Assembly: GCF_000526675.1 (NCBI RefSeq)
Contig: NZ_JAGN01000010.1
Location: forward strand, 1 to 38,118
DNA from: Atopobacter phocae ATCC BAA-285
GTDB lineage: Bacteria; Bacillota; Bacilli; Lactobacillales; Aerococcaceae
Reading direction: 5' to 3'
DNA: 38,118 bases
The first letter of the stretch is position 1. Every line of letters starts with the position of its first letter. Under the pieces are notes generated by a model. That model searched no databases. It saw nothing but the letters and a program-made list of their open reading frames with translations, and had not been told where the DNA came from. Below, in pieces: positions 1 to 38,118 of this stretch. A program made the translations under genes and the position numbers.

Positions 1-249
1 ATTCTCTTTCATCATTTTTTCAATTTTACGACCACTAAAAGTGCCTTCGCTGTAAGCGTAAAGAAGTGCCATCAAAATTGCTTTTGGATGGTAGGCCGGA
101 CGGCCATTAGTTGTCCTAAACATTTCAAAATATGAAGAATCTAATGAATGAACAAAATTATAAATGTGAAAAACGATGTGATCAGCCTCTAAATAAGTTG
201 CTAAATTGATTGGTAAATTTGTTTGATTCGTGTTAAAATTAATAAACAA
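1..249 (-). CDS. IS1182-family transposase, N-terminal 83 residues (partial)
   Basis: This is the N-terminal part of a DDE transposase; the catalytic domain lies beyond the left edge. The start is a TTG at 249-247, six bases after a strong AGGAGGTG. The visible 83 residues carry the landmarks of the InsH-like N-terminal domain of IS1182 transposases: NLPINLATYL near residue 11, NGRPAYHPKAIL near residue 48 and ALLYAYSEGTFSGRKIE near residue 61, ending in MMKEN. There is no stop codon in the visible part, so the gene may be intact. Translation appears guarded by an inverted repeat that covers the ribosome binding site. Confidence 0.85.
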   Translation of the reverse strand, partial: MFINFNTNQTNLPINLATYLEADHIVFHIYNFVHSLDSSYFEMFRTTNGRPAYHPKAILMALLYAYSEGTFSGRKIEKMMKEN

Positions 250-307
250 AGAAGACACCTCCTAATAGTTTTGTTGTTATTACTATTATATCAAAGGTGT
301 CTTCTTT
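248..307 (-). promoter_or_regulatory. Inverted repeat masking the transposase RBS, with promoter in its loop
   Basis: A perfect 13-base inverted repeat (248-260 and 295-307) spans the transposase Shine-Dalgarno and reaches the TTG start. An extended -10 (TG-A-TATAAT, minus strand, 293-285) lies in the loop, so RNA starting there (near 278) lacks the upstream arm and leaves the ribosome site free. RNA reading in from outside would contain both arms and fold the site shut. The architecture is seen; the function is inferred from similar arrangements in IS10 and IS50. Confidence 0.6.
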
Positions 308-315
308 TTTTATAA

Positions 316-349
316 AAAACCGTCCAATTTCTAAAAAATGGACGGTTTT
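316..349 (-). terminator. Rho-independent terminator inside the IS end
   Basis: An 11-base-pair stem (AAAACCGTCCA with TGGACGGTTTT) with a 12-base loop is followed on the minus strand by a run of T. It lies between the end of the gor operon and the transposase, so it should stop gor transcripts from entering the IS. It is probably IS-borne, being inside the terminal sequence. Confidence 0.75.
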
Positions 350-384
350 AAAGGCCTTTTGTCCCAGCCTCTTTCGCCATTTAA

Positions 385-1743
385 TTAACGGAGTGTGACA
401 ACTTCTTCTGCGTTTGTTGGATGAATCGCAACGGTACGATCAAAATCTGCTTTTGTAGCTCCCATTGTCATGGCAACAGCAAATCCTTGTAACATCTCAT
501 CTGCACCTTGGCCGACAATATGTAAACCAATTACTAATTCTTCTTTTCCTTTTACTATCATCTTGATTGAACATTTTTCTGCTGAATCACCAAGAGCTGT
601 ATACATTGAACGGAATTGAATAGTGTATGTTTTCACTTCATCTTTTCCATACATTTCAATCGCTTCTTCTTCAGACAAACCAATTGTCCCAACCGATGGA
701 TGTGTAAAAATCACTGTTGGAATCTTTGAAAAGTCCATTTTAGCTTGTGGCTGATTATTAAATAATCGTGCAGCTAATGTTCGCCCTGTTTTTATAGCCA
801 CTGGCGTTAATTTAGGAGCGGGTGTCACATCCCCTAATGCTAAAATACTTGGAACATTAGTCACTTGATACTCATCAACTTTTACGAATCCTTTATCATC
901 TAATTCAACCCCTACTGCTTCAATATTTAACTGATCGGTATTCGGTGTTAAACCAGCTGCAATAATGATATTTTCAAAATGATCGACATAACCATTTTCA
1001 AAATGTGCCTCTTTTTCATTGTGATCAGCTGCTTTAATTTCTTTCAATATGGAATCTGTATGAATTTGTACACCTTCTGCTTTTAAAGCTTTCACATTGT
1101 TCTCTTGAATCATTTGATCAAAGTGTCTTAAAGGTGCTTCATAGCGAACAAACAAATGAACTTCAACGCCTAAGTGTGCCAATGAACTAGCTAGTTCTAC
1201 TGCAATATATCCTGCACCAACAATTGCTAATTTTTTAGGCAGTCGGTCCCAACCAAAAAAGTCTTTTGAATTCTCAGCTAATTCAATCCCTGGAATGTTT
1301 GGCATAAATGAACGTGCACCGGTTGCAATTAAAATATACTTTGAAGTAATCTCTTTTCCGTTTACGATGACTGTATGTTCGTCTTTAAACGTTGCAAATC
1401 CTTGAATATAATCGACATGATTATTTTCAAATGAACGCTTATAAAAATTACGACTTCTAGTAATATATGATTCGCGGTTTGCCTTAAAAGTTTCATAATC
1501 AAAACCATTTAACGAAGCATCTAATCCATAGTCAGCTGAAAATTGCTTAATGGAACGCACAATTTCAGCAGCATAGTAAGTAATTTTTTTAGGAACACAT
1601 CCGATATTAACACATGTTCCTCCTAATATTCCGCCTTCAATAACTGCTGCCTTGGCTCCGTACATGGCTGAGCGATTCATTGTAGCTATACCGCCACTCC
1701 CGCCACCGATTGAAATAATGTCATAATCATACTGTTTTGTCAT
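385..1743 (-). CDS. gor: Glutathione reductase-type FAD/NAD(P)H disulfide oxidoreductase
   Basis: This 452-residue enzyme belongs to the class I pyridine nucleotide disulfide oxidoreductases and most resembles glutathione reductase, which uses NADPH to reduce glutathione disulfide in the cytoplasm. An N-terminal FAD fold (GGGSGG near residue 13) is followed by the redox-active pair in [13 protein letters not shown] (Cys44 and Cys49). A second nucleotide fold ([10 protein letters not shown]) lies near residue 176, and the C-terminal active-site motif is HPTNAEE. The ATG start has AAGGGAG seven bases upstream. The gene overlaps the end of the preceding papain-fold-like gene by 17 bases, so they are cotranslated, and it is the last gene of the rpoN-led run. 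The natural thiol substrate (glutathione, gamma-glutamylcysteine or another) cannot be decided from sequence alone. Confidence 0.85.
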
Positions 1744-2317
1744 GGATAAACTCCCTTTCTTTAGGCGTCTCTATCTTTTCAAGCCAAATTGCGAGTAGTA
1801 TTTCATCGCCATTGACTATTGCCCTACTTTTACCATGATTATCGTAACACAATACTTGATATTTTTGCTCATCTTCTGCTTGATAAGCATAGGCCAATAA
1901 CCAATGATTGCCATAATGACTAAGTAAACCAATTGTTCCAATAATAAGAGGCAATTCTTTTTGATTTAAAACTTTCTGTATGACTGGACGAGGATGCAAT
2001 GTCCAACGAACTCGATAGGGGCTATCTTCTCCAAGTACATTTCTTAGCCCTTTTACAATATCCCAAACAATCGTTCCTTTGTATAGAAAGGAACGATCAT
2101 TTGTATATTTGAACCCATTGAGTAATTGATTGAAGTCTAAGTGCTTGTTATACATCCAAGTCATTAAATAATCGATCAAAGCTGCTGAAGAATAACTACC
2201 ACAAAAGTAACTGCGATTAATATACGGTTCATAAATCAAAAATTTGGATGGATCCAATCCTATCCATGACGACCGATTCATAGATGAACTAAATTCTGAC
2301 TCTTTGTTTTGATTCAA
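1727..2317 (-). CDS. Small papain-fold (C39-like) cysteine peptidase-like protein
   Basis: I do not recognise a named gene. The 196-residue protein has the spacing of a C39-like papain-fold hydrolase: a candidate nucleophile in [14 protein letters not shown] (Cys39), a candidate base in [10 protein letters not shown] (His138, with His134 nearby) and a third residue in CYDNHG (Asp159 or Asn160). There is no signal peptide or membrane segment, so it is probably cytoplasmic. The start is a TTG at 2317 with GAGGAG seven bases upstream; a later Met13 has no such site. It begins 17 bases after the M16C peptidase stop and its end overlaps the gor start. It could be a peptidase, a deamidase or an inactive relative; no substrate can be inferred. 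Confidence 0.55.
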
Positions 2318-2334
2318 AACATTTCTCCTCGCAT

Positions 2335-5223
2335 TTAATTTAATACTTTTATTTCACTAAATAATTCCTGAGTATCTTCGATTTGTCCTTTATTACCAAT
2401 AACGACTTTTGTCCCTTGTTCAATGACCGTTTCAAAATCTTTTGCTAGTTCGTGTAATTGATCCAAAGTGGTGTTCAGCACTTCTTGTTTTAATTGCGTT
2501 GTATCTTGTGCGGTATAGCCTGTAACAAAACGACTAAACTGCAAGACACCTTTATGATAGGCTGAAATTGGACGATCCAACAAACTCATCGTTCCAATCA
2601 TTGATTTCAATAAATCTTGATTACTCAATTCTAGTGATGCGATAAACGCAGGAACACCTTCATAAGCAGTATACGTTTTATCAATGTTAGGATCGCGATA
2701 TGAGCTGAATCCTACATCACCATTCATTCGATCGATAAAGCTTGCACCATAAGCTCCGCCTCTTACACGAATCGTATTCCATAAATAATCAAAACGTAAT
2801 ATCGTTTCTAAAATTTTATGTGTTCCTGAAAACGCCACTTTATCTTTAACATTTGTAGCTAAAGCTACATAATTGACGTCTTGTGCTACAATAAAGGCTT
2901 CATCAACAGGCTGATTGATCATAATTGGCTTCGCTTCATACACTTCTCCTGCTTCCATTGTATCTACAAATGTTCTTAATACTTGCATCACTTCTTGTTG
3001 ACGAGAGTGTTCACCTACATATAAAATGGTTAATCGATTTTGCTTAATGACGCGTTCAAGAAGTTTTGCTAAACGAGTCGCTAACTCTTTTGAACCCTTT
3101 TCTTTAATCTCATCGCGAACCGTTTTTAAATAGTTATATTGATCAATTCCTTGAATTAATTCTTTTAATTTAGCGACTGATTGATGATGACTTAACGCCC
3201 GATTCATAGCTAAATGATTAGCTGAAAAATTAATTTGCAATTCAAAATGAGATAATGCACTTTGAACAACTTGCGTTATATCGGCTTGTTTTGAAAAATC
3301 TGTCTTTGTTACTATCTCTTTTATTAAATCAACTAATTGATTGAATTTTTCTTGCAAAGCCTTTCCACGAATGGCAAAAAATGGACGCAACTCGCCAGAT
3401 TTCTTTTCATACACTTCTACAAAACTAGACACTCCACCTGTATTAACGTCTAATACGGTTTGCAATTCACTTGCGGCATACGATTCGGTTCCTAATTGTG
3501 TCAGTAATTGACTTAACAAGCTCAAATCCATATATTCTTCAGGCGTCATATCACTTATATCAAAATAACAATTTAAATAATCTAATCCTGCTGTGAACTG
3601 TGGAACATGTAGCATAACACTCTTCTCAATCGACAATTGTTCAACTTCATAATCTGGTGTATTAGTTGTTAAATCTTCTTTTTTCAACATAGGAATTTTA
3701 TCTAAATCTTCTGGTCGATCAGGAGTTTCTTGACGTTGAATGAGGGCTTGAGTCTCCTCAATTAATTGATTGATTTCATCTTTAGATAGGCTTTCTTTGT
3801 ATTCTTTCAATTGTTCTAGCACCTGTTCTTCAATCCGATCATTTTTACCAGGTTCTGCAACTAAACTGAGACGTGATTTATGATTCGTATCTAACAAGCG
3901 CTCTTGAATTAAGCGTTCAAACCATCCATTATTCACACGCTCTTTGATAATTTTAAGCGAATCCGTTACTCGGAATGAATTAAATGGTGATTCATCATAT
4001 AACCAAGTGCCTAAAGAAGTAATAGCATACATCACTCCACGCGGCTCTGATTCTGATATGGCTAATTCTTTCATTCGAAAACTCATTTTATTAAAAGCAG
4101 CTTCAATTAGATCTTTATCAATACCATTTTGTACTAATCCTTCCAATGTTTCACGGACGACTGTTTCAAAACGATCAAAATATTTCGATTGCGTCTCTTT
4201 TAATGTAATCGAAAACACTGTAGGAAAGCCATAATTACCTGCTCCACCATATACATCTTCAGCGATGTTTTCTTTAATTAACTCTTGTTTCAGTGGTGAT
4301 TGATTATTTCCTAATAATATTTCACTTAACATATCAAATGCTAATTCTAAGTGTGGCTCGGATGCTGTTCCTACGTGATAAGATAATGTTAAATAATCTT
4401 TTCCAGTTGGGTCTTCACCAGCAGTTATAGAATAAGTACTTTCTAAATCATTTGCTAAAGCTGAAGTTGCTTCAAATCGTAAATCAACTGACTCTGCTAA
4501 GCGATCATATGCATCAAAGTATTCACCAATTTGATTAAATACGACCTCATCGTTAAAATCGCCATATACAACTGTAAATGAATTAGATGGATGATAATAT
4601 TTTTGATGAAAGGCAACAAATTCTTCTTGTGTTAATGAAGGGATTGCAGCCGGTGTTCCACCTGATTCAAAAGCATAGATGGATCCTTCATATAATGTAT
4701 TAGGGATTAAACGTGAAGTGAGCGCTTCTGGTGAAGCTAATGCTCCTTTCATTTCGTTGTATACTACCCCTTTATAAATTAGCGGACTATTTTCATCTTC
4801 TAAATGATAGTGCCATCCTTCTTGTGCTAATATTAATGGATTGGTTAACATATTCGGTTGAAAAACAGCATCCAAATATACATGCATTAAGTTCATAAAA
4901 TCTTTTTGATTAGTTGAAGCAACTGGATAAATTGTTTTATCACTAAACGTCATCGCATTAACAAAAGTATTCAATGAGCCTTTTATTAACTCAACAAATG
5001 GTTCTTTTGATGGAAATTTTTTAGAGCCATTTAATACTGAATGTTCTAAAATATGTGCAATTCCATTATCGTTATACGGTGGTGTTTTAAATCCAATTGT
5101 AAAAGCTTTGTTTGAATCATCATTTTTTAAAAGTAATACTTTTGCTCCAGTTTTCTCATGAACATATAAATGTCCTTCTGATTGAATATCAGGTAAATTT
5201 TCTTTTGTAATTAATTGAAACAA
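2335..5223 (-). CDS. M16C family zinc metallopeptidase (insulinase/presequence protease type)
   Basis: This 962-residue protein has the size and architecture of M16C peptidases such as PreP, which close around short unfolded peptides and cut them. The inverted zinc motif HxxEH is in AHILEHSVLNG (His57, Glu60, His61), and the distal zinc ligand fits Glu157 in VVYNEMKGA. The C-terminal half has the substrate-grip signature VRGGAYGASF. No signal peptide is present, suggesting intracellular peptide clearance. The start is TTG (5223-5221) with a strong GGAGG seven bases away. It sits 14 bases after DUF1275 and 17 bases before the papain-fold-like gene, so all are probably one transcript. Confidence 0.85.
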   Translation of the reverse strand: MFQLITKENLPDIQSEGHLYVHEKTGAKVLLLKNDDSNKAFTIGFKTPPYNDNGIAHILEHSVLNGSKKFPSKEPFVELIKGSLNTFVNAMTFSDKTIYPVASTNQKDFMNLMHVYLDAVFQPNMLTNPLILAQEGWHYHLEDENSPLIYKGVVYNEMKGALASPEALTSRLIPNTLYEGSIYAFESGGTPAAIPSLTQEEFVAFHQKYYHPSNSFTVVYGDFNDEVVFNQIGEYFDAYDRLAESVDLRFEATSALANDLESTYSITAGEDPTGKDYLTLSYHVGTASEPHLELAFDMLSEILLGNNQSPLKQELIKENIAEDVYGGAGNYGFPTVFSITLKETQSKYFDRFETVVRETLEGLVQNGIDKDLIEAAFNKMSFRMKELAISESEPRGVMYAITSLGTWLYDESPFNSFRVTDSLKIIKERVNNGWFERLIQERLLDTNHKSRLSLVAEPGKNDRIEEQVLEQLKEYKESLSKDEINQLIEETQALIQRQETPDRPEDLDKIPMLKKEDLTTNTPDYEVEQLSIEKSVMLHVPQFTAGLDYLNCYFDISDMTPEEYMDLSLLSQLLTQLGTESYAASELQTVLDVNTGGVSSFVEVYEKKSGELRPFFAIRGKALQEKFNQLVDLIKEIVTKTDFSKQADITQVVQSALSHFELQINFSANHLAMNRALSHHQSVAKLKELIQGIDQYNYLKTVRDEIKEKGSKELATRLAKLLERVIKQNRLTILYVGEHSRQQEVMQVLRTFVDTMEAGEVYEAKPIMINQPVDEAFIVAQDVNYVALATNVKDKVAFSGTHKILETILRFDYLWNTIRVRGGAYGASFIDRMNGDVGFSSYRDPNIDKTYTAYEGVPAFIASLELSNQDLLKSMIGTMSLLDRPISAYHKGVLQFSRFVTGYTAQDTTQLKQEVLNTTLDQLHELAKDFETVIEQGTKVVIGNKGQIEDTQELFSEIKVLN

Positions 5224-5237
5224 TATAATTCCTCCTA

Positions 5238-5942
5238 TTATTTAGTGTTTTTTTTGGGTGTTTCTTCTAAAAATAAAATTAATGCAATTAAGCAAGTTAA
5301 AGCAAATGGAAATAAAATGGCCCATTTACCAATCATATGGACTAAATACGTACAAAATGATGCACCACTTATAAAAATTGCAATGATTAAAAAGTACAGT
5401 CCAGCACTAGATAAATCATATAAAGAATGAGTCACTCTAAAATTGAAAAAGTTAATCACTCCTAATCGCAAGTTACCAGTTTGCATAGTCGACATAAAAT
5501 TACGACCTTTTAAACGAGTAATGGTTTGCAATTGCATCGCGCAAACAAATGATACAATCAAGTTCGCAATAAAATCCATTTCACCTAGTGGTATCCAGCC
5601 AATTACTAATAGTAATCCTGCATTAATTAATAATAATATTTGCTGTTCATTAATACGAATCGACCGTCGCATACGTAATTTAGCAAAAAAGTGCTTAATT
5701 TCTAATCCCACATAAGTGCCAATCATAAAAGCAAATATGGGCCAAACGTATCTTAACGCCTCATGATAATCTAAATCAAATATGTGAATACTTAATAACA
5801 AAATATTTCCTGTTTGTGCAAACGCAAATACTCCACCCCTTGTGGTGTAAGTATAAGCATCTAACCCGCCACCAATTAATGCGAGCAAACCACCAATTAT
5901 TAAAGATTCTGATAGTTTAGGTTCTATCAGTTTTCGATACAT
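5238..5942 (-). CDS. YoaK/DUF1275 family membrane protein
   Basis: This 234-residue integral membrane protein has about six hydrophobic segments and the family signatures GGLDAYTY near residue 25, FAQTGN near residue 41 and the second MQTGNLR near residue 153. DUF1275 (YoaK) proteins are common in bacteria, but their transport role, if any, is not established. The ATG follows the rpoN stop by one base, and its Shine-Dalgarno (AAGGAGGAA) is made of the last rpoN codons, so the two genes are translationally coupled. The M16C peptidase gene starts 14 bases after its stop. Confidence 0.85.
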   Translation of the reverse strand: MYRKLIEPKLSESLIIGGLLALIGGGLDAYTYTTRGGVFAFAQTGNILLLSIHIFDLDYHEALRYVWPIFAFMIGTYVGLEIKHFFAKLRMRRSIRINEQQILLLINAGLLLVIGWIPLGEMDFIANLIVSFVCAMQLQTITRLKGRNFMSTMQTGNLRLGVINFFNFRVTHSLYDLSSAGLYFLIIAIFISGASFCTYLVHMIGKWAILFPFALTCLIALILFLEETPKKNTK

Positions 5943-5943
5943 T

Positions 5944-7071
5944 TTATTCCTCCTTGAGACTAGTTGATATTAAATATCTTAAAGGAATAATCCCACGATC
6001 TGACATAACCGCATGATTCATTACGATACGATTAACTGTTGAAAGTCTTAATTCAGTTTCATTAGCAATATCGCGCAAATACAATGGTGCTAATTCATCA
6101 CTTTGTTGCATTAAATACTTAAACTGGCTTCTCGCAATGGCATCACTAACTTGTACAATCATGCGTTGACGTTTTTTCAATCCTTCAATTAACAACATAG
6201 CATCTTCTTTTTGCTGTTTAACATATTCGATAACTTCTTCATCTTGTGACTGAATAAGCTCATCATAGTATACTTCATCCAGATGCACATTCGGAATATA
6301 ACGATCTAAGTAACGAACAATCAGTTTATCATCTTGACGTTTAATCGATACTGCAGGCGATAAAATAACTTCATCTGAATGCTCAAATTGTTGTCCTGGC
6401 GTCGGGTCTAATTGACGAATATAAGCAGATACTTTTTCATAATCATCATCACTCATTGCTAATTCGCTTTGAATAGTTTCTTTATCATTGGCTACGAAGG
6501 CATCGTAGTAGTGATGTAAAATGTCATAAGCACCTATTGGAGCCTCATTATCATTTAAAGCTTGCAATTCTAAACATTCTTGTAAATCACGTGCACCAAT
6601 TCCTGCTGGATCTAATAACTGAATGAGTGTCAGTGCATCTAATACCTCAATAGCACTTGCCCCAGTGCGACGTTCAACATCTTCTAACGGCATTCTAAAA
6701 TAACCATCTCGATCAATATAGTCAATCATATATAATACTAAGTCTCTTAAAAAAGTTTCACGCATATACAAATCGACTTGATTTAGTAAATGACTAATTA
6801 AAGTCTGACTACTTTCATCTTCACTAATTTGCTCAGATAAAATAGAATGGTCTTCTTCTTCAGATAACGGTGTATCTGGAATTGACTCAGCATCTAAACT
6901 AATCCCACTATCTTGCCATTCTACTTGGATAAGAGGATTATCTGTTGATTTCAACTGGATAAATTGTCTTAATTCATCAATTGTATAATTTAAAAGTAAT
7001 ACCGCATTTTTAACCATTTGTGATTTAGGAACGATTGCTTGCTCTGTTTTATTTCTAACTCTTAGTATCAT
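5944..7071 (-). CDS. rpoN: RNA polymerase sigma-54 factor lacking the C-terminal RpoN box
   Basis: Sigma-54 directs RNA polymerase to -24/-12 promoters and needs an AAA+ activator. The visible parts are a region I-like N-terminus (SQMVKNAVLLLNYTIDEL), an acidic linker, and the core-binding domain with LIQLLDPAGIGARDLQECL and DPTPGQQF. A weakened helix-turn-helix region follows (LYLRDIANETELRLSTVNR). The protein then stops at YLISTSLKEE. The conserved RpoN box (ARRTVAKYR in normal members), which reads the -24 element, and the roughly 60 residues around it are absent. The length is 375 residues against about 430 or more for the family. I chose the ATG at 7071 because AGAGAGGTGG precedes it; the upstream in-frame GTG is inside that site. 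A TATAAT lies at 7093-7098. It may be decaying or altered in role. Confidence 0.8.
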   Translation of the reverse strand: MILRVRNKTEQAIVPKSQMVKNAVLLLNYTIDELRQFIQLKSTDNPLIQVEWQDSGISLDAESIPDTPLSEEEDHSILSEQISEDESSQTLISHLLNQVDLYMRETFLRDLVLYMIDYIDRDGYFRMPLEDVERRTGASAIEVLDALTLIQLLDPAGIGARDLQECLELQALNDNEAPIGAYDILHHYYDAFVANDKETIQSELAMSDDDYEKVSAYIRQLDPTPGQQFEHSDEVILSPAVSIKRQDDKLIVRYLDRYIPNVHLDEVYYDELIQSQDEEVIEYVKQQKEDAMLLIEGLKKRQRMIVQVSDAIARSQFKYLMQQSDELAPLYLRDIANETELRLSTVNRIVMNHAVMSDRGIIPLRYLISTSLKEE

Positions 7072-7196
7072 TTTATATTCCACCTCTCTTAAATTATAAA
7101 GTAAAAATTATTAATGTTACTTTCAGCAATTTCGGTTGATTTTATTCAACATTTAACAGTTAACAATTAGCATTGATACAATTAATGCCGTTTATT

Positions 7197-7970
7197 TTAA
7201 CTACTTAAATAATTAAGTTTCAAATCTTCAGCAATTTGTATTAATTGATCTGTAGAAAAAACTTGACTCAATCGAAAACCAATATAATAAGCACTTGTAA
7301 CAAATCGTGGGACTACTTTAAATTGATAGTATTCGTCAATTTTCCACCCAAAAATATTATAACTTGGATGGCTCGGATCGCGATAGCCTACTGCGAAACG
7401 AACAAGTCCCATTAAGTCATTGGTCCAGCTATTAATAGCCGCATCTTGATGAACTCTTAAATTTAATTCGATATACCCACAAATTGGTTGCGTCGATACC
7501 GTAATGAATAATTGATCCGTTTCTTTCACTACAATCCCTTCAAAGTCACTCGGCATATATAACGAACCAACGTCTTCTTTGAATCCCAACAATTGAAGAT
7601 GTGGATGATTTAAACTTGAACCAGAATGAATACCTTGATTCTTTAAAAATACGGTTTGCAGATTTGAAGGCCATTCATCAAATTGACGCCAACAAGACAT
7701 AATGAATTTAAATAATTGATTTAATTCACACGATTCAGCCTCATACATTCTAAAATCATGTGCATCTGATTCAATAATAACTGTTTGATTCACTTCTTTT
7801 ATTGTAGGATATTTGTTGTTCACCCATAATCTCGACCCGTCTTCTTTGATTAAGTTCTCCATATCGGTATACGAACAAAACGGACATGAACTTTCTCCTA
7901 CTACATCGTTAGGTTTCTTCGACGATATCATCGGGTCAAATGTCAACATTACTTTTTTTAAATCTGACAT
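7197..7970 (-). CDS. DUF4931 (GalT/HIT-like) protein
   Basis: This 257-residue protein fits DUF4931, a Firmicute family related to galactose-1-phosphate uridylyltransferase and HIT hydrolases. A CPFC pair near residue 29 looks like half of a zinc site, and SSLNHPHLQLLG near residue 120 gives the HxHxQ nucleotide-phosphate motif expected to provide the catalytic histidine. The true substrate is unknown; transfer or hydrolysis of a nucleotide-sugar or dinucleotide is family-level inference. The ATG follows AAGGAG, and a perfect palindrome (7982-7997) abuts that site. Nothing like a terminator separates it from rpoN, so read-through into rpoN is possible. Confidence 0.7.
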   Translation of the reverse strand: MSDLKKVMLTFDPMISSKKPNDVVGESSCPFCSYTDMENLIKEDGSRLWVNNKYPTIKEVNQTVIIESDAHDFRMYEAESCELNQLFKFIMSCWRQFDEWPSNLQTVFLKNQGIHSGSSLNHPHLQLLGFKEDVGSLYMPSDFEGIVVKETDQLFITVSTQPICGYIELNLRVHQDAAINSWTNDLMGLVRFAVGYRDPSHPSYNIFGWKIDEYYQFKVVPRFVTSAYYIGFRLSQVFSTDQLIQIAEDLKLNYLSS

Positions 7971-7981
7971 ATAAATTCTCC

Positions 7982-7997
7982 TTCGTCACATGACGAA
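7982..7997. promoter_or_regulatory. Perfect palindrome at the RBS of the DUF4931 gene
   Basis: TTCGTCA-CA-TGACGAA is a perfect 7-base inverted repeat with a 2-base centre, 12 bases ahead of the DUF4931 ATG and overlapping the first bases of its Shine-Dalgarno. It could be an operator for a dimeric repressor or a short RNA hairpin. No regulator gene is adjacent. Confidence 0.4.
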
Positions 7998-8140
7998 TTA
8001 TTTCAATCATGTTAATATAGCATTATCTAACATACTTCTATGATACCACTTTCATATAGATAAATGTTGATATTTTTCTTGTGATTTTTTCATAAAAAGA
8101 TTAAATCCATACTTTAAAATGATTTGAAAAGAGGATGATT

Positions 8141-9880
8141 ATGAGAATATTTTTACCTTATTTTAAACCCCATTTAAAAGAAAGTTTACTCGGTCCTTTA
8201 TTTAAATGGTTCGAAGCGATTTTTCAATTATTAGTTCCTTTTCTCATTGCTCAAATGATTGATAATGGTATTCAGGAAAACCGCACCTTAACCATTTATT
8301 TGTATACTGCACTATTAATTATTATTGGTGTTCTAGGTGTTGCATTTGCGATTGTCGCTCAATATTATGCGTCAAAATCAGCTATCGGGTTTGCCTCACA
8401 AGTTCGACAAGCATTTTTTAAAAAAGTTCATCAATTTTCTTATGAAGAACTCTCTGCCTTTGGAACAGATTCTTTGATTGTTCGAATGACTAGTGACATT
8501 AATCAAATGCAACAAGGAGTTAATTTATTTTTTAGACTGTTTTTACGAAGTCCTTTTATGATTATTGGCACATTAGTGGCTACTTTTTGGTTGCATCCTC
8601 AAATGGGTCAACGCTTTGCTATTATAACGAGTCTTTTATTTTTAGTTATATTTATTATTTTAGTTTTCAGTTTACCCTTATATCATCAAGTACAAGAAAG
8701 AATGGATCATTTAACTACTCAATCGCGTGATTTTCTAAGTGGGCTTCGTGTATTACGTAGCTTTAATCAAAGTGAAAATCAGGTCAAGCATTTTAAATTC
8801 ACACATCGACGATTAACCCATCAACAAATTCGAGTTAGTTATTTTTCTAATTTACTCAATCCTCTGACTTTCGTTCTATTAAATTTAGGCATTGTTTGGA
8901 TTATTTATTCAGGTGGTCCACTAGTTGATCAGGGCGTATTGTCACAAGGAGTTATCGTTGCACTTGTTAATTATTTAACTCAATTACTCGTAGAATTAGT
9001 CAAATTTGCTCATTTAATAATTACAATGTCGCGCGCCATTGTGAGTAGTCGTCGTGTGGCTAGTGTCTTATCAGCTGATTCCAGTAGAACTGTGGCCTTT
9101 AAAACAAATAATGAGGCCTATAAATCATCTTCACAAACAACAGTTCAATCAGTCGAATTAAATCAGCTTTCGTATCAATTTCCACATGCTAAACAATTTG
9201 CTTTGTCTCCCATTAATATGACTTTCCATGCTGGACAAACAATTGGAATTATTGGGGGGACTGGTTCTGGTAAATCGACCTTAGTCCATTTATTAGCGCA
9301 AATCTATCAACCGACCCAAGGAAATATATATATCAATGAGCAAAACGTGCATGAATTGCCTCATCCGATTCAAACGAAAATAGTTGCCAGCGTCTTACAA
9401 GAAGCTGTTCTATTTAAAGGTACACTATCTCAAAATTTAAAAATGGGCAACCCTGATGCGTCTGATGAATTAATCCAACAAGCACTCACCGCCGCACAAG
9501 CTAGTGATTTCGTGCATCAATTGCCAAATGGATTAAATACTAAAATAGACCAATTTGGCCGTAATTTTTCTGGTGGACAGCGTCAACGCATAGCGATTGC
9601 ACGAGCATTAATCAAACAATCACCGATTTTAATTTTAGATGATGCCTTATCTGCGCTCGATTATCAAACAGGTCAAGCCGTTTTAAGCGCCCTCAAACGA
9701 TGGCCAAGCACACAATTATTGTTCCAAGTTTCTCAACGCATTTCAACCATTCAACATGCTGATATGATTATGGTATTACATCAAGGCCGTCTAATTGATT
9801 GTGCGTCACATAATGAATTAATCAAGCGCTGTCCGATTTATCAAGAAATCGCTATTTCTCAAGGTTTGGAGGTCTCTTAA
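8141..9880 (+). CDS. Heterodimeric ABC exporter, subunit with degenerate ATP site
   Basis: This ABC half-transporter has a six-helix transmembrane domain (about residues 1-310) and one nucleotide-binding domain. Walker A is GGTGSGKST, the signature is FSGGQRQR, and Walker B is LILDDALSALD. The catalytic Glu after Walker B is Asp, and the H-loop His is Gln (QVSQRIST). This is what is expected of the non-hydrolysing half of heterodimeric exporters such as LmrC/LmrD or YheI/YheH. The ATG at 8141 is chosen because GAGG lies six bases upstream; the ATG at 8135 directly touches that site. The partner starts on the base after the stop. The substrate (drug, lipid or peptide) is unknown. Confidence 0.85.
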   Translation: MRIFLPYFKPHLKESLLGPLFKWFEAIFQLLVPFLIAQMIDNGIQENRTLTIYLYTALLIIIGVLGVAFAIVAQYYASKSAIGFASQVRQAFFKKVHQFSYEELSAFGTDSLIVRMTSDINQMQQGVNLFFRLFLRSPFMIIGTLVATFWLHPQMGQRFAIITSLLFLVIFIILVFSLPLYHQVQERMDHLTTQSRDFLSGLRVLRSFNQSENQVKHFKFTHRRLTHQQIRVSYFSNLLNPLTFVLLNLGIVWIIYSGGPLVDQGVLSQGVIVALVNYLTQLLVELVKFAHLIITMSRAIVSSRRVASVLSADSSRTVAFKTNNEAYKSSSQTTVQSVELNQLSYQFPHAKQFALSPINMTFHAGQTIGIIGGTGSGKSTLVHLLAQIYQPTQGNIYINEQNVHELPHPIQTKIVASVLQEAVLFKGTLSQNLKMGNPDASDELIQQALTAAQASDFVHQLPNGLNTKIDQFGRNFSGGQRQRIAIARALIKQSPILILDDALSALDYQTGQAVLSALKRWPSTQLLFQVSQRISTIQHADMIMVLHQGRLIDCASHNELIKRCPIYQEIAISQGLEVS

Positions 9881-11623
9881 TTGGATAAACAATCTAAACA
9901 GTCATTTTTTAAACGTTTAATATTTGAGTTGAAGCCTTATTTGTGGCATCTTTTATTCGCCTTTATTCTAACAATTTGTTCAGTTGGTTTATCGTTATAT
10001 ATGCCTTTAAAAATAGGTCAAGCGATTGACCAATTAATTGGAATGAAGCAAGTTGCTTATGAACCGCTATTTTATCACTTAAAAATTATTGGAGTTATTA
10101 TACTGTTAACTGCAATTAGTGATTACTTGACCAACATCATATACAATCAGATTGTTTTTTCAGTTACCCAATCTATACGTACGCGAGCTATTCAAAAAAT
10201 AGCTCAGCTTCCTGTTAAAATTATTGATAATCGAGGTTACGGAAGTTATGTTTCAACATTGATTACCGATGTTGAACAAATTACAGACGGTTTGCTTTTA
10301 GTTTTTACTCAGTTGTTTAGAGGCATACTCATAATTATTTTAACGATAGGATTTATGTTTTCTACTAATGTATATTTAGCCCTTGCTGTGTTAGCATTGA
10401 CTCCTAGCTCAATTACGTTTGCACGATATATTTCACGAGCTACTCATGGCTATTTTTCAAAAACAGGAGATATTCGAAGTCAACAAATGAATTTAGTTGA
10501 AGAAGTATTTAGCGAACAATTAACTGTACGTGCTAATCATTATGAAACTACAGCTTATCATCAATTCCAAACAATTAATGAAGCGCTCGAAGAAAATTGG
10601 GGGCAAGCAACCTTTTTATCTTCCGTTGCTATGCCTGTAACTCGCTTTATTAATGGTGTCATTTATGCCATTATTGCTTTATTAGGTGCCCTATTAGCAA
10701 TAAAAAGAATGGTGACAGTTGGCCAGCTTACCGCTTTTTTAGCCTATGCGAATCAATATACTAAGCCTTTTAATGATATTTCAAGTGTGATGAGTGAATT
10801 TCAAAATACGGTTGCATGTTTCGAACGTGTATTTGAACTAATTGATTTACCAGAAGAAATAGATGATGGGGGAAAACAACTTATTTCACCAATTAAAGGT
10901 GCTGTGTCGTTTGAACAGGTGAGTTTTAGCTATTCAGAGAAGCCGGTTATTAAAAATATATCATTTGACATTCTGCCTGGACAATCAGTTGCTATCGTTG
11001 GTACAACAGGTAGCGGTAAAACCACTTTAATCAACTTATTAATGCGCTTTTATGAAATTAATCAAGGCCGAATTACCATTGACGGTCAAAATATTCAATC
11101 GCTTAAACGTGAATCCCTACATCAAGCAGTTGGCATGGTTCTTCAAGAAACTTGGTTGAAGAACGGTACAATTAAAGAAAATCTCATGTTAGGGGCATCA
11201 AATGCAACTGAAAAAGATATTATATCCGTCACTCAAGCAATTGAAGCTGATGGATTTATTAATCAATTACCTCATGGATATGACACAATTATTGGAGAAA
11301 ATGGTACAAATTTATCAGAAGGACAACGTCAACTTTTAACTATTGCACGCCTCATGTTATCTAACCCGCCAATACTGATTTTAGACGAAGCGACTAGTTC
11401 AATTGACACGCGAACAGAGCGGCATATTCAACGAGCGATTGATCAATTAACACGTAATCGAACTAGTATTGTGATTGCTCATCGCTTATCTACGATTCAA
11501 CGAGCAGACGTCATACTTGTTCTGGACCAAGGCAAATTAGTTGAATACGGTAACCACAATGATTTAATTCGTCAACAAGGACAATATTATAAATTATATC
11601 AAAGTCAATTCAAAAAAAATTAA
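9881..11623 (+). CDS. Heterodimeric ABC exporter, catalytic subunit
   Basis: This partner half-transporter has 580 residues: six predicted membrane helices, then a nucleotide-binding domain with Walker A GTTGSGKTT, signature LSEGQRQ, Walker B LILDEATSSID and a normal H-loop (IAHRLSTI). Its signature is changed at the third position (LSEGQ for LSGGQ). It faces the degenerate Walker site of the upstream subunit, so one composite site should be inactive for hydrolysis and the other canonical. The start is TTG at 9881 with GGAGG eight bases upstream, directly after the upstream stop. A strong shared terminator follows at 11637-11667. Confidence 0.87.
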   Translation: MDKQSKQSFFKRLIFELKPYLWHLLFAFILTICSVGLSLYMPLKIGQAIDQLIGMKQVAYEPLFYHLKIIGVIILLTAISDYLTNIIYNQIVFSVTQSIRTRAIQKIAQLPVKIIDNRGYGSYVSTLITDVEQITDGLLLVFTQLFRGILIIILTIGFMFSTNVYLALAVLALTPSSITFARYISRATHGYFSKTGDIRSQQMNLVEEVFSEQLTVRANHYETTAYHQFQTINEALEENWGQATFLSSVAMPVTRFINGVIYAIIALLGALLAIKRMVTVGQLTAFLAYANQYTKPFNDISSVMSEFQNTVACFERVFELIDLPEEIDDGGKQLISPIKGAVSFEQVSFSYSEKPVIKNISFDILPGQSVAIVGTTGSGKTTLINLLMRFYEINQGRITIDGQNIQSLKRESLHQAVGMVLQETWLKNGTIKENLMLGASNATEKDIISVTQAIEADGFINQLPHGYDTIIGENGTNLSEGQRQLLTIARLMLSNPPILILDEATSSIDTRTERHIQRAIDQLTRNRTSIVIAHRLSTIQRADVILVLDQGKLVEYGNHNDLIRQQGQYYKLYQSQFKKN

Positions 11624-11636
11624 TGATAATAAAATA

Positions 11637-11667
11637 AAACTCTCCTGACATAATCAGGAGAGTTTTT
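11637..11667. terminator. Bidirectional terminator
   Basis: The stem ACTCTCCTGA/TCAGGAGAGT has a 5-base loop, with A-rich sequence on one side and a T-run on the other. It ends the ABC exporter operon on the plus strand and the luxS operon on the minus strand. Confidence 0.85.
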
Positions 11668-11671
11668 AATA

Positions 11672-11848
11672 TTAATCTTCAAATAATCCTTTTAATAATT
11701 CTTGGAATTCGTCTTCCGATGTCACGACATGAAAGCTTGTATCTACACACATTGCACAATCTTGTGAATTTACATCTTTGTCTTCACTATTATCGCTCCA
11801 ACCCATCATCAACTCTGTTTGTTTTTCTGATTGTTTTTCTTTTTCCAT
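11672..11848 (-). CDS. Small acidic Cys-x-x-Cys protein downstream of luxS
   Basis: This is a 58-codon open reading frame of unknown function. The ATG at 11848 has AAAGGGTG about six bases upstream, the stop is TAA, and the frame ends just before a strong terminator. The protein is highly charged: a Lys/Glu/Gln-rich start (MEKEKQSEKQ), a middle with Cys31 and Cys34 in DCAMCVD, and an acidic amphipathic end (EFQELLKGLFED). A CxxC pair suggests metal or thiol chemistry, but no family is recognised. It begins 18 bases after the luxS stop with no terminator between, so it is very probably cotranscribed with luxS. Confidence 0.65.
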   Translation of the reverse strand: MEKEKQSEKQTELMMGWSDNSEDKDVNSQDCAMCVDTSFHVVTSEDEFQELLKGLFED

Positions 11849-11866
11849 TCGTTACACCCTTTCTTT

Positions 11867-12343
11867 TTAAATCGATACAACTTGTCGCTCAAAAGCATCT
11901 TTACTAAAACCATGTTCTAATACAATTTTGGCATATTCTTTTGCTGCAAATAATGAATGATCACGATAATTCCCACATTCTTTACGCTTCGTTCCTTGTA
12001 CATCTTCCCATTCACTCTCAACGACTTTTCTTAATACTTTAGTCATGGCAACAGCTACTTCTTCTGCTGTCGGTTTCCCCCAAATGATTAAGTAAAATCC
12101 TGTTCGACATCCCATTGGTGAAATATCAATTACATGATCTAAGTAATCTCTTATATAAGCGGCAAGAAGATGTTCCAACGTATGTAATGCACTAGTTGGT
12201 ATCGCTTCAATATTTGGTTGAACAAGACGAATATCAAATTTACTAATTGAATCCCCTAAATTTCCCTCTTCACTTCCCGCAACCCTAACATATGGTGCTT
12301 TCACTTGATCGTGATTTAAAGAGAAACTTTCTACTTTTGCCAT
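11867..12343 (-). CDS. luxS: S-ribosylhomocysteine lyase
   Basis: LuxS splits S-ribosylhomocysteine into homocysteine and the precursor of autoinducer-2, in the activated methyl cycle. The 158 residues are the usual length. The metal site HTLEH is at residues 54-58, the catalytic cysteine lies in [10 protein letters not shown] (Cys79), and the third metal ligand fits Cys123 in [10 protein letters not shown]. The ATG is preceded by AAAGGGGTG. A candidate promoter is at 12378-12406. The small CxxC gene follows and the transcript should end at the 11637-11667 hairpin. The neighbouring genes are not methyl-cycle genes. Confidence 0.97.
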
Positions 12344-12377
12344 TTATTCACCCCTTTATATTATTCTTTACATACCT

Positions 12378-12426
12378 ATTATATACTATAAAAGGGCTTT
12401 TATAAATAAAGAAAAGGCTTTTATAA
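12378..12426 (-). promoter_or_regulatory. luxS promoter with 21-bp spaced direct repeats
   Basis: A TATAAT (12378-12383) lies 17 bases from a weak -35, TTTATA (12401-12406). The -35 overlaps one copy of the 11-base repeat GGCTTTTATAA (plus strand, 12395-12405); a second copy at 12416-12426 is displaced by 21 bases, two helical turns. This is a possible operator. Confidence 0.45.
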
Positions 12427-12431
12427 GAAAA

Positions 12432-12461
12432 GAAAAAAACAGACAAGAACTTGTCTGTTTT
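12432..12461 (-). terminator. Terminator after ftsX
   Basis: The palindrome ACAGACAAG-AA-CTTGTCTGT (12440-12459) is followed on the minus strand by a T-run (complement of 12432-12439). It ends the ftsEX transcript six bases or so beyond the ftsX stop. Confidence 0.85.
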
Positions 12462-12467
12462 TATATC

Positions 12468-13355
12468 TTAATATTTTAAAAAGCGAGAAATTGAAAACAT
12501 TGATCCAAATGAACCAATAACAATCCCAATGATACACATTGCACCGCTAATGTAGATAACATGTGGAAACGGCTCAATCAATTTCATTGCAGTGCCTGAT
12601 AAAAAGTTCATTCCACGATCATATACAAATAAATATGAACCAGAGAATAAAATAATTGGTATAATCGAGCCTAAAAATCCTATAATACCACCTTCCATAA
12701 AGAATGGTGCGCGTATATAAGAATTTTTCGCCCCAACTAAACGCATAATTTCTATTTCTGTTTGACGTGAATATATGGCTGTTCGAACTGTGTTAGAGAT
12801 TAAGAAGACTGCAACTATAAGTAATGCGATTAAAATACCAATACCGATATTTCTAGTTGTTGCAATATATTGCAAGAATTTTTCAACACTTGCTCCTCCA
12901 TAATTAACTTCACTAACATATTGCAACGATTGAATCGCTTTTGCTACAGTTTTAGTTTCCTGTGGGTCATCTGAGTAAACGATAATCGTATCTTTTAAAG
13001 GATTAGAATCATCTTCAAACAAATCAAAATTTTCACCTTGAGATTTGATTAAATCCTCCAGTTCTTGTTCTTTTGTCCGATATTCAGCTTTCTTGACGTG
13101 AGGCTGTTTTTCGATTGCATCTAAGAGTTTATTTTGATCTTCTTTTGAAGCCGCAACATCAATAAATACTTTAATCGTCACATCACTCTCAACAGAAGAT
13201 GCTACTTCATTTACGTTCATTAACAAACTAGCTGAAAAACTAAACAATAATAAAGTTAAAGATACTGCAGTAATTGATGCAAATGTTAGTAGCCCATTTC
13301 GAGTTAGCCCTTTAATCGCATCACGAACATGTCGAAAGAAATTTCTAATTATCAT
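12468..13355 (-). CDS. ftsX: Cell-division ABC transporter-like permease FtsX
   Basis: FtsX is the membrane partner of FtsE; in Firmicutes the pair activates peptidoglycan hydrolases at the cell surface. From the chosen ATG (13355) the protein has 295 residues: a short cytoplasmic start (MIIRNFFRHVRDAIKG), one membrane helix (about 24-45), an extracellular domain (about 46-170) and three more helices at the C-terminus. The start is supported by GAGAGGAG nine bases upstream and by the family N-terminus; a longer reading frame runs further upstream inside ftsE. It overlaps the end of ftsE by 11 bases. A terminator follows at 12432-12461. Confidence 0.95.
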   Translation of the reverse strand: MIIRNFFRHVRDAIKGLTRNGLLTFASITAVSLTLLLFSFSASLLMNVNEVASSVESDVTIKVFIDVAASKEDQNKLLDAIEKQPHVKKAEYRTKEQELEDLIKSQGENFDLFEDDSNPLKDTIIVYSDDPQETKTVAKAIQSLQYVSEVNYGGASVEKFLQYIATTRNIGIGILIALLIVAVFLISNTVRTAIYSRQTEIEIMRLVGAKNSYIRAPFFMEGGIIGFLGSIIPIILFSGSYLFVYDRGMNFLSGTAMKLIEPFPHVIYISGAMCIIGIVIGSFGSMFSISRFLKY

Positions 13356-14040
13356 ATGCGTAAGCTCCTCTCTCTTGGTCTCGAACAATCATACCGTTTT
13401 CGATTTGAATCACTCGGTGTGGACGAGAGTTAACGATATGATTATTGTGCGTTGCCATTATTACGGTTGTTCCTTGATGATTAATGGTTTCTAATAAATT
13501 CATAATCTCCATTGATGTTTCTGGATCCAGATTACCTGTAGGCTCATCAGCAATTAGAATACCAGGTGTATTCACGATTGCACGTGCAATCGCTACCCGC
13601 TGTTGTTCCCCACCAGATATTTCATTTGGAAACATTTTTGCTTTTGAAGAAAGATTAACTAATTCCAATACTTCAGAAACACGACGTTTAATTTCTCTTG
13701 GACGTTTACCAATTACTTCCATCGCATAAGCAATATTTTCATAAATTGTTAAACGCGGTAATAATTTAAAATCTTGATACACTACCCCAACGAATCGACG
13801 TAACATCGGTATTTGTCTTGGGTGCATTTTTGTGACATTAAAATGGCCGACTTCAATATGACCATTTGTCGCTTCTTCTTCGCGATAAAGTAATTTAGCT
13901 AAGGTCGATTTCCCTGCTCCAGAACTACCTACTAAATAGACAAATTCCCCCTGATCAATTTGAACAGCTACATGTTCGAGGGCTTTTAGACCGTTATCAT
14001 AATACTTTTCGACATTCATCATTTCAACTATTACTGACAA
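13345..14040 (-). CDS. ftsE: Cell-division ATP-binding protein FtsE
   Basis: This ABC ATPase drives FtsX. Walker A is GSSGAGKST, the signature ISGGEQQRVAIARA and Walker B ILIADEPTGNLD, followed by MATHNN (H-loop). I place the start at the TTG at 14040, six bases after AGAGGGG. This gives 231 residues and the usual family N-terminus (SVIVEMMNVEKYYDNG); an ATG 33 bases further upstream has a much poorer site. A candidate promoter (TTGACA, 19-base spacer, TATAAT) lies at 14118-14148 between prfB and ftsE. Confidence 0.95.
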   Translation of the reverse strand: MSVIVEMMNVEKYYDNGLKALEHVAVQIDQGEFVYLVGSSGAGKSTLAKLLYREEEATNGHIEVGHFNVTKMHPRQIPMLRRFVGVVYQDFKLLPRLTIYENIAYAMEVIGKRPREIKRRVSEVLELVNLSSKAKMFPNEISGGEQQRVAIARAIVNTPGILIADEPTGNLDPETSMEIMNLLETINHQGTTVIMATHNNHIVNSRPHRVIQIENGMIVRDQERGAYAYDN

Positions 14041-14117
14041 ATTTTTCCCCTCTTTTCTAATATAATCAATCATTTACTACTCTCAAACATTAATTATACC
14101 ACTTGATTCATTCACAG

Positions 14118-14148
14118 ATTATATGTTTTCCTTACAATTATATGTCAA
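14118..14148 (-). promoter_or_regulatory. Candidate ftsEX promoter
   Basis: A perfect TTGACA (14143-14148) and a perfect TATAAT (14118-14123) stand in the short gap after prfB, but 19 bases apart rather than 17, so strength is uncertain. Confidence 0.4.
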
Positions 14149-14160
14149 TCAAACAACAGT

Positions 14161-15289
14161 TTAATTGAGTGAATCATTTGTATTCGATTTTGAAAGTTTC
14201 CATTTTAAGTAAGCGTCGATAAAACCATCCAAATCACCATCCATCACTTGATCAACGGCACTTGTCTCATGTGCTGTTCGTACATCTTTCACCATAGAAT
14301 ATGGATGGAATACATAATTTCGAATTTGAGATCCCCAACCTATTTCTAACTGTTCACCACGAATTTGAGCGAGTTCTTTCTCACGTTCTTCTTCTTCTCG
14401 TTGAATTAATTTTGCTTTTAAAAGATTCATCGCTGTTTCACGGTTTTGAAGTTGTGAACGTTGTGATTGGCTTTGTGTGACAATTCCTGTCGGCAAATGA
14501 GTAATACGAACTGCCGAATCTGTTTTATTAATATGCTGTCCACCTGCTCCACTTGCTCGGAACGTATCAATTTTTAATTCATCACTAGAAATCTCAATGT
14601 CGATTTCTCCTACGATTTCTGGCACGATATCAACTGAACAAAAAGAAGTATGTCTTTTTCCTGCAGCATCAAAAGGAGAAATACGAACCATTCGATGCAC
14701 ACCTTTTTCTGCTTTTAAATAGCCATAAGCATTTAACCCTTTAACGAGCATTGTCACTGACTTAATACCCGCTTCATCACCATTTTGATAATCAATCATT
14801 TCTACTTGGAATTGATGTTTTTCACTCCATCTTGTATACATTCTAAGAAGCATGCTACCCCAATCTTGTGATTCAGTACCACCCGCACCTGGATGTAATT
14901 CGACAATTGCATTGGCATGGTCGTGAGGATGATCAAGTAATAAGTTTAATTCATATCTTTCTATATCTTCTGTTAAACCTTTTACACGATTGACTGTTTC
15001 ATTGAATAGGTCTTCATCAGGTTCTTCCTTTAATAATTCAAGTCCCAACTCAGCATCTTGTAATCGTTCATCTAAACTAACAAATTCTTCATAAACTTGT
15101 TTTTTCTGATTACTTTCTTCAATAGTAGCTTGTGCTCTACTTTGATTATCCCAAAAACCAGGTAGCGACATTTCTTCATTTAAGCGAGCGATATCTTCTT
15201 CTAATTGATCTAAGTCAAAGAGACCTCCTAAAACTTTGAATCTTTTCTGAACTATCGGCTACTAAATGTCTTAATTCGCTAATTTCCAT
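14161..15289 (-). CDS. prfB: Peptide chain release factor 2, programmed +1 frameshift
   Basis: RF2 releases peptides at UGA and UAA stop codons. The gene begins at the ATG at 15289 (site AAAGGAG) and reads 24 codons to CTT TGA. A +1 shift there, skipping one T at 15217, joins the remaining 351 codons, giving 375 residues. The peptide anticodon SPF is at about 204-206 and the catalytic GGQ at about 249-251, matching the known RF2 positions. The main frame alone would start at an internal Met and lose the N-terminus. The upstream terminator at 15321-15357 separates it from secA, although read-through is likely. Confidence 0.96.
15214..15229 (-). other. prfB: RF2 programmed +1 frameshift site
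   Basis: The minus strand reads AGGAGG-TCT-CTT-TGA-C: an internal Shine-Dalgarno three bases before the slippery CTT, then the in-frame UGA followed by C. This is the classic autoregulatory signal in which low RF2 favours slipping and more RF2 synthesis. Confidence 0.95.
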
Positions 15290-15320
15290 TTGATCGACTC
15301 CTTTAAAAGTTCTGTTATGA

Positions 15321-15357
15321 ATTAAAACAGCTGAATCACCGTAACGATTCAGCTGTT
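15321..15357 (-). terminator. Hairpin terminator after secA
   Basis: A 12-base-pair stem (AACAGCTGAATC/GATTCAGCTGTT) with an 8-base loop is followed on the minus strand by TTTTAATTC. The T-run is short, so termination may be partial and prfB may be reached by read-through. Confidence 0.65.
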
Positions 15358-15373
15358 AATTAATGGCTATTGA

Positions 15374-17767
15374 TTAGTTACTATGAGCTGGTTTTACTTG
15401 TTCACGTTGTAAGTTTTGACGAATTTGACTCTTCATCACAATACGTGTTACATCGAAATCAATTGCAGAAATCATTTCATTAAAACGAGAATAACCTTCT
15501 GTTTGATATTCTGTTAACGGATTAGTTTGAGCATACGCACGTAACCCAACACCAGTTCTTAATTGGTCCATATCGTCAATATGATCGGTCCATTTTTGGT
15601 CAACTACACGTAAGATGACTACTTTTTGGAATTCAAGTAATTGTTCTGCACCATTTAGTTGGTGTTTCTTCTCAGCATAAATTGATTCTGCTAAGTTTAA
15701 AATAATTTGCTCTAGTTCTTTCGGTTGTTTACCTTCCAATTCACTAAGCTTAATTTGTTGAGGTGATGCGATTGCTGCAATAACAGCATCATATAATCCT
15801 TCATAGTTCCATGTTTTTGGCTCGCCAATTGTATAAGTTTCAACTAAACGTTTAACTGTACGACGAATCATATTTAATGTAACATCTTCTAAGCTTTCAG
15901 ATTCATTAATCACTTGTAAACGTTGGCTATAAATAGTTTCACGTTGTTCACGCATTACTTCATCATATTCTAAAACGTTTTTACGTGTATCATAGTTATT
16001 TCCTTCAACACGTTTTTGTGCCGATTCAATTTGGCGTGTAAAGAAACGGTTTTGAATAACAATATCTTCGTCTTCTCCACTACCAATACGATTCCATACC
16101 GCTTGAATACGTTCACTACCAAAACGACGCATTAAATCATCTTCTAATGACAAGTAGAATTGTGTCGCACCGGGATCTCCTTGACGTCCTGAACGTCCAC
16201 GTAACTGATTATCAATACGGCGTGACTCATGACGTTCTGTACCGATAACGCATAATCCACCTAATTCTTTAACACCTGCACCTAATTTAATATCCGTACC
16301 ACGACCAGCCATGTTCGTCGCAATTGTAACTGAACCACGTTGTCCTGCTCCTACAATAATTTCAGCTTCTTTAAAGTGATTTTTAGCATTTAAAACTTCA
16401 TGCGGGATTTTTTCTTTTGCAAGTAAACGACTTAACAATTCACTTGTTTCAACAGCAACTGTTCCGACTAGAATTGGTTGTCCCATAGCATGACGCTCTT
16501 TAATATCGCGAACAACTGCTTCAAATTTCGATTGAAGAGTTGGATATAATAAATCTTCTTGGTCATCACGGATAATTGGACGGTTAGTTGGAATGACAAT
16601 GGTTTGCATATTATAAATTTCACGGAATTCTTCTTCTTCTGTTTTTGCAGTACCCGTCATACCTGATAATTTTTTGTACATACGGAAGTAATTTTGGAAT
16701 GTAATAGTCGCCATAGTTTTTGATTCATTTTGGATTTCTACTGCTTCTTTTGCTTCAATGGCTTGATGCAATCCATCTGAATAACGACGACCATCCATAA
16801 TACGTCCTGTAAATTGGTCAACAATTTTTACTTCGCCTTCGTCTACTACATAATCAATATCACGAATCATAATGTAGTTAGCACGTAATGCTTGATCAAT
16901 ATGATGAGTTAAGGCTGCATTTTCAACAGAATAAAGGTTTGGTGTCCGGAATGTTTGCTCCGCTTTAGTAATTCCATCATCTGTTAAACCAATTGTTTTA
17001 CTTGTAATGTCAATCACATAGTCTTCTTCTTCTACTAATCCTTTTACAAAAAAGTCTGCACGACTGTACAAAATATTACTCTTTTCAGCTTGACCAGAAA
17101 TGATTAACGGTGTACGTGCCTCATCGATTAAGATAGAGTCCACCTCATCAACAACTGCAAAGTTTAATGGACGTTGTACCATTTGTTCTTTATAAACAAC
17201 CATGTTATCACGTAAATAGTCAAATCCTAATTCGTTATTGGTTGAATAAGTAATATCCGCAGCATAGGCTGCACGTTTATCAGCAGCAGATTTACCTGCT
17301 AAGTTTAAACCAACTGAAAGACCTAAGAAGTTATACAACTCACCCATCTCTTCAGCATCACGAGTAGATAAATACTCATTAACCGTTACAACGTGTACCC
17401 CGTCGCCACTAATAGCATTCAAGTAAACAGGCATTGTTGCTGTTAATGTTTTACCTTCCCCTGTTCGCATTTCAGCAATGTCCCCATGGTGTAAAACAAT
17501 CCCACCCATGACCTGTACTTTATATGGGAATAATCCTAAAACACGCTTAGCTCCTTCGCGTACAACAGCAAAAGCTTCTGGTAATAGCTTATCTAATGAT
17601 TCACCATTTTGATAACGTGCTTTAAATTCTTCTGTTTTTCCTTTCAATTGTTCATCTGAAAGATTTTCATATTCTTTTTCATATGAAAATACTTTGTTTG
17701 CAATTTTGTTTAAACGTCGTAATTCTTTCTTATCGTTCTCAACTAATTTTTTAAAAAAATTCGCCAT
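15374..17767 (-). CDS. secA: Preprotein translocase ATPase SecA
   Basis: SecA pushes unfolded preproteins through SecYEG. Walker A is [14 protein letters not shown] (about residue 100), Walker [17 protein letters not shown] (about 205), and the second helicase domain carries [13 protein letters not shown] and [13 protein letters not shown]. The 797-residue protein ends in [10 protein letters not shown] and has no C-terminal zinc-binding SEC-C motif (CxCxSGxxxxxCH), which many Firmicute SecA proteins carry. The ATG has GAGGGAG five bases upstream. It lies between hpf and prfB, the usual Firmicute order. Confidence 0.97.
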
Positions 17768-17904
17768 GCAATCTCCCTCTAATTTCCTTCAATTTTAAAT
17801 TTGAGTGTAAATAACATACACCTATCTCATTAAAAACACTACCTTATAGTCTCACTATATAGTATCGTTCCTATTTTATCATCACTAACTAATAAATGAA
17901 AGCT

Positions 17905-17940
17905 AAAAATGGCGTTACTCGGCTGAGTAACACCATTTTT
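17905..17940. terminator. Terminator between hpf and secA
   Basis: The stem AAAATGG.GTTACTC/GAGTAAC.CCATTTT, with one mismatch and a 4-base loop, is flanked by A and T runs. It lies 41 bases beyond the hpf stop and ends hpf transcripts on the minus strand. The rest of the 17768-17980 gap should hold the secA promoter; I see only weak elements. Confidence 0.8.
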
Positions 17941-17980
17941 AATAATATTTAATTGTGAATACAGAGGTTTTTAATTTATT

Positions 17981-18532
17981 TTAAAAATTATCTGTTTCAA
18001 TCAAACCGTATTTATTATCTTTACGTTGATACACAATGTTGATGCCGCCTGTTTCAGAATCTTCATATACGAAGAAACTATGTCCTAGCATATTCATTTG
18101 CATTACCGCTTCTTCTGTATCCATTGGTTTTAAATTAAAACGTTTTTTACGCACGATTTCAATACCATCTTGTTCATGTTCTTCATGAACTTCTTCAAAT
18201 ACTGGTAAAGTAACATCTACATTACGATCTCTCGCTTTACGATTAATTCTTGTTTTATATTTACGTACTTGACGTTCAAGCTTATCAACGACTAAATCAA
18301 TACTTGCATATAAATCAGGAGATGTTTCTTCAGCGCGTAACACTAAAAATGAGAATGGAATGGTTACTTCCACTTTCGCTTTTTTATCAGAATATACTTT
18401 AAAGTTTACATGAGCCGTAACATCTGGCACATCTGTAAAGTATTTCTCTAGTTTGGATAAACGTTTCGTTGCATAGCTACGAATCGCTTCCGTTACCTCA
18501 ATGTTTTCTCCACGCATATTATATTTAAACAT
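17981..18532 (-). CDS. hpf: Ribosome hibernation promoting factor, long form
   Basis: Long HPF binds the 30S decoding site and, through its C-terminal domain, joins two 70S ribosomes into inactive 100S dimers. From the ATG at 18532 (AAAGGAG eight bases upstream) the protein has 183 residues. The N-terminal S30AE domain (about 1-100) contains ENIEVTEAIRSYATKRLSKL, and the C-terminal dimerisation domain has KRFNLKPMDTEEAVMQMNML and HSFFVYEDSETG. An in-frame TTG upstream lies in the ribosome binding site and is rejected. It has its own promoter (18609-18637), overlapped by a cre-like box, and a 5' hairpin at 18571-18602. The comFC-hpf-secA order is the normal Firmicute one. Confidence 0.96.
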   Translation of the reverse strand: MFKYNMRGENIEVTEAIRSYATKRLSKLEKYFTDVPDVTAHVNFKVYSDKKAKVEVTIPFSFLVLRAEETSPDLYASIDLVVDKLERQVRKYKTRINRKARDRNVDVTLPVFEEVHEEHEQDGIEIVRKKRFNLKPMDTEEAVMQMNMLGHSFFVYEDSETGGINIVYQRKDNKYGLIETDNF

Positions 18533-18570
18533 ATTTATTTCTCCTTTCAATCTCTAAACGAGTTAGAGTC

Positions 18571-18602
18571 AAGGGGGGTATGTTAGGTATGTCCTACCCC
18601 TT
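18571..18602 (-). promoter_or_regulatory. 5' stem-loop of the hpf transcript
   Basis: On the minus strand AAGGGGTA and TACCCCCCTT can pair around a 14-base loop. The stem would lie within a few bases of the predicted transcript start. It may stabilise the message or bind a regulator. Confidence 0.4.
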
Positions 18603-18608
18603 ACCTAT

Positions 18609-18637
18609 ATTATAAATTGTTTTGATATTTTTTGCAA
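18609..18637 (-). promoter_or_regulatory. hpf promoter
   Basis: TTGCAA (18632-18637), 17 bases, TATAAT (18609-18614) on the minus strand, about 77 bases before the hpf start codon. Spacing is ideal and the -10 perfect. Confidence 0.75.
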
Positions 18638-18646
18638 ACGTATTCA
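18632..18646. promoter_or_regulatory. Candidate cre (CcpA) box over the hpf -35
   Basis: TTGCAAACGTATTCA on the plus strand agrees at every defined position with the cre consensus WTGNAANCGNWNNCW and covers the -35 hexamer. This placement suggests repression of hpf by CcpA when good carbon sources are present, with release in starvation. Confidence 0.55.
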
Positions 18647-18697
18647 CTTTAAATTTTCATTAATCCCTTTCATTTATTCATAACCGACTGCCTTTAT

Positions 18698-19414
18698 TTA
18701 ATGAGCTAATGTAATTGCTGAAAATGATTTGATATTGTATTGTTTTAAAACATCCATTGCTTGATGAAGGGTTGTTCCTGTTGTGTAGACATCATCAATA
18801 AAACAGACATGTTGATTATTTAAATGACTTTCTAATTTGCATATTGCTTCTTCCGATAAAATAAATGGATTATTACTTTCGATACGCTCTTTACGATTTT
18901 GATACGCTTTTTTAATAATGGGTCGATTATCATAAGTCAAGACATCCATATATTCCACTTGAATTTGATCTAAAATATATTTTACTTGGTTAAAACCTCG
19001 CCAGCTTTCCCGTTCTGGATGACTAACAATTGGAATAATCATTTGATCCTTTTTTTGGCATTTATGGATCATATTTCTTAACGGTTGTTCAAATAATTTA
19101 GCAGCACGTATATCACCTACTGTTTTAAACTGACGAATTAATTGTTCAACAACACTTCGATAATGAAATATTGCATGAACTTTAAGCGGATATGTTGCAT
19201 CTATTTTTTGCCAGTACAAACAGTCGGTACAACAAGTAGTCCCCTCTTCAACTGATCGATTACAATATTCACAGCCTGTTTCAGTCCAATAACATAGCTT
19301 TAGTTGTTGTTCGCAAGTATGGCATAACATTGGATATTCAATTTGTTTAAACGAAAACCAGTGCTGCCACTGAAAAAAACACTCAATCGTTTCATTACAT
19401 AATAAACAAGTCAT
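18698..19414 (-). CDS. comFC: ComFC-type phosphoribosyltransferase-like competence protein
   Basis: ComFC proteins are needed for natural transformation and act with ComFA. From the ATG at 19414 (GAGGTG just upstream) the protein has 238 residues. An N-terminal zinc-finger region contains CLLC, CHTC, CEYC and CTDC pairs, and the C-terminal phosphoribosyltransferase signature reads VCFIDDVYTTGTT (about residue 205). An ATG four codons earlier overlaps the comFA stop but lies in the ribosome site. The gap from comFA is about 11 bases, so the two form an operon. No terminator is seen before the hpf promoter. Confidence 0.92.
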   Translation of the reverse strand: MTCLLCNETIECFFQWQHWFSFKQIEYPMLCHTCEQQLKLCYWTETGCEYCNRSVEEGTTCCTDCLYWQKIDATYPLKVHAIFHYRSVVEQLIRQFKTVGDIRAAKLFEQPLRNMIHKCQKKDQMIIPIVSHPERESWRGFNQVKYILDQIQVEYMDVLTYDNRPIIKKAYQNRKERIESNNPFILSEEAICKLESHLNNQHVCFIDDVYTTGTTLHQAMDVLKQYNIKSFSAITLAH

Positions 19415-19425
19415 GTCACACCTCA

Positions 19426-20811
19426 TTATTTTTGCTTTTTAGCTAACTGATTTAGATGTTTAATTTGTTTTCTTGCTATTTTCATTGCTTGTGACTGACC
19501 GTGATGCAAGAAAATAACTTCACCGGTTGGTTGATCGACACTGCGACCTACTCGTCCAGCAATTTGAATTAAAATTTCACTTGAAAAAGTATGATGCTCA
19601 CTTCCTAAAATAATGACATTAATTCCTTTAAAGGTCACTCCACGTTCTAAAATTGTAGTGGTCAATAAAAAATCCCATTCGCCCTCTCGCATTCTTTGTA
19701 CTTTTTCTTGTCGTAGCTCATCTTTGGAAGAGACACTTGTAAAATGATTCGTTTTAAATTCTCTTTTTAAAATTTCTTCAAGTTGAAGCATTCGTTCAAT
19801 GTGTGGGAGGTAAATTAAAAATGGAATGTTGCGTTCTAAATATCGTTTGATTAGTAGTTTAAGTGCGAGAGGACAACTTTTTTTATCGAGCATTTTAGCC
19901 CAATTACCTACCCACTTAAATGTAGGTACCACTAAAGGATGCCCATGATATCGTGCAGGTAAAATACTTAGTTGACACTGTCCTTGCTCCACTCGTTTCA
20001 TCAATGATTGTGGAGGAGTCGCTGTTAACCAAATAATAACACCATCTGGTCTTAACGCTTGTTGAACAGCATGTTGTAACATACTGTTATTAACAGATGG
20101 GAACGCATCTCCTTCATCGATTATGATGACATCAAATAAATGATAAAATCGGAGTAATTGATGGGTAGTCATCATCATTAATGGTGCAATCCCACTTTTT
20201 TCTTCACTATTGCCATAAAAAATAGGAATCGTTAATGGATGAAAGGCCGCTTCATAACGAGGCTTTAAATCAATTGTGACATCGACACGTGGCGCCGCAT
20301 AACAGACCATTTGATGTTGATTTAGTGCCGTTTGAATCCCTTTAAAAGTCATTTCTGTTTTACCGGCACCTGTTACAGCCCATACAAGTAGTTCTTTTTT
20401 TTCAACAATAGCCTGTTCTATATCACTCGACACGCGTTGCTGTTCAGAGGATAATTCAAACGCTAATTCATATGAAAATGATAAATAATTACGCCACATT
20501 TCTTGTAGTAAAAATTGCGTACGTTCTTTAGTTAAGCGATAAAGCTTTGTACAAGATGATAACCGAGAAAAATTAAGACACGAAACACAGTAATAACATG
20601 TTGTATCACATGCGAAACATGGTTTGACAATCCATTGATTACTTGGAGAACCACAGCGTTGACAGTGTGAATCATTTAATGCAGGTATTGTTTCTATTAT
20701 TTCTATTAATTCTTTTTCGTCAACATGCTGTGGTATTGTATCGTCTAATTCTTTAAGTGCTAGTTGTCGTCCAATCAATTGTTGTTCAAAAAGTGATGCC
20801 TCCTTACTCAT
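19426..20811 (-). CDS. comFA: ComFA late competence DEAD-box-type DNA translocase
   Basis: ComFA is a membrane-associated ATPase that helps pull single-stranded DNA into competent cells. From the ATG at 20811 (GAGGAGGG five bases upstream) it has 461 residues. A four-cysteine zinc finger (CQRCG, then CFACDTTCYYC) lies at about 50-85, Walker A WAVTGAGKTEM follows, then the Walker B variant IIDEGDAFP and TATPP. The second helicase lobe has TTTILERGVTFKG and AGRVGRS. The frame is intact, so the uptake motor is not a pseudogene. Other uptake genes (comE, comG) are not in this window, so competence itself cannot be claimed. Confidence 0.95.
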   Translation of the reverse strand: MSKEASLFEQQLIGRQLALKELDDTIPQHVDEKELIEIIETIPALNDSHCQRCGSPSNQWIVKPCFACDTTCYYCVSCLNFSRLSSCTKLYRLTKERTQFLLQEMWRNYLSFSYELAFELSSEQQRVSSDIEQAIVEKKELLVWAVTGAGKTEMTFKGIQTALNQHQMVCYAAPRVDVTIDLKPRYEAAFHPLTIPIFYGNSEEKSGIAPLMMMTTHQLLRFYHLFDVIIIDEGDAFPSVNNSMLQHAVQQALRPDGVIIWLTATPPQSLMKRVEQGQCQLSILPARYHGHPLVVPTFKWVGNWAKMLDKKSCPLALKLLIKRYLERNIPFLIYLPHIERMLQLEEILKREFKTNHFTSVSSKDELRQEKVQRMREGEWDFLLTTTILERGVTFKGINVIILGSEHHTFSSEILIQIAGRVGRSVDQPTGEVIFLHHGQSQAMKIARKQIKHLNQLAKKQK

Positions 20812-20860
20812 TTTGTCCCTCCTCATATATAAGAGATGCCTTCTTTATCAAAAAGGGGCA

Positions 20861-20891
20861 AAAAAAAAGAATGTATGCAGACATTCTTTTT
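20861..20891 (-). terminator. Terminator after yigZ
   Basis: The stem AAAAAGAATGT/ACATTCTTTTT has a 6-base loop directly after the yigZ stop, followed on the minus strand by a T-run. Confidence 0.8.
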
Positions 20892-20893
20892 CG

Positions 20894-21526
20894 TTAATCT
20901 TTGATTGGTGTTGGCATGACTTCTTTTTTAGTCATTTCTATTTCTACATTATTTTGAAAAAAATTAATCAATTCATCGTGACAATGCTGATAAGCTTCAA
21001 CAGGCACGTGCAATTCATAAGTCACTTGTTCTAAATAATTTCGATCAGATACATCAATTTGCTGCTGATTTAAGAAATAATCGAAGGAATCAATTGTTTT
21101 ATAATCAAATGTTACTTTAAAAAACTGATGAACCACTCGATCGACAATGATTGATTCATCTAACGCATGAGCAACTGCTTCTGTATATGCCCGAATTAAA
21201 CCACCGGCACCTAATTTTACCCCACCAAAATATCGAGTCACTATTGCTAAGACATCATGTAATTCTTGTTTTTTTAGTACTTCAAGCATCGGTACACCAG
21301 CTGTTTGACTAGGCTCTCCATCATCTGACATACGCTGAACCAAATCATCTGGACCTAATAAATAGGCATAACAATTATGTGTGGCCTTTGCGTGTTCTTT
21401 TCGAATCATGCTTAAATATTCCAATGCATCGTCTTCCGTTTCAATTGGAAATAAATGACAAATAAAACGCGATCCTTTTATTTCTATTTCAGACGTATGA
21501 CAATCTTGAATCGATAAATTACTCAT
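20894..21526 (-). CDS. yigZ: YigZ/IMPACT family protein
   Basis: The YigZ (B. subtilis YvyE) family is related to eukaryotic IMPACT; its bacterial role is not settled, though a translation-linked one is suspected. From the ATG at 21526 (GGAGG nine bases upstream) the protein has 210 residues. The N-terminal UPF0029 domain holds the signature RMSDDGEPSQTAGVPML at about 65-81, then VTRYFGGVKLGAGGLIRAY, and a smaller C-terminal ferredoxin-like domain follows. It is diverged from degV by a 219-base gap and precedes comFA, as in Bacillus. Confidence 0.9.
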   Translation of the reverse strand: MSNLSIQDCHTSEIEIKGSRFICHLFPIETEDDALEYLSMIRKEHAKATHNCYAYLLGPDDLVQRMSDDGEPSQTAGVPMLEVLKKQELHDVLAIVTRYFGGVKLGAGGLIRAYTEAVAHALDESIIVDRVVHQFFKVTFDYKTIDSFDYFLNQQQIDVSDRNYLEQVTYELHVPVEAYQHCHDELINFFQNNVEIEMTKKEVMPTPIKD

Positions 21527-21608
21527 TTTTAAATTCCTCCTTTTCAACTTTTTATAAATAATGATGCTTTCTTTTATTTTTTATTAAAAAAATATCATAC
21601 ATCTTTTT

Positions 21609-21637
21609 TTGACAATTCTTTTTTTCTATACTATCAT
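21609..21637 (+). promoter_or_regulatory. degV promoter
   Basis: TTGACA (21609-21614), 17 bases, TATCAT (21632-21637), giving a leader of about 100 bases before degV. The remainder of the yigZ-degV gap is very AT-rich and shows nothing else I can name. Confidence 0.7.
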
Positions 21638-21745
21638 TTTGATATATTGTATATAAATTTGCAAGTTACTATTTTTTCTCTTTGTTAATCTAATATAAAA
21701 TTTAACAAAGATAAACGATTCAATTATAGATTTGGAGAATACATC

Positions 21746-22618
21746 ATGAAAATTGCATTATTAACTGATAGTACCGCTTATTTAACAAAACAACAAATTG
21801 ATAATTGGCAAGTCCACGTTGTCTCCCTATCAGTATTATTTGGTCAAGAAGTTTTTAAAGAAACAGAATTAGATCACGCTCAATTTTATCAAATGTTGAA
21901 TACAAATCCTAATTTCCCAACGAGCTCTCAACCTTCTCCTGGTGAATTTTTAACCACCTTTGAAAAATTAGAACAAGCTGGGTTTGAAGCAGTTATTTCT
22001 GTTCATTTATCAAGTAAAATTAGTGGAACATTTCAATCCGTTCAAACCTTAAGTCAACAATACGAAGGACCACTAAAAATTTATCCAATCGACTCAAAAA
22101 GTTCCTGTGCTGGACAAGGCCGAGTAGTTCAATATGTTAATGAATTAATTCAACAACAACTACCAGCTGAAGAAATTGCATCACGCGCTCAAGCTTTTGC
22201 AGATGACACACAAGTTTATTTAATGGTAGATGATCTCACTAACCTTTCACGCGGTGGACGTCTTTCAAAAAGTGCTGCTATGGTCGGCAATGCTTTAAAA
22301 ATTAAACCCCTTTTAAAATTCGACACCGGTGAGATTATTTTAAAAGAAAAAATAAGGACCGAAAATAAAGTATTTAAACGTTTAGTCGAATTATTTGAAG
22401 CTGATTATGATTCAAGTGCTTCCTACGCAATGACTATTGTTCATTTTGAACGAGAAAAAGAAGCACAAACTTTACGATTAAAATTTGAAGAAAAATTCAA
22501 CGGCTTAACTATTTCTGAAGGAACCATTGGGCCAGTTATTGGCACACACCTTGGACCTGGGGCATTAGGTGTGACGTGGGTCAAATTACCGGCCGACGTG
22601 ACACTTTCGTCATATTAA
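21746..22618 (+). CDS. DegV family fatty acid-binding protein
   Basis: DegV/FakB proteins hold a fatty acid and, with the kinase FakA, present it for phosphorylation and membrane lipid synthesis. The 290 residues include IALLTDSTAYLT at the start, the head-group loop FPTSSQPSPGEF (about 58-69), SSKISGTFQS, and the conserved LTNLSRGGRLSK and IGTHLGPGALG at the C-terminal half. The ATG follows TTTGGAG. No fakA is nearby. It is monocistronic, ending at a strong hairpin. Confidence 0.9.
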   Translation: MKIALLTDSTAYLTKQQIDNWQVHVVSLSVLFGQEVFKETELDHAQFYQMLNTNPNFPTSSQPSPGEFLTTFEKLEQAGFEAVISVHLSSKISGTFQSVQTLSQQYEGPLKIYPIDSKSSCAGQGRVVQYVNELIQQQLPAEEIASRAQAFADDTQVYLMVDDLTNLSRGGRLSKSAAMVGNALKIKPLLKFDTGEIILKEKIRTENKVFKRLVELFEADYDSSASYAMTIVHFEREKEAQTLRLKFEEKFNGLTISEGTIGPVIGTHLGPGALGVTWVKLPADVTLSSY

Positions 22619-22631
22619 CATGGACTAGCAA

Positions 22632-22669
22632 AAAAGATAGGAATTGCATACGCAATTCCTATCTTTTAT
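22632..22669. terminator. Bidirectional terminator between degV and tagO
   Basis: A perfect 16-base-pair stem (AAAAGATAGGAATTGC/GCAATTCCTATCTTTT) with a 4-base loop, flanked by A and T runs. Its right edge touches the tagO stop codon, so one hairpin serves both convergent genes. Confidence 0.88.
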
Positions 22670-23694
22670 TTGTTTTGAGACGTATTAGTGATACTCAATA
22701 GCCAAGCCCCTAATAAAATTCCACCTGCAATGAATAAAATACTCATATTTTCAGATAATTCACTCGCAAGCGAAGCTAAAGAAAAAATACCACTTAACGT
22801 ATAAATTAAGTACACCGATTGACGATGGGAATATCCACTTTTTAATAAACGATGATGTAAATGTCGTCGATCTCCTTTAAAAAGAGGTTTTACCTTTATA
22901 AATCGAGCCATCATCACAAATAACAAATCGGATAAAGGCAATGCTAATATTGAAACAGGTAATATTAAGGATAAAAATGCTGTGTTTTTAATTCCTATTA
23001 ACGAAACAATTGCTAACATAAAGCCTAACCATAATGCACCTGTGTCGCCTAAATAAATTTTTGCTGGGTGCCAGTTCATTGGAATAAATCCAACAACACT
23101 AGCAAATAAAAGCATAACTATGACTAATTGCGGAATAGGGGTCGGCTCAATAAAAAGATAAAAGATAATCCCCATTGTTGTTAATGCAATGAGACTTACT
23201 CCACTCGCTAAACCATCCAAACCGTCCATTAAGTTCATTGCATTACTCATTACAAATAACCACACTAAGACCGCTAATGAACCGATAAGAGGCGGGAGAG
23301 GTAAATCAAAAAAGCGAGTAATATGAATGGAATGGATTGTTAACTCTGAGCCCATAACAACAATTAAACTAGCTAAAATAATCCCGATTGATTTTTTCAA
23401 CGGGCTCAACTCGTACAGGTCATCCAGTACTCCCACACCCACTAAAACAGAAGAGGCAATTAAAACACTCGTAAAATAGGAAAACTGCTCCTTAAAAAAC
23501 AAGAAAAAAGTTAGCCAAAAAGAAAAATGAAGTGCTAATCCTCCCATTGTAACAACTGGCTGTGTATGAATGTGCCTTTCACGTGGTTGATCTAACCAAT
23601 TCCATTGCTGCCCTTTTCGATGCAGTAATTTTGTTAATGTATAACTGACGATGATACAAAATATCATTGAGCAGAGCGCACGAATATAGATCAT
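22666..23694 (-). CDS. tagO: Undecaprenyl-phosphate GlcNAc-1-phosphate transferase (TagO/WecA type)
   Basis: This membrane enzyme transfers GlcNAc-1-phosphate to undecaprenyl phosphate, the first step of wall teichoic acid or related glycopolymers. It has about ten or eleven hydrophobic segments. The family motifs are GVGVLDDLYELSP (about 85-98), NAMNLMDGLDGLASG (about 150), YLGDTGALWLGF (about 215) and the cytoplasmic GDRRHLHHRLL (about 275). The ATG at 23694 has AGAGG eight bases upstream; a GTG three codons before is part of that region. It is 25 bases after nadE and the last gene of pncB-nadE-tagO. Confidence 0.92.
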   Translation of the reverse strand: MIYIRALCSMIFCIIVSYTLTKLLHRKGQQWNWLDQPRERHIHTQPVVTMGGLALHFSFWLTFFLFFKEQFSYFTSVLIASSVLVGVGVLDDLYELSPLKKSIGIILASLIVVMGSELTIHSIHITRFFDLPLPPLIGSLAVLVWLFVMSNAMNLMDGLDGLASGVSLIALTTMGIIFYLFIEPTPIPQLVIVMLLFASVVGFIPMNWHPAKIYLGDTGALWLGFMLAIVSLIGIKNTAFLSLILPVSILALPLSDLLFVMMARFIKVKPLFKGDRRHLHHRLLKSGYSHRQSVYLIYTLSGIFSLASLASELSENMSILFIAGGILLGAWLLSITNTSQNK

Positions 23695-23719
23695 ATCCTT
23701 CACCTCTTTAGCGATTCAA

Positions 23720-24556
23720 TCATGAATTAGATTGCCAAAAGCTATCATAACGATTAATTGGCAAATGTCTTTTATGCTCTGTTTTATTGTACCAATTTTC
23801 GATCGTTTGAGCAGCTTGTTCTGGTACAATGCGCCCTTCTAAATAATCATCAATCAATGAATAGGAAACGCCAAGTGCCTCTTCATCGGCTAACAATGGG
23901 CGATTTTCTTCTAAGTCAGCTGTCGGTATCTTTTCATACAAACGTGGATCTGCGCCTAACACTTGAAGAAGTTGACGACCTTGACGCTTATTTAATCCCC
24001 ATAATGGCACAATATCTGCAGCACCATCACCAAATTTTGTGTAAAAACCAGTCACAGCCTCTGCAGCGTGATCACTCCCTACAACAATACCTTGATGTTC
24101 CCCGGCGATAGCATACTGCGTCACCATACGTATCCTCGCTTTAATATTTCCTTTATTAAAATCACTGATTGTTTTCTTCATTGGAATAAGTGAATCCACA
24201 ATAGCATCCACACCCGCTTTAATATTAACGGTCATCACTTGATCCGGCTGAATAAAATTTAAAGCTAACTGTGCATCTGCTTCATCATTTTGTACACCAT
24301 AAGGTAAACGAACTGCTATAAATTGATAACTCGAATCCCCAGATTCATCCCGCATCTCTTCCATTGTTAATTGCAATAATCGACCTAATAAAGTAGAATC
24401 TTGACCTCCACTAATACCTAATACAAATGTTTTTAAAAAAGAATGTGCCTTTAAATAATCTTTTAAAAATTGAATGATTTGTCGAATTTCGTCGGTCGGT
24501 TCAATTGTCGGTTTGACATTTAAAGCACGAATAATTTCTAATTGTTTAGCTCTCAT
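23720..24556 (-). CDS. nadE: Ammonia-dependent NAD(+) synthetase
   Basis: NadE amidates nicotinate adenine dinucleotide to NAD with ammonia and ATP. The 278 residues match the short, ammonia-using form without a glutaminase domain. The ATP pyrophosphatase loop is [16 protein letters not shown] (about 47-62); later motifs are [20 protein letters not shown] and [12 protein letters not shown]. The ATG at 24556 has GGGAGG seven bases upstream. It starts 19 bases after pncB, and the pair forms the nicotinic acid salvage route, lacking only nadD here. Confidence 0.96.
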
Positions 24557-24575
24557 CAAAAAACCTCCCTCATCT

Positions 24576-26054
24576 TTATGATCGATTCAACTTCGAACGC
24601 TCTTTAACATCTTTACGAATTGCTGCAATTTTCTCTACTTTTTGATTATATAACGTTTGTGATAAATCAACTGGATATGGTTCTGGATTTAAAATGCGTT
24701 TATATTCATCCCACAGCTGGTCTAACTGACACATGCTAAACTGTTTAATCTCATCTAGTGTTGGTAATTGATAAACTAACTCGCCATTAACAAAGATATC
24801 TTGTAAAAGCGGACGCGCTGTGAAATCTTTAACTGTTTTGTTAATATATGTATATACAGGATGGAACATGAATAATTCTTCTAATTGGTCAACTTGTTCA
24901 TCTGCTAAAGTAATATAATCGCCTTCAGACTTACCATCACAATTTCTAGTAATTCGCCATACTTGTTTCTTACCTGGTGTCGAAATTTTCTCTGCGTTAG
25001 AGGAAATCTTCATTGTATCTTCCATTTCACCTGTCTCATTTTCAATTGAAACTAATTTGTAAACGGCACCTAAAGCAGGTTGATCAAATGCAGTAATTAG
25101 TTTTGTTCCAATACCCCATACATCAATTTTAGCACCTTGCATCTTTAAGTTTAAAATCGTGTCTTCATCCATATCGTTAGATGCATAAATTTTGGCCTCT
25201 GTATAGCCCGCAGCATCTAACTGTTCTCGAACTTTTTTAGACATATAAGCCATGTCGCCACTATCAATTCGAACACCTAAGAAGTTGATTTGATCGCCCA
25301 TTTCATTCGCCACACGAATAGCATTTGGAACACCTGATGCTAGCGTATCATATGTATCTACTAAAAAAACACAATCTTTATGGGCTTTTGCGTAACTCAT
25401 AAAAGCGCGGTAATCGTCGCGATAGGCTTGAACCAATGAATGAGCATGTGTACCGGCAACCGGGATTCCAAATTTTTTTCCTGCACGTACGTTACTTGTT
25501 GCATCAAAACCAGCAATATAAGCCGCACGTGTTCCCCAAATAGCAGCATCCATCTCTTGAGCACGTCTAGAACCAAACTCCATCACACTATCGTTTCCTG
25601 CTACTGAACGAATTCGACTAGCTTTCGTTGCAATTAAAACATGGAAATTTAAAATATTTAATAATGGTGTTTCAATTAACTGACATTCAGCTAGTGACCC
25701 TTCTACTTGAATTAATGGTTCATTGGCAAACACCAAATCCCCTTCTAATACTGCACGGACATTTCCTTTAAAACGAAATTCACGTAAATAGTCAATGAAA
25801 GCTTCTTCGTAATCTTGAGTATTCGATAAATAAGCTAAATCACTTTCTGAAAAGTGTAAATCTTCTAAAAATCGAACAATTCGCTCTAACCCTGCATTGA
25901 CCGCATAGCCACTACCAAATGGATTTTTGCGATAATAAGCTTCAAATACAGCTTTCTTTTGATCAATGCCATCTTTCCAATACGCATAAATCATATTAAT
26001 TTGATATAAATCAGTATGTAATATTAATGAATCATCTGTGTAATTTAAATACAT
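24576..26054 (-). CDS. pncB: Nicotinate phosphoribosyltransferase
   Basis: PncB joins nicotinate to PRPP, the entry to NAD salvage. From the ATG at 26054 (GAGGAG seven bases upstream) the protein has 492 residues. The N-terminus [16 protein letters not shown], the catalytic region [24 protein letters not shown] and AGTHAHSLV, and the PRPP-binding [17 protein letters not shown] are all typical of the long Firmicute form. It leads the operon with nadE and tagO; a candidate promoter is at 26089-26118. Confidence 0.96.
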
Positions 26055-26088
26055 GCTTACTCTCCTCATTTTGACAATCTTTTATTTA

Positions 26089-26118
26089 ATAGTATCACGA
26101 TTAGAAGAAGAGTTGAAA
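26089..26118 (-). promoter_or_regulatory. Candidate pncB operon promoter
   Basis: TTTCAA (26113-26118), 18 bases, then an extended -10, TG-A-TACTAT (-10 hexamer 26089-26094). It stands 34 bases before the pncB start. Confidence 0.45.
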
Positions 26119-26141
26119 CTTTATGGCAATTTAATGAAAAT

Positions 26142-26175
26142 AAAAAACTAGTTGATAAGCGAACTTATCAACTAG
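26142..26175 (-). terminator. Terminator after the glycosylphosphotransferase gene
   Basis: A perfect 12-base-pair stem (CTAGTTGATAAG/CTTATCAACTAG) with a CGAA loop is followed on the minus strand by a T-run. Confidence 0.88.
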
Positions 26176-26181
26176 CCTAAA

Positions 26182-27576
26182 TTAATAGATGACTCGAATG
26201 CCTTCATCACCCAGTTTATCTAATGAATAAACGTGTGGCGTTTCTGCGTCTAGTCCTCTTGAAGAAACTTTATCAAATAAAATTTTAATTGTTTGCAACA
26301 TAATTTTCATGTCCAATAGCAATGAATATTTTTTAATATAAATTAAGTCAAAATTCAATTTACTATTGAAATTTGATGCATATTTACCATAAACTTGCGC
26401 ATACCCAGTAATTCCTGCACGAACATTATGTCTTAAATAATAATAAGGATTTTCTTGCTTAAACTGATCCACAAAAAATGGACGTTCCGGACGTGGACCA
26501 ACTAACGACATATCCCCTTTTAACACATTAATTAATTGTGGCAATTCGTCTATACGTAATGAACGAATATACTTACCAATTTTGGTAACACGCATATCGT
26601 TGGAAGTCGAAAGAACGGGCCCAGAATCTTTTTCAGCAGTTGCTGACATTGAACGGAATTTTAAAATATCAAACTCTTTATTGCCTTTTGTAATACGAGT
26701 TTGTTTGTAAAAAATACCACCCGGTGAATCTTGTTTAATTAATAATGCTGTAATTAACATGATTGGTGCAGTTAAAACAAGTAAGATTAACGCAATTAAA
26801 ATATCAAAAAAGCGTTTAATTAATTCTGCTTCTGGCGGAATACTGAACATCGATAATTCAATCATACTTTCATCTTCAATACTCATAATATTAGGCGACA
26901 TATAAACCATATTGGAGAATCCAGTATTTAAAAATATTTTTTTACCCTCACGCATTAACTTATCAAATAATTTAATCCGCGTTTCTTCGTTTAAATTACT
27001 CGCAAAATAAACAATATCGACTTGATTTAAATACGCTGTGACATGATATTCGTAGTCACTTAGAACCACATGAGTAACTTCATGACGTCCGCTTTTAGAA
27101 CGTTTAAAGTTATCGATTGCATTCAAGACTTCATCTTCACGACCAACAATCATCACTCGTTTTACGCCAGTAAAGTAGTTGTATAATTTAAAGACAGCGA
27201 CACGCCATACAAATAAGAATAATGTCCCAACGACAATATTCACTAAAATAACAGAACGAGGGAAAGCAAACCAACGCCCCATGAATGTTAAAGCCATTGT
27301 AACAAATGACATCAAAATTTGATTGATTAGCGTAATAAATAATAAATCACCAATTGTTTTATTATAAAACACGTAGATTCCAGACAAAATATTAATAAAT
27401 ACAAATCCAATTAGCACTAGAAAAAATGCGGACTGAACATCATGAAAATTTTGTTCTGGTATCGTAAATCCAAATCTTAAATAAAACGAAACGAAATATG
27501 CTAACACAGCAATTAAAACATCCGCAATCACGACAAATACTTTACGTAATTTATCCCATTCAGTTAATCCAAACAT
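26182..27576 (-). CDS. Polyprenyl glycosylphosphotransferase (exopolysaccharide/capsule initiation)
   Basis: This membrane enzyme would place a sugar-1-phosphate on undecaprenyl phosphate to begin a capsular or exopolysaccharide repeat unit. From the ATG at 27576 (AGAGGAGG five bases upstream) it has 464 residues. Four N-terminal membrane helices (about 12-130) and a Rossmann-like region beginning KRVMIVGREDEV (about 138) are followed by a fifth helix near 255-280. The bacterial sugar transferase domain carries KFRSMSATAEKD, LRIDELPQLINVLKGDMSLVG and GPRPERP. It stands alone between terminators, with no polymerase, flippase or glycosyltransferases next to it, which is unusual for this family. 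An upstream extended -10 (TG-T-TAAAAT) may serve it. Confidence 0.88.
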   Translation of the reverse strand: MFGLTEWDKLRKVFVVIADVLIAVLAYFVSFYLRFGFTIPEQNFHDVQSAFFLVLIGFVFINILSGIYVFYNKTIGDLLFITLINQILMSFVTMALTFMGRWFAFPRSVILVNIVVGTLFLFVWRVAVFKLYNYFTGVKRVMIVGREDEVLNAIDNFKRSKSGRHEVTHVVLSDYEYHVTAYLNQVDIVYFASNLNEETRIKLFDKLMREGKKIFLNTGFSNMVYMSPNIMSIEDESMIELSMFSIPPEAELIKRFFDILIALILLVLTAPIMLITALLIKQDSPGGIFYKQTRITKGNKEFDILKFRSMSATAEKDSGPVLSTSNDMRVTKIGKYIRSLRIDELPQLINVLKGDMSLVGPRPERPFFVDQFKQENPYYYLRHNVRAGITGYAQVYGKYASNFNSKLNFDLIYIKKYSLLLDMKIMLQTIKILFDKVSSRGLDAETPHVYSLDKLGDEGIRVIY

Positions 27577-27722
27577 AAATACCTCCTCTGACTCATTCAT
27601 TGTTTTTATTTTAAAAAGTACTCTTATTTTAACATAATGAATGACCAACTAATAGAGATGAAATATATGGGAATTGATTGATTAATTCTTGGTATCACCA
27701 TAATCATTCTATTAGTTTCAAT

Positions 27723-28499
27723 TTATTTTACTGTTGATGAATCAAATACTTGTTGATACAACGCGCCGATTATAACCGCTCCACCAACTGCATTTCCGAG
27801 TAGCACAGGAATGACATTCCATAAGAAATCCATCCATGTAATATCGCCACCAGCAAAAATAGCTGCTGGAATAACAAAAAAGTTAGCGACAACGTGTTGG
27901 AATCCAATTAATACAAATGTCATCACTGGGAACCATGTAACAAGTGCGCGATCTGTATAGTTTTTACTTCCGTATGATAGAAAGACTGCTACACCTACTA
28001 AAATATTACATCCGATTCCTGAGAAGAAAGCTTGTAAGAAATTAGCGTCTACTTTTGCATGAGCAACGTGCAAGGTCTCAGCTAAATAAGCCCCTTCTGT
28101 TAAACCGACAACATGACCGAAAAAGTAAGCGACAAATATAGCGCCAATTAAATTAAAAAGTGCAACAACTGTCCAATTTTTCACTAAATCAATCCATGAC
28201 ACTTTACGTGCAGCCATAGCCATACCAACTGCCATCATGTTTCCTGTTAATAATTCCCCGCCAGCTATCAATAATAATATCAGTCCTACTGGAAAAACAC
28301 TTGCTCCAAGGAACGAGCCAAAACTTGACCATTCTTCAGGTAATATCGCATTAACACGTATATAAGCTAAGTAACCTAGCGCAATATACAATCCTCCCAT
28401 AAAAGCTAAAGGCATCCGTTCACGTTGAGAAATTTCAACTTTGTGTATACCTTTTTTAATTGTGACCTGTACTAATTCTTCTGATGATAATCCATTCAT
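27723..28499 (-). CDS. Formate/nitrite transporter family channel
   Basis: FNT proteins are pentameric channels for formate, nitrite or related small anions. From the ATG at 28499 (AAAGGAG eight bases upstream) the protein has 258 residues and about six membrane helices. Family signatures include GGELLTGNMM (about 81-90) and GIGCNILVGVAVFLSYGSK (about 163), and the conserved pore-region GFQHVVANFFVIP (about 200). In a fermenting lactic-type organism formate exchange is more likely than nitrite, but no pfl or nitrite genes are nearby. It has its own promoter (28547-28575), overlapped by an imperfect inverted repeat. Confidence 0.9.
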   Translation of the reverse strand: MNGLSSEELVQVTIKKGIHKVEISQRERMPLAFMGGLYIALGYLAYIRVNAILPEEWSSFGSFLGASVFPVGLILLLIAGGELLTGNMMAVGMAMAARKVSWIDLVKNWTVVALFNLIGAIFVAYFFGHVVGLTEGAYLAETLHVAHAKVDANFLQAFFSGIGCNILVGVAVFLSYGSKNYTDRALVTWFPVMTFVLIGFQHVVANFFVIPAAIFAGGDITWMDFLWNVIPVLLGNAVGGAVIIGALYQQVFDSSTVK

Positions 28500-28546
28500 A
28501 ATTATATCTCCTTTATTCATCTTGACTTATTTTACTCATCCGTTTT

Positions 28547-28575
28547 ATCTTACATTTTATGTGAAATAAGTTCAA
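28547..28575 (-). promoter_or_regulatory. Promoter of the FNT channel gene
   Basis: TTGAAC (28570-28575), 17 bases, TAAGAT (28547-28552). An imperfect inverted repeat, GTGAAATAAG...CTTATTATCAC (28561-28589), covers the -35. Confidence 0.55.
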
Positions 28576-28619
28576 TATCTTATTATCACTTTTAGCTTTA
28601 GTTTCTCGTCATAAGTCAT

Positions 28620-28657
28620 AAAAAAAGATACAACAAAAGAAAATTGCTGCATCTTTT
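28620..28657 (-). terminator. Terminator after the P-type ATPase gene
   Basis: The arms AAAAGATACAACAA (28623-28636) and TTGCTGCATCTTTT (28644-28657) pair fully as minus-strand RNA with two G-U pairs, followed by a T-run. As plus-strand RNA the same positions would be A-C mismatches, so it is directional. Confidence 0.75.
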
Positions 28658-28671
28658 AGATCAATAAATGA

Positions 28672-31368
28672 TTAATCAAAATTTTTCATATTTAATACTT
28701 TTTTATCTACGCCACCTAGACGTAAACCTAATTTTATTATTTCAACAATTGGAACAATTGCAAAAGCCGTTAACCAAACTTCTAGCCATTCGATTAGTGA
28801 TAATGGCGTTGAGTTGAAGAAATCTTGAACACCAGGTACAACAATTACAAAGAGTAACATGAAACCTGATACTAAAATAGCATAATTAAATCCTTTATTG
28901 CTAAATGGTTTCGTTGTAAATAATGATTTGAAGACTGATTTCACGTTAAATGCATGGAATAATTGGATTAAACCTAATGTCGCAAACGCCATTGTTTCAG
29001 CAGTCGGGATAGAAGCACCCTTGATATGTGTTACATACCAATACATGTATAGCGTTAATCCACCCTCTAATATCCCTTGATAGATAATCGATAACAACAC
29101 CCCATTGGATAAGAAATTAGATGATTTTCCACGTGGAGGTTGTTGCATAATTTCATCATCTGCATCTTCTAATCCTAGGGCGATTGCTGGGAACACATCA
29201 GTTACTAAGTTAATCCATAAAATATGAATTGGTTCCAATATTTGCCAACCTAACATTGTAGCGATAAACATGGTTAAAACTTCACCCAAGTTAGCTGATA
29301 GTAAGTATTGAACCGCTTTTTGAATGTTAGAGAACACTTTACGACCTTCTTCAACTGCAACAACAATTGTTTGGAAGTTATCATCAGCCAATACCATGTC
29401 AGAAGCACCTTTTGAAACTTCTGTCCCAGTAATTCCCATACCAATTCCAATATCTGCTGTTTTTAAACTTGGTGCATCATTTACACCATCACCTGTCATC
29501 GCAACCACTTTATTATTGGCTTGCCATGCTTTTACAATTCTTACCTTATGTTCAGGTGATACACGTGCATACACTGAGTAGTCTTGCACTTGCTTCTCTA
29601 ACTGTTCATCTGACATATGATCGAGCTCAGCACCTGTCATCACACCAGATGTTTGATGAGGCTCTAAAATTCCTAAACGTTGAGCAATAGCAGTTGCTGT
29701 ATCCTTATGGTCTCCAGTAATCATTACTGTTCGAATACCTGCATCTTTTGCCACTCGAATCGCATCTTTTGCTTCTTCACGTTCCGGATCAATCATACCA
29801 ACTAATCCTGCAAATACTAAATCTTCTTCAATTGTTTCTGATGTTAAATCACTTGGCAATTGATCCACACGTTTATACGCTAATGCTAATACACGTAAAG
29901 CTTGTGTTGCTAATTGATGATTTAATTCGGTTAATTGCGTTGAATCTACAGCAGTTAGTGGTTGTTCTTTTCCGTTAATTAAAATCGATTGACAACGTGC
30001 CAACAACATATCAGGCGCACCTTTTACAGCGATAAAATATCCTGAATCACTTTGATGGATGGTTGACATCATCTTACGTGTCGAATCAAATGGTAATTCT
30101 TCCATTCGTGGTTCTTGAGATAATGCTTCATTCAAATCAAATGAATGATCTAAACTAAATTGAACTAAAGCAGTTTCAGTTGGATCACCTAATAATTCAC
30201 CTGCTTGATTAATTTTCGTATCATTAGCAAAACTCATAATTTTAAATAGTAAGTCTTGATCAGCTGATACTTGATCTTGATTAATAACTTGTTGATTAAA
30301 GACAATTTTTTCAACAGTCATTTGGTTTAATGTTAATGTACCTGTTTTATCTGAACAAATTACTTCTGTTCCACCAAGTGTTTCCACTGCTGGTAACTTA
30401 CGAACAAGCGCATGACGTTTTGCCATTTTTTGAGTACCTAAAGCTAAAATAATTGTCGTAATAGCAGGTAACCCTTCCGGAATAGCAGCTACTGCAATTG
30501 AAATAGCAGTCAAGAGCATACGTAGTAAATCGCCCTCTTTAATAAATCCAATAACAAAAATAATTGCAGCAATGATAATAATAGCAATCGTTAACCAACG
30601 GCCTAATGCATCTTGATTTTCTTGCAACGGCGTTTTCTTTTCTTCCGTCGTATTTAAGAGGTTCGCAATTTTACCGACTTCGGTGTTCATACCGGTTTCT
30701 GTTACTACCCCGACAGCACGTCCGTATGTAATACTTGTTGAAGAATATAACATATTCGTCCGATCGCCAATACTAACATTGCCATCTTCCAACGTTCCAA
30801 CGTGTTTTTCAACCGGAACCGATTCACCAGTTAACGCCGCTTCTTCCACTTTTAAAGAATTTGATTCAATCAAACGAACATCGGCTGGTACAATATCTCC
30901 CGCTTCTAGCAAAATGATATCGCCTGGCACAATTTCCTCACTTTTTACTTCAAGTGTATGACCATCACGTTTAACCTTCGCCATGGGTGAGGCCATTTTT
31001 TTCAGCGCATTAATTGCCTCTTCTGCTTTGTTTTCTTGAAAGACACCCAATAAAGCATTTAATAAAACAACGAGTAGAATAATAATTCCGTCAGTCACTT
31101 CACCTAACACAGCGGATACACCTGCTGCGATTAGCAAAATAATAATCATAAAGTCTTTAAACTGATTTAAAAACTTCTGTAACGTCGTTTTTTGTTTTTT
31201 GGCTTCTAGTACGTTTTCACCATGAATATCACGACGTGTTCCGACTTCACGTTCACTCAAACCTTCCATTGATGTATTTAATTTAGATAATACATCATCT
31301 TCTGGCATCGTGTGATACGCAAGTCTTTCTTCTTTTGCTACTTCTTGCATAACTTCTTTTTCTTTCAT
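28672..31368 (-). CDS. Cation P-type ATPase, probable Mn2+/Ca2+ efflux pump (YoaB/MgtA-like)
   Basis: This is a P2-type ATPase of 898 residues from the ATG at 31368 (AGGGGAGG five bases upstream). The actuator motif is LTGESVPVEK, the phosphorylated Asp lies in CSDKTGTLT (about residue 340), and the hinge is MTGDGVNDAPSLK. Cation-site residues of Ca2+-ATPases are kept: Glu in AAIPEGLPA (helix 4) and Asn/Thr/Asp in WINLVTDVFPA (helix 6). The leader carries a yybP-ykoY Mn2+ riboswitch (31416-31543), as for L. lactis yoaB and the pneumococcal MgtA pump. This makes export of excess Mn2+, perhaps also Ca2+, the best assignment. Ion choice is inferred from the riboswitch. Confidence 0.88.
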   Translation of the reverse strand: MKEKEVMQEVAKEERLAYHTMPEDDVLSKLNTSMEGLSEREVGTRRDIHGENVLEAKKQKTTLQKFLNQFKDFMIIILLIAAGVSAVLGEVTDGIIILLVVLLNALLGVFQENKAEEAINALKKMASPMAKVKRDGHTLEVKSEEIVPGDIILLEAGDIVPADVRLIESNSLKVEEAALTGESVPVEKHVGTLEDGNVSIGDRTNMLYSSTSITYGRAVGVVTETGMNTEVGKIANLLNTTEEKKTPLQENQDALGRWLTIAIIIIAAIIFVIGFIKEGDLLRMLLTAISIAVAAIPEGLPAITTIILALGTQKMAKRHALVRKLPAVETLGGTEVICSDKTGTLTLNQMTVEKIVFNQQVINQDQVSADQDLLFKIMSFANDTKINQAGELLGDPTETALVQFSLDHSFDLNEALSQEPRMEELPFDSTRKMMSTIHQSDSGYFIAVKGAPDMLLARCQSILINGKEQPLTAVDSTQLTELNHQLATQALRVLALAYKRVDQLPSDLTSETIEEDLVFAGLVGMIDPEREEAKDAIRVAKDAGIRTVMITGDHKDTATAIAQRLGILEPHQTSGVMTGAELDHMSDEQLEKQVQDYSVYARVSPEHKVRIVKAWQANNKVVAMTGDGVNDAPSLKTADIGIGMGITGTEVSKGASDMVLADDNFQTIVVAVEEGRKVFSNIQKAVQYLLSANLGEVLTMFIATMLGWQILEPIHILWINLVTDVFPAIALGLEDADDEIMQQPPRGKSSNFLSNGVLLSIIYQGILEGGLTLYMYWYVTHIKGASIPTAETMAFATLGLIQLFHAFNVKSVFKSLFTTKPFSNKGFNYAILVSGFMLLFVIVVPGVQDFFNSTPLSLIEWLEVWLTAFAIVPIVEIIKLGLRLGGVDKKVLNMKNFD

Positions 31369-31415
31369 ATATACCTCCCCTATTTCGTACAGTTCCACTG
31401 ACATCTTAATTAATT

Positions 31416-31460
31416 AAAAAGACTTATACATATCGGCAAATAGCCTTTATGCATAAGTCT
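31416..31460 (-). terminator. Riboswitch-controlled terminator before the P-type ATPase
   Basis: AGACTTATGCATA (31460-31448) pairs with TATGTATAAGTCT, followed by TTTT on the minus strand. Its 5' arm contains the P1 3' strand of the aptamer, so the aptamer and terminator exclude each other. Mn2+ binding should stabilise P1 and allow read-through. Confidence 0.85.
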
Positions 31461-31543
31461 CACTAATTAAGATAGCACCAGTAGTTTTCACTACTTAACG
31501 TTGTTGACACTATCGCATTCAATCTGCCAGTTACTCCCTTATG
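31452..31543 (-). ncRNA. yybP-ykoY Mn2+ riboswitch aptamer
   Basis: The RNA reads 31543 to 31452. P1 pairs CATAAG (31543-31538) with CTTATG (31457-31452). The L1 sequence GGGAGTAAC follows P1. A stem GATAG/CTATC encloses TGTCAA, a hairpin AGTAGTGAAAACTACT and GGTG, and the 3' side reads TAGTGAGACTTATG. These match the conserved pieces of the lactococcal aptamer (GGGGAGUA; GUCAA-hairpin-CGG; UAGCAAGACC). The P1 3' strand is shared with the terminator arm. Confidence 0.85.
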
Positions 31544-31571
31544 TACCTATATATTTATTGTACATGATTGA

Positions 31572-33032
31572 TTAGATAATTGCCAATACTATAAAGTTGA
31601 TTAAGAATAAAATCGTTGTAATCCAAACGATTGGATGAACTTCACGTGCCTTACCATTAATGACTTTAGTTAAGCAGTAGAAGAAGAAACCTGCTGCTAT
31701 ACCGTATGAAATAGAGTAACACAATCCCATAAAGATTGAAGCAAAGAAGGCAGGAACCGCTTCTTCAAAATCATACCAATCAATATCTTTAAACGAACTC
31801 ATCATCATAATTCCAACAACTACTAAAGCTGGAGCAGTTGCTTCAGCAGGAACAATACCAATGACTGGAGCAAAAATAGCACTCACTATAAACGCACCCG
31901 CAGTTACCACACTAGTTAACCCTGTACGTCCTCCAGCAGCAATACCGGCAGATGATTCAACAAATGTAGTAATGTTACTTGATCCAATTAATGCGCCTAA
32001 CGTCGTACCAATCGCATCTGCGAAAAGTCCGCGTTCCATTTTTGTTGATAAACCAGTTGCATCATGAACAGCTTCCTCATCTTCTTCAGTAAAAATCCCT
32101 GTGCGACGACCTGTCCCAATGAATGTTCCAATCGTATCAAACGTATCAGTCAAACTAAAAGCAAAGATGGTCAATAAAACTAAAGGAATACGGTTGATAT
32201 CACTGAATAAATGACCAAAACCTTCTGAACCAAACGCTGCCATAAATGTAGTCCCTAATTCACTAAAAGCACTGCCCAATGAATTAGCCGACCAATTAAC
32301 CGCTGAAACGTCCACTACACCTAGAGGAATACCCGCTAACGTTGTAATGATAATTCCAATTAAAATGCCACCTGTTACTTTTTTCAGAACTAATATAATT
32401 GTTACTAATAAACCAATTAGAGCCAATATAACACCTGTTGAGTTAAACATAGCGATGCTTGGAATAATACCGCCACCCATGCTAACCGCTTGAACACCTT
32501 CAACGGTTTGTGTTGGATCATAAGCACTTCCATTAATGGCTAAAATCGAACTACCATCCGCTTGAAAATGAAGAAGATTCGCATTTTTTAATCCGATATA
32601 TGCGACGAATACACCAATCCCTCCACCAAGCGCATGTTGAATACTTAATGGAATACCTTCAATTAACATTTTACGAATTTTAGTTACTGTTATAAAAATA
32701 TTAAATAGACCACATAAGAATACCATCGCAAGAGCTTCTTGCCATTTGAATCCTAATGAAAAACAAACAGTGAAAGCGAAAAATGCATTTAATCCCATAC
32801 CTGGGGCCAAAGCGTAAGGAATATTCGCATAAATTCCCATAATTAACGTACTCACTACGCTGGAAATGATTGTTGCTAAAAATACAGCTTGTGTGGGCAT
32901 CCCTGTCGTCCCTAAAATAGCAGGATTAACGAATATAATGTACGACATAGCGAAGAAAGTAGTCAACCCCGCAATAACCTCACGATGAACGGTTGTTTGA
33001 TTCTCGTTTAATTTGAAAAAATTTGAAATCAT
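31572..33032 (-). CDS. AzgA-type purine (adenine/guanine/hypoxanthine) permease
   Basis: This 486-residue permease of the NCS2/AzgA family has about twelve to fourteen membrane segments. The N-terminus EVIAGLTTFFAMSYIIFVNP, YALAPGMGLNAFFAF (helix 3 region), the nucleobase-site stretch LTDTFDTIGTFIG, and ESSAGIAAGGRTGLTSV are family hallmarks. It is expected to import a purine base with protons. The ATG follows AAGGAG by five bases. A good promoter lies at 33065-33092 with a PurBox-like sequence about 35 bases upstream of the -35. No purine riboswitch is seen in the leader. The substrate within the purines cannot be told. Confidence 0.9.
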   Translation of the reverse strand: MISNFFKLNENQTTVHREVIAGLTTFFAMSYIIFVNPAILGTTGMPTQAVFLATIISSVVSTLIMGIYANIPYALAPGMGLNAFFAFTVCFSLGFKWQEALAMVFLCGLFNIFITVTKIRKMLIEGIPLSIQHALGGGIGVFVAYIGLKNANLLHFQADGSSILAINGSAYDPTQTVEGVQAVSMGGGIIPSIAMFNSTGVILALIGLLVTIILVLKKVTGGILIGIIITTLAGIPLGVVDVSAVNWSANSLGSAFSELGTTFMAAFGSEGFGHLFSDINRIPLVLLTIFAFSLTDTFDTIGTFIGTGRRTGIFTEEDEEAVHDATGLSTKMERGLFADAIGTTLGALIGSSNITTFVESSAGIAAGGRTGLTSVVTAGAFIVSAIFAPVIGIVPAEATAPALVVVGIMMMSSFKDIDWYDFEEAVPAFFASIFMGLCYSISYGIAAGFFFYCLTKVINGKAREVHPIVWITTILFLINFIVLAII

Positions 33033-33064
33033 AATATCTCCTTTTTTATTTAATGATAGTTATA

Positions 33065-33092
33065 ATTATACAAAAACCTGACACAAAATCAA
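33065..33092 (-). promoter_or_regulatory. Promoter of the purine permease gene
   Basis: TTGATT (33087-33092), 16 bases, TATAAT (33065-33070) on the minus strand, about 30 bases ahead of the permease start. Confidence 0.65.
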
Positions 33093-33126
33093 CAGTTTAT
33101 TAACATTAACGTGTTTTATTTTTATA

Positions 33127-33139
33127 ATCGTTCGCTTTT
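33127..33139 (-). promoter_or_regulatory. PurBox-like site (PurR)
   Basis: AAAAGCGAACGAT on the minus strand agrees at 11 of 13 positions with the PurBox AWWWCCGAACWWT, upstream of the purine permease promoter. A second box is not obvious, so confidence is limited. Confidence 0.3.
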
Positions 33140-33174
33140 GGCGAGTTATGTCTCGTTGGAAATTGAGGAATTTG

Positions 33175-33203
33175 TTGCCAAAACTAGTTGAAAAGGTTAT
33201 GAT
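33175..33203 (+). promoter_or_regulatory. tex promoter
   Basis: TTGCCA (33175-33180), 17 bases, TATGAT (33198-33203), about 80 bases before tex. The leader contains two GTTAAC hexamers (33214-33219 and 33238-33243) in inverted or direct order, which may be an operator. Confidence 0.6.
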
Positions 33204-33281
33204 AAAAAGGATTGTTAACACACTTATTTTTGATGTTGTTAACTAAAATAGATATTTTTTGTTAGAGAAAGGATATTACTT

Positions 33282-35462
33282 ATGCATGATTTAATAATGA
33301 ATCAGTTACAACATAAATATAAAAACATTTCTGCTAAACATTTAAAAGCTACCATTGATATGATTTTAGAAGGTAACACCGTTCCTTTTATTGCCCGGTA
33401 TCGGAAAGACCAAACCGGTAATTTAAATGAAGTCGATATTAAAAGTATTGCTGATGATTACGATTCATTCACTAAATTGGAAGAACGTCGTAAAAGTATC
33501 CTTAACTTAATTCAAGAACAAGACAAACTAACCCCTGAATTAAAAAAAGAGATTCAAGCAGCTAAAACCTTACAAGAATTGGAAGATCTATATCGTCCAT
33601 ACAAACAAAAGAAACAAACAAAAGCAACGATTGCACGCGAAAAAGGTCTAACACCACTAGCTGAATTAATTATGACTCAACCAACTGACTTTAATTTGTT
33701 AGAAATCGCTGCTACATATATTAATCCTGAACAAGATCTTGAAACAACTGAGGATGTTATTGAAGGTGTTCATGAAATCTTGGCAGAAGATATTGGCGAT
33801 GAACCAAAATTCAGAAGATGGATTCGACAATTCACTTTTAGAACAGGGATTCTTCAAACAAAATTACGTAAAAACGCGAAAGATGAAATGAGCACTTATG
33901 AAATGTACTATGATTTTACTCAACCGATTTCAAACATCGCTGATCATCAAACATTAGCCATCAATCGAGCAGAACGAGAAAAAATTATTTCTGTTTCCAT
34001 TGAAGTGGATATGGAAGCTCTAGAACGTTACTTTAGTGGTCGTTTAATTACCAATAAAGAATCTGCAGCACAAATGACCATTAAAACAGCTTACCAAGAC
34101 AGCTATAAACGTTTTATTGGACCAGCCATTGAACGCGAAATTCGAAAAGAATTAACGGAACGAGCTGAAGCAGGAGCCATTCATCTATTCGGCGAAAACT
34201 TAACACACCTTTTATTACAACCACCTTTGACCGGTGAAATTATATTAGGATGGGATCCGGCCTTTAGAACAGGATGTAAGTTAGCCATTATTGATACCAC
34301 TGGAAAAGTGTTAAGAAAAGAAGTGATTTATCCACATAAACCAAGTAATAAAGAAAGACGAGAAGCTGCAAAAGAGATTTTCAAACAACTACTAACGGAC
34401 TACCACGTTACTTGTGTAGCCATTGGTAACGGTACAGCCAGTCGTGAATCCGAACAGTTCGTTTCTGACCAAATTAAAGAAATGAGCCAAACGATTACAT
34501 ATACAATTGTTAACGAAGCTGGCGCATCAGTCTATTCAGCTAGCGCATTAGCACGAGAAGAATTTCCGGATTATGAAGTAGAAGAACGCTCAGCTGTTTC
34601 AATTGCACGTCGTTTACAAGATCCTTTAGCTGAACTTATAAAAATTGATCCTAAAGCAGTCGGTGTTGGCCAATATCAACATGACGTTAACCAAAAAGCT
34701 TTGAGTGATGAACTAGACTTTGTTGTATTAAAAGCCGTAAATACCGTTGGAGTCGATTTAAATACTGCTAGTCCAACTCTACTCGAACATGTTTCAGGAT
34801 TGAATAAAACAATTGCTCGAAACATCATTGATTTCCGAAATGAAATTGGACACTTTACACAGCGCAATCAATTAAAAAAAGTCAAACGTTTAGGTGCAAA
34901 GACATTTGAACAAGCTGCGGGATTCTTAAGAATACCAAACGGTGAAGATGCCTTTGATAACACTGCTATTCACCCGGAAAGTTATAAAATCGCTCAACTG
35001 GTACTAAAAGAATTGAATTTATCAACTGATTTACTAGGTTCGCCTGAATTACAAGAAGCCTTAACTTCTTTCGACCACGAGAAATTCGCTCAGGAACATC
35101 AAGTAGGACCACATGAATTAAATGATATTTTAGAACAATTTAAAAAACCAGGACGTGATCCACGGGAAGATGCACCAAAACCAATTTTAAGAGAAGATGT
35201 ATTAAAGATGAGTGACCTATCCGTTGGTATGCAGTTACTTGGAACTGTCAGAAACGTTGTCGACTTTGGAGCCTTTGTTGATATTGGTGTTAAACAAGAT
35301 GGTTTAGTTCATATTTCAAGACTCAGCTCACAATTTATTAATCACCCATCGAATGTCGTATCCGTTGGTGATATTGTGACTGTTTACGTGGATGAACTAG
35401 ATGTCAATAAAAAACGCATTGGATTATCGATGATACCGCCAAAAAGAGAAACTAAAAATTAA
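33282..35462 (+). CDS. tex: Tex family RNA-binding transcription accessory protein
   Basis: Tex is a conserved nucleic-acid-binding protein with an S1 domain that affects transcription and RNA handling. The 726 residues show the helical N-terminus with NTVPFIARYRKDQTG (about 32-46), a YqgF/RuvC-like core (GWDPAFRTGCKLAIID at about 322), and helix-hairpin-helix repeats (about 490-560). The C-terminal S1 domain (VGMQLLGTVRNVVDFGAFVD at about 648) includes the tail KKRIGLSM. The ATG follows AGAAAGGA. It is monocistronic, with its own promoter and terminator. Confidence 0.96.
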   Translation: MHDLIMNQLQHKYKNISAKHLKATIDMILEGNTVPFIARYRKDQTGNLNEVDIKSIADDYDSFTKLEERRKSILNLIQEQDKLTPELKKEIQAAKTLQELEDLYRPYKQKKQTKATIAREKGLTPLAELIMTQPTDFNLLEIAATYINPEQDLETTEDVIEGVHEILAEDIGDEPKFRRWIRQFTFRTGILQTKLRKNAKDEMSTYEMYYDFTQPISNIADHQTLAINRAEREKIISVSIEVDMEALERYFSGRLITNKESAAQMTIKTAYQDSYKRFIGPAIEREIRKELTERAEAGAIHLFGENLTHLLLQPPLTGEIILGWDPAFRTGCKLAIIDTTGKVLRKEVIYPHKPSNKERREAAKEIFKQLLTDYHVTCVAIGNGTASRESEQFVSDQIKEMSQTITYTIVNEAGASVYSASALAREEFPDYEVEERSAVSIARRLQDPLAELIKIDPKAVGVGQYQHDVNQKALSDELDFVVLKAVNTVGVDLNTASPTLLEHVSGLNKTIARNIIDFRNEIGHFTQRNQLKKVKRLGAKTFEQAAGFLRIPNGEDAFDNTAIHPESYKIAQLVLKELNLSTDLLGSPELQEALTSFDHEKFAQEHQVGPHELNDILEQFKKPGRDPREDAPKPILREDVLKMSDLSVGMQLLGTVRNVVDFGAFVDIGVKQDGLVHISRLSSQFINHPSNVVSVGDIVTVYVDELDVNKKRIGLSMIPPKRETKN

Positions 35463-35478
35463 TATTATTTCACGAATT

Positions 35479-35505
35479 AAGCTAGGATAATCCTAGCTTT
35501 TTTTG
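35479..35505 (+). terminator. Terminator after tex
   Basis: The stem AAGCTAGGA/TCCTAGCTT with a short loop is followed by a T-run on the plus strand. Confidence 0.88.
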
Positions 35506-35511
35506 TTTAAA

Positions 35512-35546
35512 TAAAAAAAACCTTATGACCAAAGTCATAAGGTTTT
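35512..35546 (-). terminator. Terminator after rplT
   Basis: A 13-base-pair stem (AAAACCTTATGAC/GTCATAAGGTTTT) with a 4-base loop is followed on the minus strand by a long T-run. It ends the infC-rpmI-rplT operon. Confidence 0.9.
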
Positions 35547-35563
35547 AAAAATAGAATAATTGC

Positions 35564-35923
35564 TTATTTAGCTAAAGCTGATTTAGCTTGTTCTGCTAAT
35601 GTTGCAAATGCTTCTGCATCATGAACAGCTAAGTCTGCCAACATTTTACGGTTCATTTCGATTTCTGCTAATTTTAATCCGTGCATCATTTTGCTGTAGC
35701 TTAAACCATTCATACGAGCTGCTGCGTTGATACGCGCAATCCATAATTTACGGAAGTTACGTTTCTTTTGACGACGGTCACGGTAAGCATACATAAAGCT
35801 CTTCATAACTTGTTGTTTAGCTGTTTTGAATAGTAAATGTTTACTTCCATAGTAACCTTTTGCTAATTTTAAGACGCGTTTACGACGTTTACGCGTTACT
35901 GTACCACCTTTTACACGTGCCAT
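35564..35923 (-). CDS. rplT: 50S ribosomal protein L20
   Basis: L20 is an early assembly protein of the large subunit and, in Firmicutes, the repressor of its own operon through the leader RNA. The 119 residues are the normal length, with the basic start [20 protein letters not shown], the central [21 protein letters not shown] and the globular end with [18 protein letters not shown]. The ATG follows AAGGAGG. It is the last gene of the operon and is separated from rpmI by 53 bases. Confidence 0.98.
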
Positions 35924-35976
35924 ATTATATAATTCCTCCTTGAAGCGAGTTTATTTTTACTCGATTGATCTCGTCA

Positions 35977-36177
35977 TTATTTCATTGTAGCTAATTGTTG
36001 ACTAATACGTTTCATATCTCCTGAAGATACTAAACCTGATTTACGTAATTGACGACGTTGTTTAGTAGATTTTGAATGAGCCAAATGGCTACGGAACGCA
36101 CGTCCACGTTTTAATTTACCGCTTCCTGTACGTTTGAAACGTTTTGCTGAACCTTTATGAGTTTTTTGTTTAGGCAT
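35977..36177 (-). CDS. rpmI: 50S ribosomal protein L35
   Basis: This 66-residue basic protein has the L35 signature [20 protein letters not shown] and [20 protein letters not shown]. The ATG follows AAGGAGG. It lies 17 bases after infC and before rplT, the conserved gene order. Confidence 0.98.
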
Positions 36178-36194
36178 GACTGTTCCTCCTTAGA

Positions 36195-36707
36195 CTATTC
36201 CGATTTAGGTGCAAGCACTAAGAACATGCTGCGCCCTTCCATTTTTGCGTGTGATTCTACTTGGGACACATCTGACAATTCTTTTGCCATCCGTTCAAGT
36301 ACTTCTCGACCAATTTCTTTATGAGTAATCGCACGACCTCTAAAGCGAAGTGATACTTTTACTTTATCACCTTTTTCGATAAAGCGACGTCCTTGGCGAG
36401 CTTTTGTCTCAAAGTCATGTGCGTCAATTGTTGGACTCAAACGAATCTCTTTGACGTTGATAACTTTTTGGTTTCGACGTTGTTCACGTTCTTTTTTCTG
36501 CTGCTCATAGCGATATTTTCCATAATCCATGATTCTTGCAACAGGTGGTTTGGCATTCGGCGACACTAATACTACATCCAGATTACTTTTCTCAGCAATC
36601 TCAAGCGCTTCTTGTTTTGACTTGATTCCTAACTGTTCACCAGCTGCGTCTATCAAGCGAAGCTCTCTTGCACGAATTCCATCGTTAACCATCATATCTT
36701 TTGCTAT
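36195..36707 (-). CDS. infC: Translation initiation factor IF-3, non-AUG start
   Basis: IF-3 checks the start codon and keeps ribosomal subunits apart. The visible protein contains [13 protein letters not shown] near the start, the inter-domain helix [18 protein letters not shown] and the C-terminal domain ending [15 protein letters not shown]. The first in-frame ATG (36695) is 21 bases from the only good ribosome binding site, GGAGG (36721-36717), too far to use. An ATA at 36707 is nine bases away, and IAKDMMVN then aligns with the ISKDFIIN start of Bacillus IF-3, whose codon is AUU. An ATT at 36713 is only three bases away. I annotate the ATA start (170 residues). Such starts let IF-3 repress itself. 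Confidence 0.93.
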
Positions 36708-36721
36708 GACAATTCACCTCC

Positions 36722-36887
36722 ATATTTTTTAGAGAAAAAGCAGAAAAAAACGGGTTCCATAAGAACCCGCTGTTTGTACATCAATCAGTAAGTACACTAG
36801 GTACTTGAAATTTGATTCACTAGCCCATGGACATTTGTCAACATAGGCGAGAAGCGGGTAGCTCCTGCTTTTATTCTCAACTTCATC
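36722..36887 (-). ncRNA. infC operon leader (L20-type attenuator RNA)
   Basis: The leader is about 160 bases from the promoter to infC. It ends in an intrinsic terminator (GCGGGTTC-TTAT-GGAACCCG with a T-run). An upstream segment ACCCGCT (36859-36853) is perfectly complementary to AGCGGGT in the terminator's 5' arm (36771-36765), so a long-range pairing can compete with termination. Firmicute infC-rpmI-rplT leaders bind L20 and terminate when it is in excess. Confidence 0.8.
36744..36771 (-). terminator. Attenuator terminator in the infC leader
   Basis: The stem CGGGTTC/GAACCCG, extended on the minus strand and followed by seven T, lies just before the infC ribosome binding site. Confidence 0.85.
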
Positions 36888-36916
36888 AGTTTACTAAACA
36901 ATTCATAAGATGTCAA
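36888..36916 (-). promoter_or_regulatory. infC operon promoter
   Basis: A perfect TTGACA (36911-36916), 17 bases, TAAACT (36888-36893) on the minus strand. Confidence 0.85.
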
Positions 36917-36973
36917 ATGTTTTTTGAAAGATTCAAACTATTATTTAATAATCATATTTCATCTTAACTTCCA

Positions 36974-37210
36974 TTAAGTATTCCGGTTGTCGACTAACTC
37001 TTCGCGCAAACTTGTATGAATTTTGAATTTACCGGTACTAACATAATCGACGTGAAAATCTAAAATGTTGCCATCGCGAATCGCTTGGTCAATCGTGTAA
37101 TTGTGGTCCATATAATATTTTTGTAGTGTCAATCAATTCACTGGACACATTAATCATCCTATTCGATTTTTTTATCGAATAGCGGTGTCCCTATAAATCC
37201 GTAAAACAAA
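36974..37210 (-). pseudogene. hsdR: hsdR remnant (type I restriction endonuclease)
   Basis: Translated in more than one frame, the minus strand gives FYGFIGTPLFDKK, then MINVSSELIDTTKILYGPQL, then YTIDQAIRDGNILDFHVDY and SLREELVDNRN. These pieces match consecutive parts of the HsdR helicase domain (motor motif TGTPLF and following). At least two frameshifts and stops interrupt them. Only about 75 codons of a gene of roughly a thousand remain. It adjoins the hsdM remnant directly. Confidence 0.75.
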
Positions 37211-37760
37211 CTATTTTTACGATTACAGGGATACCTGTATTCGTGAAAAGATTAGAAGGCAAACCAATGACGGTATCAAGATGATTTTTTTGAGTAGACG
37301 CTGGCAAATCTCGCCTTCTGCTCCTTCACGGAATAAGACCCCGTGAGGTAAAATAATTGCTATTATCTCAGACTGTTCTAAGAGGAATAAACCATGTAAC
37401 AAGAACGCATAATCTTCCTTACTTGAAGGAGGTAACGTCCCAGCGATTTGAAATCGCGGATCACTCGCTATTAAATCATAGTGATTCCACCCTTTTACAG
37501 AATAAGGAGGGTTCAAAACGACTGCATCAAATTGGACACATTCATTCGGACGTTCTGGATTTTCCGGCCAATCTTCCGCGAGTGTATCGTCATTTTAATT
37601 GCCATCCTTTCTGGACGAACACTATGTAAAAGTAAGTTCATGCGTGTTAAGATATACGTTGCGGTATTTTTCTCTTTTCCGTAATAACGAAGTGTCCGTT
37701 GCTCGTGCTCGTCTAAATGTTTCGCAACAGTTAAAAGCAGTGAACCCGATCCAGGTTAAA
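37211..37760 (-). pseudogene. hsdM: hsdM remnant (type I DNA methyltransferase)
   Basis: The minus strand carries PGSGSLLLTVAKHLDEHEQR (tail of SAM motif I, with an in-frame stop just before it at 37756-37758) and YYGKEKNTATYILTRMNLLL. After a frameshift near 37595 come WPENPERPNECVQFDAVV and the catalytic NPPYSVKGW, and after another at a T7 run (37285-37291) HLDTVIGLPSNLFTNTGIPV. These are HsdM motifs in order. The SAM pocket and both ends are lost, so no active enzyme is possible. The N-terminal part, hsdS and most of hsdR are missing. Confidence 0.85.
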
Positions 37761-37871
37761 AATCATATGGTAGTATCAATAGTCGTAGATAAAATCACCC
37801 TGAATAAAATAATTTGTTATATATTTAATCGAAAATTTGATAAAGTCCATATAATTGTGTAAAAGATAAAA

Positions 37872-37942
37872 GGTCATATAAAGCTCCTTTTACGGTACAA
37901 TGTTTTTACCACAAAACATACCTAGGAGGACTTTATATGACC
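37872..37942 (+). promoter_or_regulatory. Inverted repeat masking RBS and start codon of the IS256 transposase
   Basis: GGTCATATAAAG (37872-37883) pairs perfectly with CTTTATATGACC (37931-37942), and CTCCT (37884-37888) with AGGAG (37924-37928) across a 2-base bulge. The stem contains the Shine-Dalgarno and ATG. A TACAAT (37896-37901) in the loop would start RNA downstream of the left arm. Read-through RNA would fold shut; native RNA would not. Confidence 0.55.
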
Positions 37943-38118
37943 CAAGTACATTTTACACTGAATAGCGAAGAGGTTCAAAGCATTATTGAACATTCGGTAA
38001 AAGATGATGTGTCTAAAAACATTTTGACAACAGTGTTCAACCAGTTGATGGAAAATCAGCGAACAGAATATATCCAGGCTGATGACTATGAACGATCCGA
38101 AAGTCGTCAGAGTCAAAG
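37937..38118 (+). CDS. IS256-family transposase, N-terminal 60 residues (partial)
   Basis: The reading frame begins MTQVHFTLNSEEVQSIIEHS and continues DDVSKNILTTVFNQLMENQR and SESRQSQR, the N-terminus of the IS256/mutator-type DDE transposases common in enterococci and staphylococci. AGGAGGA precedes the ATG by about six bases. The catalytic part lies beyond the right edge. No stop is seen in the window portion. Confidence 0.92.
   Translation, partial: MTQVHFTLNSEEVQSIIEHSVKDDVSKNILTTVFNQLMENQRTEYIQADDYERSESRQSQ

Follow-up and report, generated by a model that had tools for sequence, protein, structure and literature searches.

Sigma-54 is usually seen as an all-or-nothing factor, which either reads −24/−12 promoters while awaiting an activator or is lost. 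One account assigns inhibition of the polymerase and reception of the activator to Region I and the major share of polymerase binding to the core-binding domain, with the helix-turn-helix (HTH) acting at −12 and the RpoN domain reading −24 (PMC7057263). In Neisseria, rpoN genes are reported without the HTH, the RpoN box or both (PMC6755734; PMC12316311), and in N. meningitidis no GAFTGA activator was identified and no RpoN protein detected (PMC6755734).

The short rpoN product of Atopobacter phocae described here shares with sigma-54/RpoN (TIGR02395; PF04963 and PF04552) the core-binding domain, the long helix and, in altered form, the HTH, as judged from both sequence and structural model; it differs in lacking the RpoN box, in the degenerate start of its Region I and in scoring under the equivalog cut-off. 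The Neisseria rpoN-like sequence (RLS), or meningococcal atypical RpoN, is likewise an rpoN without DNA-binding parts. However, the Neisseria alleles are reported as frameshifted, truncated or internally deleted, whereas the Atopobacter cut is common to two species and occurs beside an intact RpoN2 and an activator (PMC6755734). The Neisseria form looks like a relic, while the forms in this family are conserved and recurrent, and in Atopobacter and the genus g5 they stand beside an intact sigma-54. As in the laboratory Region I-deleted (bypass) sigma-54, Region I function is apparently gone from the short protein; the laboratory form is without Region I only and would thus keep the RpoN box, in contrast to the natural short form (PMC4551910). 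Rhodobacter sphaeroides, like A. phocae, carries more than one sigma-54 gene per genome, although its copies are described as having distinct transcriptional roles, whereas one A. phocae copy is without a −24 reader (PMC12316311). Among the titles and opening lines of abstracts surveyed in openly available journal papers, there was no account of such a box-less sigma-54 besides that of Neisseria.

The short rpoN gene and its product

The window, a 38,118-nucleotide stretch of the A. phocae genome (1.67 Mb, a draft in 82 contigs), carries on its minus strand an rpoN paralogue without an RpoN box (5944..7071), encoding 375 amino acids from an ATG at 7071 or 379 from a GTG at 7083. The ribosome-binding site AGAGAGGTGG (7080..7089, minus strand) lies 8 bases ahead of the ATG, and the program-called GTG start falls within this site. 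The gene closes with a TAA at 5946-5944, which does not lie at a contig edge. The clean junction described in the first-pass annotation is borne out: AAGGAGG (5949..5955, minus strand), inside the last codons of the short rpoN, is the ribosome-binding site of a DUF1275 gene (5238..5942, minus strand), whose ATG at 5942 lies one base past the stop. A peptidase gene (2335..5223, minus strand), which we take to be of the M16C type from the look of its sequence, follows, and a DUF4931 gene (7197..7970, minus strand) lies upstream.

The sole other genome of the genus compared, Atopobacter sp. AH10, encodes an ortholog of 372 amino acids that ends at the same place as the A. phocae protein; there the peptidase gene comes directly after the short rpoN, with no DUF1275 gene between them. 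The short gene is a shortened paralogue of rpoN and not a sequencing slip, as the first-pass annotation had judged, and the persistence of a shortened form, which it had also envisaged, is supported by two genomes whose proteins are 48% identical. Bavariicoccus seileri DSM 19936 encodes an rpoN of 446 amino acids with an intact box in the same gene order, rpoN-DUF1275-peptidase; on the side occupied by DUF4931 in A. phocae it carries a divergent sigma-54 activator gene. The two short forms group with the B. seileri protein in a quick tree of 95 rows (SH-aLRT 99). A careful tree, built from 54 of those rows on core-domain columns only, pairs A. phocae with AH10 (100/99) and again joins this pair to B. 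seileri (100/99). Because the short forms cluster with this full-length rpoN, loss of the box most likely took place within the Atopobacter lineage, once it had separated from Bavariicoccus.

The core-binding domain of the short protein (6268..6816, minus strand) matches PF04963 at 145 bits over profile positions 7-185 of 185, whereas the match to the DNA-binding family PF04552 covers only positions 2-94 of 160; the RpoN box is therefore absent, in agreement with the first-pass annotation. A scan of the A. phocae assembly with the DNA-binding family at E<=1 returned two strong matches, the short rpoN (profile 2-99) and the intact RpoN2 (1-159), together with three weak hits scoring 9.4 to 15.4 bits. 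A split sigma factor with its box in a separate gene was rejected, as no stand-alone RpoN-box gene appeared in the A. phocae assembly at E<=1. A relic of the box past the stop was likewise sought by eye in the three same-strand frames, over about 320 bases in A. phocae and 250 bases in AH10, and none was seen.

The HTH (5968..6084, minus strand; residues 334-372) departs from the usual form, as had been claimed, reading LSTVNR for ESTVSR and keeping three of the four residues (S, T, S, R) that are invariant in 57 intact rows. A predicted 38-residue helix (6127..6240, minus strand; residues 282-319 in the 379-residue numbering) corresponds to the extra-long helix, a name taken by comparison with PMC7057263. 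The first-pass annotation had regarded Region I and the core-binding domain as readable. This stands for the core-binding domain; Region I is only partly readable, and the glutamine-rich stretch with which it opens, MTQQLQQS in relatives, is degenerate. Glutamines 13, 15, 25 and 31 of the reference sequence (L005) correspond to T, Q, N and N in A. phocae, where one of four is kept, and to S, E, D and N in AH10, where none is. The protein scores 262.7 bits against the NCBIfam equivalog TIGR02395, below its cut-off of 277.35.

An AlphaFold model of the short protein, built on a three-row alignment (mean pLDDT 68, pTM 0.59), is confident over most of the core-binding part, the helix 282-319 and the HTH, and not over the first 28 residues. 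When the model was compared with the PDB, the first 32 matches were sigma-54 chains or sigma-54 core-binding domains, 31 of them at E<=0.001, mostly from polymerase complexes. Global TM-scores of these 31 matches were low (0.29-0.42 by query length), as expected since domain placement in the model is uncertain.

Intact sigma-54 of the same genome and conservation between two species

The first-pass annotation had proposed that sigma-54 control may be on its way out in this organism, and had called for a search for a second rpoN, for AAA+ activators and for −24/−12 promoters. An intact second rpoN, an activator and an exact −24/−12 site are all present, and the proposal is not supported. The intact copy, RpoN2 (438 amino acids, box ARRTVAKYR), is encoded on another contig, C31, where it lies divergently to what we take to be a mannose-type PTS operon; an activator gene of 851 amino acids follows that operon. 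The activator, which we take to be LevR-like, contains GAFTGA, and no other protein of the A. phocae genome matches the activator family at E<=1e-20. Two weaker matches to the activator family (36 and 33 bits) are presumably Clp-type AAA+ proteins.

Exact matches to the −24/−12 sequence TGGCACNNNNNTTGCW occur twice in the A. phocae genome, and one of them begins 48 bases ahead of the first PTS start codon. The other (C4:27408) was rejected as a promoter, lying antisense within a gene that we interpret as encoding a phage portal. When up to one mismatch was allowed, 45 sites were found against 40 for the reversed control, which is background, and no weight is therefore given to any but the exact site, seen in its context. 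A corresponding site in AH10 lies on the PTS strand before the likely PTS start (L034 6832-6817), inside an over-long program-called open reading frame. In both Atopobacter genomes (L032 8807-15517 and L034 1519-8223) RpoN2 lies divergently to a mannose-PTS operon that has an activator and a −24/−12 site of its own. Identity between the two is only 40% for RpoN2, yet it reaches 79-87% for PTS subunits B, C and D. Phage-like genes also occur on contig C4 of A. phocae (L126 1906-3730), which we take to encode portal-like and ClpP-like head protease proteins.

Between A. phocae and AH10, identity amounts to 48% for the short protein, 46% for the peptidase, 40% for RpoN2, 57% for the activator and 53-87% across the PTS subunits. 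By domain, the short pair is identical at 92 of 183 positions in the core-binding domain, 27 of 42 (64%) in the HTH and 20 of 47 in Region I; the corresponding counts for the RpoN2 pair are 56 of 181, 22 of 45 and 28 of 47. The core-binding domain is thus more alike in the short pair than in the RpoN2 pair (p=0.0002), although the RpoN2 genes are fast-evolving and hence a lenient yardstick, the peptidase being the fairer one. Within the short pair, the HTH is not significantly more identical than the core-binding domain (p=0.12), and its net charge is +1 versus an intact median of 0. At 29 core-domain positions conserved to at least 90% in the 57 intact rows, the A. phocae short protein keeps 28 residues and the AH10 protein 23. 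Only two sequences carry the exact form found in the window, and with a dS of 2.4 this pair is saturated at synonymous sites, so that omega was judged on related forms only.

Box-defective forms across the family

The survey covered 76 family genomes, 50 of which contain the core-binding domain, and three kinds of protein without a normal box were recognised: the A. phocae/AH10 pair, a truncated form in the genus g5 (g5-short) and a changed-box class (the 430 class). The first-pass annotation had recommended looking for the truncation in relatives; within Atopobacter the cut is identical, and beyond it B. seileri is full-length in the same gene order.

The g5-short form (L036 7557-8651 and ten sisters, L039-L048) is present in 11 of 13 genomes of g5, a genus that we guess to be Trichococcus; the two genomes from which it is absent have a completeness of 63% and 51%. 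The protein has 364 amino acids in nine cases, 366 in one and 380, from an earlier start, in one, and it ends past the HTH. One or more intact rpoN copies occur elsewhere in all 11 of these genomes. All 11 loci place g5-short between clpP and cggR-gapA. This is the rpoN position in other families of the order, where 22 of 27 short-flanked loci show cggR and/or clpP, and the g5-short gene occupies the ancestral clpP-rpoN-cggR-gapA locus.

The 430 class comprises proteins of 415-457 amino acids in 25 genomes of 11 genera (L109 4450-5748 and 24 more: L051, L088, L092, L099, L101, L103-L107, L110-L116, L118-L123 and L125). Its box is changed from ISRRTVAKYR to roughly IISEQLVANYR, and its Region I glutamines are gone (kept fractions, in L005 numbering throughout: Q13 0.16, Q15 0, Q31 0). 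Losses in the box fall on R418 (0), R419 (0.24) and K423 (0), with Y424 (0.92) and R425 (0.96) kept, and those in the HTH on S340 (0.32), T341 (0), S343 (0.12) and R344 (0.20). The 29 conserved core-domain positions are mostly retained, 19 of them at 0.96-1.0 and 7 at 0.76-0.92; the remaining 3, at 0.04-0.28, are L142 (0.20), Q146 (0.28) and R156 (0.04), the last belonging to the conserved GAR motif. At the four loci read (L051, L103, L105, L109), the gene faces a small lipoprotein-like gene in every case and follows an upstream cardiolipin-synthase-like gene in two.

All 25 rows of the 430 class form one group in the quick tree, and in the careful tree, which includes 14 of them, these have three intact copies as their sister group (99/89); the placement of g5-short has weak support. 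A single truncation common to the A. phocae pair and g5-short was considered and is disfavoured by an AU test on core-domain columns with the two Atopobacter sequences and four of the 11 g5-short sequences (p=0.0198), a weak result because the grouping was defined post hoc, with the sequences already known, and because long branches are involved. The full-length B. seileri sister points in the same direction. Trees and gene order together indicate that a similar change probably occurred at least twice more in the family.

Activators were set against sigma-54 forms in lists compiled by hand for the 76 genomes. An activator at E<=1e-20 is present in all 26 genomes with an intact RpoN, in one of the 24 with a defective form only, and in none of the 26 without the core-binding domain. 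The 24 defective-only genomes are all of the 430 class, and 23 of them are without an activator; this class therefore lives mostly where no possible activator was found. The one exception (G031) has a sigma-54 activator (398-aa open frame) at G031:C48:15416-15913 in a genome with the changed-box form only, and an intact rpoN may be absent from its draft assembly. Two control families elsewhere in the taxonomic class (f24 and f48) also have short sigma-54 frames, yet the RpoN box is kept at 12 of 12 loci read and an activator is present in 17 of 17 genomes searched, and short length alone was accordingly rejected as a marker of box loss. Their sigma-54 proteins (L131-L142) are very divergent, with longest open reading frames of 380-461 amino acids, most near 380-405, and weak core-binding-domain scores.

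The ratio dN/dS (omega) is low in the related forms. Median omega for g5-short is 0.099, with a maximum of 0.152 (10 of 11 sequences, 45 pairs). Of two sets of intact g5 paralogues, one (7 sequences, 21 pairs) gave 0.092 and the other, with 7 of 8 sequences and 20 of their 21 pairs, gave 0.081. Set medians for the 430 class are 0.037-0.126, obtained from 14 of its 25 sequences in 10 pairs within genera, several of which have dS >1, and intact copies of other families gave a median of 0.097 (5 sequences, 10 pairs) and, for one pair, 0.023. The HTH of g5-short is looser than its core-binding domain (0.226 versus 0.087), which fits lost DNA reading or drift. HTH set medians in the 430 class are 0.012-0.051 in the five of six sets where they were computable, which fits a function kept but changed. 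Net charge is lower in all three defective kinds (medians −28.5, −38 and −28 versus −12), an effect due in part to the absence or alteration of the basic C-terminus; HTH charge does not differ between intact and changed-box rows (p=0.8).

Possible roles of the short protein

Our preferred reading, held with about as much doubt as belief, is that the short sigma-54 acts as a core-polymerase-binding regulator without −24 reading. Its core-binding domain and long helix would still allow the protein to hold core RNA polymerase. Lacking the RpoN box, it would be unable to anchor at −24, and with the degenerate start of its Region I it would be unlikely to respond to an activator. It may thus serve as a decoy or damper vying with RpoN2 or other sigma factors, and not as a promoter-specific sigma. 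Since an intact second rpoN exists, the first-pass annotation would have had this gene set aside as a duplicate. That description says too little about it, given that related forms show conservation and low dN/dS and are also found in other genera. Relatives seem to have formed and kept similar short copies independently, which suggests a role apart from −24 reading. No intact sigma-54 was found in the 24 genomes with a defective form only, and a pure anti-sigma-54 role therefore cannot explain the whole set; for the 430 class, the loss of R156 from the GAR motif counts against core binding.

The main rival, which we regard as unlikely, is an activator-independent sigma that brings polymerase to DNA through its altered HTH, perhaps at a −12-like element and with a partner protein. 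Sigma-54 without Region I transcribes activator-free in vitro, but such bypass transcription is rare in vivo in E. coli, as the same report states (PMC4551910). The HTH of the short pair keeps S, T and R, is identical at 27 of 42 positions and carries a charge of +1, so DNA reading may persist in the Atopobacter lineage, and the low HTH omega of the changed-box class (0.012 to 0.051) would agree with the rival reading. Most HTH invariants are, however, gone in g5-short and the changed-box class, and the defective forms are more acidic than intact ones, an argument tempered by their missing or changed basic C-terminus and by an HTH charge that is unchanged. A reuse of the domain set for a task without RNA polymerase appears improbable. 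The charge of the A. phocae core-binding domain, −21 versus an intact median of −12 (range −26 to −6), would suit it, whereas the retention of 28 of 29 conserved core-domain positions and the nearest structures of the model, sigma-54 chains nearly all in polymerase complexes, argue against it.

We consider it just as improbable that the short gene is a decaying relic in which the box was lost first and the rest is drifting. Neisseria, with rpoN genes lacking the HTH and/or the RpoN box, provides a precedent (PMC6755734), and the degenerate Region I and the looser g5-short HTH are of the kind that decay would leave. Neither relaxed selection nor a broken frame, as in decaying Neisseria-type rpoN, was seen in Atopobacter: the open frame, the start behind its ribosome-binding site and the cut are all kept in two species at 48% identity, with a core-binding domain better conserved than that of intact RpoN2. 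The A. phocae genome has one activator and an intact RpoN2, where a Neisseria-type relic would have neither, and omega is low in g5-short and, with several high dS values, in the changed-box class. An error of sequencing or assembly, or a split gene with its box elsewhere, might be imagined in a draft of 82 contigs. This is very improbable and is contradicted by the identical cut in AH10, by the A. phocae assembly, where a scan at E<=1 found no separate gene for the box, and by the downstream same-strand frames, in which no box was seen.

Beyond the preferred reading of the short protein as a core-polymerase-binding regulator, a wider proposal can be put forward tentatively: sigma-54 may have been converted at least three times independently in one Lactobacillales family, keeping its core-polymerase-binding part and shedding −24 reading and activator response. 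The products could form a new class of core-RNAP-binding regulators or, in the case of the changed-box class, a naturally occurring sigma-54 that needs no activator and has an altered promoter specificity. The family holds conserved natural forms that are without the residues for activator response and −24 reading while most core-domain residues are kept, and some of these forms live in genomes where neither an activator nor another sigma-54 was found.
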